IMG/VR virus record: IMGVR_UViG_3300008107_000253
Span: 1-64,000 of that record
Origin: a virus
Direction: 5' to 3' (one strand)
Length of the DNA stretch: 64,000 nt
Part shown: positions 1-64,000 of the stretch, in pieces
How the letters are laid out: each line of letters starts with the position of its first letter
How positions within the stretch are numbered: the first letter of the stretch is position 1
Notes under the pieces: generated by a model
What the model saw: the letters and a program-made list of their open reading frames with translations, nothing else
Told to the model about the DNA's origin: nothing
The model's database searches: none
Made by a program: the position numbers and the translations under genes

Positions 1-3000
1 CATTGTTATGAATTGCTTGTTGGTTGTTGTGAGACGCTATAAATTTCGAATTTGGTTTGCGAATGAAAAGATTAGGCTCTAATGTAGGGTCTAGTGAATA
101 TTCTGTAATTGTTGTATTGATCGGCAATTCACGATATGTGACGTATGGAATTGACGACAAGTTTGGCACGGCGCCTTGTGCGGATATAGATGTTACTGTA
201 ATAAAGTTAGTAGTAGCATATGTTGAGTCGGTATCTAGAAATGAAACGTTCCAAATAATCGAACATGCACTTGCTGATCCATATGGTAGCATTTCAGATA
301 TAGCAGGCAATGCTTTGATGCGAATGGTATCAGATACATCGTCACCGGATACATTATAAAAATTTAAAACCATCGTATTATACGATGACGCCGGATATAA
401 TGTAATTGGAGTATTTCTGAATTCTAGTTCTTTGCCTAATTTGCTATTTTTTGCAATATAGGTTTGATAATCTGTATTTGGCGTTTCGATGTTATCATAT
501 ACAGACCCAAGAATTTGGCTATACATTTTTAGGCTAAATGACAATTCTGTCGGAATTCCCGATGGCGCAACAACACAAAACTTTGAAGACAATGGAACTA
601 AGTCTGATGTAAATTTATGCGTCTGGGGATTTAACGTTAAAATTCTAGAATCATAAGGATTTACGATTGCAGATGTGCTATCATTGATAATGGTGTTACT
701 CACGGAGTAGCGAACATTTAAATATTTTACGCCATTTTCAATTAAATTGAAACGCAAGAAAAGACTATTGAATACAACATCATTAAAGTCTACATCAAGC
801 GCATATACATATTCAAATAGAGTATTTAACTCTCTTTCGGCAGATGCTAGATAATATGCTATAGAAACATAATTGCTATCACTATATGAAGGATCAAGAG
901 ATCCTTTGGTTATTTCTGGATATACAATTTGATTCTTTAACTGAGTAATTTCATAATTGAAATGTGCAAATTTTTGATCAGCATAGTATTTTAAAATTTC
1001 ATCGTATTTTACATTGCCGATCAATCCATGCCGCAATGCATCATTGAGTGCTTTTTTGTAATAATCAAATACATCTTCAACACCAAGAGTCAATATTAAT
1101 TTAATGATATTCAGTGCTTGTGGTAGGTAAGATGTTCGACCTCTTAATAATGAGCTTGGCATGTCGTATGCTGATGGCCATACCGCAATGACAAAACTCT
1201 TTGTCAACAGATTAACAATCAAATCATATTCCTCAGCAGAAACATTTGCTTCGCCAATTAATCTACCGATGCTTAATAATTCATTTGTTAATTTGTAATT
1301 TAATGCATCGGCATTTGATGTATTGTTTACCGCAAGGGATGCTAAAATTGGATTTAACTGAGCACAAAGCTTCTCAACAGGTTCTTTGAATTCATTCGTT
1401 GATTGTGTATTTGTCGCTTGTGAAATATACTGTCTGCATGCATCATCGAATTTAGTTTGTACGTTTTTGAAGTAGTTGCCTGTTTTTGACAGCTTATAGA
1501 AAATTTCAGTATCAAAATCAGAAATATCAATACTTGATCTAGACACACTAGCAAGTTCTTTGATCGATTGCTGAATTACATTAATAAACAACCTCGCGCC
1601 TCCATTAATAAGAGTAACCGATCTATCAAATGTAGTAGTCTTGATTGCTGTATTTAATCCGTATAATTGAAGTGCAATCTTATTATCATCATATAGCTCA
1701 GCAGCATCTGCTTCATAATAAAAAGCAACATCACGAAGATTCATTTTTAGACCTCTTGGTCTTGTAAATGCATTTTGTGCTGCTATTGCAGATACTTCCA
1801 ATTGATATACTTGGTTGTAATCCCTCTTTAGTCTGTATGGGTGTGTAATATCAAATACGTTTAATTTGACATTGTAAGGAATTAATGTGCCGTCTGGTTC
1901 AATTTTATAAACCGATAATGGAGGTGATTCGGTATTGCCGTCGATGTCGTTGACAGCAGCAAGACAATTAAGCTGCAAATAACCATAATATGCATCATCA
2001 GCGGCAAATTGCATTATTGTATTGCCATAATTGCTAACGATGCACGGTGTAATATATGCGCTGTTATTGGAAGTAATAGTCTCAGCACTTAATGCATTAA
2101 AGGCCAATCTCATTCCATTAATAGACCAATCAGATAGGCTTGAATTTGTAGTACTAATCGTACTGGTATATGTATACATCCACATCGGTGCATTCTGTGC
2201 ACTAAATGTAATGTTGATTAAAGAGCTAAATGAGCTTGTTGTATTGAAAGGAATAGAAGTTCTTGCAGATCCGTATGTAAAAACACTACATGTAGGAACT
2301 AGTGAACTAAACCCTGGATAATCATTTTTATCGACAATGCTCGAAAGATCATAAACAGATACATCGAATCTTGCGAATACGGTATTGCCAATTGTTTTTA
2401 TTGGGTTGATAAGACTTAAATCCTGGTCGTTTACTGACTGGCCAATGACTTGATAATTTGGATAACCAGTATAGTCATCATATTTGCTATCATAATATCC
2501 GCGAGCAAGTGCACTACCAGAAAATTTAAATCCATTGTTAAGCACAAGATTAAATTCCCCTGTTTGGTAATTAACCAAGCTCAATGCACTATTAACGAAA
2601 TATTCATTAAAGATAGGATCTCTACCGATTAAGTTACCAGATACAGAATTAATTCCGGTTTGTGGTACGTCTCTTACATACCCAGTACCAGCACTAAGAA
2701 TAGGCACTCTGACTGATGATAAAGATGTCAATAGAGATTCTCTATATGTCGAATTATATGTATATGAAACTGGTATTTGATCAATGATATATTCACTCGA
2801 TGCGTAAAGAGGACTATCATATGAAAATTCAAACAATACACTGCCTGGTAGAATTGTTTCGCCTAAACTGCTATTCGACCCTGCTACTGCAAGCAAATTA
2901 TTTGATATTGCAGTTGTGCCATCTACTGAGGTGCCCACACCAACAAACGCATGTCTATAAATTTTAGGAGGATGGATTGTAGTGCTCAATGCACTTACTT

Positions 3001-3643
3001 GAGATGCATAAACAGGCAAAAATGCATAATTTTCTTTATAACCTAAAAACGGATAATTGTATGGTGAAGGATTTGCCAAGCCTACTTCATTTGTACTGCT
3101 AGTGAATTCAGCAAATTTCCATTTACGAAGATTTGTAAATATATCAAGATATTTGCTTATTGTAATAGCAGACGGCATTCTCACATCTGTGTATATTAGA
3201 TGTGAAGGAATAATATAATATCCAGATCCAGCCGATAGTGTTATTGATGCTAATTTGTCTTGGCGCTGTCCTGCAGTCCCTGTAAAATTAAAAATTGATG
3301 TAGGGAAAATGCGACTGATGTATGTAGCATTATCATTATATGGTATATAAGTTCCTACTGTATTTGCTTTAACAGCAAATGATGGAGTTGCTGATAGTGC
3401 TATGAATGATAGTTCATATATTGTCGCTTGTGTTGTAGCTCCTGATTGATATACAAAATAAGGAGTCTTTACTGCATTAACAGATGCTGTGTTGTGAATG
3501 TTATCAGCATTTATGCAATACGTTAAAGGAGTATATCCTGCAAATGAATACAAAGGAACAGTTCCTGTTGTTGATAAATCTGGATGAACGACAGAAAACG
3601 CCTCAGTAGGCCATGAGGATAAAGTGGAAACTACAGCTAACAT
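1..3643 (-). CDS. Very large virion/tail protein, C-terminus off the left edge
   Basis: Reading the minus strand from ATG at 3643, I find one uninterrupted frame to the left edge, at least 1214 codons with no stop in the window. The product is rich in Ser, Thr, Asn, Tyr and Ala and has many short Leu-Ser-Ala type strands, typical of beta-rich virion proteins. A more helical, charged stretch lies around residues 690-930. I recognise no domain. It is the next gene downstream of the LamG adhesin on the same strand and has its own late-promoter element 7 bases before the ATG. It is most likely a tail, baseplate-appendage or fibre protein. That role is inferred from position and composition only; the open frame itself is directly seen. 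Confidence 0.8.
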   Translation of the reverse strand, partial: MLAVVSTLSSWPTEAFSVVHPDLSTTGTVPLYSFAGYTPLTYCINADNIHNTASVNAVKTPYFVYQSGATTQATIYELSFIALSATPSFAVKANTVGTYIPYNDNATYISRIFPTSIFNFTGTAGQRQDKLASITLSAGSGYYIIPSHLIYTDVRMPSAITISKYLDIFTNLRKWKFAEFTSSTNEVGLANPSPYNYPFLGYKENYAFLPVYASQVSALSTTIHPPKIYRHAFVGVGTSVDGTTAISNNLLAVAGSNSSLGETILPGSVLFEFSYDSPLYASSEYIIDQIPVSYTYNSTYRESLLTSLSSVRVPILSAGTGYVRDVPQTGINSVSGNLIGRDPIFNEYFVNSALSLVNYQTGEFNLVLNNGFKFSGSALARGYYDSKYDDYTGYPNYQVIGQSVNDQDLSLINPIKTIGNTVFARFDVSVYDLSSIVDKNDYPGFSSLVPTCSVFTYGSARTSIPFNTTSSFSSLINITFSAQNAPMWMYTYTSTISTTNSSLSDWSINGMRLAFNALSAETITSNNSAYITPCIVSNYGNTIMQFAADDAYYGYLQLNCLAAVNDIDGNTESPPLSVYKIEPDGTLIPYNVKLNVFDITHPYRLKRDYNQVYQLEVSAIAAQNAFTRPRGLKMNLRDVAFYYEADAAELYDDNKIALQLYGLNTAIKTTTFDRSVTLINGGARLFINVIQQSIKELASVSRSSIDISDFDTEIFYKLSKTGNYFKNVQTKFDDACRQYISQATNTQSTNEFKEPVEKLCAQLNPILASLAVNNTSNADALNYKLTNELLSIGRLIGEANVSAEEYDLIVNLLTKSFVIAVWPSAYDMPSSLLRGRTSYLPQALNIIKLILTLGVEDVFDYYKKALNDALRHGLIGNVKYDEILKYYADQKFAHFNYEITQLKNQIVYPEITKGSLDPSYSDSNYVSIAYYLASAERELNTLFEYVYALDVDFNDVVFNSLFLRFNLIENGVKYLNVRYSVSNTIINDSTSAIVNPYDSRILTLNPQTHKFTSDLVPLSSKFCVVAPSGIPTELSFSLKMYSQILGSVYDNIETPNTDYQTYIAKNSKLGKELEFRNTPITLYPASSYNTMVLNFYNVSGDDVSDTIRIKALPAISEMLPYGSASACSIIWNVSFLDTDSTYATTNFITVTSISAQGAVPNLSSIPYVTYRELPINTTITEYSLDPTLEPNLFIRKPNSKFIASHNNQQAIHNN

Positions 3644-3650
3644 CTTTTAA

Positions 3651-3658
3651 TATTTAGA
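3651..3658 (-). promoter_or_regulatory. T4-type late promoter element, TCTAAATA
   Basis: Minus-strand TCTAAATA ends 7 bases before the ATG at 3643. With T4 late-promoter geometry the transcript would start about 2 bases before the start codon. No Shine-Dalgarno sequence is visible. Confidence 0.6.
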
Positions 3659-3669
3659 AAAGACAAATG

Positions 3670-6600
3670 TTATTCCCACACAATTTTATTAAGTTTGGAG
3701 CCAACTGGTGTTATCTTTGTAATAGCATTGCATATTGCGTTTTGTATGGAGTTCTTGATTTCATCATTATCAATTGAACTATTCAAAATTCGAATGTTAT
3801 ATACATTAGATTTAAATCCTGGTAAACGATGTGCTGTGAATTTGTCGATCGTTTCTACATGCTGGCGTATCGGTGCGAGCATATTAAATTCAATAGGTAC
3901 AAATTTTAGACGCTTGCGTGAAAGAGTAACAATGTCTCTTTCTGTTAATGCATATTCATAAACTCGAACATCGTCTATTTTGCCGATCATTGTTGGTCTA
4001 TAATCCAAAAGCCAATCATTAATATTGAGGTCTTGCTTTCCATTTGTATTGCCAATATAAAAATTGTTTTTATTGGTATAATTTAACCTATATTGACCCG
4101 CTGCAAATGAGACACTGTCTCTAGATTGCCCGTCGATATAAAGTGTTGCGATTCCTTTGCTTGTGTCTACAATTAGTGCTATGTGGTGCCAGCCTTTCTG
4201 TAATGTATTAGTAGTAGATTTTAGCATCTTGGATGTAATAGCTACACCGTTCGTTAATTCAAATTTTGCTGTAATGTAATTAGCATCAAGAGTGCCCGGA
4301 TTTAATTTTTTGGCATCTCTATCAAAATTATATTTCGTGCAATTTTTAGGTAATGTTAATTTTAGCTTATTTCGGTCTCGTCCCAAATATTTAGATGAAT
4401 TGAAATAGTCTGTCATTTTAATAATCTTTTCAAAGCGACCATTTGCTGAATATTTAACTAGAGCTTGATTATCAACAACCCAAACAAAATCTTTCCACCC
4501 TGTTTCAGTTAATTCTCTCGTAAGAGCAATTTTCTTTGGATGGCTCGAAAGGTATGCATAATATTTTTTAAGCAAAATATTCCCATTCTTATCAAAATGA
4601 TAAAGAGTACGGTCTTTAATCATCCAAATATTATAATCACCGTCAAATTTAATATCTTCTGGTGATGTAATATGTAGCACGTACTCTGAGTTGTTTTTCG
4701 TTAGGTTACTACCAAAATAATGCCAGTAATTGCCACTAGTATCCTGACAAGCCGTATATCCAATATATGGTTGTATATTATTAGAGCTATCGACAAAGAA
4801 ACCAGATATCGGGAACGACTGCAGTGCCGATAAATTAAGAAATGTATTTGGAAGAGAAGCTAATGCAGTCGCTCCTACATACGTACCTTCGCTGCTGTAT
4901 TTTGTAAAATAGTTGTCGTTATTACTATACAGATAAAAATTATTATCTTTGTCATGGCATACAAATTTGTATGATCTTGGAATTGGCAATTCTATAATTT
5001 TTTCATATACGTTATTCTGCGGATTGTATAAAAATATTTTATTTTGATTGTCATCTAAAACCCAAGCAATACCATTACCATCAATACTCATATCGGTAAT
5101 TGTGGCACTAACTCCTGGTATCGATTTATCATACAAGGATCTTCCTTCTGTGTTGATTGTAAAAAGGTGACCATATGTACTATCTATATAGATGACAAAA
5201 TCATCTTTAATGCCAGTATCATAAAACAAACCATAACCACCATCATAGTAATTACCAATGATTTGGTCAGCAGACGCATTCGACCAATTGTCAAAATTAA
5301 CCCATGCCGCAAGTGTTATTGTATATTCTGGGAAAAATGCTTCAGCAGCAGAATAACCTATATATTCACTTCCAGTAAATGTAAATTCAGAATTATTGGT
5401 TCTTGTGTATGTAATATTTTTTGAAGAACCATTAACTACAGGTAAATCGTCATATGTCCAATTTTTAATTTCTAATATTTTTGTTCCGGTGTTAAATGAC
5501 GAATTCTCAATCAGTTGCATGCTATATTCAGAACCAATATGGAAGTAAGTATATCGCACACCAGATTCAAATGTCATGATAGATGGCTTGTCGATAATAT
5601 ATGGATTTGGTTCATCTGCGGATAATGCTACTTTATATGTTAGCTTCGAATCATCGTACCAACGATCCATCCATTGGGAATTGCAATTATTACCGCTTAA
5701 CCAACTACAAAGCCAAGTCCCATTTTGAATAGTAGATTGGCCATCAATAGTATACGCAGCGTATCCTGATTGCTTCTTCCAAATACGATCTGATTTAGAA
5801 GGAGATAGTCCTGCAATTGCACCAGCTTCAATTAAACCTGCAGCAGATAAACTCACTGTAGGTGCATCATATGGGTAATGGAAAAAATTTAAACGATCAG
5901 GGATAATCAAAAGCTGTTTAGTAGATGTAGTATACGTGACTGTTGCTTTATTGAAGGAGTCATTTACAATGTTGTCACCCAAAATAACAGATTGATATTC
6001 TCGATTCAAAACAGACCCGTCACTTTTTCTGTTATAGGTATAATCAGATGTAAATAAATTTTTTAACGAAACCGCATTTGATTTTGTGTTCGTTTTATAT
6101 GTGCTATTATTATAAGAAGTATCGTCTTTGAAAGTATTCACGAATAGGTAATTATTCAAAAACGGAGTAGATGAAGCAACAGGCAAATCACTGTAAATAG
6201 TGTTTCTGTTATCTAAATTATTTAAATACTTTACATAAGTGCTTGCAGAAAGTGCATTTGTTTTAATTGACAGATCTACATTTTGCAGCTTAAATAAATA
6301 TGTGTAACATCCTGTTGGTGGTTTTGTTGTGAATGATTCCAATGCAACGAGAGATGTTCCTGGTCGAGTTTCGTCATAAGAAACTACTCGATAGCCACTT
6401 GTATCGCACGTACTGCAGAACAAGACAAGAGTATTTACATCTGTATTAAGAATGTACTTGAATTTTTGGCGATGTTCAATGTCAGAGTTATAAACATCAA
6501 AATATGCACAAGCTCCTGTATTATCAATCGTCAAATATAATTTACCATTTAAATCTTCAGATACAATGCTTAGTGCATCGTCGTTTTCATCAAATTCCAA

Positions 6601-6945
6601 TTGAAAGACATTATTCAAATTTTCGGCCGAAGTTGCGATATTTGCCGAATCATATCTAGTTCTAGTTACATAATAGCCACTCGCTGCAGTTACTATACAA
6701 TTGCGTATAAGATTGTTACGATATGGTTGTCGTGAGGCTGAAGTTTGAATGTTTTGGATACTTGTTAAATCTGTAAGATATACAACACTATTTTCATTAA
6801 AATCAAGACTACGAATACTAGAAGCTAAATTATTTTCAGCAAAAAGAATGCCTTCCTTTGAGCCAACGTATTCATCTTGAAGATTGAGCTTGTTGTTGAT
6901 ATAATTAATGCTAACTGGTTTCCAGTCGATGTACTTAACAGCCAT
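3670..6945 (-). CDS. Tail adhesin: LamG-type lectin fold carrying an NHL-like beta-propeller
   Basis: 1091 residues. The first half of a concanavalin/LamG fold is seen at about residues 520-590 (ITLAAWVNFDNW). Its second half is at about 895-1005 (GWHHIALIVD, LYIDGQ, GKIDDVRVYEYALTERDI). Between them, at about 600-850, lie repeats of the type ITDMSIDGNGIAWVLD and IKFDGDYNIWMI, which resemble NHL/SMP-30 propeller blades. Residues 1-500 are a beta-rich unknown region. LamG-like domains are common in phage fibres that bind surface glycans, so host recognition is the likely job. It sits between two other virion genes and has a late promoter 5 bases before the ATG. The LamG call is fairly firm; the propeller call is less so. 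Confidence 0.75.
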   Translation of the reverse strand: MAVKYIDWKPVSINYINNKLNLQDEYVGSKEGILFAENNLASSIRSLDFNENSVVYLTDLTSIQNIQTSASRQPYRNNLIRNCIVTAASGYYVTRTRYDSANIATSAENLNNVFQLEFDENDDALSIVSEDLNGKLYLTIDNTGACAYFDVYNSDIEHRQKFKYILNTDVNTLVLFCSTCDTSGYRVVSYDETRPGTSLVALESFTTKPPTGCYTYLFKLQNVDLSIKTNALSASTYVKYLNNLDNRNTIYSDLPVASSTPFLNNYLFVNTFKDDTSYNNSTYKTNTKSNAVSLKNLFTSDYTYNRKSDGSVLNREYQSVILGDNIVNDSFNKATVTYTTSTKQLLIIPDRLNFFHYPYDAPTVSLSAAGLIEAGAIAGLSPSKSDRIWKKQSGYAAYTIDGQSTIQNGTWLCSWLSGNNCNSQWMDRWYDDSKLTYKVALSADEPNPYIIDKPSIMTFESGVRYTYFHIGSEYSMQLIENSSFNTGTKILEIKNWTYDDLPVVNGSSKNITYTRTNNSEFTFTGSEYIGYSAAEAFFPEYTITLAAWVNFDNWSNASADQIIGNYYDGGYGLFYDTGIKDDFVIYIDSTYGHLFTINTEGRSLYDKSIPGVSATITDMSIDGNGIAWVLDDNQNKIFLYNPQNNVYEKIIELPIPRSYKFVCHDKDNNFYLYSNNDNYFTKYSSEGTYVGATALASLPNTFLNLSALQSFPISGFFVDSSNNIQPYIGYTACQDTSGNYWHYFGSNLTKNNSEYVLHITSPEDIKFDGDYNIWMIKDRTLYHFDKNGNILLKKYYAYLSSHPKKIALTRELTETGWKDFVWVVDNQALVKYSANGRFEKIIKMTDYFNSSKYLGRDRNKLKLTLPKNCTKYNFDRDAKKLNPGTLDANYITAKFELTNGVAITSKMLKSTTNTLQKGWHHIALIVDTSKGIATLYIDGQSRDSVSFAAGQYRLNYTNKNNFYIGNTNGKQDLNINDWLLDYRPTMIGKIDDVRVYEYALTERDIVTLSRKRLKFVPIEFNMLAPIRQHVETIDKFTAHRLPGFKSNVYNIRILNSSIDNDEIKNSIQNAICNAITKITPVGSKLNKIVWE

Positions 6946-6950
6946 ATTTT

Positions 6951-6958
6951 TATTTAGG
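6951..6958 (-). promoter_or_regulatory. T4-type late promoter element, CCTAAATA
   Basis: Minus-strand CCTAAATA ends 5 bases before the ATG at 6945, so with T4 spacing transcription would start on the A of the start codon. Confidence 0.65.
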
Positions 6959-6967
6959 TGTAGTTAT

Positions 6968-7519
6968 TCATTGACCACTAAAATACCTCGAACATAAAGT
7001 CTGATAGGTTGAATCTGTTACAATTGAAGCATCAAAATTTGGGTCTGCAATTACTGAATATATTTTACCTGATGTTTGATCTTCAAAGAACAACAGCATT
7101 TCATTTTCGTTTTTATATTTGGTTTTAATGAGCCTCATAGTACCAAATACACTGGATGTTGGAATTAAGGTAATAGGACCGACTGTTACATTATACGCAG
7201 TCGGTGAAAATGTTTTTACACTATATGCCGAAATTTTGACACTAAATGTCTTCTCATTGTGAATGCTTGGTCGTGTATATGTTTTGGTAATATTATAATT
7301 TCGAACATTACCAATATCAGCAGAAAAGGGTAAAGATGATACAGACGACGCAGGTGCTGATGATGCGAACCAAAAAACTGTCTTATTGGTACCATCGCCA
7401 AAATCAAAATATACCTTTGCCAAATCCCCAGGTGGAAGTGTAGACATTAAGAAGGTAACAGTGATTGGAGATGCGCCACTAATTGAGGAAATGCTTGTCA
7501 AATTGACATTTGCTGTCAT
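6968..7519 (-). CDS. Small virion protein with PKD-like domain
   Basis: 183 residues. Residues about 1-120 look like a PKD/Ig-like beta sandwich: VYFDFGDGTNK is the typical PKD turn, followed by a KTYTRPS strand and FSVKISAYSV. The C-terminal 60 residues are unrelated and unassigned. PKD domains in phage structural proteins are usually accessory, surface-exposed decorations. The gene is the first of a minus-strand virion run and is preceded by its own late-promoter element. The role is inferred from the domain and from its neighbours. Confidence 0.65.
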   Translation of the reverse strand: MTANVNLTSISSISGASPITVTFLMSTLPPGDLAKVYFDFGDGTNKTVFWFASSAPASSVSSLPFSADIGNVRNYNITKTYTRPSIHNEKTFSVKISAYSVKTFSPTAYNVTVGPITLIPTSSVFGTMRLIKTKYKNENEMLLFFEDQTSGKIYSVIADPNFDASIVTDSTYQTLCSRYFSGQ

Positions 7520-7524
7520 ACAAA

Positions 7525-7532
7525 TATTTATG
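7525..7532 (-). promoter_or_regulatory. T4-type late promoter element, CATAAATA
   Basis: Minus-strand CATAAATA ends 5 bases before the ATG at 7519. The predicted start of transcription is the A of the ATG. It lies directly beside the opposing early promoter of the dNMP kinase gene. Confidence 0.65.
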
Positions 7533-7560
7533 TTGCATTCAACAAAACCAGCATTATATT
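7533..7560 (+). promoter_or_regulatory. Sigma70-like early promoter of the dNMP kinase operon
   Basis: TTGCAT (7533-7538), a 16-base spacer, then TATATT (7555-7560), 5 bases before the ATG at 7566. It is divergent from the late promoter of the PKD-like protein. Confidence 0.5.
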
Positions 7561-7565
7561 AATGA

Positions 7566-8189
7566 ATGTCATATCTAATTTTAGGAATTACAGGTAAGGC
7601 GACTGCAGGCAAAGACACATTTTATAACCTTCTAACGAAACAATTGCCTGAATATAACCTTTGTCGTGTTTCCATTGGCGATACAATTCGGCAAAATTTA
7701 AGCATGTTGCCTATTTTTTCACATGTAAATTTGTTTAATCTGCCTCCATTTGAAAAAGAAACAATTCGTCCTCTTATGGTGGAATATGCAAGATTGGTCC
7801 GCTTGATGCATGGTAGCAGATTTTTCTTAGATGAATTTGATACTAGAATTAATTATACACTTTCAAAAAGCAAAAATAACCCTAATCCAGACAAACCTCT
7901 AATTATTTGTGTAACTGATATTCGCTTTGATGATTATGAAGGAGATGAAGCAGATTGGATTCAAAAGAAACATAAAGGCAAACTAATTTTCATTGATCGC
8001 CATAATGTTGTGTATGGAAATAAACAATATCTGCCTTATGTAAATGATACCGAAAAAGGTCAAATTCCTAAACTTCGTGCAAGGGCAGATCAGATTGTTG
8101 ATTGGCCAACCACTCCTTCTCTAAATAATCTCGAAACATATGTCAACCCAATCGCAGATAGAATCCGTCAAAACTGGTTCCCTGTATAA
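7566..8189 (+). CDS. 1: Deoxynucleoside monophosphate kinase (T4 gp1-like)
   Basis: 207 residues with an N-terminal P-loop, GITGKATAGKDT (residues 7-18), of the dNMP-kinase type where Lys-Asp replaces the usual Lys-Ser/Thr. A second conserved block, CVTDIRFDDYEGDEADWIQ, lies near residue 118, followed by a predicted LIFIDR strand. T4 gp1 (241 residues) phosphorylates dGMP, dTMP and hydroxymethyl-dCMP to feed phage DNA synthesis; the substrate range here cannot be read from sequence. It is the first gene of a plus-strand run reaching to 10768. The start chosen is the only ATG in frame before the P-loop. Divergent from a late virion gene. Confidence 0.75.
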   Translation: MSYLILGITGKATAGKDTFYNLLTKQLPEYNLCRVSIGDTIRQNLSMLPIFSHVNLFNLPPFEKETIRPLMVEYARLVRLMHGSRFFLDEFDTRINYTLSKSKNNPNPDKPLIICVTDIRFDDYEGDEADWIQKKHKGKLIFIDRHNVVYGNKQYLPYVNDTEKGQIPKLRARADQIVDWPTTPSLNNLETYVNPIADRIRQNWFPV

Positions 8190-8484
8190 AGCCCTTCGCG
8201 TAGAACAATTTTTTACCATCATTGATCAATCTGAGCTGACTCTAACTTTGTATGTAACAAGGACAAATAACAAAATCACAATTTCTAAAAAAGAATTCTT
8301 GCACAAATTACAACAACAAGAGATATTGTATGTAGATCAAATCTCAGATGACGAAATTAAAAAGCTTCGCCACATTTGTGATACATCACATCAATTAAAA
8401 AAATCTTATGACGATTATCATCGACGGAAACAATCTATTATTTCGGGCGAGCTTCTCAGTTCCGGAATACAAGAACAGCAATGA
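8140..8484 (+). CDS. Small protein of unknown function overlapping both neighbours
   Basis: 114 residues, not recognised. It is charged, with an N-terminal strand-rich half (QSELTLTLYVTRTNNKITISKKEF) and a helical C-terminal half. It overlaps the end of the kinase gene by 50 bases and the start of the FEN nuclease by 77 bases, which is long for this genome. The only in-frame ATG is at 8140, so a non-ATG start nearer 8190 is possible. The gene fills what would otherwise be a 218-base gap in a tightly packed run, which supports its being real. Confidence 0.5.
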   Translation: MSTQSQIESVKTGSLYKALRVEQFFTIIDQSELTLTLYVTRTNNKITISKKEFLHKLQQQEILYVDQISDDEIKKLRHICDTSHQLKKSYDDYHRRKQSIISGELLSSGIQEQQ

Positions 8485-9304
8485 CATTAATATTGCCGCA
8501 ATTAATCAAACGCTAAAATTGATCCGTTCATATGCTGTCGGTCATGATGCAACAAAGGTGTTAGTGACTTGGGATCAAAAAATTGATTATGATCCAGAAC
8601 GACCATCATTCCGCAAAGAATTAAATGAAGATTATAAACAAAACAGAAATAAGGATAATAATGTATACAATACAGTTCCTTATATTATCGATCTTCTCAA
8701 GTACATGGGCGTGCCTTCGTACTATCCATACCGAATGGAGGCTGATGATGTTATTTCTTGGCTTGTTCAAAAAGAACAAGGGTACATAATTGTCATTTCA
8801 GGAGACAAAGATTTGTTACAGCTGATCAATCATCGAGTCAGTGCATATAATCCATATCAGAAAAAGTTATACACACAAGATAATTTTCTTGATGAGATTG
8901 GCATTTGCAAAGAACAATTTGTTCTGTACAAATGCATTATGGGCGATAATTCTGATAATATCAAAGGATTATACAAATACGGCGAAAAGAAAGCAAAGAA
9001 ATTGGCTAATGAATTAAAGACATTTGATAATCTTGATTCATTAACAGATGAACAAAAGGAAATAATTCAGAATAACCGCAAGATCATGGATTTGAATCTT
9101 GGATGGCCAGTCGACCCAGAAGAATTGAATTCGTATGAATCACAGCATATTTGTAATGCAAGCATCAAAACCAATGCGGTGAAATTTACCGAACTGTTGG
9201 CTAAATTAGAAATGACCACACTATTGGCTAAAATTGATGCACATACTTGGCTGCAGCCATTTATGCCACGCATTGATGATGCTATTAGTAAATGGTTTGA
9301 ATAA
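8408..9304 (+). CDS. rnh: FEN-type 5'-3' exonuclease (T4 RNase H-like)
   Basis: 298 residues (T4 RNase H is 305). Acidic metal-binding motifs of the flap-endonuclease family are in order: IIIDGNNLLFRA at the N-terminus, MEADDVISW near residue 115, SGDKDLLQL near residue 131, and GDNSDNIKGLYKYGEKKA (helix-hairpin-helix region) near residue 179. This enzyme removes RNA primers and flaps from lagging-strand fragments, working with DNA polymerase and gp32. The start at 8408 gives the canonical N-terminus even though it overlaps the preceding gene by 77 bases. Confidence 0.88.
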   Translation: MTIIIDGNNLLFRASFSVPEYKNSNDINIAAINQTLKLIRSYAVGHDATKVLVTWDQKIDYDPERPSFRKELNEDYKQNRNKDNNVYNTVPYIIDLLKYMGVPSYYPYRMEADDVISWLVQKEQGYIIVISGDKDLLQLINHRVSAYNPYQKKLYTQDNFLDEIGICKEQFVLYKCIMGDNSDNIKGLYKYGEKKAKKLANELKTFDNLDSLTDEQKEIIQNNRKIMDLNLGWPVDPEELNSYESQHICNASIKTNAVKFTELLAKLEMTTLLAKIDAHTWLQPFMPRIDDAISKWFE

Positions 9305-9305
9305 T

Positions 9306-9497
9306 ATGGAACTACGTTTTTATCCAATCAATAGCAACAATTTATATGCATTGAATTTGAAATTGCATGTTACTGAACTTTTAGCATTGCATTATGATTC
9401 TAAGAAAGCATTCGAAGATCAATTGTTAGAACTTATCAAAGAAGCTACTTTAAATGTTGCTGAAGAATTAAAAGATCAAAAATTAGCAAATGATTAA
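9306..9497 (+). CDS. Small unknown protein
   Basis: 63 residues starting MELRFYPINSNN, largely one long acidic amphipathic helix. I chose the ATG at 9306, one base after the nuclease stop, over an upstream ATG at 9234 that would overlap the nuclease by 71 bases and add a Met/His-rich out-of-frame shadow. The gene overlaps the next by 8 bases. No function is assigned. Confidence 0.65.
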   Translation: MELRFYPINSNNLYALNLKLHVTELLALHYDSKKAFEDQLLELIKEATLNVAEELKDQKLAND

Positions 9498-9888
9498 AGA
9501 AATTTTCAAAGCGTTGTCGATGCTCATTATTGTATCAATGAGCATTTCTGGTGTTGTATCTTTATTTTTGAATTGGGATTTAATCCGATTTGGAATTGGA
9601 TCTGTAATTGCTATTGTATTGCAAATTGCGATTAAATGGTACGTCGATCAAATTAAACAGACAAAGGTAGAAGAGCTCATCAAAGAAATACCACCAGCCA
9701 CTATCAAAATGAATATTGAATGTGCGTTTTGTCAAAAACCAAGTATCATTGATTATGATGTTTATCGTGAAGAGTATGAATGCGAACATTGTAACAACGT
9801 CAATTCAATTTATGGCAAATTTTATACCGCGAGGAAAGTCTTACCTCTTGATTCTGTTTTAACTTCAGACAACTCTTCACTCATATGA
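9490..9888 (+). CDS. Small membrane protein with C-terminal zinc ribbon
   Basis: 132 residues. Two hydrophobic segments lie at about residues 6-27 and 33-49, predicted to cross the inner membrane as a hairpin. They are followed by a charged linker and a four-Cys zinc-ribbon motif, CAFC at about residue 78 and CEHC at about residue 98. No signal peptide is apparent. I do not know the family. Small membrane proteins in T4-like early regions often alter the host envelope or exclude superinfecting phage, but nothing here shows which. Overlaps the next gene by 4 bases (ATGA). Confidence 0.65.
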   Translation: MIKEIFKALSMLIIVSMSISGVVSLFLNWDLIRFGIGSVIAIVLQIAIKWYVDQIKQTKVEELIKEIPPATIKMNIECAFCQKPSIIDYDVYREEYECEHCNNVNSIYGKFYTARKVLPLDSVLTSDNSSLI

Positions 9889-10229
9889 ATACCGTACCAC
9901 CAAGATATAACGAAATGCTTGAAGCACATCGAATTTTCAAGACTCCGATTATTGATGACCCACCTCATATCAAAGCTAAGAAGTTTCTCGAAAATCATTT
10001 CATTAAAGATAACACTAAAGATTTTCGTGCAGGTGAATTTCTCGGCAAGAATGCTCTCGATGAAATCGATCTAAGAGCTTCGATTGTAGGATTGCTCGAT
10101 TATCTATTTTCCAAAAACGCACCAGCTGTTCGCGAAATAGAAAAGACTATCTACAACGAAACATCAAATGAAGAAATGAAAGTTTTTATGTCAACCCTTG
10201 CTGGGTTTATTTCAGGATCAATCAAATAA
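9885..10229 (+). CDS. Unknown protein
   Basis: 114 residues, mixed helical and charged, with LRASIVGLLDYLFSKNA in the middle and a C-terminus MSTLAGFISGSIK. I recognise no motif. The start overlaps the stop of the membrane-protein gene as ATGA, which suggests translational coupling within the plus-strand operon. Confidence 0.65.
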   Translation: MNTVPPRYNEMLEAHRIFKTPIIDDPPHIKAKKFLENHFIKDNTKDFRAGEFLGKNALDEIDLRASIVGLLDYLFSKNAPAVREIEKTIYNETSNEEMKVFMSTLAGFISGSIK

Positions 10230-10241
10230 CAAGATACAAAC

Positions 10242-10520
10242 ATGAGCAAAAAAATCCCAAAGTATAAAAGACCAAAACCTAACAAATACGAAGATAGTGA
10301 TGTTTACGTATGTGCAAGATGGCTTGCATTGATTCGAGCAACTAATTGTATTTTTGATCGAGCTGATCGATTGGGTATTAATGAAGATAGTGTCGATCTG
10401 TCGCCAAATGATATTCAGGATTACATTGATGATGTGTCTGGTGATATCTATTTTGATATTGTCAATGCCAATGGTGCTACTGATATGAGAAAATATGCCG
10501 AGAAGCTTAAATTTAAATGA
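10242..10520 (+). CDS. Unknown small protein
   Basis: 92 residues with a basic, Pro-rich N-terminus (MSKKIPKYKRPKPNKY) followed by an acidic body rich in Asp. Not recognised. It sits 12 bases after the previous gene and overlaps the next by 4 bases. No Shine-Dalgarno sequence is visible. Confidence 0.65.
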   Translation: MSKKIPKYKRPKPNKYEDSDVYVCARWLALIRATNCIFDRADRLGINEDSVDLSPNDIQDYIDDVSGDIYFDIVNANGATDMRKYAEKLKFK

Positions 10521-10768
10521 ACTATATCCCGGGTGCTGAATTTGATGTACCTAATGACCGCTTTGTGAGTCTTGGTTTAATTGCTGGTCGATATCGCATT
10601 CAGAATATCAGATTCAATCGTCAAGCGAACCAGATAACATATACGTTTACTAACGGCAAACAAGCTGTTTTTAATTCAGTGCAAGACGCTGAAGCTATCT
10701 TTGATAGAATAAGAGGCGTGGTTCGATCAACCACGCCTCTTGACACAGAAACAACTTTAGAAGAATAA
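10517..10768 (+). CDS. Unknown small protein whose 3' end contains a perfect hairpin
   Basis: 83 residues, beta-rich, not recognised (VSLGLIAGRYRIQNIRFNRQ). It ends the plus-strand operon. Its stop codon is immediately followed, with no spacer, by the stop of the convergent tube gene. Its last 20 codons contain a 12-base-pair perfect inverted repeat (10712-10740) that could terminate transcription before the two convergent transcripts collide. Confidence 0.65.
   Translation: MNYIPGAEFDVPNDRFVSLGLIAGRYRIQNIRFNRQANQITYTFTNGKQAVFNSVQDAEAIFDRIRGVVRSTTPLDTETTLEE
10712..10740. terminator. Perfect 12-bp hairpin inside a coding sequence at a convergent gene junction
   Basis: AGAGGCGTGGTT (10712-10723), loop CGATC, then AACCACGCCTCT (10729-10740). 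The GC-rich stem is strong but is not followed by a clear T run on either strand, so it may be a terminator of atypical form or an RNA-processing or end-stabilising structure. Confidence 0.45.
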
Positions 10769-11407
10769 TTAGCAGGCATTTCCTGCACCGATAGCAGGAG
10801 CAAAAATCTGAGGCGAAGTAACATCTGTAATGACCTGTCCTCCAGGAATTTTACCGTTATTGACACGGAAATATTGGTATGCAAGGGTTCCAGTGAATGT
10901 CATAATTTTACCATCTGAAGTTAAATCAAAGCTGATTGGCCCAAACGACACAGGCCAAACACCAATTAAATCGTAATATCGAATGGCTTCACCTTTAATA
11001 TTTAAAAGAGCCATTGTTAATATATTTGTATTTGTAGGAACTCCATAGCATCCTGTCGATGTAGCATCATCGAAGACATCAAAGCTCATTGATTCAAAAG
11101 CATTACGTATTGAAAGATCTCCTGGCAATTTAAAAGTTACATCCCACCCTTCACTTCCAGGATATGTCGCAGTTCCAGGAATATTAAATTGCAGCCCCAT
11201 AAATGAAGCATTTTGGACAGAAATGGTTCGAGATGGGACAGATGCGCTTTCAACATACGCATTAGAAATAGGACCATCAAAAGATAGCTCGTTTCGTAGC
11301 TTTGTCAAAATACCATCTCCCGTAATATCGATAATACGGAAAAGATTATCTCTTTGAAATCCTCGCTTTTGAATAGCGTTATAATAGTCTTGGATGCCTT
11401 GTGCCAT
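10769..11407 (-). CDS. 19: Tail tube protein (T4 gp19-like)
   Basis: 212 residues. The pattern is that of the T4 gp19 tube family. The N-terminus is helical (DYYNAIQKRGFQRDNLFRI). Strands then follow with SASVPSRTISVQN, a central WDVTFKLPGD, IRYYDLIGVWPVSFGPISFD, and a final MTFTGTLAYQYFRV. Hexamers of this protein stack to form the DNA channel inside the sheath. T4 gp19 is 163 residues, so this version has extra loops and a longer C-terminus. It is downstream of the sheath gene but separated by a terminator and has its own late element. Confidence 0.75.
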   Translation of the reverse strand: MAQGIQDYYNAIQKRGFQRDNLFRIIDITGDGILTKLRNELSFDGPISNAYVESASVPSRTISVQNASFMGLQFNIPGTATYPGSEGWDVTFKLPGDLSIRNAFESMSFDVFDDATSTGCYGVPTNTNILTMALLNIKGEAIRYYDLIGVWPVSFGPISFDLTSDGKIMTFTGTLAYQYFRVNNGKIPGGQVITDVTSPQIFAPAIGAGNAC

Positions 11408-11412
11408 AAAAA

Positions 11413-11420
11413 TACTTAGG
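11413..11420 (-). promoter_or_regulatory. Late promoter element variant, CCTAAGTA
   Basis: Minus-strand CCTAAGTA ends 5 bases before the tube ATG at 11407, the same spacing as the TAAATA elements elsewhere. The G for A change makes it a variant of the motif. Confidence 0.45.
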
Positions 11421-11422
11421 TT

Positions 11423-11773
11423 TTAACCTTGATTTTCTTTCAAAAAGGCATACATATCTTCCAGGATTTCATCTACGTTTTCAAATGCTTCCATTCTATT
11501 TGTTTGGAAATAGCTTTCTAAGAATGTAATCATTGATGTCGATGTTCCTTTAGATATGTGCTTTTCTTTCAGCGTTTGTCTGTTATTTGATTTATTGGTG
11601 TTTGTTTGGTTGTTTTTAACATGGAATCTTTCCGGCAAATATGTATTAATAACAGTTTGCCTTTCGCTGAGTTTTTGTTCGCTTGTTAGTCTAGTATTCT
11701 CAAGCGGATCTAATTGAATCGATGGCTTTCCGAATACTTTCGCGCCGTAGATATTATCTAATTGATCTTTCAT
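11423..11773 (-). CDS. Unknown protein between sheath and tube genes
   Basis: 116 residues, hydrophilic. The central third is Asn/Lys/Thr rich and probably disordered (about residues 50-75). It is followed by a helical C-terminus, SMITFLESYFQTNRMEAFENVDEILEDMYAFLKENQG. I do not recognise it. Position between tail genes and a late-promoter element upstream suggest a late role, perhaps a tail assembly factor. Confidence 0.65.
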   Translation of the reverse strand: MKDQLDNIYGAKVFGKPSIQLDPLENTRLTSEQKLSERQTVINTYLPERFHVKNNQTNTNKSNNRQTLKEKHISKGTSTSMITFLESYFQTNRMEAFENVDEILEDMYAFLKENQG

Positions 11774-11785
11774 AGTTGTTGTAGA

Positions 11786-11793
11786 TATTTATG
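11786..11793 (-). promoter_or_regulatory. T4-type late promoter element, CATAAATA
   Basis: Minus-strand CATAAATA ends 12 bases before the ATG at 11773, giving a predicted leader of about 7 bases without a Shine-Dalgarno sequence. It lies just after the sheath terminator, so it restarts transcription for the next gene. Confidence 0.55.
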
Positions 11794-11802
11794 AATTTGA
11801 GC

Positions 11803-11837
11803 AAAATAAAAGCCAGCTTTTGGCTGGCTTTTATTTT
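11803..11837. terminator. Rho-independent terminator after the sheath gene
   Basis: AAAATAAAAGCCAGC (11803-11817), loop TTTTG, then GCTGGCTTTTATTTT (11823-11837): a perfect 15-bp stem with a GC core and A/T-rich flanks that give a U tract in either direction. It lies 13 bases past the sheath stop codon. Confidence 0.85.
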
Positions 11838-11849
11838 TTTGGATTGTGA

Positions 11850-14171
11850 TTAAATCACTTCAGCGAAGTCTTGGCCTGTTCTGGTTGCAATGAAATTCAC
11901 GAGAATAAATTCACTTGCTTTGACTGGTTTTAGATAGATGTCAATAACCAGCTCATTGCGATCAATCACATCAGGTGTGTTGTTGCGATGATCACACACG
12001 ATTAAATAATCATACAAGCCTTCATTTCTCTTAGCATTTTCAAAGAGAGGTGTAAGAACATTAACAACCTGAGTACGTGTAAAGATTGTATTTGGTTCAA
12101 ACACGAAGTACTTCAGTACTCTCGCTGTTGGTTTTTCAAGAGCTAAGAAGAGACGGCGAACGTTAATACGATCAAATGCACTTGGCTTTTTGAACATCGT
12201 CTTTTGACCCCAGATAACATATCCATCATTCGGGAAGAGACATACTGGATTCATGCCAATACGATATAGTAAATCTCTTTCCTTTTGATTTGGATTAATG
12301 GCGATATCAACAACGTTGCGAACTAAACCTCTTGTAAGACCAGCAGGGGCGATCCAAGGGAAACGATCTCTATCAGTTTCTGCGAATGCTCTTGCAGCCC
12401 ATCCAGAGAATGGAATCCAGCAATAATTATCAGAAGAACTATCATAGACTCTTACCCAGTTAGCATATGCTGCTGCATAAGATGTATTAGCACCGACATA
12501 AAGATTGCGTAGCGGCCAATATACTTGTTTGGAGAATGGATTATTAACACGATCACATTTTGATGTAAACACTCTGTAATCAATACCATCTACAAATAAT
12601 TGACGAAGTGGATCCGAAACATGAATATGGTCGCGACGTGTCGATTCTGCAAAGTTTGCAAATTTGTTGAAGATGGTTTGGTGATCGGCACCCATGCCAG
12701 CAGCCGATCCTGTATAGCTACCATCAGTGGAGCTTAGTGATGAAAATGCATTTGTAAATGTTGTATCATCAAAAATACCACCAAGCGAAGCCGATGTAAC
12801 TTTCGTAGTAGCCCAAATTGTACTCAAGCCGCCATCGACTGTAACATCAATAGGAATTAGGTCTGGATTTGAAACGCACGCAAAAATGCGGTCAAGTTTG
12901 GTAGGAATATTACCAATTACTTTATTGCTTTCTGGTGTTGTTGCGTATGTGCTAATAGCGTATAGGCTTCTCGATTCAGCGAAAGGTGCCGCAGAAAGCA
13001 AATTATTCGCGGCTGTGGTAGCTACGATAAATGATGTTGGTGTACCTACTCCTGTTGTTTTCCACGTGCGTACTTTCTTAGCAGGATTTCCGCTTGCATC
13101 AAGCCAATTGGTTGATCTTGAAATAAATGGATTAACCAATACTTTCAAATTAGCAGAATTATTATTGACAACATCACCAATAAAGAATGACTTTGGTGGG
13201 CCCCCTAAAGGATCTGCAACTCGGCGCGAAGCATCGAGTGAACCTACATATGATTCTACCAGTACTTTGTCAAGAATATTTGTACCAGATCCGGCATAAA
13301 TCGATTTACGTACTTTAAACAAGCCAATTGCAATTGCGTCATTGTAACTTGTTAAGTCAAATGTAAAGTTCGGAATTGATTCTAGAATCTCAGAAACAGA
13401 ACCAGGCAATCCTGTGAATGATGCACTAAGTGCAAATGCAAGGCGTGTGGAATTAATGGTACTGAACGCAGTCGCGCTGCTGACTGATTTTACATTGATT
13501 ACATCTGTATAATCTGTCGCAGGATTTGATGCTGCGTTGTCGATAACGCCAAGATAATAGCCTTCTTGGACATTATTTGTCATTGATCTTGATGTGTCAA
13601 CCACAATCATACCAGCCTGTCCTAGATTATTAACATTTGTTAAATTATTGTATACAGAGCTAAGTGTGGTTGCTGAAATAGAAGCAGACCAACTAATATT
13701 ATTGTTGATAATATCAAGATATTGATCATTTGTTAATTCAATGTGAACAGGTTCTGCTAAAACATATGTATCACCTGCAGAAAGTGTAATTACAGTACTT
13801 GCTGCAATATTGGCTGCGTTGTTGCTCGTAACAGAACTCGTGGATGCGATAATAGGATAAACTAAAGCGCCATATTTTTCACCATAACTGCTACCAGCAC
13901 CATCTCCGTATGGAATTCTTGTAGCAATAAGATTTGCACCGGAATTTAGATATTCACGGCATGTGTGATAAAAATATCTTTCAGCTGCGTTTGTAGGTTC
14001 GCCATAAACTGATTCAAATTCTGAAAAGCTGCTAATAGTAATAGGTTCTTCAGTTGGACCTTGGTTTGCATATCCAAGCACCCATGTATTTGTACCAACT
14101 GTCGGTTCAATACGTAGGGTTAAGTCGCGTTCTCTGATTTCTACTCCTGGTGATTCGATTGTACGTGCCAT
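11850..14171 (-). CDS. 18: Contractile tail sheath protein (T4 gp18-like)
   Basis: 773 residues (T4 gp18 is 659). The N-terminus, ESPGVEIRERDLT, then WVLGYANQGPTEEPITISSFSEFESVYGEP, is the hallmark of contractile sheath proteins. The C-terminal domain shows WVRVYDSSSDNYCWIPFSGWAARAFAETDRDRFPWIAPAG, DGYVIWGQKTM, RINVRRLFLALEK and VIDRNELVIDIYLKPVKASEFILVNFIATR. These are the conserved strands that interlock neighbouring subunits. The middle 300 residues are a variable beta-rich insert exposed on the tail surface. Terminated by a strong hairpin immediately downstream. Confidence 0.93.
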   Translation of the reverse strand: MARTIESPGVEIRERDLTLRIEPTVGTNTWVLGYANQGPTEEPITISSFSEFESVYGEPTNAAERYFYHTCREYLNSGANLIATRIPYGDGAGSSYGEKYGALVYPIIASTSSVTSNNAANIAASTVITLSAGDTYVLAEPVHIELTNDQYLDIINNNISWSASISATTLSSVYNNLTNVNNLGQAGMIVVDTSRSMTNNVQEGYYLGVIDNAASNPATDYTDVINVKSVSSATAFSTINSTRLAFALSASFTGLPGSVSEILESIPNFTFDLTSYNDAIAIGLFKVRKSIYAGSGTNILDKVLVESYVGSLDASRRVADPLGGPPKSFFIGDVVNNNSANLKVLVNPFISRSTNWLDASGNPAKKVRTWKTTGVGTPTSFIVATTAANNLLSAAPFAESRSLYAISTYATTPESNKVIGNIPTKLDRIFACVSNPDLIPIDVTVDGGLSTIWATTKVTSASLGGIFDDTTFTNAFSSLSSTDGSYTGSAAGMGADHQTIFNKFANFAESTRRDHIHVSDPLRQLFVDGIDYRVFTSKCDRVNNPFSKQVYWPLRNLYVGANTSYAAAYANWVRVYDSSSDNYCWIPFSGWAARAFAETDRDRFPWIAPAGLTRGLVRNVVDIAINPNQKERDLLYRIGMNPVCLFPNDGYVIWGQKTMFKKPSAFDRINVRRLFLALEKPTARVLKYFVFEPNTIFTRTQVVNVLTPLFENAKRNEGLYDYLIVCDHRNNTPDVIDRNELVIDIYLKPVKASEFILVNFIATRTGQDFAEVI

Positions 14172-14181
14172 AATTACAATC

Positions 14182-14189
14182 TACTTACA
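14182..14189 (-). promoter_or_regulatory. Weak late-promoter-like element before sheath, TGTAAGTA
   Basis: Minus-strand TGTAAGTA ends 10 bases before the sheath ATG at 14171. It shares the TAAGTA core of the tube promoter variant. Support is weaker than for the TAAATA elements. Confidence 0.35.
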
Positions 14190-14213
14190 TTTTTCTTATC
14201 GGGGGTTTTTAAA

Positions 14214-14846
14214 TTAGTCGCAATTTTGTGTAGAATTGTCTACAACAGGATCATTTACAGTATCAAAAGAAGTATCGCATATTAAGTCAGCATAAAACTG
14301 AGAATACATAAAGCTGAAGCTGCAAGTAACTAATCCATCACTTTGGTATGACCATTCAACACCACCAAGAAATGTAGGGAATGCATTTGTGTATACAAAT
14401 TTAATTGTCTGTGCTTTTTGATACTCATCTAATGCATATATTGTAAGATTTGTCTGGTATCCTATTCCAGGCATTCCTCTAACTATCTGTCCTACATTTT
14501 TAGCATCATATATGCCATGCTGATCGTCGGATATAAAATCAAGCCATTTATAAATAAACCAATAATTATTAAATTCATTGTCAATTATAAATTTTACGGT
14601 TATAGGTTCTGGCGCAGATTTACTGTGCTGAGAAATTGCAAATGATTGCCCACCAAATCTATCGACTTGATAATTGACATTAATGCTTGGTATTATAGAT
14701 CCATTGATCGTATATTGCATTGAATTGACATTAAGCAATTTTTGCTCTCTGGCATTTTTTGTTTTTAAATGTCTTAATGCTGGTGGTGCATCAATAACCA
14801 GTAAAAATCTATCTACTGTTTGTTTATTTAATGGACTAGAAATCAT
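14214..14846 (-). CDS. Tube-fold protein (gp19/gp54-like paralogue)
   Basis: 210 residues from the ATG at 14846. The longer frame from 14909 would overlap the terminase by 74 bases. Tube-fold signs are INVNYQVDRFGGQ, EPITVKFIIDNEFNNYWFIYKWLDFI, and a late strand pair, FPTFLGGVEWSYQSDGLVTC followed by SFSFMYSQFY. This matches gp19-type proteins that include the tube, its baseplate initiator and its terminator. It lies between terminase and sheath, where tail-completion or tube genes are usual. Which of these it is cannot be decided from sequence. A late-promoter element sits inside the 3' end of terminase. Confidence 0.6.
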   Translation of the reverse strand: MISSPLNKQTVDRFLLVIDAPPALRHLKTKNAREQKLLNVNSMQYTINGSIIPSINVNYQVDRFGGQSFAISQHSKSAPEPITVKFIIDNEFNNYWFIYKWLDFISDDQHGIYDAKNVGQIVRGMPGIGYQTNLTIYALDEYQKAQTIKFVYTNAFPTFLGGVEWSYQSDGLVTCSFSFMYSQFYADLICDTSFDTVNDPVVDNSTQNCD

Positions 14847-16521
14847 ATAGATATTTATAATCCTCTTCTGTAAACGAATCTGCTGTATTGAAGTAAACAG
14901 GCGACGCATTATAGTATACAGGATCTATACTTTGCCTTAGTTCACTTAATTGCATTGATTCATAGAACATATTTGGGTCTGTTAATTTAGAAACCTTACC
15001 ATTACGATCTCTATCATATACATCAAAGTATTTTTCTGCAATGCCGTTCTCAATAGAGAAAAGAGCCCATATCATTGCCATTACTCTATCATCCCAAATA
15101 TTTTTACCGTTGATCTTTTTCCAAATGCCGTTTGAATGTTTTACAAAGGTTCGCATTTCTTCGATTAAACTACCACTTCGAATATCTACACATTTCAGCA
15201 TATGCACCCAATAGCGCATATTTAAAACAGCATCATGTCTTACATTTGTATGGCTAAAAATTCCTCTTCTGGTGAAGTCTGCTTGTTTTGAAGGCAAATA
15301 ATCTATTAATCTAGTATAATGATAATTTGAAACTAAAGTATCGACAACGGTGCCGCCCATATTATTTCTTTCAATACCAATTATTGGCATGCCCCATTGC
15401 AATGCCATTTGATATAATTTTCTTGTAAAGGTAAGAGGTTCGGCTGTTCTATTATGATATTCGGCTACTTGTTTGATCATTCCTAAATCAGTAATATCAA
15501 ATACCTCAACAACAGAAGCGGCTTCGCCAATACCATCGGAAACGTCTACACCCATTACATATACTTTACTTTTATCCGGGAAATCATATATTTTATAATG
15601 CTCATCATCAAGCTCCATAATAGGATCTTGAACCTTGGATCTCAATTCTTCTATAAATTCTTCATCAACAGAACCACCCCCAGTACTAATAAATTTGTTA
15701 TCATATTCTTGCGCAAATGCTTCCTCATCACCGTTTAAACTAGCAAGCATTGCTTCTTTCCATTTTTTACCACGACCAGGAACATCAGTCCCATGAATAG
15801 ATTCTGCATGCCATTGATCATCTGTACTTTCCGGATCTACTGATGTCGCTTTTTTATAAATCTCATAAAACATATTATCAGTGCCATTTGCAGTACTGAC
15901 TACAAAAATTTGCGATGTTTTGGATGAAGAAATCGTAGCAGATATCGACTTCCAGAATTGCGACATAATATTCGGAGCAATAAATGCCATTTCATCGACG
16001 ATGATTAAATTAGCAGCTTTACCACGACCTGTATTCACCGATGTTGTTTCAACGGATAGATAAGAACCATTTTCAAGCTTCATTCCAGTTTCGCCCCATT
16101 TTTCAACACCAGGCTTAATCCAATTTGGCAATTGTTCATACGCCAATTTTATACGACTAAAAATTTCAATAGCAGTATCTTCGCGGTTAGCAGCAATAAC
16201 AATACGTTGATGTTTATTGAAACAAGCTCTCCATAATGAGTAAACACACATTAGTGTACTTTTACCAACCTGACGAGATGCTAAAGTGATAACAAATCGG
16301 TGTTTACAAAGAGATTTGAGAATTCTTTTTTGTGCAGGATACAACTCAATTTTTTTAATACCATCGTCTACATTGACAATAATAAAATAATTTTGCGCGA
16401 AATGAATGAGGTCTTTTTTACTACGAGCAATCTCCTCGATCATCTCAGGAGTATAATCGTGTTTTGTCTCTGGCAATGGAAGATTCTCATTGTTCAGATA
16501 ATGTGTTCTTTTTGAAATCAT
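14836..16521 (-). CDS. 17: Terminase large subunit (T4 gp17-like)
   Basis: 561 residues (T4 gp17 is 610). ATPase domain: Walker A ASRQVGKSTL near residue 80, Walker B LIIVDEMAFI near residue 173, then a coupling motif VVSTANGTDN. Nuclease domain of RNase H fold: YVMGVDVSDGIG near residue 324, IIGIERNNMGG, and a final acidic motif IWDDRVMAMIWAL. It powers DNA packaging into proheads at the portal and cuts concatemers. No small terminase gene is obvious nearby. Overlaps the upstream gene by 4 bases. Confidence 0.95.
   Translation of the reverse strand: MISKRTHYLNNENLPLPETKHDYTPEMIEEIARSKKDLIHFAQNYFIIVNVDDGIKKIELYPAQKRILKSLCKHRFVITLASRQVGKSTLMCVYSLWRACFNKHQRIVIAANREDTAIEIFSRIKLAYEQLPNWIKPGVEKWGETGMKLENGSYLSVETTSVNTGRGKAANLIIVDEMAFIAPNIMSQFWKSISATISSSKTSQIFVVSTANGTDNMFYEIYKKATSVDPESTDDQWHAESIHGTDVPGRGKKWKEAMLASLNGDEEAFAQEYDNKFISTGGGSVDEEFIEELRSKVQDPIMELDDEHYKIYDFPDKSKVYVMGVDVSDGIGEAASVVEVFDITDLGMIKQVAEYHNRTAEPLTFTRKLYQMALQWGMPIIGIERNNMGGTVVDTLVSNYHYTRLIDYLPSKQADFTRRGIFSHTNVRHDAVLNMRYWVHMLKCVDIRSGSLIEEMRTFVKHSNGIWKKINGKNIWDDRVMAMIWALFSIENGIAEKYFDVYDRDRNGKVSKLTDPNMFYESMQLSELRQSIDPVYYNASPVYFNTADSFTEEDYKYLYDF
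14852..14859 (-). promoter_or_regulatory. Consensus late promoter element, TATAAATA
   Basis: Exact T4 late consensus TATAAATA on the minus strand, 5 bases before the ATG at 14846, inside the terminase coding end. A GAGG sequence lies upstream of the element, so it would be present only in read-through transcripts. Confidence 0.65.
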
Positions 16522-16955
16522 GTTATATTTGGCGGTGCTAAAAGTTGAGTAACTCTTTGTGCTGTTAATATATTTCTTGCTACTAATATTTGCATGGCAT
16601 TAACGACTCTAGGATCATCACTCCATACTTCGGATGGCCATACAGACAGCGCTACTAATAAATATTTAACCTCCGCCTCATTTCTCGATACAATAGATAA
16701 TTGCTCTGCTTCTGTAAATTCTCCCCAAAAATGAGCAGTGGTTGGCCATACTTTACGATTGGGTGGTATTGGTTTTGCTATTAATTCCCAAACACCTTGA
16801 CCCCATACACAATCGTGGATTTTTGGATCATATTGTGGTTTATCTGGTAATATAGCAAATCTTGTTGCTCTTGGATGATTATTGGCTACCCAAGTATTCC
16901 ATGTACTCGCATTTACTTCATGCAGACTATAGTCGGTTGTGTTGTATATTGTCAT
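16518..16955 (-). CDS. Unknown protein between adhesin and terminase
   Basis: 145 residues, rich in Trp (nine by eye) and Pro. The N-terminal half is extended (WNTWVANNHPRATRFAILPDKPQYDP), and the C-terminal half is helical (VKYLLVALSVWPSEVWSDD, VARNILTAQRVTQLLAPP). It overlaps the LamG adhesin gene upstream and terminase downstream by ATGA junctions, so all three are translationally linked. It may be a chaperone or attachment partner of the adhesin, but no family is recognised. Confidence 0.65.
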   Translation of the reverse strand: MTIYNTTDYSLHEVNASTWNTWVANNHPRATRFAILPDKPQYDPKIHDCVWGQGVWELIAKPIPPNRKVWPTTAHFWGEFTEAEQLSIVSRNEAEVKYLLVALSVWPSEVWSDDPRVVNAMQILVARNILTAQRVTQLLAPPNIT

Positions 16956-17626
16956 GGTATTAAATTTGGATGGCTAACAGTTGATACATTTGTTTCAGTT
17001 CCTATAGTAAATTGCAAATTGACTGGTGTTCGATGCCTCACTAACGGGGCATAAAATTCTAATGATTGAGGTGCAATGTATTTTGGTGAAAATCCTTTAG
17101 CCAAAGCAGCGACTTCAGCATCTGATAATTCTGCACTCCAAATAGCAGCATCTGCAAATCCTCCAGGTAAACCTCTATCTGCGGCAGATCTATTTCCAAT
17201 GGTTAATGGTGCATTTGTATCACTTGTTCGTGTCCCGCTACCTGTGCTATTTAAAACAAGAGCTGCTGGTGTGCCATTTATCCAAATTTTTGCGTTTGAT
17301 GTTGTACCCGGGAATGTACCATCCCAATATCCAGCAACATGCTGCCATTTATTTGTTCCTGCAGACAAAAGAGCTGTTTGGGTATTAACTATATAGTTTG
17401 AAAACGAGCCTACTACACCAATAGCAACACGGCCATCACCAGCATAAAAATACATTAAATATCCACCAGGGGATTCTTTGGCTATTAATCTTGGAAATGT
17501 TCCTGTTGTAAAACTAACAGGTCTAATCCAACAAGCTATTGTAAATTTTGCGATATTATCTAACGGCGATGCTCTATATGAATATGTTAATCTTGAAGTA
17601 TTTGAATTACTCAACTCAATAGCCAT
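16952..17626 (-). CDS. LamG-type lectin-fold tail adhesin
   Basis: 224 residues forming essentially one concanavalin A-like/LamG domain: FTIACWIRPVSF, a central WQHVAGYWDGTF, AKIWINGTPAAL, LTIGNRSAADRGLPGG and FADAAIWSAELSDAEVAALAKGFSP. The C-terminal 40 residues form a short beta tail. It follows the repeat fibre gene by 3 bases. It is probably a receptor-binding tip or accessory of the same fibre. Distantly similar in domain to the large adhesin at 3670-6945, but far smaller. Confidence 0.75.
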   Translation of the reverse strand: MAIELSNSNTSRLTYSYRASPLDNIAKFTIACWIRPVSFTTGTFPRLIAKESPGGYLMYFYAGDGRVAIGVVGSFSNYIVNTQTALLSAGTNKWQHVAGYWDGTFPGTTSNAKIWINGTPAALVLNSTGSGTRTSDTNAPLTIGNRSAADRGLPGGFADAAIWSAELSDAEVAALAKGFSPKYIAPQSLEFYAPLVRHRTPVNLQFTIGTETNVSTVSHPNLIP

Positions 17627-17629
17627 AGA

Positions 17630-19069
17630 TTATGAAATGGGTTGTAATACCGTCGCTTGAACAGCAATCAGTTCGACGTCACCTCTTGCGAAATCATTAT
17701 TGATGTCGCGGCGAATACGAACTCTAAAATAATCATTAGCGGATAATGTCGACAATGCTGAATATCCTAATGTAGTTGATGTGACCTTTGATACACCGGA
17801 TGTTGTAGGCACTGTTGCACCAATGATAGTGGCAGAATTGCTCCAAATCATACTAACCGAATCAAGGCTGCTTAAATCAAGAGATTGCGTATCGACAATC
17901 CATCCGACCGTACAAAGTGCATTTGTTTCCGTAGTGCAAGACCATCTTACAGCAATTTCCATGCCCCCTGTGAAATTTGTACTAATTGGAATTACTACAG
18001 GGAATATAGCTGCATTTTCTGTTGTTTCAGTAAAGTCTAATACGTCAATACCTCCTCTTGTATCAAGTGTTGCGAAGTTTGCAGATGGTGGTTGATTGTG
18101 TCTTGGAAACCATGTTTTTAATAACGTAGCACGAGCACTACTTGTAGAACCACCCCATGTACTGCTATTAGTAGTTACAGTTGTATATACATTATTCCAA
18201 TTTGCACTATTAGCTGTAAGGTTAGTATACGCTTGATTCCAGTTGCCGCTGTTAGCAGTCACTGTATTATTGACCGCAGAATTGCTTGTACTGGTGCCCC
18301 ATGTACTACTATTAGCAGTTACTGTTGTGTACGTTAAATTCCAATTACCACTATTAGCAGATGTTCTATTAGCAGTAAGGTTTGTATACGATTGATTCCA
18401 ATTACTACTAGTACTCGACAATGCTGTATAACTTTGGTTCCAGTTTGAACTATTAGCAGATGTTACATTGAAAGCATTATTCCAATTACCACTATTGACT
18501 GTAAGATTAGTATAGCTTTGATTCCAGCTTGCACTATTAGCAGATGTTGTATTGAAAGCATTGTTCCAATTACCACTATTGACTGTAAGATTAGTATAGC
18601 TTTGATTCCAATTACCACTATTAGCAGTAAGATTAGTATAGCTTTGATTCCAATTTGCACTTGTGCTTGTAAGGGCCACAAATCCTTGATTCCATCTTGC
18701 ACTATTGGATGTGAGATTTGTATATGATTGATTCCAATTACTGCTATTAGCAGTAAGATTAGTATAGCTTTGATTCCAGCTTGCACTATTAGCAGATGTT
18801 GTATTGAAAGCATTGTTCCAATTCGCACTATTAGCAGTAAGGTTTGTATACGATTGATTCCAGCTTGCACTATTAGCAGATGTTGTACTGAAAGTATTAT
18901 TCCAATTACTGCTATTAGCAGTAAGATTAGTATAGCTTTGATTCCAATTGCCACTATTAGCAGTCACTGTATTATTGACCGCAGAATTGCTTGTACTGGT
19001 GCCCCATGTACTACTATTAGCAGTTACTGTTGTGTACGTTAAATTCCAATTACCACTATTAGCAGATGT
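17630..19069 (-). CDS. Repeat tail fibre, C-terminal part (frameshifted from the N-terminal part)
   Basis: This is the open frame from just after an in-frame TGA at 19072-19070; its first ATG is at 18967. It continues the NWNQSYTNLTANS-type repeats of the upstream frame. It ends in a non-repeat beta-rich head of about 190 residues (PSANFATLDTRGGIDVLDFTE, ending VELIAVQATVLQPIS), probably the fibre tip or trimerisation domain. No start signal precedes 18967. The natural reading is that this and 19039-20127 are one gene of about 830 codons interrupted by a single frameshift, not two genes. Confidence 0.7.
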   Translation of the reverse strand, partial: TSANSGNWNLTYTTVTANSSTWGTSTSNSAVNNTVTANSGNWNQSYTNLTANSSNWNNTFSTTSANSASWNQSYTNLTANSANWNNAFNTTSANSASWNQSYTNLTANSSNWNQSYTNLTSNSARWNQGFVALTSTSANWNQSYTNLTANSGNWNQSYTNLTVNSGNWNNAFNTTSANSASWNQSYTNLTVNSGNWNNAFNVTSANSSNWNQSYTALSSTSSNWNQSYTNLTANRTSANSGNWNLTYTTVTANSSTWGTSTSNSAVNNTVTANSGNWNQAYTNLTANSANWNNVYTTVTTNSSTWGGSTSSARATLLKTWFPRHNQPPSANFATLDTRGGIDVLDFTETTENAAIFPVVIPISTNFTGGMEIAVRWSCTTETNALCTVGWIVDTQSLDLSSLDSVSMIWSNSATIIGATVPTTSGVSKVTSTTLGYSALSTLSANDYFRVRIRRDINNDFARGDVELIAVQATVLQPIS

Positions 19070-19995
19070 TCAATACCCCATGTGCTGCTATTTGATTGCA
19101 CTGTTGAGTAAGTTGAATTCCAATTACTGCTATTGGCAGTAAGGTTAGTATAGCTTTGATTCCAATTGCCACTATTAGCAGTCACTGTATTATTGACCGC
19201 AGAATTGCTTGTGCTGGTTCCCCAAGATGCACTATTCGCTGTTACTGTTGAGTAAGCCGTGTTCCAGTTACCACTATTAGCTGTAAGATTTGTATACGAT
19301 TGATTCCAATTAGCACTATTAGATGTCACTGCATTATTGACTGCAGATGTAATGGGACTAGTACCCCACGTGCTGCTATTTGATTGTACTGTTGAATATG
19401 CTTGATTCCAATTACTACTAGTGCTAGACAATGCTGTATAACTTTGGTTCCAGTTTGAACTGTTGGTAGATGTTACATTGAAAGCATTATTCCAATTTGC
19501 GCTTGTGCTTGTAAGAGCCGCAAATCCTTGATTCCATCTAGCACTATTAGCCGTAAGATTAGTATATGATTGATTCCAATTACTGCTATTAGCGGATGTT
19601 GTGCTAAAAGTATTGTTCCAGTTTGCACTATTAGCCGTAAGATTAGTATATGATTGATTCCAATTTGCACTATTGGATGATACTAAATTATTAATAGCAG
19701 AATTTCCGGTGCTAACTCCCCAAGATGCACTATTCGATGACACCGTCGAATATACTGAATTCCAATTAGCACTATTAGCAATAACAATATTATTAACAGC
19801 AGAATTGCCTGTACCTGAACTCCATGTACTACTATTGGCTGTAAGAACTGCATATGATTGATTCCAAAAACTACTATTGGAAATAACCAACGAATTGACT
19901 GCAGGATTTCCAGATCCAATACCCCATGTTGAGCTATTGGATGTAAGAGTGGTGTATGCTTGATTCCAATAACTACTATTGGAAATAACCACTAT
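18120..19995 (-). repeat. Coding repeat array of the tail fibre shaft
   Basis: More than 35 imperfect copies of a roughly 45-base coding unit (15 residues, consensus around N-W-N-Q-S-Y-T-N-L-T-A-N-S). Some blocks are exact: bases 18252-18366 and 18957-19071 are a 115-bp perfect duplication. Such near-identical units favour recombination and also assembly error. Confidence 0.9.
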
Positions 19996-20127
19996 AGAAA
20001 CGCCCGGATCTGTTGGTGCAAATACTTTAACATCCCATTTATTAAGAGCAGCATTATATTGCCAAGTATTCAATCCGAATGAAACAAGCTGACCATCTGT
20101 TGCTGATATTGGAAATTGCAATGCCAT
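19039..20127 (-). CDS. Repeat tail fibre, N-terminal part
   Basis: 362 residues. The first 45 (FPISATDGQLVSFGLNTWQYN, NKWDVKVF) are a short attachment domain common at the start of phage fibres that dock on a baseplate or another fibre. Then come repeats of about 15 residues built on S-N-W-N-Q-S-Y-T-x-L-T-A-N-S, and longer S-T-W-G-x-S-x-x-N-S-A-V-N-N variants. The frame breaks at GIEHLLIVVIGI, where the repeat continues in the -1 frame. A late-promoter element precedes the ATG. It is probably the start of a long fibrous shaft. Confidence 0.75.
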   Translation of the reverse strand: MALQFPISATDGQLVSFGLNTWQYNAALNKWDVKVFAPTDPGVSIVVISNSSYWNQAYTTLTSNSSTWGIGSGNPAVNSLVISNSSFWNQSYAVLTANSSTWSSGTGNSAVNNIVIANSANWNSVYSTVSSNSASWGVSTGNSAINNLVSSNSANWNQSYTNLTANSANWNNTFSTTSANSSNWNQSYTNLTANSARWNQGFAALTSTSANWNNAFNVTSTNSSNWNQSYTALSSTSSNWNQAYSTVQSNSSTWGTSPITSAVNNAVTSNSANWNQSYTNLTANSGNWNTAYSTVTANSASWGTSTSNSAVNNTVTANSGNWNQSYTNLTANSSNWNSTYSTVQSNSSTWGIEHLLIVVIGI

Positions 20128-20135
20128 GTATTAAT

Positions 20136-20143
20136 TATTTACT
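20136..20143 (-). promoter_or_regulatory. Late promoter element, AGTAAATA
   Basis: Minus-strand AGTAAATA ends 8 bases before the fibre ATG at 20127, giving a predicted leader of about 3 bases. Confidence 0.5.
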
Positions 20144-20246
20144 TCAATGCCAACCGAATCTTATAGTATATAAAATGAATTATAATGGCTGTAATCATTA
20201 TTCGATGTATTTTTAATCAGACTACAAAGAAAACTTATGAAATTCA

Positions 20247-20254
20247 CATAAGTA
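20247..20254 (+). promoter_or_regulatory. Late promoter element variant, CATAAGTA
   Basis: CATAAGTA on the plus strand, 12 bases before the ATG at 20267. It shares the TAAGTA core seen before the tube and sheath genes. Confidence 0.4.
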
Positions 20255-20266
20255 CGTTACATACAT

Positions 20267-21013
20267 ATGAACGCCAAATTGAAACAACTTTTAGAAAAGC
20301 GTAAAGCAATGAAGAAAACCGGCAAAGGTAACTTCAAGCAAACAACCGCTACAAAACTTCCAGATCGTCCAACACCAAAGAAGGGTCCATCTGGCGCTGG
20401 TCCTGAAGGTGTTAAAACACCAGTCAAGCCGAAAAAAGTCAACGAATCAGTACCAGCTTTTGGTTCTAGATTTAATAGACTATGGGAACAAACTCTAACA
20501 GAGAATCAAAATTTCTTAGCAGAAGACGACGCATCCGATCTATACTATGAGTATGATATGATGAACGATGAAGACTACGGAGATGCTGATATGATGGGTG
20601 GAGAATCAGAAGGTGGTGATAATGTTACACTAACACTCGATAAGCAAACTGCTCAAATGCTTCTTGATCTTTTGCAAGCCGCTGTTGGTGGTGGTGAAAT
20701 GGAAGAGCTTGAAGGTGGTGAAGAGGAAGAAGTAACAGGAGAATCAAAAGACGACGAAGATGAAGATGAAGATAAGGAAGTCGTAGAAGAAGAAGGAAGC
20801 TACAGCATGACTAGCGCTAATCTTGGTGCTGGTGCTAAGCTTGCTCAACCAGGATCAAAAACAGTTAAAAGCAAACTAGGTGCACGACCTGGTAAAGCCG
20901 GAAATGTTAAGACCTATGATAGCAGTGGCAAACTAACTGCTGTCGGTGCTCCAAAACAATTAGGACTACAAGTGAAATCGAACATGAGTTCTGCTGGCAA
21001 GGATCTCTTCTAA
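20267..21013 (+). CDS. Acidic low-complexity protein, possible head-core or internal protein
   Basis: 248 residues. The basic N-terminus (KLKQLLEKRKAMKKTGKG) is followed by a Pro/Lys-rich linker, then a very acidic Glu/Asp/Gly stretch (about residues 95-180) enclosing one helix (LTLDKQTAQMLLDLLQAAVGGG). The C-terminus is Gly/Ser/Lys-rich. It has no recognisable fold or enzyme motif. The composition and the late-promoter variant upstream fit a prohead-core or packaged internal protein, but this is inference. It stands alone on the plus strand and ends at a bidirectional terminator. Confidence 0.7.
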   Translation: MNAKLKQLLEKRKAMKKTGKGNFKQTTATKLPDRPTPKKGPSGAGPEGVKTPVKPKKVNESVPAFGSRFNRLWEQTLTENQNFLAEDDASDLYYEYDMMNDEDYGDADMMGGESEGGDNVTLTLDKQTAQMLLDLLQAAVGGGEMEELEGGEEEEVTGESKDDEDEDEDKEVVEEEGSYSMTSANLGAGAKLAQPGSKTVKSKLGARPGKAGNVKTYDSSGKLTAVGAPKQLGLQVKSNMSSAGKDLF

Positions 21014-21041
21014 AAAGAAATCAATAAATACATAACAAAAC

Positions 21042-21070
21042 AAAAAAGGGTCGCAGTGCGACCCTTTTTT
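21042..21070. terminator. Bidirectional terminator between convergent genes
   Basis: AAAAAAGGGTCGC (21042-21054), a three-base AGT loop, then GCGACCCTTTTTT (to 21070). The 13-bp stem with a run of six A and six T terminates both the acidic-protein gene (plus) and the QueC operon (minus). Confidence 0.92.
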
Positions 21071-21071
21071 A

Positions 21072-21413
21072 TTACTCAAATTTAATATGAAGTTGGTTAT
21101 TTAAAAATTTACTTGTTTTGTATTTTCCTATATACAAAGAAAGATTTTTATAACCCTTAGTATTCTTTACTGCAATTTTGCTTATATCGTAATCAAAAAC
21201 GATCAAATCGTTATTAGTTGTGTAGTGGAATGGTATTGGCAGTGAAATTATTTCAGCGGTAGGTTTGTTCGATTTAATATACAAATCTAAAGTAAATAAA
21301 TTTGGTCTTACCAAAATAAATTTACCTTTCTTTATTACCTGGGTTCCTCCAATGGTAATTTCAATATTTTTCTGAAATTGGGTTTTGAAAAAATTTTCTA
21401 AAAAGTTAATCAT
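21072..21413 (-). CDS. Unknown protein, last gene of the QueC operon
   Basis: 113 residues, beta-rich and basic (EITIGGTQVIKKGKFILVRPNLFTLDLYIKSN). Not recognised. It ends 1 base before the bidirectional terminator, and its start overlaps the upstream stop by one base. The operon context (replication and nucleotide-modification genes) suggests early expression. Confidence 0.65.
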   Translation of the reverse strand: MINFLENFFKTQFQKNIEITIGGTQVIKKGKFILVRPNLFTLDLYIKSNKPTAEIISLPIPFHYTTNNDLIVFDYDISKIAVKNTKGYKNLSLYIGKYKTSKFLNNQLHIKFE

Positions 21414-21811
21414 TAGCTATTCATAAACTTCAACTTGTCTTCAGAGGAAAGAGACATAATGTTATCATCAAAGTATTTCCAAAATGATTCTATTTCTGCG
21501 TCTGTTGTTACTGGTATAGCAGTAATAACCTGAGACCCCTCAGCACCAAATAATCGATATTCTTGCCACAATAAATCCCACGCCAGTACTAAATTCTTTG
21601 CTACTACATTAAATCCCAATCCAGATGCACCGTCTTTAATACCAGTATATCTCAGGGTTACCTTGCCTCGAGGGCTATTAAGCAAAACAGTATTATTAGT
21701 AATAAATGCTCTTCTTGTAGCAGCATTTCCTGGTTTTGGCTTTCTACGTACAAACTTAGCTTCAATTACGTTTGTATCGAGCAAGCCATATAGTTCAGAC
21801 AACGATGCCAT
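21413..21811 (-). CDS. Unknown protein in the QueC operon
   Basis: 132 residues. The N-terminus is a short helix with a basic segment (AKFVRRKPKPGNAATRRA), then strands (NTVLLNSPRGKVTLRYTGIKDG), then a Trp-rich helical C-terminus (LVLAWDLLWQEYRLFG, AEIESFWKYFDDN). No family is recognised. It lies 1 base after the GroES-like gene and is probably cotranscribed from the queC promoter. Confidence 0.65.
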   Translation of the reverse strand: MASLSELYGLLDTNVIEAKFVRRKPKPGNAATRRAFITNNTVLLNSPRGKVTLRYTGIKDGASGLGFNVVAKNLVLAWDLLWQEYRLFGAEGSQVITAIPVTTDAEIESFWKYFDDNIMSLSSEDKLKFMNS

Positions 21812-21812
21812 G

Positions 21813-22154
21813 TTATTCTTGTGGTTTGAGTTTTACTTTGCCGAATAATCTATCCTCATTGATATATCTTACTTCTTGGCCTGCATGCTTAATTCCAGGA
21901 ATACCTCGATCATTAGGAAAGAGAACCATATCACCCACCTCAATGTTATTTGTGCATTTAGGACCTTTGAGTAAAACTTTACCAACACGCCACATAGAAT
22001 ATGTAACACTTGGGTCTACATAAAGAGAACCTCTTTTAATCATACCATCTGTTGTGGCATCAGTATATACAACCATTAGAGTGTCTCCAAATAGTTCTGT
22101 GATTTCGAAATCTTCTGGAAGTTGAACTCCATGATACTTTTCAATATTTTCCAT
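21813..22154 (-). CDS. GroES-like co-chaperonin (T4 gp31 analogue)
   Basis: 113 residues, the right size for GroES (97) and T4 gp31 (111). A flexible segment TTDGMIKRGSLYV occupies the position of the GroES mobile loop. It is followed by WRVGKVLLKG and then VGDMVLFPNDRGIP, which parallels the GroES roof region VGDIVIF, and an end strand YINEDRLFGKV. Gp31 replaces host GroES so that GroEL can fold the major capsid protein. The match is at motif level only, so I hold it with moderate confidence. Confidence 0.6.
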   Translation of the reverse strand: MENIEKYHGVQLPEDFEITELFGDTLMVVYTDATTDGMIKRGSLYVDPSVTYSMWRVGKVLLKGPKCTNNIEVGDMVLFPNDRGIPGIKHAGQEVRYINEDRLFGKVKLKPQE

Positions 22155-22170
22155 ATATCATCAATTATGA

Positions 22171-22560
22171 TTACTTTTTGTAAATATCAACATTAAATGG
22201 TTTTTTATCAATTTCTGTTTTTTCAAGATACATACGTACCTCTCTTTCTGAAATTTCTAAATTACGTGCAATTGCACTAATCACTTCGTCAGGTTTTTCA
22301 TTTTTATCTTTTGATTTCTTAATGTAATTAAGCTTGCGGAATTTAACGCGAGGAAGCATCGTAATAAATGCATCATACCAATCTTGCTTTGTATTGAATG
22401 ATGCCCAATAGCGATTGGTTGTTTCATTAACAATCAATGCCATTTCGGGAGAATGCATTGTTAGCCACCTCTGAATCAAAAAAGGCACAAAATCATTATC
22501 CTCTTCAAGAATCTCTGGGTTCTTTTGATAGAGAATATTTTTAAGATAATCAAAAAGCAT
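22171..22560 (-). CDS. 62: Clamp-loader small subunit (T4 gp62-like)
   Basis: 129 residues from ATG at 22560, which follows the previous stop by one base (an upstream ATG at 22590 overlaps). The order of motifs matches phage clamp-loader small subunits: DFVPFLIQRWLTMHSPEMALIVNETTN, then a region like KQDWYDAFITMLPRVKFRKLNYIKKSK, then a C-terminal helix with ISEREVRMYLE. Gp62 works with the AAA+ gp44 subunits to load the gp45 clamp; neither partner is in the window. T4 gp62 is longer (187). Confidence 0.6.
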   Translation of the reverse strand: MLFDYLKNILYQKNPEILEEDNDFVPFLIQRWLTMHSPEMALIVNETTNRYWASFNTKQDWYDAFITMLPRVKFRKLNYIKKSKDKNEKPDEVISAIARNLEISEREVRMYLEKTEIDKKPFNVDIYKK

Positions 22561-22561
22561 A

Positions 22562-23152
22562 TTAAATAATTGCTGTCTTAGATGTAGCAATGAAAATATC
22601 TTGAATCATTGAATAAAATTCTTGAATAACATCATTTGCAAAGCTTAATACGACCTGATCTGTCATTCGTGTGGAGTATGCAAATGCTGGTGCTTTTGGT
22701 CCTGCATTGATATTAATGCCTAAATGTCCGAGTGTCGCCCCATTAACTTCATGGCAAATAGAAACGCTGGCTTTGCCTCTTGGTAATACCAAGCCATGAT
22801 GGTCACTTACAAATTCATTTTCAACCATGATGTCATCGCCTTCTAATGTAATTCTTGGAATGCCTTTTGAATGAAGAATTTGAGCCACCTGTGCAATGAA
22901 AAGTCTTTGAAAACATACAGCACCAAAGCGATCAAGATTTGGAATCTCCCAAACAAATTGAATTGCATCGTCGCTATGAATGAAATCATTATTCAATACA
23001 TCTTCAAGGTCTACAAGATTTGATGTTACATCCATTGACCCTCGAAATGCCATAATATCTCCTAATGGATTAACTTTCTTGCGAAGATACTTGTATGCAA
23101 ATCTTTGATGAATAAGAGAACCGTCGTAACTTTTAATTTCTGTGTTATACAT
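22562..23152 (-). CDS. DUF366-like protein
   Basis: 196 residues. Motifs I associate with the DUF366 family are visible: KSYDGSLIHQRFAYK near the N-terminus, GDIMAFRGSMDVT, LVDLEDVLNNDFIHSDDAIQF, QRLFIAQVAQIL, and a C-terminal GKASVSICHEVN and LGHLGINI. DUF366 is known mostly from archaea and some bacteria, and its biochemical role is not established to my knowledge. Its presence in an operon with QueC and a glutamine amidotransferase makes a part in deazaguanine or nucleotide metabolism worth testing. Overlaps the glycosylase gene by 8 bases. Confidence 0.6.
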   Translation of the reverse strand: MYNTEIKSYDGSLIHQRFAYKYLRKKVNPLGDIMAFRGSMDVTSNLVDLEDVLNNDFIHSDDAIQFVWEIPNLDRFGAVCFQRLFIAQVAQILHSKGIPRITLEGDDIMVENEFVSDHHGLVLPRGKASVSICHEVNGATLGHLGININAGPKAPAFAYSTRMTDQVVLSFANDVIQEFYSMIQDIFIATSKTAII

Positions 23153-23606
23153 AATAGAGTGGTGAAGTTGTTAGTGTATTAATATAATTTGGCATGCTCA
23201 CAGAATCAATGTATTTTCCTCGATACCTCCAGAATAATTTATCTCCCTTGGCATGTATCTTTTCAACAATGCGTGTTTTGAGAATATCTGAATCTCTGTT
23301 ACTTGGTCTCCAATCATTTAAAAGATGCTCTGGGTATTCATCTAACTTAAATTCTTTATCTGTTACTTTAAATTTTCGATTAATAATTTCGTTTTTAATT
23401 TCATTATGTCTTTTATGAAGGTAAAGAATTTTGTCAGTCCAAAAAAGAATATGACCTTTATTCAAAGTCATAGCAGGAGGTATTTTAGCCTTCATCTGAA
23501 AATTATATTTTCTCAGCATTCCATCAACAATTAATAGCTCTGACTGTTCTGCTATTAAATGTTGATCGCATAAAATTTCAGGATTAATTCCTGCATTACA
23601 TCTCAT
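23145..23606 (-). CDS. denV: Pyrimidine-dimer DNA glycosylase (T4 endonuclease V/DenV-like)
   Basis: 153 residues (T4 DenV 138). The signature DQHLIAEQSEL at residues 14-24 aligns directly with T4 DQHLMAEYREL, including the catalytic Glu at about residue 23. It is followed by LNKGHILFWTDKILYLHKRHNEI, matching the T4 [22 protein letters not shown] block, and a C-terminal Trp-Arg-Tyr-Arg-Gly-Lys motif. The enzyme excises UV-induced cyclobutane dimers. Residue 2 is Arg, not the Thr whose amino group is the T4 nucleophile. The start is fixed by an ATGA overlap with the amidotransferase gene. Confidence 0.8.
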   Translation of the reverse strand: MRCNAGINPEILCDQHLIAEQSELLIVDGMLRKYNFQMKAKIPPAMTLNKGHILFWTDKILYLHKRHNEIKNEIINRKFKVTDKEFKLDEYPEHLLNDWRPSNRDSDILKTRIVEKIHAKGDKLFWRYRGKYIDSVSMPNYINTLTTSPLYYV

Positions 23607-24223
23607 GGTACAAAATAAAGTGGCTTGGTGTTGTATTTATGTGCTGATATTAATTCATGACCGACAACTTCAAATACTGTATGTTCTGCAATACTTGTTT
23701 TACATGAATCAGTTTCTACAGAAGAAAAATCACCCGACCATCTATCAATAAATAAAGTATTTGCTGATCTGGTAATGTATAACTTTTTTGTAGTCATATT
23801 ATACATCCAACATGACCATGTACCTTGTAATTTTTCAAAAAATGAAAAATCTGAATATGCATATAATAAAAAAGGAATTATACTACTGTCAATTGCATAA
23901 TCAGCAATGCTCAAATTATGTTCTTTTAGTAAAGCTTTATGATTTGTCAAAATGCCATTATGAGCAACTAACCAATTCCTAAATGAAAATGGATGGCATG
24001 TGTCTGGTGTAAATTCAAGACCAGCACCAGTAGGTGCTCTTAAATGACCAAGATATACATCCGCATCGGTATTGATTTTAGCTTTTACATCTTCAGATTT
24101 GTATATTGTTGCTTTATTATCACTAAGAAATAATCCACCAAAGCATTTCACTCCACGAACAGAATTCGCATCATATAACTCATTGAATCTTTCTAACTTA
24201 CTTGATTTGAAAATACCACACAT
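23603..24223 (-). CDS. Class II (N-terminal nucleophile) glutamine amidotransferase
   Basis: 206 residues starting Met-Cys-Gly-Ile-Phe; Cys2 would be the Ntn nucleophile after Met removal. Other family marks: YLGHLRAPTGAG near residue 77, HPFSF, and VAHNGILTNHKALL (oxyanion NG motif). It ends near residue 200 without an asparagine synthetase, GlmS or PurF partner domain, so it is a stand-alone ammonia-generating domain. Two genes upstream is QueC. In some phages a comparable domain is fused to QueC (Gat-QueC) and linked to 7-amido-7-deazaguanine in DNA. Partnership with QueC is therefore my main inference; surface-sugar amidation is the alternative. Confidence 0.75.
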   Translation of the reverse strand: MCGIFKSSKLERFNELYDANSVRGVKCFGGLFLSDNKATIYKSEDVKAKINTDADVYLGHLRAPTGAGLEFTPDTCHPFSFRNWLVAHNGILTNHKALLKEHNLSIADYAIDSSIIPFLLYAYSDFSFFEKLQGTWSCWMYNMTTKKLYITRSANTLFIDRWSGDFSSVETDSCKTSIAEHTVFEVVGHELISAHKYNTKPLYFVP

Positions 24224-24225
24224 AC

Positions 24226-24900
24226 TTAACTATACTTTGTTAAAAACAAATTTTCACTATTTTTCCACACTTTATCACTCGTAGAATTTAGACCTCCTGA
24301 TTGATGAGTAACATGCAATGGAATTGTTGACATTTTCAATCCTGCTTTGTTTGCTTGTATGCAGAAGTCAATATCATAATGGTGGAAATGAAATTGAGGA
24401 TCGAATAGCACTCCCTTATCGATAATTGCGTTTTTATTCAGTGCTAAAAACAGACCATCCATCACTACACATCTTTTTGGTGATAATCCAAAATTAGTAG
24501 CAAATGAATGATTGTCTGGTGTAAAATGATTTACAAACCCACACCAATTTTCTTTTGGCGACATCAAATGCCATAATGCTGGTGATTTAATTTGCATTGC
24601 ACTTGCACCTGCCAATCCAAGTATTTCAAATTCACGGAATCCTTGTTCTAATTTTTCCAGCCAAAATAAGTCTTCGACAATGACGTCATCATGGACACAA
24701 ACCACGTAGTCTTGCTCGCAGTGTAAAATTGCATGATTATAAACATCAGGCAATCCAATTTTATTATTATACGCAATATATGCTTGATCGCTGACTTTTG
24801 CTTTTCTGAGAAATTTAGCAAGGTGTGAATCTTTCCAAAATTCATCATGTGATTTTTGGGTAGCAGATGCAAAGTAAATATCTGTAATTTTTATACTCAT
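24226..24900 (-). CDS. GT-A family glycosyltransferase in the QueC operon
   Basis: 224 residues. GT-A layout: a nucleotide-binding N-terminal half with VVCVHDDVIVEDLFWLEKL near residue 68 (DxD-like Asp-Asp) and an acceptor half with HFHHYDIDFCIQANKAGL, typical of small glycosyltransferases related to the StrF group. It overlaps QueC by 4 bases and is followed 2 bases later by the amidotransferase. The acceptor is unknown: a host surface glycan, a virion protein or a modified base are all possible. Its position inside the deazaguanine operon is the odd point. Confidence 0.7.
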   Translation of the reverse strand: MSIKITDIYFASATQKSHDEFWKDSHLAKFLRKAKVSDQAYIAYNNKIGLPDVYNHAILHCEQDYVVCVHDDVIVEDLFWLEKLEQGFREFEILGLAGASAMQIKSPALWHLMSPKENWCGFVNHFTPDNHSFATNFGLSPKRCVVMDGLFLALNKNAIIDKGVLFDPQFHFHHYDIDFCIQANKAGLKMSTIPLHVTHQSGGLNSTSDKVWKNSENLFLTKYS

Positions 24901-25637
24901 AGGATTCCGTATTTCTTATAATCAATGGAAATTGCATATTCCATGGGATCTTTCATTTTAGCATTAATGAACCCCTGTAATCTATTAGCACACGCCACAC
25001 ATTCACCACATGAAATTGTTTTGATTCCAGGCACATCGATTGGGTTATAACAAGTCCATGTTAATTCAAACGGCACATTTAATTCAGCGCCTCTATGAAT
25101 AATTTCTTCTTTATTCATGGTCATTAGAGGTGCTTTAATTTCGATTGCATTCTTTCTATTAAGACAAATGACCTTATTAATTGACTCAAGAAACTCTGCA
25201 GAAGCATCCCAATATCCGGATAGAGTGTCTGCTTGTTGTGCTCCATAATATACTTCATTTGATTCGGTGCTTTCAGCAAAACCAACTGCAGTGCTCAACA
25301 TAATCATATTGCGATTGGGTACATAACTTAGAGGCTGAGGATCACCAAGAACGTCTCTCGCTTTTGGTATTTCATATTCTCCATTCAAGAGTGCCGATTT
25401 TTGAAGATAATCAAAAACATGCTTTAGTGAAATCGAATGTAAAACGACTTTGTTTTGAATTTTTGAGGTCAAATTATCGATCACATTCTCTGCTGCCTTA
25501 CATTCAATTGAATGCCTTTGTCCATAGAAGAAATTAAGACAATATAAAATTTCCCCCTCTTTTAATTGTGATGCTACCTCATAAAGCAAGACGGTTGAAT
25601 CTAACCCTCCGCTAAATATAATTACCTTGTTAGTCAT
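24897..25637 (-). CDS. queC: 7-cyano-7-deazaguanine (preQ0) synthase QueC
   Basis: 246 residues from ATG at 25637; the longer frame from 25709 would cross the divergent gene. PP-loop ATPase motif FSGGLDSTVLL at residues 8-18 and a C-terminal zinc site TCYNPIDVPG then CGECVACANRLQGF are both complete. QueC converts 7-carboxy-7-deazaguanine with ATP and ammonia, through an amide, to preQ0. It is the first gene of a minus-strand operon extending to 21072 and has a well-placed sigma70-type promoter. FolE, which starts the same pathway, is at the right end of the window; QueD and QueE are not seen here. Confidence 0.93.
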   Translation of the reverse strand: MTNKVIIFSGGLDSTVLLYEVASQLKEGEILYCLNFFYGQRHSIECKAAENVIDNLTSKIQNKVVLHSISLKHVFDYLQKSALLNGEYEIPKARDVLGDPQPLSYVPNRNMIMLSTAVGFAESTESNEVYYGAQQADTLSGYWDASAEFLESINKVICLNRKNAIEIKAPLMTMNKEEIIHRGAELNVPFELTWTCYNPIDVPGIKTISCGECVACANRLQGFINAKMKDPMEYAISIDYKKYGIL

Positions 25638-25643
25638 AAATAA

Positions 25644-25672
25644 AATATAATACACTGAAATCAACAATTCAA
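25644..25672 (-). promoter_or_regulatory. Sigma70-like early promoter of the queC operon
   Basis: On the minus strand TTGAAT (25672-25667), a 17-base spacer and TATATT (25649-25644), 6 bases before the QueC ATG at 25637. The predicted transcript starts at or next to the start codon. Confidence 0.6.
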
Positions 25673-25678
25673 GTGATA

Positions 25679-25686
25679 AATAAATA
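25679..25686 (+). promoter_or_regulatory. Late promoter element, AATAAATA
   Basis: AATAAATA ends 5 bases before ATG 25692, with an overlapping GATAAATA four bases earlier (25675-25682). It lies back-to-back with the early queC promoter in a 54-base divergent intergenic region. Confidence 0.55.
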
Positions 25687-25691
25687 TAGTT

Positions 25692-26510
25692 ATGTCCAAG
25701 CTTAAACAAATTTTCCTATCTACTCTTCGAGAGGCTGACGAAGAAAAAACATATGATCCTACTGCAGATGAAGTGCCTCTACGCAGCAGGCTTGAGAATG
25801 ATGACATTGAACCAGATGCTCTTGATGTAGAACCAGGCCCTCCGAATACAGGATATAAAGCTGAAGTCGAGGCTGCTAAAAAATGGATTACTGAAATTGA
25901 AAGATTCGTTGAATATTTAAATGACATTGACCAAGGATCAATCAACCGCCAAATTAACGTGCTCGACAGAGACAATAGTGTCTTTAAAGGCATTGCTTCA
26001 CGTATTTCGGATAAGATTGCACGTGTATCATCTGACCTCGCTGAATTAAAAGAAATTATGGCTGGATTTGTTATCGCATCTGATCGCAAAGCTAAAAACA
26101 TTCGCCTTTCAGATTCATTAAGTGTTGCTGATGTTGTAGTCGAAACGTTGTCGAGAATCGGCTTTGAAACAACATATTCAAGCCCAAAATTATGTCGTAT
26201 GGTACTTGAGACCACAGAAGGCGAACTTAAAGCTGAAGTTCATGAAGACGGTACTGTAAACGGCGAAAGCATTGATGCTTATTTAGATCGCCTTGCATCT
26301 GAATATGATATCAATGCAATTATCGAAGATGATGTTCTTCATGAAGAAATTGTGATGGATGAAAAAATCCTCAAACAAATCAAAGAAATTGATGATAAAC
26401 TAGCGGTGCAGTGGAATCAAGATTTGTATGCAAAGCGCAAAGCTCTCCAGTCAAAAATGGAAACAAATTATATTGATGTCGCGAAAAGCTTAATTGGCGA
26501 AAAAGATTAA
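25692..26510 (+). CDS. Late protein of unknown function, possibly packaged
   Basis: 272 residues, acidic and mostly helical. A short basic N-terminal helix (MSKLKQIFLSTLREADEEK) is followed by a disordered acidic Pro-rich segment (residues 20-55). Then come helical regions (AAKKWITEIERFVEYLNDI, FKGIASRISDKIARVSSDLAELKEIM) and a C-terminal coiled-coil-like part. Not recognised. The late-promoter element and the helix-plus-acidic-tail start suggest a virion or prohead-internal protein; this is inference. It is convergent with primase and overlaps it by 4 bases. Confidence 0.7.
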   Translation: MSKLKQIFLSTLREADEEKTYDPTADEVPLRSRLENDDIEPDALDVEPGPPNTGYKAEVEAAKKWITEIERFVEYLNDIDQGSINRQINVLDRDNSVFKGIASRISDKIARVSSDLAELKEIMAGFVIASDRKAKNIRLSDSLSVADVVVETLSRIGFETTYSSPKLCRMVLETTEGELKAEVHEDGTVNGESIDAYLDRLASEYDINAIIEDDVLHEEIVMDEKILKQIKEIDDKLAVQWNQDLYAKRKALQSKMETNYIDVAKSLIGEKD

Positions 26511-27535
26511 GACTTCATATACGACATCTTAGCATCTAATCCTTCTTTTGCGTAATTGAGAATTAGTTGATAAGGAAATTCATTCTTGTTTTTATCAATG
26601 CATATTTCATTGATGTCTTTATATTGCCAATTTGGCCATATAAAAACTGTTTCTCCTCTGTCAACTAATTCGAGAAATTTATCTGTCACCTCTTCATTTT
26701 GATCTTGATAGGGATTGTCTAGCACCCATATAATTTTATAAAAGTCAGATAATGCTTTGATTTGTTTCTCTTGCTTTGTTGTGTAGTTAATACCAGCAAC
26801 TGCAACTCCATTCTTCACAAAACATGCATCAATCGGCCCTTCAAATACAAAGATATATGGAATATCGGGAGTGATATTACTGATATTGAAAATGGTCTTG
26901 TCTGAATTAATCTTTGATAGATATTTTGGCCCATCTTGATCTGCTTGAATTTTTCTTGATTGATAAAATTCAACATTCTTACCAGACTCATCGTAAAAAG
27001 GAATAATAATTCTATTTCGATGAAATCGATCCTTATGAGAATAATATAATGATTTTGGTCTATTAATTGCCGTGTCTAATTTTCTTGATCGAATATATTC
27101 ATCAGCATCGACAACATTACGGTCACTTTTGTAAAAGTCGATAGTATTTTCATCTAAGAGATCAATGCAATCCGTTGGAATTGCTGGTGTGTCATTTGTG
27201 TATTTTTTGTTATCTACCTTTTTAAAGAATCGTCCACTTGGTTCTGTTTCAAATCCATAATTGGTTCTTGCTTCATTAATGATCTGTGAGGGAGACATAT
27301 TTGATGCCTCTTTAATCCACCATAATGCCGACCATGAGCCTTGGCAATTATGACAAAAGAAACTATTGGTTTGTGGGTAATAATACAGTCTCTTCTTTTT
27401 AAGCCAAGATTTTCCTTCTCTGCAAATAGGACACGATGCGTTGTATTTATCACCTACGCGGCGAGGCTTGCCCGCATATAAAAAGAACTTTTCCAGTACA
27501 TATTCGACTGGTAATATATTGTCGTATTCTCCCAT
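26507..27535 (-). CDS. 61: DNA primase (T4 gp61-like)
   Basis: 342 residues, equal to T4 gp61 in size. An N-terminal zinc finger has CPICREGKSW and, about 20 residues on, FFCHNCQGSW. The TOPRIM region shows YIFVFEGPIDACFVKNGVAVAG and a downstream IIWVLDNP. It makes RNA primers for lagging-strand synthesis with the gp41 helicase. I chose ATG 27535 because AGAGG lies 5 bases before it and an earlier ATG (27592) would run into the divergent gene. This is one of the few genes here with a clear Shine-Dalgarno sequence. Confidence 0.9.
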   Translation of the reverse strand: MGEYDNILPVEYVLEKFFLYAGKPRRVGDKYNASCPICREGKSWLKKKRLYYYPQTNSFFCHNCQGSWSALWWIKEASNMSPSQIINEARTNYGFETEPSGRFFKKVDNKKYTNDTPAIPTDCIDLLDENTIDFYKSDRNVVDADEYIRSRKLDTAINRPKSLYYSHKDRFHRNRIIIPFYDESGKNVEFYQSRKIQADQDGPKYLSKINSDKTIFNISNITPDIPYIFVFEGPIDACFVKNGVAVAGINYTTKQEKQIKALSDFYKIIWVLDNPYQDQNEEVTDKFLELVDRGETVFIWPNWQYKDINEICIDKNKNEFPYQLILNYAKEGLDAKMSYMKS

Positions 27536-27545
27536 TGCCTCTAAG

Positions 27546-27553
27546 TATAAATA
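27546..27553 (+). promoter_or_regulatory. Consensus late promoter, TATAAATA, for the baseplate operon
   Basis: Exact TATAAATA on the plus strand, 6 bases before ATG 27560. With T4 spacing, transcription starts one base before the ATG. Overlaps the leader of the divergent primase gene. Confidence 0.7.
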
Positions 27554-27559
27554 ATTACT

Positions 27560-27934
27560 ATGAATTATAGCGAGCTGATTGCTTTTTATCAACGGAATTT
27601 ATTAGGAGAAAAGGATTACCGTGGTTTTGACCCTTATCGAAAATTAGGCCAAGATCAAGGATCTATGAATATTACAGCCAAAAAAGATGAAAATAAATAT
27701 AGGCCATACAATCAAAGCTCTAGTGAATTATCAACCGACACTGACCAACAGCTTAAAAAAATAGATGTCACCCGCATTGGCTCAACTTTGCCGATTTCTG
27801 AAATTGTTGCGAGAGAATTAATGTCATACTACAACATCAAGGTCAGTGCAGAAGAGCCACAAAAAATGATAGATTCAAAAAGCAATTTATCATTAAATTT
27901 TGGAGAGAATGGTTATTATCTAAGAAAAAATTAA
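27560..27934 (+). CDS. Unknown first gene of the baseplate operon
   Basis: 124 residues, polar, with a disordered Asn/Ser/Asp-rich middle (NKYRPYNQSSSELSTDTDQQ) and a helix ISEIVARELMSYYNIKV. I recognise no family. It is transcribed from the consensus late promoter and followed by a tube-fold gene after one base, so a tail or baseplate role is likely. Confidence 0.65.
   Translation: MNYSELIAFYQRNLLGEKDYRGFDPYRKLGQDQGSMNITAKKDENKYRPYNQSSSELSTDTDQQLKKIDVTRIGSTLPISEIVARELMSYYNIKVSAEEPQKMIDSKSNLSLNFGENGYYLRKN
27564..27592 (-). promoter_or_regulatory. Sigma70-like early promoter of the primase gene
   Basis: Minus-strand TTGATA (27592-27587), 17-base spacer, TATAAT (27569-27564). It predicts a roughly 21-base leader that contains the AGAGG ribosome-binding site of the primase. 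The promoter lies inside the divergent late gene. Confidence 0.6.
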
Positions 27935-27935
27935 A

Positions 27936-28718
27936 ATGAGTTGTCAAGTACCACCCGCAGTAGAATTTAATCCAGAATCTGTTAATAACAACACAACAGA
28001 AGGACCTATACCTGCCTTTTTGGAAATGATTAGTAAATGGCCTGCGGGTGTGCCATTAGACAGCATGTGGTCTGTTTATTATGTAACTCCTGAAATTAAT
28101 AAAGACTTTATTACAGAACCTAAAATATCATTAAATACAAATACTGTAAACGGTGCTGGTGTTGATTATAATAAAGCGTGGGATTTGGCTGAATATCGAA
28201 ATCAAATAATCAAAGCAAGCGACAAGACAATTGCTGGTTGGTATAAAAGTAATATGATTGCAACTGGCATTAAAATAGGAGGCGATAAAATAAAAACTTC
28301 AAGAGTTGGCTCAAAAGGTTCTGAAGGATATCTTAAAGGAATTGTTACGGATGGTCGTGAGGATTTAGATACGTTAGAAATTGCTTGCTTAGAAACAAAT
28401 ATTTCTTATGCTGATATGGTCATTAGGCCTTGGTTATTAAAAATCGCATCATATAGTCTTATCGCTGCGTCGTCGGATGCTTCAAATACTCGTAATTTTT
28501 TAAAATCGGATATTGTCTGTACACTTTACGGATTAGTAGGACCAGGCAAAACACCAATCAAAAGAAAATCTTATTATTTCTATGATGCATTTCCTGTGCA
28601 AGTCGAGGGCGAGTCATATAATTTCAGTACATCGAAATCAATGGAAATCCGAAGCATTAAATTTGCGTATTCTCATTATGCTATTATTCAAGGTGAAACT
28701 AATTACCCAAAAAATTAA
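27936..28718 (+). CDS. Tube-fold tail protein (candidate baseplate-tube initiator)
   Basis: 260 residues. The C-terminal half has the order of strands typical of gp19/gp54 tube proteins: VIRPWLLKIASYSLIA, FLKSDIVCTLYGL, then KRKSYYFYDAFPVQVEGESYNFS and a final strand SMEIRSIKFAYSHYAII. The N-terminal 90 residues are extra. Placed directly upstream of gp26/gp51-like genes, it is a good candidate for the T4 gp54 role of nucleating tube assembly on the baseplate. Fold assignment is by pattern only. Confidence 0.55.
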   Translation: MSCQVPPAVEFNPESVNNNTTEGPIPAFLEMISKWPAGVPLDSMWSVYYVTPEINKDFITEPKISLNTNTVNGAGVDYNKAWDLAEYRNQIIKASDKTIAGWYKSNMIATGIKIGGDKIKTSRVGSKGSEGYLKGIVTDGREDLDTLEIACLETNISYADMVIRPWLLKIASYSLIAASSDASNTRNFLKSDIVCTLYGLVGPGKTPIKRKSYYFYDAFPVQVEGESYNFSTSKSMEIRSIKFAYSHYAIIQGETNYPKN

Positions 28719-28726
28719 ATTACTAA

Positions 28727-29617
28727 ATGCTAAAGTCATTTAATAGCATTTGGATGCCAAGTGTCAATACTGAAATGTATTTTTCAGAAATGACTCATTA
28801 TCAAGAGAAAATTTTAGCAAAGGCTGCAAAGCAATCTAGTCCACAAATGACATCCTTTTGCAAGGCTTTGGACTCGGTCATGGCAGAAAATTGCCATTCC
28901 AAAGACCATCCATTTAATATCATTGACCGTTTGTATTATGCGATATACACTCGCGGTATGTGTTTTAGTAATGAACTAAAATATTCACTCGAATGTCATT
29001 GTGGCGAACAACTGAATTTCAATACAAATATAAATGATATTGTTGCGAAATTAAACTACGAAACTGACCCACATATTGTTCGTCTGGGTGAATATAATTT
29101 TACAATAGATTGGCCGACTGTATCTTCTGAATGGCAATATCGAAAAATATCTGAATCTGATAATTCGATTAGTGTTGTGCCATTATATGTCAAAAAAATC
29201 GAAATAAGCAATCATATCATAGATTTAATTCCATTTACATATGATCAAAAAAATACTCTCCTGACTTCTTTGAATCCGGATATATACTATCAAATTGAAA
29301 ACTCAGTTGTTCAATTTCTTAAAAATGAAAAAACTAAAGAAATAATATTTGAATATAATTGCCCTTCTTGTGGTGATATGATTTTTAATTTGACATCCCA
29401 TCCATCACATTTGTATTCATTTGTCTTATCCATATACAATTGCGATTTAAGAGATTTGTATATCAAAGAACTAAATTATGCGACAATGTATCCTGGTCAG
29501 AATGTTAATGAAGTGGTGCCTATTGAGAGAGATTATATGGTTACACTGAAAACAGAAATAGCACAACAGAATCGAGATGCAAAGCAATTTGAAAATAAAT
29601 TCGGAGACTTTGAGTAA
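28727..29617 (+). CDS. Baseplate hub/assembly protein with zinc motifs (gp26/gp51-like)
   Basis: 296 residues. Opens with an IWMPSVNTEMYFSEMTHYQEKIL block resembling the T4 gp26/gp51 baseplate family. Two Cys pairs (CHCGEQL near residue 87 and CPSCGDMIF near residue 220) may form a split zinc site. C-terminal half: SFVLSIYNCDLRDLYIKELNYATMYPG. Next to a second protein of the same family, as expected for a hub-assembly pair upstream of the tape measure. Confidence 0.6.
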   Translation: MLKSFNSIWMPSVNTEMYFSEMTHYQEKILAKAAKQSSPQMTSFCKALDSVMAENCHSKDHPFNIIDRLYYAIYTRGMCFSNELKYSLECHCGEQLNFNTNINDIVAKLNYETDPHIVRLGEYNFTIDWPTVSSEWQYRKISESDNSISVVPLYVKKIEISNHIIDLIPFTYDQKNTLLTSLNPDIYYQIENSVVQFLKNEKTKEIIFEYNCPSCGDMIFNLTSHPSHLYSFVLSIYNCDLRDLYIKELNYATMYPGQNVNEVVPIERDYMVTLKTEIAQQNRDAKQFENKFGDFE

Positions 29618-29642
29618 CCCACGTGTAAATTAATTGAAAGAC

Positions 29643-30467
29643 ATGAGTGATACTTTAAAAATTTTAAATTTTAATGATGCTTTGAGTTTGGTTAAAAAAA
29701 CAACCGATTCTGCTGTATATGAAGTTTGGATTCCATCATTGGATAAAAACGTCAAATTTCGGCCACTTAATGCAGCACAACATAAAAGCATTATTCAATG
29801 TGCTTTAAAAGCTTCGATTCTGCCTTCTCAATTTAATAATGTCTTTTATAAGATTATTAAAGAATGTGTTGTAGATATTGAGGTAGAACCAAATTCATTC
29901 ACAATTCTTGATAAAATTTTTATTGCATATCACATACGCAAAAATAGCATTGGTCCTGTTGTTGATTATACCTTATCCGTTAAAAATAAGAAAAAACAGA
30001 TTCAATTCCAATTAGATGATGCTATTTCCAATTTTAAAACAAAGTATCGAGAATTTGCACCCCAAACAATTCAAAGTACTGATCTTGAAATTGATGTAAA
30101 GGTGCCTACTCTGGAAGCTGAAAATGCTACGGATAGATATATCATTGATAACAATATCGATCGCATTGATGATAATAATGAAGAAAAAATTAATAACGTA
30201 TTAACTGAATCTGTTGTTTATACAATTTCAAAATTCATTCAAGAAATTCGAATTGGGTCAAATGTCATATTATTTTATAAACTCACTACTTCTGAAAAGA
30301 TTCAACTATTGAATAGTCTCGATAAACCGACATTTGATAAAATTTATAATTATGTAGTTGAATTTAATAAATTGAAGACATTACTTATGCAGAATACTGT
30401 TAAAAGTGATAACTCAACGATTGACATTAATGTTGATGTGTTGACTCCGGAATTCTTTATAGAGTAA
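29643..30467 (+). CDS. Baseplate hub/assembly protein (gp26/gp51-like)
   Basis: 274 residues from ATG 29643 (a TTG at 29634 would add three codons). The N-terminus, VYEVWIPSLDKNVKFRPLNAAQHKSIIQ, matches the start of the T4 baseplate gp26/gp51 family. A mid region, LDKIFIAYHIRKNSIG, resembles the same stretch (IDRLYYAIYTRGMCF) in the preceding gene, so the two are likely paralogues. It precedes the tape-measure gene. It would act in hub assembly rather than catalysis. Confidence 0.6.
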   Translation: MSDTLKILNFNDALSLVKKTTDSAVYEVWIPSLDKNVKFRPLNAAQHKSIIQCALKASILPSQFNNVFYKIIKECVVDIEVEPNSFTILDKIFIAYHIRKNSIGPVVDYTLSVKNKKKQIQFQLDDAISNFKTKYREFAPQTIQSTDLEIDVKVPTLEAENATDRYIIDNNIDRIDDNNEEKINNVLTESVVYTISKFIQEIRIGSNVILFYKLTTSEKIQLLNSLDKPTFDKIYNYVVEFNKLKTLLMQNTVKSDNSTIDINVDVLTPEFFIE

Positions 30468-30481
30468 CTTTTATAATCAGC

Positions 30482-30489
30482 CATAAATA
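30482..30489 (+). promoter_or_regulatory. T4-type late promoter element, CATAAATA
   Basis: CATAAATA ends 6 bases before ATG 30496. The predicted transcription start is one base before the start codon of the tape-measure candidate. Confidence 0.65.
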
Positions 30490-30495
30490 TATTAC

Positions 30496-32676
30496 ATGGC
30501 TGAACCCAATCAAGAATCACCAATTAACATTAATCGTGTAAATTTTACTGTTCAAAATTTACAAGATCTTATTGGGAAGGATCAGGTTGCCAGATTAGCG
30601 TCTGTATTAGAAGAACAGTTATCAAAATCGGCTAGTCAATTGAATTTGACTGCACGCATTGATCGTATATTTGATCATATGTATAATGCCGATATGCAAC
30701 GGAAATTAAAAGATCCTGTTGAAAAGGCATTAAGAAATGTATTGTCTAAAATACAAAACATTGATATCGATACTAGTCGTAAATTAAGCCTCGAACGCCT
30801 CGACATTACTAAGCTCATTGATACGAAAAAACTTACGAGATCGGTATCTGATGATTTAAGAAATAATTATAAAACCATTGTCGATAAGGTTTTTAATGCT
30901 ATCGATATCAATAGTGCAACTATTAAGCCTGTTGATATAGGATCATTTTTTGATCGTGCTGTATTTGAACCCGATGATAAATCGATTTCAAAATTTAATG
31001 ATTTGCGGTTTAAAATTATAAGCCAAATCGAAAACGGAATGAAATCGACTCAAATAAGCATTCCGAAAGAAATTGATTTAAGTGCAATCATAAAAGGCAG
31101 TCTTGCTGGCATGGATGTGGAATACGATCGATCTGTTCGCAACCAGCTCAATAAAATGAGAACAGCAGTTCTTGGTAAGATATCCGCTTATGTCAAAAAT
31201 TTCGACAACAACAAAGATCTATTCAGTGGAGAAATTGACATTCATAATATTATGGATGTCATTATGGGGTCAAATAATCCGGAAATGGGTGCATTGTCTT
31301 CTTTTAAATTTAATGTAATGAGGTATAATTTGCTGTCTAAATTAGGCAATGCCGTTAAGAATGCAAATTTTCATTTTGATGATATCGATATTTTAAAAGT
31401 TTTAGGCGATACACCTAAGATGGGATTCTTTGATAGAAAACGCCTAAGCAAATCGAGAGAAAAAATATTAGACAAAATCGACAAATATCAACTCGATAAA
31501 AATTGGGATTTTGATACAAAAATAGATGTCCTGAAAATTCTCGGCGATAGGCCTGATATGGGGATGTTCAATAGAATACGCCTGGGTAATTTACGCAAAA
31601 GTATACTCGACAAAATCGAATCGCTAGTAGAACGCATGACTAAGAAAGATCTGGTTACTGGTATTGACATATCGTCTATTTCTGGTATAAACAGAAATCT
31701 TGCAAATGCAGTGCCACCGGCATCTAGTGAAAATTCTAGTAATATTTTTACAGATGAGAATAAAATTGTCGATGTTCGTCTTGTTGATGTGGCGTGGGAT
31801 AAATTAGTCAATTGGTCTAATAACGAAATGCAAGGAACGTCAAATAAAGGTGATCAGAGTGATAGTAATCAATCTACATTATTTGATATTATAACATCTA
31901 AATTAAGCACAATTGTTGCTGCTCTTGTGGGGTTTACTGGTGCTTGGAAAGGAATAGAATATGTCTTAAAAAAATTAATTGGAACAACCGATGAAGATTT
32001 CAAAGCAGACATCAAAGCTAATGCAGAAGCAATCGAAAAACTAAGTGAATTAAAAGATGGCATACACGAGAAACTTATTAAATCAAGGCCAGGTGGTGAT
32101 CAAGCCCTTAAATATATTGAACAAGCCAAAGAACTAATTAAAAATGAAGCAACCGCATTTGAATTAGGACTTCCTGCTAATTTTAGTGGTTTTGACCCTA
32201 GTTCAATTGCAGCCTTAATCCGAAAAAATAATGGAAGCATAAGCGCCACAGACGGGGAATTGCGTCGAATTAATTCACTACCGCCAGAACAAAAAGCAAA
32301 AGAAATAAAAATTCTGCAAAAGGATCAAGATGAATATATGAATAATTTTTTACAAGGTAAAAATATCTATCCTAGCAATACACCAACCCCAACAAATTAC
32401 AGTCCACCGGCATCAAATGATGTGAAGACATCAATGAACAATACAATAAGTACTGGTATAGAAGATATGACGAATATTATTAGCAGCAAATTAGACAAAT
32501 TAAATTCAACTCTTCCTATGTTCGCTCAGCAAACATCAAGAGAGCCAATGCCTACCATGCAAGCAGGAAATACAGGACAGTCTCCTGTAACGGATTTTGG
32601 AGGGTCAAGAGACCCTGCATATGAATTTAGAATAAATGCATGGACTCGCATACGAGGAGGTGGAATAATTTCATAA
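30496..32676 (+). CDS. Tape measure protein candidate (gp29 role) with internal repeats
   Basis: 726 residues, predominantly helical. About six diverged repeats of 40-50 residues run from roughly residue 100 to 390, each starting D-I-x-x-(I/L)-(L/F) and ending in a helix with (I/L)-x-x-K-I. The last two are clearest: DILKVLGDTPKMGFFDRKRL and DVLKILGDRPDMGMFNRIRL. A hydrophobic segment, LSTIVAALVGFTGAWKGIEYVL, lies near residue 475. The C-terminus is Pro/Ser-rich and disordered. Size, helicity and position between gp26/51-like and gp48-like genes fit the T4 gp29 slot. At about 0.15 nm per residue it would span roughly 110 nm. Confidence 0.65.
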   Translation: MAEPNQESPININRVNFTVQNLQDLIGKDQVARLASVLEEQLSKSASQLNLTARIDRIFDHMYNADMQRKLKDPVEKALRNVLSKIQNIDIDTSRKLSLERLDITKLIDTKKLTRSVSDDLRNNYKTIVDKVFNAIDINSATIKPVDIGSFFDRAVFEPDDKSISKFNDLRFKIISQIENGMKSTQISIPKEIDLSAIIKGSLAGMDVEYDRSVRNQLNKMRTAVLGKISAYVKNFDNNKDLFSGEIDIHNIMDVIMGSNNPEMGALSSFKFNVMRYNLLSKLGNAVKNANFHFDDIDILKVLGDTPKMGFFDRKRLSKSREKILDKIDKYQLDKNWDFDTKIDVLKILGDRPDMGMFNRIRLGNLRKSILDKIESLVERMTKKDLVTGIDISSISGINRNLANAVPPASSENSSNIFTDENKIVDVRLVDVAWDKLVNWSNNEMQGTSNKGDQSDSNQSTLFDIITSKLSTIVAALVGFTGAWKGIEYVLKKLIGTTDEDFKADIKANAEAIEKLSELKDGIHEKLIKSRPGGDQALKYIEQAKELIKNEATAFELGLPANFSGFDPSSIAALIRKNNGSISATDGELRRINSLPPEQKAKEIKILQKDQDEYMNNFLQGKNIYPSNTPTPTNYSPPASNDVKTSMNNTISTGIEDMTNIISSKLDKLNSTLPMFAQQTSREPMPTMQAGNTGQSPVTDFGGSRDPAYEFRINAWTRIRGGGIIS

Positions 32677-32677
32677 A

Positions 32678-33700
32678 ATGGCAGTTAACTATTCGGCAAT
32701 CTTAGTAGATATAAAAAATGGCGGATCACAAAATTCCGGCCCATATAAATATGTATCTACAAATGGAACTATTAATGTAATACAAGACCACAAGTGGGCA
32801 ATTTTTGATGGTAAAAATCAAAAAAATATTGAAAATGTTCCTTCTATTATATTAACAGAATATCAGCCGATAGGAAGCCAAACAGTTGGTGTATTGGAAA
32901 AATTCATAGGAAATATAAAAGATGCATGGGAAACTAATAATAGTAAAAGTGATGCTTTTTTAGATTATTACAAAGAACTATACAATGCAAAACTCACTGG
33001 GAACCAGTACATATTTCCTTATTTTAACTCATCAATAAGATCAAAAACAAACAGCTGGGCTAAAAATCCAGATATATCTAGTGCTGTGGATGCTTTGGGT
33101 AAATTGCCATATATAGGCACAGCCAAAGCAAAGTTAGCAGCTGAAACTGTCACTGCTGGAAATTTAGGAATTGAATATCCTAAAACATGGCAAGGAACTG
33201 ATGCAGTTGCGACGTATAGTTTTGAATTTTATTTGCACAATACATTTAGTGAAGAGAATACAAAAAGAAATTTGGCTTTAGTGTCATTGTTATCATATAA
33301 TAATTCATACAGTCGAAGAAATTTAGCAATTCAAGATGCTCCTGTAATATACACTGTCGAAATACCTGGTATCAGATATTCCCCGTTTTCTGTGTTTAAA
33401 AAGTTAACTATAGACGCTGTGGGTCAGATGAGAAAAATGAAAATCAATTTAGGTACTGGAGAGCCTCTTGATATAATTTTACCCGAAGCATATAAAATAT
33501 CAATAGAAATAGAAGATATATTTATAGAATCTAGACAGTTATTGCCTGCATCTTTGGGTGCTTCAAAGGTGGTAGTTTTGAGTGACTCTGAAGTTTCCGT
33601 TGCAATTGGTGGTTTTATAAGACGCGTTGAGGGTGCACTAGGAGGACAACCTCAAGGCGAAGGGACCCCCGGTTCTAGCCCTCCACCTACTTCTCAATGA
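32678..33700 (+). CDS. Baseplate-tube cap protein candidate (gp48-like)
   Basis: 340 residues. A tube-type domain is suggested by YPKTWQGTDAVATYSFEFYLHNTF near residue 175, VIYTVEIPGIRYSPF, and LPEAYKISIEIEDIFIESRQLLPAS. The C-terminal 25 residues are Gly/Pro/Ser-rich. It follows the tape-measure candidate by one base and overlaps the LysM/gp53-like gene by 4 bases, which is the neighbourhood of T4 gp48/gp54. I infer the role from fold hints and synteny. Confidence 0.5.
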   Translation: MAVNYSAILVDIKNGGSQNSGPYKYVSTNGTINVIQDHKWAIFDGKNQKNIENVPSIILTEYQPIGSQTVGVLEKFIGNIKDAWETNNSKSDAFLDYYKELYNAKLTGNQYIFPYFNSSIRSKTNSWAKNPDISSAVDALGKLPYIGTAKAKLAAETVTAGNLGIEYPKTWQGTDAVATYSFEFYLHNTFSEENTKRNLALVSLLSYNNSYSRRNLAIQDAPVIYTVEIPGIRYSPFSVFKKLTIDAVGQMRKMKINLGTGEPLDIILPEAYKISIEIEDIFIESRQLLPASLGASKVVVLSDSEVSVAIGGFIRRVEGALGGQPQGEGTPGSSPPPTSQ

Positions 33701-34047
33701 AAAAAATAATTAAAGAAAAAATAGATATATACGAAATGTCATCTTTGTTTAACAAATACGAAGACGATGATGGTATGATTTTCTTTAATATACTTAAGCG
33801 CATTAATATCAATGCAGATAATTTAGAAGATCCTGAAGTATTTGAACCATACCTTATCAAGCCCGGCGATTCATTCACGAGTATAGCACATCGATATTAT
33901 GGCAATTTAAAAGTTTGGTGGGTTATATGCACACTCAATAAAATTGATAATCCATTTCAAAAATTAGAAATAGGAACTAAAATTTATCTCTTGCGACCTT
34001 CCTATATGGCTAATTTGTTAAATAATTTAGCATTTGCAAATGGATAA
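33697..34047 (+). CDS. 53: Baseplate wedge protein with LysM-like domain (gp53-like)
   Basis: 116 residues. The C-terminal half is a LysM-like fold: YLIKPGDSFTSIAHRYYGNLKVWWVICTLNKIDNP then LEIGTKIYLL. T4 gp53 is a wedge protein whose LysM-like domain joins wedges to the hub, and many contractile systems have the same small protein beside the hub. It overlaps both neighbours (4 and 14 bases). Confidence 0.75.
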   Translation: MKKIIKEKIDIYEMSSLFNKYEDDDGMIFFNILKRININADNLEDPEVFEPYLIKPGDSFTSIAHRYYGNLKVWWVICTLNKIDNPFQKLEIGTKIYLLRPSYMANLLNNLAFANG

Positions 34048-35584
34048 AAATTTTTATATCAAAAATGGCAAAGAATACATCTTTAAGATTATTCTCGTCA
34101 ATAATGATACACCAAACGAAACTACTGTTTTTGAATTCAATCCTAATATGGTTGAAGACCTTGTCATTGAAGAAAGTTTATTTCAATGGTATACCCAGGG
34201 CAATATGACTTATATTAACTATGATGAAGGGTTGGAAAGAGGAGGTCGTTCTGCGTTAGATCCTTTTAATACCGAAGATACTTTCCTCTACAAATATAGA
34301 TTTGATTGCTATGATACTCTTATAATTTCAATTCAACCTTTAAATCTTGATCCAGCAGACGATCCGAATGAATTTTTATTAGAGTATAAATTTGCAATCT
34401 ATGATGTGCAAGATATCCCAGCAAAAGATAACGAGAAGAAAAGAAAGAAAATTTATTTCTGGGATATTGATTATCAATTCATGCTAGATAAAAATGTTGC
34501 ATGGTCTTCGATTATGCATCCTAAATTTAGTGAATTGTCAAAATATCAAATCAGCCAATTGACAAATTATCAGAGATCTATTCAGGTATCGGAGTTACTT
34601 GAACTATTTTTAGAGCATGAAAATATTTGTAATTTTGTTAACCGTATTGATCGAGACAATTGGCGATATACTGCAATAAACCATTTGATGTTTTATACAT
34701 CTCCAAGTCAGAATTTCCTATCAGATGATTTGGATACCTTGATTTCGAATGCAATTGCAAGTGATCAATATGATTATTCGCCAATGATTTTTTCTAAAGA
34801 TCGTGCACCTAAAACAAAAGAAAACGGCAAATTCACACTATTGCCATTGTCTGAATATTATGAGAGATCACAAACCGATCTTTTTATGGAAAACATGTTT
34901 ATTCAATATAAAGGATATAATCAAGCAATTCCGCTAAAATCTCCAAAATATAAATCGTATCAAGAAAGTGTCATTTTAAGCTATCAGTATGCGCAGTCTG
35001 CTGGAATCGATAATTCAAGAGCATATCAAATTAAACCACAAACAAACTATAATCACGGATCTGGACAATTTAACTGGGACTCTGCATGGCATACACCGAG
35101 CGTTGCGAAAAAATTCGTTGCAAACAACATGACTAAACATTTAAAAGCTCTAGGCGAAAATCCTGAGAAGAATACTTTAGTGCTTCTTAATCAATACAAG
35201 AAATCAAAGTCATATACACTAACACCCGAATATTCAGATCAACCAACAAGAGAGGGTAGATTAGCCACAGGTCGTAATAAATTAATCAGTTCAATGGTAC
35301 AATTGAATGATACAATTAATTTTGTAGCAAGAGGGTTAACTTTTAGGAGACCTGGTCGTTTTATAGGTATTGATTTGTTATACGGCCATGATAATATGGA
35401 TTTTGATAACCGTTTAATGGGTCAATGGCTAGTGGCAGAGGTTAAGCACGTTTTCCGTAGTGCTGAATATTTCAACGAAATGACGTGTATTAAAATTCAT
35501 ACGTATCAAAATCTACGACCTCTTGTGGAGGATTTAGATCCCGATGCATTAAATGTCGAAGGCTGGCCAGAGAGACGACAATAA
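34034..35584 (+). CDS. Baseplate hub protein (gp27-like)
   Basis: 516 residues. The N-terminal part is beta-rich (IFKIILVNNDTPNETTVFEF). The C-terminal block, LISSMVQLNDTINFVARGLTFRRPGRFIGIDL then RLMGQWLVAEVKHVFRSAEYFNEMTCIKI, is the tube-like hub domain shared by T4 gp27 and Mu gp44. A hub trimer connects the spike to the first tube ring, consistent with its place two genes before the gp5-like spike. A second ATG at 34040 is an equally good start. Confidence 0.65.
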   Translation: MQMDKNFYIKNGKEYIFKIILVNNDTPNETTVFEFNPNMVEDLVIEESLFQWYTQGNMTYINYDEGLERGGRSALDPFNTEDTFLYKYRFDCYDTLIISIQPLNLDPADDPNEFLLEYKFAIYDVQDIPAKDNEKKRKKIYFWDIDYQFMLDKNVAWSSIMHPKFSELSKYQISQLTNYQRSIQVSELLELFLEHENICNFVNRIDRDNWRYTAINHLMFYTSPSQNFLSDDLDTLISNAIASDQYDYSPMIFSKDRAPKTKENGKFTLLPLSEYYERSQTDLFMENMFIQYKGYNQAIPLKSPKYKSYQESVILSYQYAQSAGIDNSRAYQIKPQTNYNHGSGQFNWDSAWHTPSVAKKFVANNMTKHLKALGENPEKNTLVLLNQYKKSKSYTLTPEYSDQPTREGRLATGRNKLISSMVQLNDTINFVARGLTFRRPGRFIGIDLLYGHDNMDFDNRLMGQWLVAEVKHVFRSAEYFNEMTCIKIHTYQNLRPLVEDLDPDALNVEGWPERRQ

Positions 35585-35592
35585 TTAATCTT

Positions 35593-36564
35593 ATGGCATT
35601 TACTTTAAGATCACCTCAAAATTCTGAATATCTACAGGACGAACAATTCTATGTTTATGTCAGCTCGAATCCAAATATTACAAGGGAGGATGCTAGAGTC
35701 ATTGATGAAATAAGATGGTTTCTTCAATCACAAGATGCTATTAATTTGATTGCTTGTTTTGATGATAAGCTTCACAAAGAAGAAGGAGATCCAAAAGCAA
35801 ATGAAACATATTGTGATAACGCAAGAGTAAATAAAAGGCCTTGCAAATTGATTTATCCAAATATGTCAGCAGCACAGTTACGCTACTTTGTTCGTAAAAT
35901 TGAAAACATTCACCCAGAAATTAAGCAACTCGTATCTACACATGAAATGCATTTGCCGATATCACCATCTGTGGCAACTCTTGCTATGTTTTCTTCTGAT
36001 GCCTCTTCAACCGATCTAATCAATTTAACAAAGACACATAATTTTACTAGCAAAGATGGTTTTGTTGATTTGGTGTATGACACAAATGCTAATATTCCTG
36101 CAGTTGCCCCTTTAAGTATAATACAGCAACAATATCCACAAGTAAATGAATGGGTCGATAAGCTGAATGCATCTGCAAATGGTTTATATGTACAGTCATT
36201 ACCAGATAAAACATACGGCAAAGTAAAGACAGAATATAATTCTAGTGAAGCTCATGGCTTATTATTGGGCAATGATGCATTAAAGGCTTCAAGAGTATCT
36301 GGTGCTGTAAATTCTATTTTAGAAAATGCCTACAATAGATACAAAGATCGTTATCGTTTAATGGATCATTTAGTGCCATTGGTGTCTCGATATGAACCAG
36401 GCAAGGCTGCTTTGTTTTACAAATTTGACATCGAGGGGATACAAACAGAAATGGACCCAAATGGTACAAAGAAAAATAGCAATAATGTGCCGAATAAAAT
36501 CCTTTATGCCTATATTGAACGGTTTAATGATGACAATGTCAATGGTAAATATATCCAATCGTAA
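35593..36564 (+). CDS. Unknown baseplate-region protein
   Basis: 323 residues, soluble, with no domain I recognise. It has conserved-looking features such as MSAAQLRYFVRKIENIHPEI and LYYRYKD-like helices near the C-terminus (AVNSILENAYNRYKDRYRLMD). It has four Cys, two of them close together (YCDNARVNKRPCKL). It lies between the hub and spike genes and shares the last base with the spike start codon (TAATG), so a baseplate part or assembly factor is likely. Confidence 0.6.
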   Translation: MAFTLRSPQNSEYLQDEQFYVYVSSNPNITREDARVIDEIRWFLQSQDAINLIACFDDKLHKEEGDPKANETYCDNARVNKRPCKLIYPNMSAAQLRYFVRKIENIHPEIKQLVSTHEMHLPISPSVATLAMFSSDASSTDLINLTKTHNFTSKDGFVDLVYDTNANIPAVAPLSIIQQQYPQVNEWVDKLNASANGLYVQSLPDKTYGKVKTEYNSSEAHGLLLGNDALKASRVSGAVNSILENAYNRYKDRYRLMDHLVPLVSRYEPGKAALFYKFDIEGIQTEMDPNGTKKNSNNVPNKILYAYIERFNDDNVNGKYIQS

Positions 36565-37976
36565 TGAAAAAAGAGTATATCAAAAATTACCTCGGCATCG
36601 TCGTACAGAATAACGATCCGCTAAAAAGAGGTCGGGTTAAGGTTTGGGTTCCGCATGTGGAGATGACCGTGTATGAAGGATGGAACAACACACAAGAAAA
36701 TAGGCAATTTAATTTTCCAGGTGCTAATAATTTTTCAGGACTTGATGCTAACATCATTGAACAACTAAGAATGTCATTGCCGTGGGCTGAAGTTGCAATG
36801 CCAATGGTTGGTTCTGGTGGCTCCAGTGGCATATATAATTCGATACTCGATAGAGGTACAATTTCTGATAAGTCTGAATACCTATCAGAAGGTCTTGATT
36901 TTATCGATCAGAAAAAGAAAGATGAATTAGAAAGAGCTAAAAAAGAAATTGGTGAATGGAAACCAATTGATAAAAATAGGCTCGACCTATTAGCAAGAGA
37001 AGATGGCTTGCCTAAAACAAAAGGTAAAAAATTTCCAGAAATGGAAGACGATGTTTTTGTTCTTGGAACTAAACCAGCAAAGCTATATCAATCAATTTAT
37101 GATAGTCATGAAAATGATAAGTCATCGCTAGGTGCTGCTCCAGATTATCCTGGTAAGTTTGAAAACGGAACTAATCGTAATGATAAAGAATATCAAGCAA
37201 GCCGCGATGACATGATCTACCGCAGCAAGTATTCATTAGTACAGAGAGGAGGTGCGATTACAATTGTTAATACAACAGAGCGAGAGATTCTCAATTTAAC
37301 GCATTTTAGCGGTTCATATAAAGAATTCAATAACTACACGAATACTGAATTTGCCGCGAATAACGATCAACGTCTGGTGATGAATGATGCATTCTATACA
37401 GTGAATGGCCACCGCTCGGAGTATGTCGGTGGTGACTATGATATCATCATAAAGGGTGCTTATCGTGTTACGTTTGGTGATCCTAAAAATCATAAAGAAC
37501 CGTTGTCACAAATCAAAAGGCTTATGGAAGATTTCCATAAGAAATACAACCTGCCTTTCGAAATACAAAGATCAATTCTCGATGACTATGGTGGGCAGTC
37601 TGGTGAATTCACTTCATGTCCTACCTGTACAAAAGCAATTTATGCTTCATTAGAAAATGTTGCCGATCAGGTAACTCAATCAATATATTCACCATCATGC
37701 CCGTCTGAAACTAATTTAATGCCATCACCCAAAGCCTATTCACTTGTTTCAGTTCCGACTTTGGAATGTATGACATGTGGCGGCACTGGCAAAAGTCCAT
37801 CTACTCAAGACGGATCATGGGGACAGAATCCTAACAAAGCAAGCATGACTGAGGCATTAATTGATCTTCAGAACCGAATGTTTCAATATGAAGAACAATT
37901 AGGCAATACAGAAGACAATATTATGAATTATGGCAAGAACCAGCATATTGTTGTATCGAATCGATCCTGTTGGTAA
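36564..37976 (+). CDS. 5: Baseplate spike gp5-like protein, N-terminal part
   Basis: 470 residues. The N-terminal OB-fold, NYLGIVVQNNDPLKRGRVKVWVPHV, is the gp5/VgrG mark, followed by LPWAEVAMPMVGSGG. Later strands (YSLVQRGGAITIVNTTEREILNLTHFSGSYKEF) and two Cys pairs (CPTCTKAIY and CMTCGGTGK, residues about 353-415) are seen. The second resembles a DnaJ-type zinc motif. No lysozyme domain is present, unlike T4 gp5. The frame ends 47 bases into the next frame, whose product looks like the missing continuation; see that entry. Confidence 0.8.
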   Translation: MKKEYIKNYLGIVVQNNDPLKRGRVKVWVPHVEMTVYEGWNNTQENRQFNFPGANNFSGLDANIIEQLRMSLPWAEVAMPMVGSGGSSGIYNSILDRGTISDKSEYLSEGLDFIDQKKKDELERAKKEIGEWKPIDKNRLDLLAREDGLPKTKGKKFPEMEDDVFVLGTKPAKLYQSIYDSHENDKSSLGAAPDYPGKFENGTNRNDKEYQASRDDMIYRSKYSLVQRGGAITIVNTTEREILNLTHFSGSYKEFNNYTNTEFAANNDQRLVMNDAFYTVNGHRSEYVGGDYDIIIKGAYRVTFGDPKNHKEPLSQIKRLMEDFHKKYNLPFEIQRSILDDYGGQSGEFTSCPTCTKAIYASLENVADQVTQSIYSPSCPSETNLMPSPKAYSLVSVPTLECMTCGGTGKSPSTQDGSWGQNPNKASMTEALIDLQNRMFQYEEQLGNTEDNIMNYGKNQHIVVSNRSCW

Positions 37977-38493
37977 AATGGCACCGGCAGGAGTAAAGCT
38001 TTCAAGCACTACTGCGTATCAAAAGATGGCAGCAACGCCATTAGTAGAAAAAGTTCATGTCGATGCACCACCAACTGGTTCGTTTAGTATGGTTTGTGGC
38101 TTTCGATATAACCTGTTAGTTGGTTCTGGTGGTATATCATTAAAGACTACAGGACCTGTAGATATCAGTGGATCTGTTACGACGATTGCAGGCAAACAGG
38201 TAGTAGTGTCGTCAGAGAATGAAGTTTACGTTGATGGTGGTAAACGTTTACAGCTCACTGCTGATAATATTAGTCTTGCACCAAAAGGCGGCAATGGTGC
38301 TCAGGTTTATGTTGGTGGTAATTTAGAAATAGATAAGAATACTATCGTACGAGGCGGTGCTCACATCGAAGGTGAATTATCAGTACAGCACATTACTGCT
38401 CCTATTGAATATCAATCAACAGAAACAGAGGTTATGGCTGCACACATTGTTGATGATGTTGTACAAGCGTTAGACAGCAAGCAATGGCATTGA
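37930..38493 (+). CDS. Spike gp5-like protein, C-terminal beta-helix part
   Basis: 187 residues. YRIDPVGKMAPAGVKLS leads into HVDAPPTGSFSMVCGFRYNLLVGSGGISLKTTGPVDISGSVTTIAGKQVVVSSENEVYVDGGKRLQLTADNISLAPKGG, shown here only as the strand order of a spike beta-helix. The start of the region reads like a seamless continuation of the previous frame in the +1 frame. Either this is one gene with a +1 shift (natural or a sequence error), or the spike is built from two polypeptides started separately at ATG 37930. Both ORFs together would be about 650 residues. Confidence 0.7.
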   Translation: MARTSILLYRIDPVGKMAPAGVKLSSTTAYQKMAATPLVEKVHVDAPPTGSFSMVCGFRYNLLVGSGGISLKTTGPVDISGSVTTIAGKQVVVSSENEVYVDGGKRLQLTADNISLAPKGGNGAQVYVGGNLEIDKNTIVRGGAHIEGELSVQHITAPIEYQSTETEVMAAHIVDDVVQALDSKQWH

Positions 38494-38747
38494 ACGGAAG
38501 TTCGCCTGTTCTAGCAAAACCTAGTGTCTTTTCTTCTGACATGGCAAAGAAATTTGAAAATGTTGATTTGTCTGTATTGGTGTCAAATGATCCAATTCAA
38601 TCAACTTCAAATTCTGATGTAACATTGGATTCACTGTTATCTATTGGTGAAATCATTGCACCTCCTTTAGTTGTAGAATCTCAACCAAAAGAAGCAACAT
38701 GCCCGATTGTGCATCAATTAAGTGAAGGACTAACGCCTATTGTTTAA
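38484..38747 (+). CDS. Small unknown protein after the spike gene
   Basis: 87 residues, Ser/Pro/Val-rich and mostly extended, ending HQLSEGLTPIV. It has no PAAR motif, so I do not call it a spike tip. It overlaps the spike by 10 bases and ends 4 bases into a convergent minus-strand gene. Last gene of the baseplate operon. Confidence 0.55.
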   Translation: MALNGSSPVLAKPSVFSSDMAKKFENVDLSVLVSNDPIQSTSNSDVTLDSLLSIGEIIAPPLVVESQPKEATCPIVHQLSEGLTPIV

Positions 38748-39070
38748 AATGGCAGTTCTTCTGATAGGTAAGAATTAATTAAAGACAAAGCAATGTCTTT
38801 TGTATCTTGGTCGACACCTTTCTCCCCTAATTCTGCTAGCTTGACTTTGTCAATGTCGCTGATTTTAGAAGGATCATAAAGCATTGCCCTTGCGACTAAT
38901 TGCATTAGATTAAGTTCTCCCACATCATCTTGTTCTTCCGTATCAGGAGGAAGATCTTCTTCTGATTGATTAGGATTACCAGGAAGTTCAGATTGGTTCG
39001 GATCTCCTGGTTCTTGTTCAATTAGATATGAACGAATGACACTTTCAAAATAGGTTGTAGGTTTTTTCAT
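38744..39070 (-). CDS. Small acidic protein, possibly capsid-targeted
   Basis: 108 residues. The N-terminal amphipathic helix, YFESVIRSYLIEQEPG, precedes a disordered acidic segment (residues 20-50, repeats of NPNQSE). A helical C-terminus follows (LMQLVARAMLYDPSKISDIDKVKLAEL, IALSLINSYLSEE). The start resembles T4 capsid-targeting peptides cut by gp21 after Leu/Ile-x-Glu (here LIE). That is a hypothesis. It follows a similar small gene on the same strand. Confidence 0.6.
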   Translation of the reverse strand: MKKPTTYFESVIRSYLIEQEPGDPNQSELPGNPNQSEEDLPPDTEEQDDVGELNLMQLVARAMLYDPSKISDIDKVKLAELGEKGVDQDTKDIALSLINSYLSEELPF

Positions 39071-39073
39071 ATA

Positions 39074-39295
39074 TTATAATGAAGAAGTCGATGTTGTTGA
39101 TTTTAAGGCATCAGCTTTTTTACGAGCTTCCAATGCTTCTTGTTCTTCTTTTTGTTTTTGTGCCTCTGCAGCTGCTAGTTGTGCGTCTTTAGCTTTTTTC
39201 TGTGCAGCTACTACAGTTGGATCCGTTGATGTTGTATCTTCTTCGTCTAATTGGCTTAGAAATTCATTGATCGCCATTTCAAATTTGGAACTCAT
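39074..39295 (-). CDS. Small charged coiled-coil protein, possibly capsid-targeted
   Basis: 73 residues. The N-terminal helix KFEMAINEFLSQLDEED is followed by a long Ala/Lys/Glu/Gln-rich stretch (VVAAQKKAKDAQLAAAEAQ), predicted coiled coil, and a Ser/Thr tail. It has its own late-promoter element. The helix-then-acidic start is shared with the next gene downstream, suggesting both are late internal or core proteins. Confidence 0.6.
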   Translation of the reverse strand: MSSKFEMAINEFLSQLDEEDTTSTDPTVVAAQKKAKDAQLAAAEAQKQKEEQEALEARKKADALKSTTSTSSL

Positions 39296-39301
39296 ATTCT
39301 T

Positions 39302-39309
39302 TATTTATT
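39302..39309 (-). promoter_or_regulatory. Late promoter element, AATAAATA
   Basis: Minus-strand AATAAATA ends 6 bases before ATG 39295, the usual spacing in this genome. The 181-base gap to the next gene (39296-39476) is otherwise T-rich on the plus strand and holds nothing else I recognise. Confidence 0.55.
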
Positions 39310-39476
39310 GTAATTTGAGCAGACTATGCCTTAAACCCTTTTCTTTTTTGCTCTTTGATTTATTTTCTTTTTTTAAATCCATATCTCAATGGCTCCCTTT
39401 CGCTATTTGCTAGCCCTTATTTCTACATACTCTTCGCTGATTTTTTTAGCAACGATAAAAATAAATAAAAAATAAA

Positions 39477-39992
39477 TTATTTAAATGTTGTGCTTAAAGC
39501 ACACTTGACACTTAAATTGTCATTGACCTTTCTTTTTAAGCCAGATAAAGAATATTGCTCTAGAATATTCGATAATGCATTGAAATTGAACTTCCTCGAT
39601 TTTTGAATTGCTTCAATAATTTCACCTGGTAAATCATTAAGGTCAAAATTATGACTATAGGTAATATATTTTGTCTTGAAAATTTTCTTTAATGCATTTT
39701 TTAGTTGCATTATGGCCTTATCAGATTTATTACCAACTGCATTAGTAATGAAAGTGTATTCTTGTGGTCCACTATCAACGATAACAGTGGAAGCTCCTAC
39801 TTTGAGCATTAAAATTAAAGTCTCAACAGCACAATGCAGAACTATCTTTTTGATATCACTTTGAAGACTATTTTCATTAATGCCGTATAAGCTGAAATAT
39901 TCTTCAATTTTATTCTTGCTTTTGTGAATCAGATCCTGCAATAGTATTACTTGATAGGAGCTGTAACAATGTTTCAAATTCAAGGCATGCAT
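39477..39992 (-). CDS. Unknown protein downstream of the nuclease, start uncertain
   Basis: 171 residues if started at ATG 39992, but that start overlaps the nuclease gene by 83 bases. A non-ATG start near 39935-39905 is plausible, leaving about 140-150 residues. The body is helical and basic (VLHCAVETLILMLKVGASTVIVDSGPQEYTFI, KAIMQLKNALKKIFKTKYITY, FNALSNILEQYSLSGLKRK). Not recognised. It is probably cotranscribed with the nuclease. Confidence 0.5.
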   Translation of the reverse strand: MHALNLKHCYSSYQVILLQDLIHKSKNKIEEYFSLYGINENSLQSDIKKIVLHCAVETLILMLKVGASTVIVDSGPQEYTFITNAVGNKSDKAIMQLKNALKKIFKTKYITYSHNFDLNDLPGEIIEAIQKSRKFNFNALSNILEQYSLSGLKRKVNDNLSVKCALSTTFK

Positions 39993-40296
39993 AAGTCTTG
40001 GTATGGTTGCGCTTGAATACTAATAGAGGAATGCGGCCTTCTTTGCAATTAGATTCGCATTGTTTTATTGAAGCCCACACATTCATCTTTTCTTGGTTCT
40101 TGCATTCAATATCAAAAGGTATTAGCTTGCGTGCAGCTGGTGATAATTTAATATCACTTCCACTTTCTCCCATAATAGCACATTTGATGTCGTCTTCTTC
40201 TAATTCTGTATGCAAGGACCGGAATGAATCACGGACATGATCTTGTAATCGACGGCCTTTGGCCTTTGCAGCACTGGTGGAAATCTTTTTTGGCAT
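39910..40296 (-). CDS. PD-(D/E)XK nuclease, Holliday-junction resolvase-like
   Basis: 128 residues from ATG 40296 (a TTG at 40302 is also in frame). The layout is that of small resolvases: an N-terminal basic helix, KAKGRRLQDHVRDSFRSLH; then GESGSDIKLSPAARKLIPFDIECKNQE, giving the catalytic Asp and Glu-x-Lys; then WASIKQCESN and PLLVFKRNHTKTYACLEF. No endonuclease VII (gp49) gene is seen, and the upstream gene has a late promoter. It could therefore supply the junction-resolving activity needed before packaging. The substrate is inferred. Confidence 0.7.
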   Translation of the reverse strand: MPKKISTSAAKAKGRRLQDHVRDSFRSLHTELEEDDIKCAIMGESGSDIKLSPAARKLIPFDIECKNQEKMNVWASIKQCESNCKEGRIPLLVFKRNHTKTYACLEFETLLQLLSSNTIAGSDSQKQE

Positions 40297-40305
40297 TTCC
40301 AAAAC

Positions 40306-40506
40306 TTACACCTTTTTCGGTTCTAATACACCTTTAATTTTTTGACGACGAAACATTTTACCTTTAAACAAAGCCTTTGGTGCACGAGCATCACCTGGTG
40401 CATAATCACCTTTAACACTAATACCAACAGAAGCCGTAGTATTATCTTCGCCAATAATATTTGCTTTTTGAAGAAGAATGTTATATAGTGTATAAAATTT
40501 TGACAT
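40306..40506 (-). CDS. Small basic late protein, unknown
   Basis: 66 residues, basic C-terminus (KGKMFRRQKIKGVLEPKKV). Not recognised. First gene of a short minus-strand late unit that continues with the nuclease after 9 bases. The late element is 6 bases before the ATG and overlaps the start of the divergent uvsY gene. Confidence 0.6.
   Translation of the reverse strand: MSKFYTLYNILLQKANIIGEDNTTASVGISVKGDYAPGDARAPKALFKGKMFRRQKIKGVLEPKKV
40468..40496 (+). promoter_or_regulatory. Sigma70-like early promoter of the uvsY-uvsW-55-47 operon
   Basis: TTGAAG (40468-40473), 17-base spacer, TATAAA (40491-40496), predicting a leader of about 15 bases. It lies inside the divergent small late gene. Confidence 0.5.
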
Positions 40507-40512
40507 TATAAG

Positions 40513-40520
40513 TATTTATG
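40513..40520 (-). promoter_or_regulatory. T4-type late promoter element, CATAAATA
   Basis: Minus-strand CATAAATA ends 6 bases before ATG 40506. It covers the first bases of the uvsY-like coding region on the other strand, so late initiation here opposes early transcription of the recombination operon. Confidence 0.6.
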
Positions 40521-40817
40521 GATATCATTGAAAAGTACGAAGCAGAAATCAAAGAAGACGCGCATGTTGATGAATTAAATGTCAAAGATGTTGCAATGAG
40601 ATTACCAGCCATTAAACACAAATGGGTTTCGCGTCTTATCTATCATAAAAGACAAGTATCAAAACTTAGCAACGAGTTAGATAATATTGTAGACCTTTCA
40701 ATCCGAGAATATCATCGTTCGATCGTGGATTACCTTGAACACGTCGAATCAATATTCAGATACATGACGAATGACATTAAAAATGTTATTGAAATTATGA
40801 AACTTGAAATGACATAA
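40518..40817 (+). CDS. uvsY: UvsY-like recombination mediator (short form)
   Basis: 99 residues (T4 UvsY 137). The N-terminal pattern IKEDAHVDELNVKDVAMRLPAIKHKWVSRLIYHKRQVSKL resembles the start of T4-type UvsY, and the C-terminal helices YLEHVESIFRYMTNDIKNVIEIMK resemble its end. The middle segment is missing. UvsY loads UvsX onto gp32-covered DNA. It overlaps uvsW by one base; uvsY and uvsW are near neighbours in T4. Called on pattern and synteny. Confidence 0.6.
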   Translation: MDIIEKYEAEIKEDAHVDELNVKDVAMRLPAIKHKWVSRLIYHKRQVSKLSNELDNIVDLSIREYHRSIVDYLEHVESIFRYMTNDIKNVIEIMKLEMT

Positions 40818-42283
40818 TGGCTTATTTAAAATTTAAATTCAAAAGAGCACATAAAGCAATATTAGATTCAGATATCTTAGATATTGTTCGCGAACAATTT
40901 TCTGTTGAAGGAACTAATTTTTTTCGCCGAGGTCGAAGATTTGGCGCTGCTAATCCACGAACATATGCAATTACACCTTTAGGTGAATTAGATATTTGTT
41001 TGATACCGGAAGTTGTCAAACAAATATCTCAAATAGGATTGCCCGTATCAGTCGAATTAGACGATCTTTGCAGGAGAAGTCTTAAACCTGTATTGAATTT
41101 CAAAGGCTCAACTGCAATGGAGTTTAGTGAATTTCAGTTAAGACCTTATCAAAAAGAAGCGGTTGAAGTTTCAATACCAAAAGGCAGAGGTATAATCGTT
41201 TTACCTACTGCTACAGGTAAAACTTTAACAATGGCATCTTTGATTAAAACTATTTTATCTGAAAATGAATTTGACAGTAAGCATGTTCTTGTTGTAGTTC
41301 CTGATATCGGATTAGTCAATCAGACATATGCCGACTTTGTTAAATACGGGCTGGAATATTCATGCAGCAAATGGTCTGGTAGTTTTGATTTTGATAAAAA
41401 CAGCAAAATCATTGTATGCAACCAGGCAATTTTAAGATCAGAGAGCCAATCAAGTATCACAGAATATCTTTCTAAGAATACAGGATTGCTCTTAATAGAT
41501 GAAGTGCATACAATTAAAAGAGGTAATACATCTACAAAGTTATTGAGTAAATTTCAAACACTTCATCGATTTGGATTCACAGGCACATTACCAGAAAGTC
41601 CTCTCGACTTATGGGCATTGTTCGGTACTGTTGGTAGTGTGCTTACTAAAATTGAATCGAGAACAATGAGAGATGAAGAATGGATTGCAGATGCAATTGC
41701 CAAGATTATTCTGATTAAGCATCGAGAGCCTCCACATATCGTAGTTGATATTAAAGACCCAAATAAAGCTTATCTTGAAGAAATCGAATGGCTAGTTCAA
41801 AATAAATTCCGCAATAGTATTATTTGTAATTTTGCCAATAAACTAAGCAAAAATAGTCTGCTATTAGTTAATCGAAAAGAGCATGGTAAACAATTATTGG
41901 AGATAGCAAAAGAAATGGACCCAACAGGCCAAAAAGAAATACATTTCATTGAAGGAGAAGTCGAAGTAGAGGATCGTGAAAAGGTTCAAAAAATGATGGA
42001 AGAAAGAGATAATATTATCTGTATAGCTATGTCATCTATTTTTAGCACAGGTATTAGTATTAACAATTTGCATTATGTATTTTTTTGTTCAGGTGGTAAA
42101 TCTCGAGTAAGAATCATTCAATCAATTGGACGTGGCAGTCGATTGCATCACAGTAAAAATAAAATGGTTTTATTTGATTTTGCAGATAATACCAGATATA
42201 GTTTTAAGCATCTGCAACGCAGAATAGAATTATATACACAAGAAAAAATTTCATATGAAACCATCGAAATCAGCGAAAAATGA
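40817..42283 (+). CDS. uvsW: UvsW-like DNA/RNA helicase
   Basis: 488 residues (T4 UvsW 503). Superfamily 2 motifs in order: Q-like LRPYQKEAVE, motif I VLPTATGKTLTMA near residue 134, motif II LLLIDEVHTIKRG near residue 225, motif III FGFTGTLPES, motif V SIFSTGISINNLHYVFF and motif VI IIQSIGRGSRLHHSKNK. UvsW unwinds branched recombination and R-loop structures and shuts off origin-dependent initiation in T4. The C-terminus overlaps the gp55-like gene by 29 bases. Confidence 0.92.
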   Translation: MAYLKFKFKRAHKAILDSDILDIVREQFSVEGTNFFRRGRRFGAANPRTYAITPLGELDICLIPEVVKQISQIGLPVSVELDDLCRRSLKPVLNFKGSTAMEFSEFQLRPYQKEAVEVSIPKGRGIIVLPTATGKTLTMASLIKTILSENEFDSKHVLVVVPDIGLVNQTYADFVKYGLEYSCSKWSGSFDFDKNSKIIVCNQAILRSESQSSITEYLSKNTGLLLIDEVHTIKRGNTSTKLLSKFQTLHRFGFTGTLPESPLDLWALFGTVGSVLTKIESRTMRDEEWIADAIAKIILIKHREPPHIVVDIKDPNKAYLEEIEWLVQNKFRNSIICNFANKLSKNSLLLVNRKEHGKQLLEIAKEMDPTGQKEIHFIEGEVEVEDREKVQKMMEERDNIICIAMSSIFSTGISINNLHYVFFCSGGKSRVRIIQSIGRGSRLHHSKNKMVLFDFADNTRYSFKHLQRRIELYTQEKISYETIEISEK

Positions 42284-42809
42284 GGTCCCGAAAAAAGGAC
42301 CTAAAAAAAATAAAGAGTATTATGTGAAGCCAGAAGAGTTTCATGACGCAATAGTAAATTATTATGCAAGTAATACTGATGTAATTCCACATGAACTTGG
42401 TGATATGGTACAGAAGATTGCAAATAAAATTGGCTTCTTGCCAAACTTTAAAGATTATTCATATAAAGAAGAGATGATTGGTGATGCTGTTGTGAGAATG
42501 ATTACTGCACTTTCAAAAAAGAAATATGATATTTCAATTGGAAATCCATTCAGCTATTTTACAAAAATTGCAATCAATACGTTTATCGGTCGTATTAAAA
42601 AAGAAAAGCAAAATCAAAACACACTCAAAGAGTATCGTGATGAGCTGTATGCTAATTTAGCCAACGACGAAGCTTGGTATCAGACACGCAGACAACAAAA
42701 TGCAGAAAATGAATGGTGTGATTATCATCATTCATACCACACAGAAAGCTTCTATAATGACGATAATCAAGAAGAGGATACGTTAAAAACGATTGATGAT
42801 GAAATTTAA
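42255..42809 (+). CDS. 55: Late transcription sigma factor (T4 gp55-like)
   Basis: 184 residues (T4 gp55 185). Conserved core: HELGDMVQKIANKIGFLPNFKDYSYKEEMIGDAVVRMITAL, then NPFSYFTKIAINTFIGRIKKEKQNQ, matching sigma region 2 of T4-type gp55 that recognises TATAAATA. The presence of many nnTAAATA elements before late genes in this window supports the call. The acidic C-terminus (EEDTLKTIDDEI) shows no obvious hydrophobic clamp-binding tip. The start lies inside the uvsW end. Confidence 0.88.
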   Translation: MKPSKSAKNEVPKKGPKKNKEYYVKPEEFHDAIVNYYASNTDVIPHELGDMVQKIANKIGFLPNFKDYSYKEEMIGDAVVRMITALSKKKYDISIGNPFSYFTKIAINTFIGRIKKEKQNQNTLKEYRDELYANLANDEAWYQTRRQQNAENEWCDYHHSYHTESFYNDDNQEEDTLKTIDDEI

Positions 42810-43836
42810 TAACAATCAAATTGGTGTAATTGCTGATTTACATTTAGGTGTATATCGTGATAGTGAATTATGGCATACCCTTGCGTTGGATTTTGCTAGA
42901 TGGATGTCAAAGATATACAAAACAGTAGGCATTCAAGATATTGTTATTAGCGGTGATATTTTTCATAATCGCAGAGAAGTGTGTGTAAATACAATGCACA
43001 CCGCATCTGAGTTTTTTAAGATACTCAAAGATTTTAATATCATATTGGTAACAGGAAATCATGACGCATACTATAGAGATAGAGCGGATGTCAATTCATT
43101 GAACATCCTTACTGGTTGGGAAAATATTCACGTTGTCTCTGAAGTAGAAACAATTGAATATTGCAATAAAAAAATAACATTTGTGCCATGGGCGGCTGAT
43201 ACGAATGTTATTCCTCAATGTGATATTATGTTTGGTCATTTTGAAATTGCAAGCTTTTCAATTGCAAGAGATCAAGTATGTCAACATGGAGAATCTGCAA
43301 CTAAATTGATTGACATTGCACCACTAGTAATCACAGGACATTTTCATATGTCAGAAATACGACAATATAAAAATGGCAAAATTGTTTATGTAGGATCTCC
43401 AATGGAACTTAGCTGGGGTGAAGCATATACAAAAAAATATATTTGGGTATTAGATATTGAACAAAGCCAGATGAGAGCAATTGAGAATAATATATCACCG
43501 AAGCATTTAATCTTCAAGAGTTCTCAAGTCCGCAACAATCTCACGGAATATCGCGAACAAATCGCGAACAACTTTATCCGAATTCAAATTGATGAAGAGC
43601 TGCCGGTTTCTGATATCGAAACCCTACAAACAAATTTAGCAACGTTAAAGCCTATTGAATTTAATTTTGAATATCAAGAGTCTGGTCGTGTAAATTTAGA
43701 TCACATTAATGATGATTTCGATCCAATTGACATTGAAAAAACATTTAGTGAAATAGTAGACAAGTTATCAGAACCAGCACATAAGAAGCAAAGAATATTA
43801 CAAACATTGGTTGACATATACCACCAAGCCAATTAA
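42796..43836 (+). CDS. 47: Recombination nuclease subunit gp47 (SbcD/Mre11-like)
   Basis: 346 residues (T4 gp47 339). Calcineurin-type phosphoesterase motifs: IGVIADLHLGVYRDSE, VISGDIFHNRRE, VTGNHDAYYRD, IMFGHFEIASF and VITGHFHMSEIRQY, all with intact metal ligands. It works with gp46 to resect DNA ends for recombination-dependent replication. Two tandem ATG codons (42796 and 42799) overlap the gp55 end. Its gp46 partner is nearly 6 kb downstream, separated by glycosyltransferase genes. Confidence 0.93.
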   Translation: MMKFNNNQIGVIADLHLGVYRDSELWHTLALDFARWMSKIYKTVGIQDIVISGDIFHNRREVCVNTMHTASEFFKILKDFNIILVTGNHDAYYRDRADVNSLNILTGWENIHVVSEVETIEYCNKKITFVPWAADTNVIPQCDIMFGHFEIASFSIARDQVCQHGESATKLIDIAPLVITGHFHMSEIRQYKNGKIVYVGSPMELSWGEAYTKKYIWVLDIEQSQMRAIENNISPKHLIFKSSQVRNNLTEYREQIANNFIRIQIDEELPVSDIETLQTNLATLKPIEFNFEYQESGRVNLDHINDDFDPIDIEKTFSEIVDKLSEPAHKKQRILQTLVDIYHQAN

Positions 43837-43839
43837 AAT
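43811..43839 (+). promoter_or_regulatory. Sigma70 promoter inside the end of gene 47
   Basis: Exact TTGACA (43811-43816), 17-base spacer, TAAAAT (43834-43839), 6 bases before ATG 43846. Predicted start of transcription at the ATG. Confidence 0.55.
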
Positions 43840-43845
43840 TATATT

Positions 43846-44124
43846 ATGAAACCAGAATTAATTACACCAGATCAATTAGAAGTAAACTCCGATACTAGTG
43901 AGGCCTCATTCGGGTGTGCACTAGATTTAATGGCAAAAGATGCAGACGCAAAATCTATTAATGAAATTAAAATCAAAGACGAAAGAATCGATGCGAATGT
44001 TTTTCTATCTTTAGAAATGGATGGTCTTGTTCCTTCTCATGAAGACATAGAATCATCTATGCTATCGGCAGAGGATCTTGTGAATATGATTCGTGAAATC
44101 GAAAAACACCAATCATCGACATAA
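43846..44124 (+). CDS. Small acidic unknown protein
   Basis: 92 residues, acidic (many Asp/Glu), helical C-terminus LSAEDLVNMIREIEKHQ. No motif recognised. It begins a transcription unit with its own sigma70-type promoter and precedes another small acidic gene by 3 bases. Confidence 0.6.
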   Translation: MKPELITPDQLEVNSDTSEASFGCALDLMAKDADAKSINEIKIKDERIDANVFLSLEMDGLVPSHEDIESSMLSAEDLVNMIREIEKHQSST

Positions 44125-44127
44125 AAT

Positions 44128-44391
44128 ATGAATACAAATTTATTACAAACAGACACTGATGATATTAAGAAACAATCATCTGATGCGTTGTTGAAATCTT
44201 TTGAAAATGATCCAGACAATATAAACATATCAAATCTCTATACACCACAAGAGTCAATCGACTTGCGGGATCTTTTTAATGCTTTATCTCCTTATAAAAC
44301 ACAGACCAACCATGTACCAACATCGGACTTTGATGACATTATGAAAAGCATTGATGATGATATAAAAAGCAGAATGAATGATGAAGGTTGA
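44128..44391 (+). CDS. Small acidic unknown protein
   Basis: 87 residues, acidic, with short predicted helices (KKQSSDALLKSFENDPDN, SIDLRDLFNALSPY, FDDIMKSIDDDIKSRM). Not recognised. It lies between the preceding small acidic gene and the first glycosyltransferase of the island. Confidence 0.6.
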   Translation: MNTNLLQTDTDDIKKQSSDALLKSFENDPDNINISNLYTPQESIDLRDLFNALSPYKTQTNHVPTSDFDDIMKSIDDDIKSRMNDEG

Positions 44392-44397
44392 TCAATT

Positions 44398-45183
44398 ATG
44401 AAAATAGGAATAGGAATCATTACATGCAATCGTCCAGAGTTTTTAAAAAAATTATGGGCAACTATACCAGACTATATCGATGATATAGCCATCGTCAATG
44501 ATGGGAATAAAATCGATAATATAGAAGGTGCGTACATTATAAACAATACCCAAAAGTTACAAGTTGGTGGGTCAAAGAATGTGGCGATGAAATATCTTTT
44601 AAATCAAGGATGTGATTATATATTCACACTTGAAGATGATATTTTAATCGAAGATCCTACTGTATTTTTACAATACATCGAAGCATACAAATCTACAGGT
44701 ATTTGTCATTTTAATTTTGGGTTTTCAAATCTCGAAAATTTAGATGCATCTTTGCAACCTGTTTATAAAAAAGTCATTGAATATCCAAACGGTACAAAAA
44801 TTGTATTAACACCTAATGTATTAGGAGCATTCACCTTTTACACAAGAAATGCATTAATGGAAATAGGATTACATAATCGTATTTTTAATAAAGGCCATGG
44901 CGATCATCCAGAATTGACATATAGAGCATATAAGTATGGCTATACAACTCCATTTTGGTGGTTTGCGGATATTTACAATAGTTGGAATATGATTAAAAAT
45001 CAATCAAATATGTCATCTGATAGCACAATCAGAAATAACAATTTTTGGGAATCATTTAACGAGGCGAACGATGCATTCAAACAATTGCATGGGTATAAAA
45101 TGACAGAGGTTCCGGATATCGGTGAAGAAAAAGTATATGAAATCCTTAAACAATTAAAAAAGAAAAATGGCCATGAAAGATAA
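44398..45183 (+). CDS. GT-A family glycosyltransferase
   Basis: 261 residues. N-terminal GIGIITCNRPEFLKKLWATIP and VNDG are GT2-type nucleotide-sugar motifs. The metal-binding motif is YIFTLEDDILIEDPTVF near residue 76, and the acceptor half has a typical HGDHPELTYRAYKYGY. First of five consecutive glycosyltransferases inserted between genes 47 and 46. A close relative follows immediately, so they look like a tandem duplication. Acceptor unknown. Confidence 0.8.
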   Translation: MKIGIGIITCNRPEFLKKLWATIPDYIDDIAIVNDGNKIDNIEGAYIINNTQKLQVGGSKNVAMKYLLNQGCDYIFTLEDDILIEDPTVFLQYIEAYKSTGICHFNFGFSNLENLDASLQPVYKKVIEYPNGTKIVLTPNVLGAFTFYTRNALMEIGLHNRIFNKGHGDHPELTYRAYKYGYTTPFWWFADIYNSWNMIKNQSNMSSDSTIRNNNFWESFNEANDAFKQLHGYKMTEVPDIGEEKVYEILKQLKKKNGHER

Positions 45184-45955
45184 AATAGGAGTCGGAATTA
45201 CAACATACAATGCAGAATCATATTACAAAATACTATATGATTCTTTACCTCTTGATCATATTGATTGTTTAGTTACTGTAAATGGAGGTGACAAATATTC
45301 AAACAATTACTCAGGGCATTGGATCCAGCATACCCAAAATAAATTTCCGTCAGTGTGCAGGAATGAATGTGTAAAATATTTACTTGATCAAAATTGTGAA
45401 CATATCTTCATTATTGAAGATGATATGATTATTTTAAAATCCAATATATTCAACGAATACATTAACGCTTCAAAAGAATCAGGTCTAAAATATTTGTGTT
45501 TTGTAAGTACTAGCCCAGGAGCAGGAAGTCCTCACAACAGAACACCAAAAACAATAATTGACTATCCAAATAATAGAAGAATTGCATTTTATCAAAATAT
45601 GTGCAATGAATTTACATATCATCATAAGACTGCATTTTTAAACACAGGATGGTATGACGAAAATATGCGTGATGGTTTTGATGTTGACATGGCATATCGT
45701 GAATCTAAAAACAAGCACAGTTCATTATTTTGGTATTTTGCAGACATTATAAATTCAGACGAATATATCATGAATAATCCAAACGCAACAAGTCGCCTAC
45801 AAACAGAACGACCTGATGGCAGTAGAGCAGATATCATAGATAAAATATGGGAATATTTTTACTCCAAACACCAAATATTAGTTAATGATATCCCTCATCC
45901 AAGTTTAGATGATTTGAAAATCAAACTCAAACAAATATATGAATCAAAAAATTGA
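45167..45955 (+). CDS. GT-A family glycosyltransferase, paralogue of the preceding gene
   Basis: 262 residues. Same architecture as its neighbour: KIGVGITTYNAESYYKILYDSLP, VNGG, HIFIIEDDMIILKSNIF, and FDVDMAYRESKNKHSS. The shared order and similar spacing support a duplication followed by divergence, perhaps to a different acceptor or donor. It overlaps the upstream gene by 17 bases; a second ATG lies at 45173. It overlaps the next gene by 17 bases as well. Confidence 0.8.
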   Translation: MAMKDKIGVGITTYNAESYYKILYDSLPLDHIDCLVTVNGGDKYSNNYSGHWIQHTQNKFPSVCRNECVKYLLDQNCEHIFIIEDDMIILKSNIFNEYINASKESGLKYLCFVSTSPGAGSPHNRTPKTIIDYPNNRRIAFYQNMCNEFTYHHKTAFLNTGWYDENMRDGFDVDMAYRESKNKHSSLFWYFADIINSDEYIMNNPNATSRLQTERPDGSRADIIDKIWEYFYSKHQILVNDIPHPSLDDLKIKLKQIYESKN

Positions 45956-46733
45956 CGTTTTTCTGCCAGTCGCACCAAAAGATCTTTTTAGATCAAGATT
46001 GGTTATTAAATATTTAACCAGGCATGTCAATAACATTAATAATATCCATATATGCACACCTACACCAGTGTTGCCTATATTTGAAAAAAATGAATTAGAG
46101 TATAATATTCAATATCATTTGGATAGTGAAATATTACCATATGTTGTGCCTCAAAAATGGAAATTTAGGCCTAATTGGATTCTACAACAATTTTTAAAGC
46201 TTTTTCAAGATGTAACGAATACAGACTATTACATAACAATTGACAGCGATGTAATTGTTACTAATCAATTAAATTTTTTCGAAAACACAAATCCGATATG
46301 GTATTATGGCGAGGACCAATGTGAATCACAGTATTTTAATTTTAACAAATCAATGTTTAATTTACCTCGAAAGGCTTCTCATACATACATAGGAGATATT
46401 GGGTTCTTTAATAAAAATATTGTCAAACATTTAATAGAATATTCTGGACTAACCAAAGAACAAATCATCGAACAAAGCTACAATATAATTACAAATACTT
46501 GTCATCTATCTGAGTTTGAATTGTACGGTAATTTTATCGAAACATTTTATCCTGATTTATATATTACAAAACGGTTAAAGGCTCTTAAAAATGGAAAATT
46601 TCAATTCAATCCATATGAAACTAATTGGAATCTTGAGGAAACGTTACAATTAATACAAAAAGGAACAATCGAAAAATATGATGTTGTTAACATGCATTCT
46701 TGGTGCATAAATTCACATTCTTGGTTAAAATGA
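45939..46733 (+). CDS. Glycosyltransferase-like protein (DUF6492-type)
   Basis: 264 residues. KIDVFLPVAPKDLFRSRLVIKYL starts a Rossmann-like half. WILQQFLKLFQDVTNTDYYITIDSDVIVTNQL near residue 100 gives a DxD motif; the second half contains SHTYIGDIGFFNKNIV and SEFELYGNFI. This layout is found in putative glycosyltransferases of surface-polysaccharide loci. It is part of the island with overlapping start and stop codons (ATGA with the next gene). Confidence 0.65.
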   Translation: MNQKIDVFLPVAPKDLFRSRLVIKYLTRHVNNINNIHICTPTPVLPIFEKNELEYNIQYHLDSEILPYVVPQKWKFRPNWILQQFLKLFQDVTNTDYYITIDSDVIVTNQLNFFENTNPIWYYGEDQCESQYFNFNKSMFNLPRKASHTYIGDIGFFNKNIVKHLIEYSGLTKEQIIEQSYNIITNTCHLSEFELYGNFIETFYPDLYITKRLKALKNGKFQFNPYETNWNLEETLQLIQKGTIEKYDVVNMHSWCINSHSWLK

Positions 46734-47608
46734 AAGCAATATTAATACATTTATCTCCTCATAATTTGCCAATTAATGGCCAAATGATATGCGATAAATA
46801 CGTATACAACACTCTGCCTTCTTATGCTAATATATGTGTAAACCAATGTACGAAATATTTTCATGATCCTGTTGTAATTGATAATCAATATGTCATTGAA
46901 CACATGAGAGATGATATTAAAAATCTTTATGATATTTGTCTTATAAAATATCCAACACAATCATCAAATGCCTTTTGGTTTACAACAATGGCAAGATTAT
47001 TTGTTTTATATCATTATTGTAAACATAATAGTATAAATGAGTTCATTCATTTAGAATATGACAACTTAATATATTCAGAGATGAATGAACTTAAAAAATT
47101 AAAACCATCGTTATATTTTACAAGCGTTGGTCCCTATATCGGATCTGCTGGATTTGTGTATTGTAATTCTTTATCACATTTAGAAAAATTTATTGTTCAC
47201 CTAACAAAATTGATAAACACAGGAGAACAAATACTGTACAATGATAATATTGTTCCTCATTTCTTACCAGTTTCTGAAATGGTCATGATAGATTTGATCT
47301 ATAGAGGAACACAAAATGTAATAGAGTATCTACCAACATTACCGCTGGGAGTAGGAAGTAATCATTTTAATGAGTTAGGAATACTGTTTGATGGTGCTTC
47401 ATACGGCCAATACATAGGAGGTACAAATAACGGGCATAGCAAAGGATTCTGCGACCCCAATCATTATGTGGGCCAAAATATTTCAAATAACACAATAAAT
47501 GTTTTATTTCAAAATAAAAAACCATATACATCATATAACGGCAAATTAATTCCAATCGTTAATTTGCACATTCACAGTAAACAACTAGAACTATATTCTA
47601 ATGAATAA
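46730..47608 (+). CDS. Probable glycosyltransferase
   Basis: 292 residues from ATG 46730 (an ATG at 46700 lies within the previous gene). It has FWFTTMARLFVLYHYCKHNSINEFIHLEYDNLIYSEM near residue 80, a GT-A like donor-site region with an acidic motif in place of DxD, and a C-terminus HSKGFCDPNHYVGQNI. The family is not certain. Context among four other glycosyltransferases carries most of the weight. Confidence 0.6.
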   Translation: MKAILIHLSPHNLPINGQMICDKYVYNTLPSYANICVNQCTKYFHDPVVIDNQYVIEHMRDDIKNLYDICLIKYPTQSSNAFWFTTMARLFVLYHYCKHNSINEFIHLEYDNLIYSEMNELKKLKPSLYFTSVGPYIGSAGFVYCNSLSHLEKFIVHLTKLINTGEQILYNDNIVPHFLPVSEMVMIDLIYRGTQNVIEYLPTLPLGVGSNHFNELGILFDGASYGQYIGGTNNGHSKGFCDPNHYVGQNISNNTINVLFQNKKPYTSYNGKLIPIVNLHIHSKQLELYSNE

Positions 47609-48374
47609 TACTTTTATCACGGGTAATAAATTTAAATCTCTATGCGATGATTATGTTGACATAGACAAACATTATATTGATATTTCAAAAAAACCAAAAA
47701 CAATATTTGTAAAGACCGACTATATTCCTGCATTTTACAAAAAAATAATGCCACTAATAGATTATAATTTTAGCTTAGTTACACATAATTCCGATCTACA
47801 TATCAACGAAAGATATTCGGTAATATATGAGGATAAACGAATAATTAATTGGTACGCTATGAATTGCGAAATAATTCATCCAAAGCTTAAACCAATACCA
47901 ATAGGAATTGCAAATGAAATATGGGAACACGGAAATGTCGATATTTTAAATGAAATCATAGAAAAAGAAATATCACATGACAATCTTTGCTATAGCAATT
48001 TTGATATATCTACTAACCCAAACAAACGCAAACATGTATACGACATCATACAAAGTAAATCATTTATTGATTGTGAAACAAAAAAATTACCCTTCAAAGA
48101 ATATTTGACAAAATTAAAAAGCTATAAGTATGTAATATCACCACCGGGTAATGGAGTAGATTGTCATCGAATATGGGAATCAATTTACCTTGGTGTTATA
48201 CCTATCGTAGAAAACCACGCCGCATTGAGAGAATTTAAAGATTTGCCTATATTGTTTGTCGATTCGTTTTCGGATATAAATGAACAAATGTTGAATCATC
48301 TATATTTAAAAATCAAATATAGAGACAAACACAAAGTAAATATGTTAAGTGATTATAACAAAAACTTACTATAA
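47601..48374 (+). CDS. Exostosin-like glycosyltransferase
   Basis: 257 residues. The C-terminal motif YKYVISPPGNGVDCHRIWESIYLGVIPIVENHAALREFKDLPILFVD, near residue 175, is the sugar-nucleotide site of exostosin/GT47-like and related GT-B enzymes. The N-terminal half is less conserved. Last gene of the five-glycosyltransferase run; it ends before a 123-base gap that carries a late promoter for the methyltransferase. Confidence 0.7.
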   Translation: MNNTFITGNKFKSLCDDYVDIDKHYIDISKKPKTIFVKTDYIPAFYKKIMPLIDYNFSLVTHNSDLHINERYSVIYEDKRIINWYAMNCEIIHPKLKPIPIGIANEIWEHGNVDILNEIIEKEISHDNLCYSNFDISTNPNKRKHVYDIIQSKSFIDCETKKLPFKEYLTKLKSYKYVISPPGNGVDCHRIWESIYLGVIPIVENHAALREFKDLPILFVDSFSDINEQMLNHLYLKIKYRDKHKVNMLSDYNKNLL

Positions 48375-48483
48375 TGCGCAACATTTTTTTACCACAATAT
48401 AGGATAAGATTGTTTGCATGTCGAGGAATTAACTCACTTCTCACTAGCTACTAAATCTTTTGGTTGCATAAAAAAAATACCTA

Positions 48484-48491
48484 GATAAATA
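48484..48491 (+). promoter_or_regulatory. Late promoter element, GATAAATA
   Basis: GATAAATA ends 6 bases before ATG 48498. The rest of the 123-base gap (48375-48497) holds nothing else I recognise. Confidence 0.55.
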
Positions 48492-48497
48492 TAAGGC

Positions 48498-49091
48498 ATG
48501 ATACCACATTTGATTAACGAAACACTAAATGGAACTGGTGATTCTTCACAGCACACAATGGCACTTTTCGGCTTAGCACTGACTTTAAAAGCAAAAAATA
48601 TTTTAGAATTAGGAGTTAGAGCAGGGCTTACTACATTGCCTTTATTACACTCAACATTATACACAGGAGGACACCTGACAAGTATTGATATCGAAGAAAA
48701 TGCAGCAATAAGACAACTGCATAATAATAACTCAAGTAATTGGGATTATATTATTTCAGAAGCACAACACTATTTAAAAAATTTACCACAAGATAAAATT
48801 TTTGATTTAGTTTTAATTGATGATTGGCATGATGGTGATCATCTTTTTGAAGAAATAAAATTAATCGAGCCCCATATTACACCATCGTCATTAATTTTAA
48901 TACATGATTGTATGTGTTATAATACACAGCCATCATATCATGTATACCTTGATAAAGAAGGTGAATTTGCAAATGGAGGTCCTTATGGTGCCGTGCAAAG
49001 ATTGGATCGTGAAATATGGGAATATTCTACAATTCCTGTTAATAATGGCATGACAATTTTAAGAAAGCTTGACAAAACTTTAATTTTTTAA
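48498..49091 (+). CDS. Class I SAM-dependent methyltransferase
   Basis: 197 residues. Motif I NILELGVRAGLTTLPLL near residue 35, acidic loop HLTSIDIEENAA, motif IV FDLVLIDDWHDGDHLFEEI near residue 103 and LILIHDCMC match small Rossmann methyltransferases (Methyltransf_24 type) often found with glycosyltransferases. The late-promoter element suggests action late in infection, perhaps on virion glycans or proteins. Substrate unknown. Confidence 0.75.
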   Translation: MIPHLINETLNGTGDSSQHTMALFGLALTLKAKNILELGVRAGLTTLPLLHSTLYTGGHLTSIDIEENAAIRQLHNNNSSNWDYIISEAQHYLKNLPQDKIFDLVLIDDWHDGDHLFEEIKLIEPHITPSSLILIHDCMCYNTQPSYHVYLDKEGEFANGGPYGAVQRLDREIWEYSTIPVNNGMTILRKLDKTLIF

Positions 49092-49130
49092 TTTATAAAA
49101 TAAATTAAAAAATGCATAAAATTATTTCCG

Positions 49131-49694
49131 ATGGATCATTATTATTATAATATAGGCGAAGATTGGTTCACATACCCGAACATATACGCAATGGCTGTCA
49201 ATGGCGCACATGCTAATGCTAAATTTGTTGAAGTAGGATCTTGGAAGGGACGCAGTTCATGTTTTATGGCTGTTGAAATTTTAAATTCTGGTAAAAATAT
49301 AGAATTTTATTGTGTCGATACTTGGAAAGGTAGTGAAGAACACCAAGAAATGGATATAATTCATAGTGACAATTTATATCAAGAGTTTATTAAAAACATT
49401 AAACCAGTATCTAATATCATTAAGCCAATTAGAATGGATTCTTTGGATGCAAGTAAAACATTTGAAGATGAAACACTCGATTTTGTTTTCATAGATGCCG
49501 CTCATGACTATGAATCTGTCAAAAAGGATATTATTCACTGGTATCCAAAGGTCAAGAAAAATGGAATTTTAGCTGGGCATGATTATGCACCATCATGGGG
49601 AGTCAAACGAGCAGTTGACGAATGGGCTGCTGAAAATAATATTGACATTGTAGTAGATCATGGCAGTATATGTTGGCTTTGCAAAAAGAAATAA
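49131..49694 (+). CDS. Class I SAM-dependent methyltransferase
   Basis: 187 residues. AKFVEVGSWKGRSSCFMAVEIL (motif I), CVDTWKGSEEHQE, LDFVFIDAAHDYESVKKDIIHWYPKVKKNGILAGHDYAPSWGVKRAVDEW represent the motifs in order; individual stretches are typical of Methyltransf_24 enzymes in polysaccharide loci. Tandem with the preceding methyltransferase of the same type but not close in sequence. A possible sigma70 promoter (TTGACA at 49069) lies in the previous gene. Confidence 0.78.
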   Translation: MDHYYYNIGEDWFTYPNIYAMAVNGAHANAKFVEVGSWKGRSSCFMAVEILNSGKNIEFYCVDTWKGSEEHQEMDIIHSDNLYQEFIKNIKPVSNIIKPIRMDSLDASKTFEDETLDFVFIDAAHDYESVKKDIIHWYPKVKKNGILAGHDYAPSWGVKRAVDEWAAENNIDIVVDHGSICWLCKKK

Positions 49695-49701
49695 AACTGA
49701 C

Positions 49702-49730
49702 TTGCAAATCAATATATAATGTAGTATCTT
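49702..49730 (+). promoter_or_regulatory. Sigma70-like early promoter of gene 46
   Basis: TTGCAA (49702-49707), 17-base spacer, TATCTT (49725-49730), 7 bases before ATG 49738, predicting a start about one base before the ATG. Confidence 0.5.
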
Positions 49731-49737
49731 ATGCGTA

Positions 49738-51549
49738 ATGAAGCGTGTTGTCTTAAAAAAGCTAAAGGTCAAAAATTTTCTTAGTGTCGGTGATGAATGG
49801 GCAGAATTGGATATCAAACCAGGCCTAACATTCATCACAGGCCATAATCATGATAAGAACAGTTCGAATGGTGTTGGCAAATCAGCACTATTCACAGATT
49901 CATTCTTTTTTGCTCTTTATGGCCACACACTGCGCAAGCTCAATAAAAAAGAAATTGCTAATAACATTACACAGAAGCCATGCAAATCGATTATATCATT
50001 TGACGTTTATGATAATCACAATAAAGACGAATATATTCTAACAAGACAGCTCTCGCCATCTAAGATGCAGCTGTTTAAAAACGGAATTGACATTTCTCAA
50101 AATATTCGCGAAACTGATAATGTTATCGAAAAAACAATCAATGCTACTTCAGATATATTCAAGTATGCGGTCATTATGACTTTAAATGATTCTGTCGGGT
50201 TCATGAATCAAAATAAAAATGACCGACGTAAATTCATTGAAAGTATTTTGAATTTAGGTGTATTTGCAGATATGGTCAAACTGCATACTAAGATTATCTC
50301 AGAGTCAAAAAAAGATTTCGAAGTCGCTAATAGTAGGTTGCTTGATGCTAAAAGAACCCTTGACCAATATGAAGAACAGACAAAGAAAAGTACCGAAAGA
50401 AGACAGAATAAAATTAAAGAACTAAATGATCGAATTGATTCCAACAAAGAGGAAATCAATCGTCTTTTAGATACGATTAATTCTATTCAAATTCCAGATA
50501 TTAACAAGCTCCTGTCGAATAAAGATATCATAGAGCAAAAGCAAATTGAACTACGTCAATCAAAAGAAACTGTATTGACTAATAAGACTCAAATTGAATT
50601 TCAAATTCAGCAACATCAAAAAAGAATTAATCATATTCAAAGCCATGGCCCATCATGTGATAAATGCATGAGAGTGTTTACTGATGATGACAGGGCACAT
50701 GAAGAAAATGAATTAGATACATTGAGACAAACAATTCAAGACTTAAAAGACAAGCTTGAGAAGTGGAATCATGCTAACAAAGAAATTGAGACTCGCATTA
50801 ATAAATGCGTAGATGCATTAAAGCAAATCAATGATAATGTTCTTTTTGTAGAAACAAAAAAATCAGAAAAGGCAAGCATCCAATCTAGAATTGAACAACT
50901 TCAAAATTGGAATGATGTTATTGAAAAAGACATGTCATCGTTAAATGTAGAAGATGATAATTTTGTCGAAGCTATTAATGATATTAGTAATAGAGTAAAT
51001 GATTTACAACAACAGACCAATACCGAATCAGAAAAAATTGAAATACTAGAAATTGTTCGATTCTTGCTTTCTGAAGAAGGAATTAAAAAATTTATTGTCA
51101 AAAAAATTCTTAAATTGCTTAATTCGAGATTGAGTCATTATCTCAAAGCTCTCAATGCACCATGCACATGTATCTTTGATGATGTCTTCGAAGAAAAAAT
51201 TGTCAATGATAAGGGCGTTGAATGTTCTTATGAATCATTTTCTGGTGGAGAGCGGAAAAGAATTGACCTTGCTATGCTTTTTACATTTCAAGATATTCGT
51301 AGATTGCAATCCAATACCACTATCAATATCAGTGTATATGATGAATTGATCGACTCTGCATTATCAAGCGAGGGTGTTTTGAATGTTCTTGAAATGCTAA
51401 AAGAAAGATCAATCAAATACAACGAGGCGATGTATATTATTACACATCGAAAAGAGAACACTACACTGATGAATGATTCGAATGTCATTCATCTTGAGAA
51501 AAAAAATGGAATAACTGAATTGAAAATGACAGAGACTTGTACTATATAA
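49738..51549 (+). CDS. 46: Recombination nuclease subunit gp46 (SbcC/Rad50-like)
   Basis: 603 residues (T4 gp46 560). Walker A FITGHNHDKNSSNGVGKSAL at about residues 31-50, long coiled coils from about 190 to 430 around a zinc hook, CDKCMRVF near residue 309. The C-terminal ABC signature YESFSGGERKRIDLAM lies near residue 500, with Walker B ISVYDELIDSAL. Works with gp47 on DNA ends. It has its own promoter, as expected since it is separated from gene 47 by the glycosyltransferase island. Confidence 0.94.
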   Translation: MKRVVLKKLKVKNFLSVGDEWAELDIKPGLTFITGHNHDKNSSNGVGKSALFTDSFFFALYGHTLRKLNKKEIANNITQKPCKSIISFDVYDNHNKDEYILTRQLSPSKMQLFKNGIDISQNIRETDNVIEKTINATSDIFKYAVIMTLNDSVGFMNQNKNDRRKFIESILNLGVFADMVKLHTKIISESKKDFEVANSRLLDAKRTLDQYEEQTKKSTERRQNKIKELNDRIDSNKEEINRLLDTINSIQIPDINKLLSNKDIIEQKQIELRQSKETVLTNKTQIEFQIQQHQKRINHIQSHGPSCDKCMRVFTDDDRAHEENELDTLRQTIQDLKDKLEKWNHANKEIETRINKCVDALKQINDNVLFVETKKSEKASIQSRIEQLQNWNDVIEKDMSSLNVEDDNFVEAINDISNRVNDLQQQTNTESEKIEILEIVRFLLSEEGIKKFIVKKILKLLNSRLSHYLKALNAPCTCIFDDVFEEKIVNDKGVECSYESFSGGERKRIDLAMLFTFQDIRRLQSNTTINISVYDELIDSALSSEGVLNVLEMLKERSIKYNEAMYIITHRKENTTLMNDSNVIHLEKKNGITELKMTETCTI

Positions 51550-51552
51550 ATA
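51545..51552 (+). promoter_or_regulatory. Consensus late promoter, TATAAATA
   Basis: TATAAATA ends 7 bases before ATG 51560 and overlaps the stop of gene 46. It gives late expression to a glycosyltransferase lying between two early replication genes. Confidence 0.65.
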
Positions 51553-51559
51553 CAAAGTC

Positions 51560-52810
51560 ATGTCAATCCATAATCCATATACACAAGGAACTGTAATTGG
51601 TAAGCCAGTATTTGGCAATTATAACCCAGAATTTTTTCAACGAAGAGTTAACGCACAATTCGAGCAACTAAGAAAGAATGCACCACCAGTACAATCGGCA
51701 GACACCCCTGGTGCTGGACTAAAGAGAGCCTTACATTTTTATGCTGATTATGGTGGGTGTGGGTTGTGGCGTATGACATGGCCAGAATTACTTCTTAATG
51801 GATATGGAAAAGCCGTAGTCAATAGTTTGACTCAAATGGTTTCTGATCCTAATTTTTATCAGCCAATTAATGCAATTAAATTACAAAGACAAGCAACACC
51901 AGATCAGTATGAATTTGTGAAATTCCTTAAGAGCCTGCAAGGCGAGTTTGGATTTAAACTTATCTATGAGGTTGATGATGTTGTATTTGGTGAAGATATT
52001 CCTCTATACAATACTAGTCGTGTGGCATTTACAGATCCAGTAATTAATGAAACGATCAAAAAGATTATTAATCTGTGTGACGAAATGTGCGTAGTATCTC
52101 CATACATGAGAGATTACTACAAGCGTAAAACAGGTAAACAAGAAATTAATGTCATTCCAAATTATGCACCAAAATTCTGGCTGCATGATTTTTACAATCC
52201 AATCAAGATTGACAAAAATTATGTTAAAAATAAGAAGAAACCTGTGATTGGTTATATGGGATCTGGTACGCACTTTGACCCATCAAATGCAGCGAATCAA
52301 CAAGATGACTTTGCTCATGTTATCGATGCAGTTATTCGCACACGTAATAAATTTCAATGGGTCTTCTTAGGCGGGATTCCAATGAAACTTTTGCCCTATG
52401 TGCACCGCAAAGAAATTATTCATGTGCCATGGGTGAACATTTATGAAATGCCGCGTGTATTTGCTTCGCTAAATGTCAATGCTGTTGTAGCACCAATCGC
52501 ACGCAATGAATTCAATCGTGCAAAATCGGACATTAAAATGCTCGAAGCTGGTGCATTGGGCATTCCAGGCGTCTTCCAGAATCTTGAACCATATCAAGCC
52601 GCACCTTATAAATTCGATACAGGAGATGAGATGATCGCACAGCTTGATCGACTTCTCAAAGATCGCAATGAGTATCTCAAACAATCAGAGAAGGCTCGTA
52701 AGATGGCGGAAAAGAGATGGCTAGACGATCATCTTGATGAGCATTACGAAATGCTCTTTAAAATGCCAAACGAAAAACGTGATTCTCTCTCCGCCAATGG
52801 TTATAATTAA
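51560..52810 (+). CDS. GT-B glycosyltransferase (GT4-like), late expressed
   Basis: 416 residues. The C-terminal Rossmann domain shows KPVIGYMGSGTHFDPS, FQWVFLGGIPMKLLPYVH, VPWVNIYEMPRVFASLNVNAVVAPI and the donor-site FNRAKSDIKMLEAGALGIPGVFQ. The N-terminal domain begins near RALHFYADYGGCGLWRMTWP. Because it has a consensus late promoter it is separate in timing from its replication neighbours. Virion-protein or DNA glycosylation are both open; nothing in the sequence decides the acceptor. Confidence 0.78.
   Translation: MSIHNPYTQGTVIGKPVFGNYNPEFFQRRVNAQFEQLRKNAPPVQSADTPGAGLKRALHFYADYGGCGLWRMTWPELLLNGYGKAVVNSLTQMVSDPNFYQPINAIKLQRQATPDQYEFVKFLKSLQGEFGFKLIYEVDDVVFGEDIPLYNTSRVAFTDPVINETIKKIINLCDEMCVVSPYMRDYYKRKTGKQEINVIPNYAPKFWLHDFYNPIKIDKNYVKNKKKPVIGYMGSGTHFDPSNAANQQDDFAHVIDAVIRTRNKFQWVFLGGIPMKLLPYVHRKEIIHVPWVNIYEMPRVFASLNVNAVVAPIARNEFNRAKSDIKMLEAGALGIPGVFQNLEPYQAAPYKFDTGDEMIAQLDRLLKDRNEYLKQSEKARKMAEKRWLDDHLDEHYEMLFKMPNEKRDSLSANGYN
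52779..52807 (+). promoter_or_regulatory. Sigma70-like early promoter of DNA polymerase
   Basis: GTGATT (52779-52784, weak), 17-base spacer, exact TATAAT (52802-52807), 5 bases before ATG 52813. Predicted start at the ATG. Confidence 0.5.
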
Positions 52811-52812
52811 CC

Positions 52813-55392
52813 ATGTGGAGAAATGTCTATTACGATAATAGCCGAAAGAAATTATTTTTGTGGAGTTGGGATAAGCAAGGCAAGCGCCGAATGTATGACT
52901 TTGCCTTTGAACCATTTCTCTATGTAGAAACCACTGATGCAAAAAATGCAGATGGCAAGAGCTTGTTTGATACCAATTTGAAGAAGCTTACTTTCGCGAG
53001 TGAAAGCGCTCGTAATGCATATATTAAGCAATCAAATATCCGTAGGCTATTTTACAACCTAAAACCAGAACAACAATTTCTTTTAGATCTTTATAGAGAC
53101 AAGGACTTTGATTGGTCTGAATTGCCATTTAAGGTTTTTTATGCTGACATTGAGGTGTATTCTCCTTATGAATTTCCAGAGGCAGATGAAGCAAAACACC
53201 CAATCAATGTTGTCACTATTTATGATAGCATTGCACAGACATATCATGTATGGGGATTGAATGATTATGATAAGAGCAAGTTGAATGAAGTTCTACAAAA
53301 ACAGAACATATCACCACTCGACATATCAAAAATCAAATACACACATTGCCGTTCGGAAACAGAATTGCTTCAGAAGTTTTTAGACTTCTGGACAAATGAT
53401 TATCCTGATCTAGTGACAGGATGGAATATTGAAGGATTTGATATTCCATATCTCATTAACCGAATTTCATATATACTCAGTGAAGCCGATGCAAGATCAC
53501 TCTCACCAGTCAATAAGCTCTATGTAAGAGAGGGAATTGCTACAAAATTCGGTCGAGAAATTAACAAATGGTATATTCGAGGGCTTACTTGCCTTGATTA
53601 TATGGATTTGTATAAGACATTCAGCAGAGGTGAGCAAGATTCTTATTCATTAAATAACATCGCAGCGGTCGAGCTTGATATTACAAAACTTTCACACAAT
53701 GCAAGTGACCTTGCGTCTTTGAGTGAAAGTGATTGGAATATGTTTGTCAATTACAACATTCATGACGTAAACCTCGTTCGTCTGCTCGATGAAAAGTTGA
53801 ATTATGTGAACATTGCTCGCTTCTTGGCTTATAAAGGATTTACAAAAATTGAAGATTCTTTAGGCAAGATCATGATTGTAACAGGCGCAATGTGTAAGGA
53901 AGCAAATCGGCTTGGTAAAATTATTCCAACATTCGCACCTTCAAATTCACAAGAGGATTATGTTGGTGGTTATGTTAGAGAACCACAAAGAGGATTGCAT
54001 GAAGCTGTAGTGTCATTTGATGCTAATTCACTATATCCTAATACAATCATTACACTTAATTTGTCACCAGAAACAAAAATTGGCAAGATCATTTACAAGG
54101 ACGATGATGAATGCAGAGTCAAATTTATAAATGGTAAAATACAATCAATGAGCCATGAAAAGTTGCACGAATTGTGCTCAAAAAACAATTTAGCATTATC
54201 AATGGCTGGTGTCTTATATAGACAAGATGTAAAGGGCATTTGCCCGTCATTTATCGATTCCTTATATCAAGAGCGTGTTGTTATTCAAAATCAAATTGAA
54301 CAGCTAGAATCACAGAATTTGAAGGAGAACAAGGCGAAAATTAAGCATCTTGACCAGATGCAATATACGATCAAAATCTTTTTGAATTCGGCATATGGTA
54401 CTTATGCTAACAAGTATAGTCCTTTTTATGACATTGATATGGCGGCGAGTATTACAGAGACAGGACAGGCTGTAATCAAGCAAGCAGCTGGAGTTGTAAA
54501 TCAATACTTTATACAAGAACACAATCTCCCTGATAAAGATTATATCATTTATGGAGATACGGATTCGATTTATCTTACCATGAAGTCTTATCTTGCAATC
54601 AAGCAAGTTACTGTATTGCATGATAATGGAAATGTAACAGAAGAATTTGTTAAAGAAACAGACACTCTGCAGTCATATATCAATGACAAGATCAATAATT
54701 GGGCTCGCAATGTTTTACATTCAACAGATCCAAGATACTTCTTTAAGAGAGAATCAATTTGTGATGCTGGTCTCTTCTTGGAAAAGAAACGATATATTCT
54801 TAGTGTCCGATATGACGGAAAAAGACACAAACACAAATTTAAGTATGTCGGGGTTGAAGTACAGCGAAGCACGTATTCCGCAGCAATCAAAACCATGATG
54901 AAAGACATTATCATGGAAGTGTTTCGCACCAAAGACAGGCTTAAATCAGATGCCAAATATCGTGAATGTTACGAGAGGTTTAAGGAATTGCCTATTGATG
55001 AGATTGCTTTCAGATCTTCAATTAAAGACTACGAAAAATATGCAAGCCAATCGGATGGATTCAAAATAGCTTTGCATACACCTATTCATGTCAAGTCGGC
55101 AATTTATTATAATACATTGCTTGAAACATTAAAATTGAAAGCAAAATATCAAGCAATTGTTTCCGGCACCAAAATCAAATACATCTATACAGGACAAAAC
55201 AAATACGGCATCAAGTGCATAGGCTTTAATGATACGATTCCAGAAGAATTTGATATTAAAGTTGATGTAGAAAAAATGTTTGAATCATTAGTTGCACCGT
55301 GCATTGAAAGAGTGTATAATTCATTGGGGTGGCAACTGCCTGACATGAGAAGACAATACCAATGTGATTTCTTAGAACTTTTCGGATTATGA
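52813..55392 (+). CDS. 43: Family B DNA polymerase (T4 gp43-like)
   Basis: 859 residues (T4 gp43 898). Exonuclease motifs FYADIEVYS (109-117), GWNIEGFDIPYLINR and YNIHDVNLV. Polymerase motifs VVSFDANSLYPNTI (motif A), FLNSAYGTYANKYSPFYD (motif B) and IYGDTDSIYLTM (motif C, about residue 580). The C-terminus FLELFGL looks like a sliding-clamp-binding tail. Replicative polymerase with proofreading. Its stop overlaps the DpdA-like gene (ATGA), so replication and base modification are translationally coupled. Confidence 0.96.
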   Translation: MWRNVYYDNSRKKLFLWSWDKQGKRRMYDFAFEPFLYVETTDAKNADGKSLFDTNLKKLTFASESARNAYIKQSNIRRLFYNLKPEQQFLLDLYRDKDFDWSELPFKVFYADIEVYSPYEFPEADEAKHPINVVTIYDSIAQTYHVWGLNDYDKSKLNEVLQKQNISPLDISKIKYTHCRSETELLQKFLDFWTNDYPDLVTGWNIEGFDIPYLINRISYILSEADARSLSPVNKLYVREGIATKFGREINKWYIRGLTCLDYMDLYKTFSRGEQDSYSLNNIAAVELDITKLSHNASDLASLSESDWNMFVNYNIHDVNLVRLLDEKLNYVNIARFLAYKGFTKIEDSLGKIMIVTGAMCKEANRLGKIIPTFAPSNSQEDYVGGYVREPQRGLHEAVVSFDANSLYPNTIITLNLSPETKIGKIIYKDDDECRVKFINGKIQSMSHEKLHELCSKNNLALSMAGVLYRQDVKGICPSFIDSLYQERVVIQNQIEQLESQNLKENKAKIKHLDQMQYTIKIFLNSAYGTYANKYSPFYDIDMAASITETGQAVIKQAAGVVNQYFIQEHNLPDKDYIIYGDTDSIYLTMKSYLAIKQVTVLHDNGNVTEEFVKETDTLQSYINDKINNWARNVLHSTDPRYFFKRESICDAGLFLEKKRYILSVRYDGKRHKHKFKYVGVEVQRSTYSAAIKTMMKDIIMEVFRTKDRLKSDAKYRECYERFKELPIDEIAFRSSIKDYEKYASQSDGFKIALHTPIHVKSAIYYNTLLETLKLKAKYQAIVSGTKIKYIYTGQNKYGIKCIGFNDTIPEEFDIKVDVEKMFESLVAPCIERVYNSLGWQLPDMRRQYQCDFLELFGL

Positions 55393-56192
55393 ATAAAACA
55401 TACATTACACACGAAGCACCTATATCTATTTTAGATACAGTAGGTTCAATTACTGACTACGACTATTGTTTGGTTCATCTTCTAGATGAATCAGAAAAGT
55501 ATCGTGATTATTTTTTCAGGCAGAAAAAAGCAGGACGAAGAATCATTCTTGACAATAGTATATTCGAACTTGGCACTGCATTTGATCATGCCAAATATGA
55601 GCAATGGATCGTCAAGCTAGAACCATTTATTTACATTATGCCTGATGTGCTTGGTGATTTGGATGCTACTGTTGAAAATGCAAATGTATGGAGTAAAAAG
55701 AAATTTAATAGCAGACCGATGGCAGTAGTGCAGGGTCAAAGCATGGATGAGCTTACTACATGTTATACAAAGTTCATTCATCTCGGTATCAATACAATTG
55801 CGATTGGATTTAATCATGACTTCTTTGTTCGTGATGAATCAACAAGGGACTGGGATCAAGCGAACGGCAGAATAAAATTCGTTCAACATTTGCTGAATAA
55901 ATTTTATTGGAATGGAGGCGCATTCATCAATGATGGCGAAGGATTTTATCACCATTTGCTGGGTTGCTCTTTGCCGGTGGAATTCTGTCATTCAATTTAT
56001 CAATCGGTTCACATTAATAGCATCGACACTTCAAGCCCAGTATTGCACGGACTTCTTGGTGTTGATTATGAGCCACTAGGCATCTTAACAAAGAAGAAAA
56101 TTAAAATGAATGATCTTATACATGCAAATGTTACATCAGAACAATTGCAAAAAATCATTGCAAACATTCACACCTTCAGCGATATTATTTGA
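55389..56192 (+). CDS. dpdA: DpdA-like DNA guanine transglycosylase (TGT superfamily)
   Basis: 267 residues with the layout of a tRNA-guanine transglycosylase barrel: IILDNSIFELG (Asp55, in the position of the general acid), YIMPDVLGD (84-90), AVVQGQS (112-118), INTIAIGF (134-141), HHLLGCSLP (188-196) and SIDTSSP (Asp213, likely nucleophile). The Cys-rich zinc site and tRNA-binding parts of true TGT are absent, as in phage DpdA enzymes that exchange guanine in DNA for a 7-deazaguanine. QueC and FolE in the same window support this role. Subfamily is not decided. Confidence 0.8.
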   Translation: MNKTYITHEAPISILDTVGSITDYDYCLVHLLDESEKYRDYFFRQKKAGRRIILDNSIFELGTAFDHAKYEQWIVKLEPFIYIMPDVLGDLDATVENANVWSKKKFNSRPMAVVQGQSMDELTTCYTKFIHLGINTIAIGFNHDFFVRDESTRDWDQANGRIKFVQHLLNKFYWNGGAFINDGEGFYHHLLGCSLPVEFCHSIYQSVHINSIDTSSPVLHGLLGVDYEPLGILTKKKIKMNDLIHANVTSEQLQKIIANIHTFSDII

Positions 56193-56193
56193 T

Positions 56194-56739
56194 ATGAAAA
56201 TCTGTATTAGCGGGCCTCAATGTTCAGGTAAAAGCACACTCATGAAAGCGTTGGGTAATATTGAAATGTTTGAAGATTATCATTTCATTGATGAACCAGT
56301 ACGCAAGCTTGTTGCTGAAAAAGGAATTAAGATTAATAAAATTGCAGACTATGAAAGTCAAATGATGATTCTCGAAGAACACCATCGAAACACGTATCGG
56401 CATTATTCTTTAATCACAGATCGTGGGGCATTAGATGCTTTTACGTATGCTACTTGGTCGTATCTCAAGGGCGATTATTCCTATAAGGAATGGACTGATT
56501 TTTCAGACATCTTCCAAAAAACAATGAGAAGATATGATCGAATTTTTATTATGCCTCCGCTTGAAATGAAAAATGATGGATTCCGTTCTTTAGATGTCAA
56601 TTGGCAAAATGAAATTGCTAATCTGATGGAAGATATTGCAAATGAATGGTGTGCCGTTAATAATTGGATTGTGCCGGTACATAATGTACCCACCGGCAAT
56701 ACAAATGATTATGTGAAATTTATTCTTAGCCTCGTATGA
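56194..56739 (+). CDS. P-loop nucleotide/nucleoside kinase-like protein
   Basis: 181 residues from ATG 56194, one base after the DpdA-like stop. Walker A MKICISGPQCSGKSTLMKAL; a FIDEPVRKLVAEKG motif as in NadR-type and AAA_28 kinases; then YSLITDRGALDAFTYATWS, and a lid-like region. Likely phosphorylates a nucleoside or nucleotide. Between a base-exchange enzyme and a phosphoribosyltransferase, a salvage function for released guanine or a modified base is a testable idea. It overlaps the next gene by 4 bases. Confidence 0.7.
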   Translation: MKICISGPQCSGKSTLMKALGNIEMFEDYHFIDEPVRKLVAEKGIKINKIADYESQMMILEEHHRNTYRHYSLITDRGALDAFTYATWSYLKGDYSYKEWTDFSDIFQKTMRRYDRIFIMPPLEMKNDGFRSLDVNWQNEIANLMEDIANEWCAVNNWIVPVHNVPTGNTNDYVKFILSLV

Positions 56740-57215
56740 CTAAATTATACCTATCTTGGGACACCGTAACAGAAGCTTCAGAACAGCTTGCACATAATCT
56801 ATATGATCAATTTCCAGGTGAATCAAAAAATGATATTGTTGTGTTTGCGCCTTATTATGGTGGCTGGCCTGTAGCATCGATGATCATTAATCAATTGCGC
56901 TCATTGTTTAATGATGAACATTACAAGCCTGCCATTTTATCAGAAACAGATATGACAATGCATCTTTTGGTTCCGTTCTTGAAATCGAAGCATCTTGTCA
57001 TTATTGATGATGTGCTTGATACTGGTCGCGTGATTAACAATATTATTTGGAGAATTGTATCGGAATGTCGTGCATTTATGACACAAGAAGAAATTCTGCA
57101 AAGGATTCATATTTGTACTGTCGGTAAGAAAAGAAATTGTGAATGGAAATGCAATCACTTTTATGTTCATGAATGGGATCCAAATAAATGGATTTGTTAT
57201 CCATGGGAAACATAA
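56736..57215 (+). CDS. Type I phosphoribosyltransferase-like protein
   Basis: 159 residues. PRPP-binding signature HLVIIDDVLDTGRVINNI near residue 90 and FAPYYGGWPVASMIINQLRSL near residue 36 match xanthine/hypoxanthine-guanine phosphoribosyltransferases. The C-terminal part has the Trp/Cys-rich KRNCEWKCNHFYVHEWDPNKWICYPW, where this family places its base-contacting residues. Predicted to join a purine-like base to PRPP. It is in line with the DpdA-like and kinase genes. Confidence 0.75.
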   Translation: MTKLYLSWDTVTEASEQLAHNLYDQFPGESKNDIVVFAPYYGGWPVASMIINQLRSLFNDEHYKPAILSETDMTMHLLVPFLKSKHLVIIDDVLDTGRVINNIIWRIVSECRAFMTQEEILQRIHICTVGKKRNCEWKCNHFYVHEWDPNKWICYPWET

Positions 57216-57223
57216 GTTAGAAT

Positions 57224-57691
57224 ATGGCTAATTTTTTGCAATTTATTAACATCATCGAAGAAGAGATGAAATTAAGAGAATCGAGAACAAACAAATTTAA
57301 TATCAAATGGCAGATCGTAAGAACAGATGCTCGTGATATTAAAGACCCATCTAAAAAACTATCGTTTGTTTTGAATTTTCTTAAAAACAATCCTTCTAAA
57401 CAAAATTATGACCGCGTTGCTAATTGGGTTAAAATGACAGGTGTTTCATACAAAGGAGAAGATCGTGAAAAATATGAAAAAGCACATGAAACCCTTAAAG
57501 CCAGCCAAGATGATTATAAAGAAGGAGATGAAGAGAACGATCTAAGCAAAGCAAGTACATCAGAAATAGAGAAAGTATACAAAGATCTTAGTAAGCGCAA
57601 GTACGGATTTCAATATAAATCAGTACCAAAAGATCATATTGCATTCATGAATGAATTAGAAAATGAACTAAAGAAAAGAAAAAATGCATAA
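57224..57691 (+). CDS. Unknown protein with capsid-targeting-like N-terminus
   Basis: 155 residues, highly charged and helical. The start MANFLQFINIIEEEMKLRE recalls T4 capsid-targeting peptides (hydrophobic helix ending in Ile/Leu-x-Glu), and the remainder is basic then acidic. Nothing else is recognised. Follows the phosphoribosyltransferase by 8 bases and overlaps the next gene by 8. Confidence 0.6.
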   Translation: MANFLQFINIIEEEMKLRESRTNKFNIKWQIVRTDARDIKDPSKKLSFVLNFLKNNPSKQNYDRVANWVKMTGVSYKGEDREKYEKAHETLKASQDDYKEGDEENDLSKASTSEIEKVYKDLSKRKYGFQYKSVPKDHIAFMNELENELKKRKNA

Positions 57692-58205
57692 TGAAAAATT
57701 AGAAACAATTGTTAATAAATGGAATAGAATACTTCGTCATAAAAGAAACGAAAAATCACTATTCGATGATGATTATAAACAAAATGTAAAAATTTCCACA
57801 GGCAAAAATTCAAACAATCAACCAATTTATAAAGGAAAATCTTTTAATAGATTTACTTTGCTATTAAAAGATTTTGATTTTGATTGGCTAGAGAAAAATT
57901 TGTCAAAAATCAAAAGTACGATCAATGCAAAAATTACAGCATCAATAATTAATCAATTATTTAATGACTATTCTATATATACCAGCAACGAAATATATGC
58001 GAAAGTTGTATTAAAAGAACTTGCAGAAAAATCAAAAGATAAATTTTTAGATTCAAATTCACTGATGCAAACTTTTCAAAAATATAACATCAAATTGGAT
58101 ATTTACATAGCAGAAATTGGCATTATAAAATATATCAACAATGCTTGTGGTAATCCTTATAGTTTGATGATTAATATGGGATTAAAAATACAACCTCCAC
58201 GTTAA
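57684..58205 (+). CDS. Unknown basic protein
   Basis: 173 residues, Lys/Asn-rich, mostly helical (KLETIVNKWNRILRHKRN, LKSTINAKITASIINQLF-like helices, KVVLKELAEKSKDKFL). No motif recognised. Last plus-strand gene before a minus-strand fucosyltransferase-like locus; convergent, 2 bases apart. Confidence 0.6.
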   Translation: MHNEKLETIVNKWNRILRHKRNEKSLFDDDYKQNVKISTGKNSNNQPIYKGKSFNRFTLLLKDFDFDWLEKNLSKIKSTINAKITASIINQLFNDYSIYTSNEIYAKVVLKELAEKSKDKFLDSNSLMQTFQKYNIKLDIYIAEIGIIKYINNACGNPYSLMINMGLKIQPPR

Positions 58206-58207
58206 TT

Positions 58208-58543
58208 TCAATAATTTAATTCATTCCAACCATCAATTGAATACATATCACCAAACCACATGTGTCTATATTTGCCGTAATATATATTAGAATAAAAAGA
58301 CAACCACCCGATCACCGCAGAAAAAGAACCATGTGATAGTATGACATTTTTACAAGTACTACCAAATTGCATAGTATCAACCTCTGTTCTATTAAAATAT
58401 TCAATATTATAATTATCACTTAATTTTTTTACTATTTCATGATTAAAATCATCACTAGCTAAAAAAATCTTATCATATTGAAGATTGTTAATTGCCCTGC
58501 TGTAATAGTCATATCCTAAATTCCACTGCGCAGTATCAGTCAA
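58208..58543 (-). pseudogene. Fucosyltransferase-like (GT11) gene, C-terminal part
   Basis: The frame carries ILSHGSFSAVIGWLSFYSNIYY, the GT11 C-terminal motif (normally ILSNSTFSWW-like). Its first codon is TTG. Reading further upstream in the same frame gives NSIIGKNPFNERYDNNHDIFLHLRLTD, which continues the domain back to a run of six A at 58614-58619 (minus strand). It is therefore the second half of the gene that starts at 58925. The two halves differ by one frame at that homopolymer. Confidence 0.7.
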
Positions 58544-58610
58544 ACGAAGATGCAGAAAAATATCATGATTATTGTCATATCTTTCATTAAATGGATTTTT
58601 ACCAATAATA

Positions 58611-58925
58611 CTATTTTTTCATTTCAGTGTGAAGCCAATTATGAATCATTTTAGAAATATCTTTTGTTTGAAAATAATGAACATTGGCGTTTATATTACA
58701 CTCAATTTGAGGACCATTTAAAATATCAAAATAATTATCATCCGTCAATTCAATGCTACAATTAAAATCATTTTCTCCTGAAAATAATTCAATACCTAAA
58801 GATTGGATTAAATCATGACTCGAATAGCGAACAGCCAAATTATTCTTTTTAGCAATAAAATGTAATGCAATATTTCTTATAATTTGATTACCGAGTCGCC
58901 CATGATAAATATTAGTTTCAGTCAT
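58611..58925 (-). pseudogene. Fucosyltransferase-like (GT11) gene, N-terminal part
   Basis: 104 residues from ATG 58925. The GT11 N-terminal motif is YHGRLGNQIIRNIALHFIAKKNNLAV (family GxLGNQ). The frame ends at MKK-stop at the run of six A (T6 at 58614-58619 on the plus strand). One fewer or two more A would join it to the C-terminal half to give about 238 residues, close to a short GT11 enzyme. A late-promoter element stands upstream. Either phase variation, a real mutation or a base-calling error. Confidence 0.7.
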
Positions 58926-58933
58926 AAAAAAAA

Positions 58934-58941
58934 TATTTATT
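58934..58941 (-). promoter_or_regulatory. Late promoter element, AATAAATA
   Basis: Minus-strand AATAAATA ends 8 bases before ATG 58925 of the fucosyltransferase-like gene. Confidence 0.5.
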
Positions 58942-58991
58942 TGTAGTTGATAACAAAGCACACCACATTTAAAATATAATATCATTAACCT

Positions 58992-59375
58992 ATGAGTACA
59001 GAAACAAACCTTAATGTCTTCGTCAAAGAAAATCTGATCGCATTTATCGATCCTGCAGGCCGAACTGGTTTCGGCGAGCGTATTCCAACGCTAGATACTG
59101 ATAGCACGATTGCAATCAAGAATCCAGTCGTCGTCCATGTTATTCCACAAGGACCTAACATGGCACTACAGCTGTTGCCTGCCTTCTTCAAGGAATTCAG
59201 TGCTTCACAAGAAGAGCCAATCGTTTTCGATTATCCGAGAGGAGCGATTGCTATTACAAACAACGCGACATTTGACTTCAAGCTTTATGCGCAATATGAA
59301 AGCATGTTTGCACCTCCTCCACTAGTGCAGCCGGTTTTTTCAGATCCAAAAGTTGTCAAGCTGTTTGACGAATAA
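58992..59375 (+). CDS. Unknown small protein, single-gene transcription unit
   Basis: 127 residues, beta-rich with Pro/Gly turns (NLIAFIDPAGRTGFGERIPTLD, NPVVVHVIPQGPNMALQLLPAFFKEF), C-terminus FSDPKVVKLFDE. Not recognised. It has a TATAAT at 58975-58980 and is followed 22 bases later by one of the strongest terminators in the window. This single-gene arrangement suggests a separately controlled, perhaps abundant product. Its codons look somewhat richer in G and C than its AT-rich left neighbours. Confidence 0.7.
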   Translation: MSTETNLNVFVKENLIAFIDPAGRTGFGERIPTLDTDSTIAIKNPVVVHVIPQGPNMALQLLPAFFKEFSASQEEPIVFDYPRGAIAITNNATFDFKLYAQYESMFAPPPLVQPVFSDPKVVKLFDE

Positions 59376-59397
59376 AAATTGACAATATGTCAATTGC

Positions 59398-59432
59398 GCT
59401 CTCTTGGTGTAAAAGCCAAGAGAGCTTTTTTT
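59398..59432 (+). terminator. Rho-independent terminator before uvsX
   Basis: GCTCTCTTGG (59398-59407), 8-base loop, CCAAGAGAGC (59416-59425), then seven T. A second small palindrome, AATTGACA-ATA-TGTCAATT, lies just upstream (59377-59395). Confidence 0.93.
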
Positions 59433-59446
59433 GGCCTCTAAACCAT

Positions 59447-59475
59447 TTGATTTTATACTCACCATCGGTTATAAT
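59447..59475 (+). promoter_or_regulatory. Sigma70 early promoter of uvsX
   Basis: TTGATT (59447-59452), 17-base spacer, exact TATAAT (59470-59475), 7 bases before ATG 59483. Clear sigma70 geometry that predicts a leaderless or 1-2 base leader message. Confidence 0.7.
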
Positions 59476-59482
59476 TTAATAC

Positions 59483-60583
59483 ATGAAAAATCCAATCCTA
59501 GAAAAGGCTTTTAAGAGTCTCAAGAAGATTAATCCAGACGCAGAATTTCTCAATAATAGTACATTATCAACGATCACAGGATATGTTGATACTGGTAGTT
59601 ATGCGCTAAATGCCATTATCAGCGGCAAGATCAAAGAAGGAGGCGTGCCGAAAGGACGTATTACAGGATTTTCAGGCCCATCGGGATGCGGCAAGACATT
59701 GATCATTAACAAGATTTTCGGCAATGCACAAAAACATCATGGCATGATTCCTGTTATGTGGGATACTGAAGGTGCTGTTGATCGTAGAGCAGCAGAAGGT
59801 GTTGGATGTGATGTTAATAATTACATTTGGAATTCTGCCGATACGATTGAACAATGTCGAAATGATATGGTTAAATTTCTTGATGAGATTATCGCAGATC
59901 CAGATATGAAAGGTAAATTTATCTTTGCAATCGATTCTCTCGGCAATCTTATCAATGCAAAAGAATTGCAAGACATTTCAAAGGATAAAGATTCGGCAGA
60001 TATGGGTTTGCGAGCAAGAGCAATGAAAAGTTTGATGAGAACATTGAGCAATAAGGCATCAAAAGCACAAGTGCCTATTCTCTTTTCAAATCATATTTAT
60101 GATGATCCATCTGCAATGTTTCCTTCATTGATTAAGAATCAAGGTGGTGGTAAAGGACCAATTTATCTTTCGACTGTATTGGTTCAAATGGCAATGACTC
60201 AGAATAAAGACGAAGAAGATGAGAATAAAAAGATTGCAATTGCCAATAAGGTTAGCGGCATTACAATGTCAGCAATGACAGTAAAAAATCGTATTGTACC
60301 ACCATTCCTCAAGACAGAACTTGAGCTGAACTTCAAGACAGGATTGGATAAATATTCAGGACTTGAGGTGATGGCGATCGCATATGACGTGGTAAAGCAG
60401 ACAGGAGCAACCTATCAGTTGCCGAATGGTACTAAGCTTGGATATTTCAAGCAATGGAGAAAGAATACTGAGCTTTGGGAAAATACAATTATTCCTGAAC
60501 TGCAAAAGAAACTCGACATCGAACTTACATACTCAACCGATAACATCGACCAAAATGACGAAGAAGACAGCGAAGAAGATTGA
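59483..60583 (+). CDS. uvsX: Recombinase UvsX (RecA-like)
   Basis: 366 residues (T4 UvsX 391). Walker A FSGPSGCGKTLI near residue 63, Walker B KFIFAIDSLGNL near residue 145, then DMGLRARAMKSLMRTLSNKA and PILFSNHIYDDPSAMFP with the GGGKGPIYL DNA-binding loop. The acidic C-terminus (NDEEDSEED) fits gp32 or UvsY contacts. Catalyses strand exchange for recombination-dependent replication and repair. The helicase gene begins inside its last 29 bases. Confidence 0.95.
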   Translation: MKNPILEKAFKSLKKINPDAEFLNNSTLSTITGYVDTGSYALNAIISGKIKEGGVPKGRITGFSGPSGCGKTLIINKIFGNAQKHHGMIPVMWDTEGAVDRRAAEGVGCDVNNYIWNSADTIEQCRNDMVKFLDEIIADPDMKGKFIFAIDSLGNLINAKELQDISKDKDSADMGLRARAMKSLMRTLSNKASKAQVPILFSNHIYDDPSAMFPSLIKNQGGGKGPIYLSTVLVQMAMTQNKDEEDENKKIAIANKVSGITMSAMTVKNRIVPPFLKTELELNFKTGLDKYSGLEVMAIAYDVVKQTGATYQLPNGTKLGYFKQWRKNTELWENTIIPELQKKLDIELTYSTDNIDQNDEEDSEED

Positions 60584-61925
60584 TCTTAACCTATTTGAAG
60601 TGGTCATTGCTTATCATGCTCTGTTCAATGCAGAGTATCTTGCTAGCATTATTGATTTTCTCAAACCCGATTTATTCAATCGAGCAGAGACAAAGGCTGC
60701 AATCTTTCCGATTGTTGAATATTTCAATGAACATAATGAAATTCCGACGATCACAGAGATCAAAGTCCGTCTTCAGAATTCTACTGATCGTGAGTTATTT
60801 GCAAAGCTTTTAAGAGAGTTCCAGACAATTGACAAGACCTTTAATCTAAAAGAATTGCTCACAAATACAGAGCAGTTTTTGAAAGAAAGATCTCTTGTCT
60901 CATTCTTGAGTAAGACCGCAACACAGCTTGCAAAAGAAGGCAGTGTTGATTATGAAGGTGCGTATGCAGAGCTAGAATCTGCTGTTACGATGTCATTGAT
61001 CGATGATGTCGGTCTTGAATATTTTAAAGACTTTGATAAGCACCTAGAGTATCTTGACAAGAAAGAATCAAGATTGTCTACTGGATGGAAATGGCTCGAT
61101 GAAAAGCTTGGTGGCGGTCTTCTTGAAGAAGGTAGATCATTGTATGTATTCTGTGGTACTACTAATGTAGGCAAATCAATCTTTCTTGGTAATATTGCAA
61201 ATAATATTGTCAAGCAAGGCAAATGCGCAGTCATTATTACATTGGAAATGCCTGAGCAGATTTATGCAAAACGAATCTCTTCACAATTGACAAGAATTCC
61301 TATTAATACTCTTGCCGAACAAAAAGAGCATCTTAGAAGCTGGATGAATAATTATACATCGAATAATCTTGATTCGAAATTATTCATTAAAGAGTTTCCG
61401 CCTTCGTCCATTAGTGCAAATCATATTCGTGCTTATCTAACGAAACTGGTGCGCAAAGGAGTTAAGATTGATGCCATTATTATTGACTATCTTAATTTGA
61501 TGATTCCATGTAGAGGATCTGGTGACGGTAATTCATATGAGAAGATCAAAAAGATTGCAGAAGAAACACGAGCACTGTCTTATGTATTCAATGCTCCTGT
61601 TATTTCAGCAACGCAACTTAATAGATCTGCATATGATCAAGCGAATCCAGGTCTTGAGACGACAGGTGAATCTATGGGATTGCCAATGACAGCAGATGCT
61701 CAATTTGGTATTTGGTGTACTGACGAAGATCGTGAAGCCGGAATTCTACATCTTAACCTAATGAAGAATAGATTCGGCCCGAATTTTGGCAATACTACGT
61801 TTCAAATTGATTATGATACTTTACATTTGTCAGAATATGATAATGAAACATTAGCATCAGATACGCAAATGTCTGAAGAAGATTTGGATTCTGTTATCAA
61901 CGATCTCAAGTTGACAAATGGATAG
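60555..61925 (+). CDS. 41: Replicative DNA helicase (T4 gp41, DnaB-like)
   Basis: 456 residues from ATG 60555 (T4 gp41 475); a longer frame from 60426 would be a uvsX shadow. N-terminal helical primase-contact domain, then RecA-type motor: SLYVFCGTTNVGKSIFLGNIANN near residue 195, VIITLEMPEQIYAKRISSQL, DAIIIDYLNLMIPC and APVISATQLNRSAYDQANPG. Ring helicase of the replisome, working with the gp61-type primase at 26507-27535. The acidic C-terminus may bind gp32 or a loader. Confidence 0.95.
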   Translation: MTKKTAKKIDLNLFEVVIAYHALFNAEYLASIIDFLKPDLFNRAETKAAIFPIVEYFNEHNEIPTITEIKVRLQNSTDRELFAKLLREFQTIDKTFNLKELLTNTEQFLKERSLVSFLSKTATQLAKEGSVDYEGAYAELESAVTMSLIDDVGLEYFKDFDKHLEYLDKKESRLSTGWKWLDEKLGGGLLEEGRSLYVFCGTTNVGKSIFLGNIANNIVKQGKCAVIITLEMPEQIYAKRISSQLTRIPINTLAEQKEHLRSWMNNYTSNNLDSKLFIKEFPPSSISANHIRAYLTKLVRKGVKIDAIIIDYLNLMIPCRGSGDGNSYEKIKKIAEETRALSYVFNAPVISATQLNRSAYDQANPGLETTGESMGLPMTADAQFGIWCTDEDREAGILHLNLMKNRFGPNFGNTTFQIDYDTLHLSEYDNETLASDTQMSEEDLDSVINDLKLTNG

Positions 61926-61932
61926 TCATGAG

Positions 61933-61940
61933 GGTAAATA
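61933..61940 (+). promoter_or_regulatory. Possible late promoter element, GGTAAATA
   Basis: GGTAAATA ends 6 bases before ATG 61947, the spacing seen at other late genes, but the first two bases depart from the motif. A GAGGG upstream could instead be part of a ribosome-binding site for the small gene. Confidence 0.35.
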
Positions 61941-61946
61941 GGATGC

Positions 61947-62234
61947 ATGGAATTTGAACATAATGCGGAATCATCTGAATTTATTGGTGAAAATGAAATA
62001 GACGATTTCTTTATTAAAACATGCTCTTTGATATCCTTATTATCAAACAAAACACTTAGCCCTACATCGATTATCATTACAATGATTCAAAATCCAGAAA
62101 TGAGACAATTGGTTTGTGAGATTACAGATATGTCTTATTTTGAATTTGTTAAAAAGATGTCTTACAATTACGATATTGTCAATAGATCCAAAAAAATCCT
62201 TTACGCATTAAATAAGGCAAATGACCGAGAATGA
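61947..62234 (+). CDS. Small protein in the T4 gene 33 position
   Basis: 95 residues, acidic N-terminus, helical (IDDFFIKTCSLISLLSNKTL, YFEFVKKMSYNYDIVNRSKKILYAL). I recognise no motif. In T4 the order is 33-59-32; here a 95-residue gene, a 219-residue gene and gp32 occur in the same order. On that basis it may be the late co-activator gp33, but it lacks the C-terminal clamp-binding Leu-Asp-Phe-Leu-Leu type tail, so I leave it unnamed. Confidence 0.6.
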   Translation: MEFEHNAESSEFIGENEIDDFFIKTCSLISLLSNKTLSPTSIIITMIQNPEMRQLVCEITDMSYFEFVKKMSYNYDIVNRSKKILYALNKANDRE

Positions 62235-62880
62235 AAAATTAGTCTACAACAAATGGCTCGCTACTACATCACAAGCTATCAATAAACCATTCAGGCTTCG
62301 TGAAAATTGGCTTAATTTTGATTGCAGGGATGATTATCCTTTATTGCAAAGATTATGTCATTTCTTTTCAAAACATACTCATATTAAATGGGATGATTTT
62401 TTTCTAGCACCTTATAAAATCCGCAAGAATATTAATGCCGGTCGAATATCATTAGAATACTACACAAGCCCCAAAGCAATAAAGGATTATACGACATATA
62501 TGAAGCATTTGATGCTTCTTGAACCAGACGATCACCAACAAATAAATCTTATTGTCGAATCATTTAAATATATTCGTGATTTTTGTCTCGAGCATAAATT
62601 ATATGCACACCAATATTGCCAATATAAAGGAGGATATACATCTGCATTCTTAAAGCATATCAAGCAGCATCACGTTTCAGTATATGCAGTATTTGCATTT
62701 CCAGAATCATTCAGTACAATGAATGGACTACACCCTGAAGATTATGCGTTGTTTCTTGGCGATATTAACCTATATACATTAAAGACCAAATATGAAAAAT
62801 CCCAAATAAAACCAAAAATACAACAATTATACCAAGCATTACAAAATTATCTTAAAAAAAATCTTGATTCACAACAATAA
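62221..62880 (+). CDS. Candidate helicase loader (T4 gp59 position)
   Basis: 219 residues, almost the length of T4 gp59 (217), basic and helical (YNKWLATTSQAINKPFRLRENWLNF, FFLAPYKIRKNINAGRISLEYYTSPKAIKDYTTYM, YCQYKGGYTSAFLKHIKQHHVSV). No clear motif match. Assignment rests on length and on position between the helicase and gp32. It overlaps the small gene by 14 bases. Confidence 0.6.
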   Translation: MTENEKLVYNKWLATTSQAINKPFRLRENWLNFDCRDDYPLLQRLCHFFSKHTHIKWDDFFLAPYKIRKNINAGRISLEYYTSPKAIKDYTTYMKHLMLLEPDDHQQINLIVESFKYIRDFCLEHKLYAHQYCQYKGGYTSAFLKHIKQHHVSVYAVFAFPESFSTMNGLHPEDYALFLGDINLYTLKTKYEKSQIKPKIQQLYQALQNYLKKNLDSQQ

Positions 62881-62892
62881 CACATTTATATT
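62864..62892 (+). promoter_or_regulatory. Sigma70 early promoter of gene 32
   Basis: TTGATT (62864-62869), 17-base spacer, TATATT (62887-62892), inside the end of the loader candidate. It predicts a leader of about 17 bases before ATG 62916, A-rich and without a Shine-Dalgarno sequence. Confidence 0.6.
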
Positions 62893-62915
62893 AATCCATA
62901 CAACCAAATAACATT

Positions 62916-63851
62916 ATGTCAATACTCGACGAAATCTTCAGTAAAATTCAAACAGCACAAACTCCAAGCACAGATTATAAACAACCCAAAAACGAAAATC
63001 TTTTCAAAGCCGAAGTAGGCGCTACCTACACCGTAAGATTTATTCCATACATGCCAAACCCAGCGTCATCGATGTTATCCTTCACGACTCATGGCTGGGA
63101 AAGTCGCCAAAATGGTAGATACATTTCTATCCCGTGCCTCAAATCGTGGGGGCGCTCAGAGCTATGCCCGTGCTGTGAAACACGATTCGCAGAATTAAAA
63201 ATTGGCACCGAAGCAGCAAAAGCAAAGGCAAGATTGCTTCGTCAGAAAGATATGCATTTCGCTAATATCTATATCATTGAAAGCCCTGAAGCAGATGACA
63301 TTGGTAAAGTAAAGATCTGGAGATATGGTGCTGAAATTCATAAAATTCTTCAGGCTGCTATTGTAGGTGAAGATTCAGATGAATACGGTAAGAGAATTTT
63401 TGAATTGACTCCTGGTGGTGTTGATTTCCGTGTTCGTTGTGAAAGAAAGGGAACTGGCAAAGAAAGCACATTGACCTATACAAGCAGCAAATTCATCAGC
63501 AAGCCTCGTGATATGGGGCTGACTGCTGCTGACATTGAGAGAATTTACGGAATGTCACATGACTTATCAGCACAGCTGCCACCAAGAAAGACTGCAGAAG
63601 AAATTCAAAGAATTCTTGATGAACATTATTTTACATCACAAGACAAACAGCAATCATCCATTACATATGCGAAAGATGATGACGCAGAGCCATCAATTGG
63701 TACATATGGAGGACCACCACCAGTTCTTGTTGCACGAAACGAATTCGTTAGAAATGAAATCGAACAATTGAATACAAAGCAGACAGTGTCGAATATCGAT
63801 TCGATTAATTCCACTGTGGATGATCTTCTTAAAGAATTCGAACTTCCTTAA
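62916..63851 (+). CDS. 32: Single-stranded DNA-binding protein (T4 gp32-like)
   Basis: 311 residues (T4 gp32 301). The zinc-containing OB core is visible: HGWESRQNGRYISIPCLKSW, then GRSELCPCCETRFAEL with His and Cys ligands, then MHFANIYIIESPEADDIGKVKIWRYGAEIHKIL as in T4. An acidic Ser/Asp-containing C-terminus ends in STVDDLLKEFELP and would contact polymerase, primase and recombination proteins. It coats single strands during replication and recombination. It has its own promoter. Confidence 0.93.
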   Translation: MSILDEIFSKIQTAQTPSTDYKQPKNENLFKAEVGATYTVRFIPYMPNPASSMLSFTTHGWESRQNGRYISIPCLKSWGRSELCPCCETRFAELKIGTEAAKAKARLLRQKDMHFANIYIIESPEADDIGKVKIWRYGAEIHKILQAAIVGEDSDEYGKRIFELTPGGVDFRVRCERKGTGKESTLTYTSSKFISKPRDMGLTAADIERIYGMSHDLSAQLPPRKTAEEIQRILDEHYFTSQDKQQSSITYAKDDDAEPSIGTYGGPPPVLVARNEFVRNEIEQLNTKQTVSNIDSINSTVDDLLKEFELP

Positions 63852-63859
63852 TTTCTAAT

Positions 63860-64000
63860 ATGACAAAACAAACTTACAATCGAGAAGAAGCCGAAAAGGC
63901 TTATGGAGGATTTCTCAAAGCTCTTGGCTTTAATTGGCGAGACAATCCACACATGAAAGATACACCGAAGCGTGTAACCAAAGCATGGATTGAGGATCTT
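63860..64000 (+). CDS. folE: GTP cyclohydrolase I, N-terminal part (runs off right edge)
   Basis: Only the first 47 codons are present. REEAEKAYGGFLKALGFNWRDNPHMKDTPKRVTKAWIEDL has the typical FolE N-terminal pattern (ALGF-x-W, DTPxRVxKAW). FolE converts GTP to dihydroneopterin triphosphate, which is the first step of both folate and 7-deazaguanine synthesis. With QueC and DpdA it makes the deazaguanine pathway the likely reason for its presence. The zinc and catalytic residues lie beyond the window. Confidence 0.88.
   Translation, partial: MTKQTYNREEAEKAYGGFLKALGFNWRDNPHMKDTPKRVTKAWIEDL

Follow-up and report, generated by a model that had tools for sequence, protein, structure and literature searches.

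A predicted DpdA-family guanine transglycosylase beside the polymerase gene of a T4-like phage, with candidate companion genes for 7-deazaguanine DNA modification

Phages of the immuto type, which combine QueF with a formyltransferase, are reported to carry preQ1 derivatives. The transglycosylases of Campylobacter phage CP220 and Flavobacterium phage immuto reportedly form a group that Cui et al. 2023 (NAR 51:9214, as cited in PMC13329287) named DpdA3 and linked with complete guanine replacement. The DNA of CP220 and CPt10 is reported to contain dADG (cited in PMC8306585). Hutinet 2019 classed the Campylobacter phages as lacking DpdA and proposed a DpdA-independent route for them; the same paper connects the fused Gat-QueC of phage 9g with archaeosine (PMC6884629).

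Here, we compare these systems with a 64,000-nucleotide stretch of viral DNA, referred to below as the window (IMG/VR record IMGVR_UViG_3300008107_000253, positions 1 to 64,000), taken from a viral contig of 71,023 bases. Inspection of its open reading frames reveals a T4-like phage with polymerase, UvsX-like, gp41-like, gp32-like, sheath, and terminase genes. From sequence and structural models, this phage very probably carries 7-deazaguanine in place of guanine in its DNA.

The central gene is an open reading frame at 55389–56192 (+) that encodes a predicted DpdA-type DNA guanine transglycosylase of 267 aa, assigned to the CP220/immuto family on the basis of AlphaFold2, Foldseek, invariant catalytic residues, and homologs in immuto and CP220. 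The AlphaFold2 model, computed with 52 natural relatives in the input, has a mean pLDDT of 92.0 and a pTM of 0.90, and shows a barrel. A Foldseek comparison with the PDB places 7ui4, "DNA preQ0 insertase DpdA", first (E 6e-7), followed by the TGT structures 6rkq, 6ygl, 4q8n, 7ovo, and 4q8q; ranks 1–6 are thus all DpdA or TGT. The modelled protein is a TIM barrel closest to TGT/DpdA structures, as expected from the original prediction of a TGT-fold protein of 267 residues. In particular, residues D55, S57, E60, P85, D86, Q115, G116, and R161, and further H189, G192, D213, S215, and P217, are invariant in 52/52 relatives. With active-site equivalence assigned by motif order and spacing, the protein fits the TGT/DpdA order of DSGxF loop, second Asp, VQG, HxxG of 9g DpdA (His196), and D-S/T-S nucleophile motif. 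The catalytic Asp pair and the base-binding Asp/Gln are present (D55, D86, Q115, and D213); with the predicted barrel and the invariance of D55, D86, and D213, the proposal of a TGT barrel having two active-site Asp residues survives the structural check. The zinc motif CxCxxC...H is not found in the window DpdA, and because its Cys residues lie only at 27, 125, 193, and 200, with no CxCxxC, the original statement that the tRNA-type zinc site is absent is correct.

Pfam and NCBIfam scans of the window DpdA itself return zero matches, PDB sequence searches with the single protein and with a 52-row profile return chance matches only, and a PHROG search gives a strong match to one unknown-function family, phrog_19058 (E 3e-44). 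Sequence links of the family to TGT nevertheless exist, reached independently via the relatives: six of the 52 match Pfam TGT (PF01702) weakly (best E 0.003), and two match phrog_887 (queuine tRNA-ribosyltransferase; 6e-5). Alignment of 9g DpdA with the window DpdA by hhalign is not significant with a single sequence (E 0.064, probability 0.9 percent) or with a 5-sequence profile (E 0.013, probability 3.4 percent); the best of these alignments, though not significant, spans the expected motif. H189 (in HLLG, invariant in 52/52) fits His196 of the 9g HGFG by spacing, not via a significant alignment. By sequence, the window DpdA is not of the 9g type and belongs to the separate CP220/immuto family; that it resembles 9g DpdA only below significance counts against our explanation.

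Homologs in cultured phages are found in Flavobacterium phages immuto, where the protein is annotated DpdA (39% identity; tblastn 5e-45), and in Campylobacter phages CP220, CPt10, CP21, and others, where it is "hypothetical" (35–36% identity; CP220 tblastn 1e-41), with weak homologs in Cellulophaga phages and one Weizmannia phage. The CP220-type homolog found here is the obvious candidate for the transglycosylase of the Campylobacter phages. The window DpdA is homologous to the CP220/immuto transglycosylases, as membership of DpdA3 would require. Across IMG/VR, 568 candidate stretches encode a relative of the window DpdA, and in 50 of 52 representatives folE, queC, queD, queE, or queF lies within 10 kb of dpdA, an association that is more than chance. 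Together with the downstream kinase described below, these genes provide the strongest functional evidence for DpdA. A DpdA with a 7-deazaguanine pathway, as originally proposed, is the best reading on predicted fold, active site, neighbourhood, and homology to a protein of phages in which dADG is reported.

The dpdA gene is preceded by a gene for a T4-type family B DNA polymerase (52813–55392, +), ~31% identical to cultured-phage polymerases. The two genes overlap as the original prediction described: the polymerase reading frame ends with TGA at 55392, and this stop and the dpdA ATG share ATGA. A polymerase gene is upstream of dpdA in 9 of the 52 representatives (10 with a wider limit), which occupy two or more distinct regions of the DpdA tree. 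The coupling singled out in the original prediction is real, and the adjacency of polymerase and dpdA recurs in at least two DpdA lineages; on its own, ATGA coupling shows co-expression only.

Directly 3′ of dpdA are two further genes. The first encodes a P-loop kinase-like protein (56194–56739, +; AAA_28; thymidylate-kinase-like PHROG), which is conserved downstream of window-type dpdA, within 1.5 kb in 31 of the 46 testable representatives. The second, whose start overlaps the kinase stop, encodes a phosphoribosyltransferase (PRTase) of purine type (56736–57215, +; PF00156), which aligns over its full length with the archaeal purine PRTase 1vdm (E 0.002), and has a C-terminal W-I/V-x-x-PWE motif common to its relatives near dpdA. 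A PRTase is present in 15 of 52 dpdA-centred loci versus 1 of 81 DUF366-centred loci. The sequences of a guanine-type PRTase and a kinase at this position suggest salvage of released guanine. The top NCBIfam model for the PRTase is xanthine PRTase, below its cut-off, and this weak match counts against that part of our explanation.

The 5′ part of FolE (GTP cyclohydrolase I) occupies 63860–64000 (+). The FolE start noted in the original prediction belongs to a gene that is complete in the 71,023-base contig (63860–64468) and scores 161.8 of 162 bits against NCBIfam FolE (E 1e-47). The FolE-QueD-QueE-QueC route is covered in part by this contig: FolE and QueC are on it, and QueD and QueE are outside it. 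A search of the whole 71-kb contig finds neither queD nor queE, and their absence from the contig that carries dpdA counts against our explanation; both genes, for which the original prediction had proposed looking, are present in two other sequences, G002 and G028. G002 is a sister phage (195,888 bases) in which FolE, QueD, QueE, QueC, a glutamine amidotransferase (GAT), DUF366, and DpdA are all present, the DpdA being 57% identical to that of the window. No QueF or formyltransferase is found in G002 or on the contig of the window phage. G028 (IMGVR_UViG_3300008459_000205; 32.7 kb) has QueD and QueE 77% and 75% identical to their G002 counterparts, with a QueD–QueE spacing of ~19 kb alike in both, and the window DUF366 is 71–72% identical to that of G002. 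By these identities and this spacing, G028 is plausibly the missing part of the window phage, or of a sibling.

Three features of these sequences are recorded separately. G002 QueE (L025:6950-7819) has an unusually long insertion between the cluster-binding cysteines; HGY replaces HGH in G002 QueD (L024:7721-8323) and also in immuto QueD. A second P-loop kinase-like gene, related to the kinase 3′ of dpdA, lies 20 kb away, in G002 terms ~9 kb downstream (L002:4505-5218).

QueC is encoded on the minus strand (24897–25709; PF06508, E 2e-55), probably from the ATG at 25637 and not from the TTG at 25709. It is complete, as first described, scoring 165.4 bits against the TIGR00364 cut-off of 150.3 and containing SGGxDS. 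The minus-strand order is queC-GT2-GAT-denV-DUF366, with ends mostly overlapping: a GT2-type glycosyltransferase (24226–24900), whose start overlaps the queC stop and which retains HDD and FHxYD motifs; a class II GAT (23603–24223; PF13522) with the N-terminal MCG of an N-terminus that begins MCGIF, a candidate ammonia donor for QueC; a T4 denV-like pyrimidine-dimer glycosylase (23145–23606; PF03013, phrog_1183); and a DUF366 protein (22562–23152; PF04017, E 4e-24). The original prediction was silent on the glycosyltransferase, glutamine amidotransferase, and DUF366 genes adjoining QueC. QueC, GAT, and GT2 are grouped in six other contigs, two of them near-copies in their DpdA, between UvsX-like and helicase-like genes, and are also together in the locus L115. 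A GAT match in Vibrio phage 1.208.B belongs to an amidoligase cluster rather than to one of que genes.

ADG, preQ0, and archaeosine are all candidates for the base, and sequence does not decide among them. Like CP220, the window phage is without QueF, but it has a GAT near QueC. We do not accept archaeosine as predicted from this GAT, as GAT is also near QueC in relatives with QueF and a formyltransferase. Specifically, GAT is near QueC in 17 of 52 dpdA-centred loci, most of which also have QueF, and GAT may therefore merely supply ammonia to QueC. Searching the window with Rfam and for tRNAs gave no match, and hence no preQ1 riboswitch at the gathering threshold.

We consider it highly probable that the locus combines a CP220/immuto-family DpdA with a 7-deazaguanine pathway, coupling to the polymerase, guanine salvage, and protection. 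Our analysis shows the modelled fold, the invariance of the active site, the genes present, and the conservation of their surroundings; the reactions, the salvage, and the protection are inferred. FolE, QueD, and QueE would convert GTP to 7-carboxy-7-deazaguanine, which QueC would convert to ADG, preQ0, or possibly archaeosine base, with ammonia probably from GAT. With its translation coupled to that of the replicative polymerase, the transglycosylase would exchange DNA guanine for the modified base, with D213 as the putative nucleophile and D55, D86, and Q115 in base binding. One guanine would be freed per base replaced and would probably pass to GMP and GTP via the adjacent PRTase and kinase, the GTP feeding FolE. 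The modified guanines would protect phage DNA from host nucleases, and, by kinship, G would probably be replaced completely. The gene order polymerase-dpdA-kinase with its overlaps, and the retention of the kinase beside dpdA, would also fit an exchange at nucleotide level, in which a free guanine deoxynucleotide would be the substrate of the transglycosylase, the kinase would form the triphosphate, and the coupled polymerase would insert it into DNA. We regard this as improbable: DpdA and TGT enzymes work on polymers, and Crippen 2019 reportedly saw no dADG phosphates in Campylobacter phage infections. Still less credible is that the genes raise host tRNA queuosine instead of altering phage DNA. 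FolE and QueC are common to both routes, and this role has been raised for phages without DpdA (PMC6884629), but the window transglycosylase is without the zinc-binding part of the tRNA enzymes, has DpdA as its best fold match, and is homologous to proteins of phages whose DNA is reported to carry dADG.

A further reading extends the guanine-exchange explanation without replacing it: the final base would be a 7-deazaguanine decorated by DUF366 and/or GT2 after DpdA. For GT2, the grouping with QueC and GAT described above argues for it; against it, phage glycosyltransferases often act on other targets. For DUF366, Foldseek places the AlphaFold2 model (pLDDT 90) with biotin/lipoate protein ligases (E 2e-6), behind 2ddz, itself a DUF366 structure, and residues D106, D107, and K127 are invariant and are candidates for the Asp/Lys of an adenylate-forming site. 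Ten of 11 DUF366 contigs also carry a window-type DpdA (in one case a contig-edge fragment), while QueC and GAT are present on the remaining one, a fragment of 108 kb. In the DpdA tree, the proteins from DUF366 phages split into two distant clades, and the DUF366 phages have therefore kept a DpdA though its sequence was exchanged. Against this, the DUF366 phages may be merely one T4-like lineage, and none of 12 further DpdA contigs carries DUF366. Beyond the window's group, the neighbours of DUF366 are clamp-loader and glycosyltransferase genes and not queC, which weakens membership in the pathway on operon grounds alone. On balance, decoration is possible but doubtful. The fuller version, an undescribed 7-deazaguanine hypermodification in which DUF366 adds a carboxylic acid and/or GT2 adds a sugar while PRTase and kinase recycle guanine to the GTP used by FolE, is a little more speculative again.

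DUF366 also occurs elsewhere. The copy in "Microcystis phage MaAM05" (L110, MW495066) was rejected: genes of the pathway are missing from its surroundings, and with SecDF, MurJ, FabI, and flagellar genes the record resembles a bacterial contig rather than a phage. Relatives are present in three Vampirovibrio/cyanobacterial MAGs (L112, L113, and L114), and DUF366 is also matched in two methanogen control genomes.

Other regions of the phage were noted in passing. A plus-strand run of glycosyltransferase-like and methyltransferase-like genes (44398–49694, by inspection only) lies upstream of a gene for a gp46-like recombination endonuclease subunit. A probable tail-fibre gene (17630–20127, −) contains long low-complexity repeats, WNQSYTNLTANSxNWN; a similar repeat starts at the far contig end (L002:7583-9022) and may have broken the assembly there.

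The core of the locus is a further case of known 7-deazaguanine chemistry, and it is the companion genes that merit further attention. The pathway for 7-deazaguanine DNA modification would be extended to a divergent T4-like lineage without a close cultured relative, and the transglycosylase gene is linked to that of the replicative polymerase in at least two lineages. Three additions to the pathway are proposed: an ammonia source dedicated to QueC, recycling of the guanine released, and DUF366 and GT2 as decoration candidates. The PRTase and kinase directly 3′ of dpdA, the pairing of a glutaminase with QueC, and the conserved DUF366 and GT2 companions are new here. For DUF366, whose structure was solved in 2007 and whose function is still listed as unknown, a setting of phage base modification provides a functional lead.

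Among known systems, TGT (PF01702) shares the barrel fold and catalytic residues with the window DpdA, which differs in being without the zinc-binding part, in its length of 267 aa, and in having no Pfam match. The window DpdA is predicted to share the activity class of 9g DpdA (archaeosine in DNA), and both proteins have the DxS, D, HxxG, and D-S/T-S motifs in common order; as in the window, DpdA is beside the polymerase in 9g, and FolE and QueC are present, 9g also having QueD, whereas 9g has a Gat-QueC fusion and the window encodes GAT as a protein of its own. Immuto has a homologous DpdA (39%), FolE, and a PRTase and kinase near dpdA, as in the window, and its cluster also includes QueD and QueE; it differs in having QueF and a formyltransferase-like gene and in being without GAT. 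The dADG system of CP220/CPt10 (Firehammervirus) is set apart from the window by dpdA not adjoining the polymerase gene, by the window GAT having no counterpart in CP220, and by no DUF366 found in any cultured member of the group. It resembles the window in having a homologous transglycosylase (CPT_0056; 36% identity), QueC without QueF, and a P-loop gene directly 3′ of the transglycosylase.
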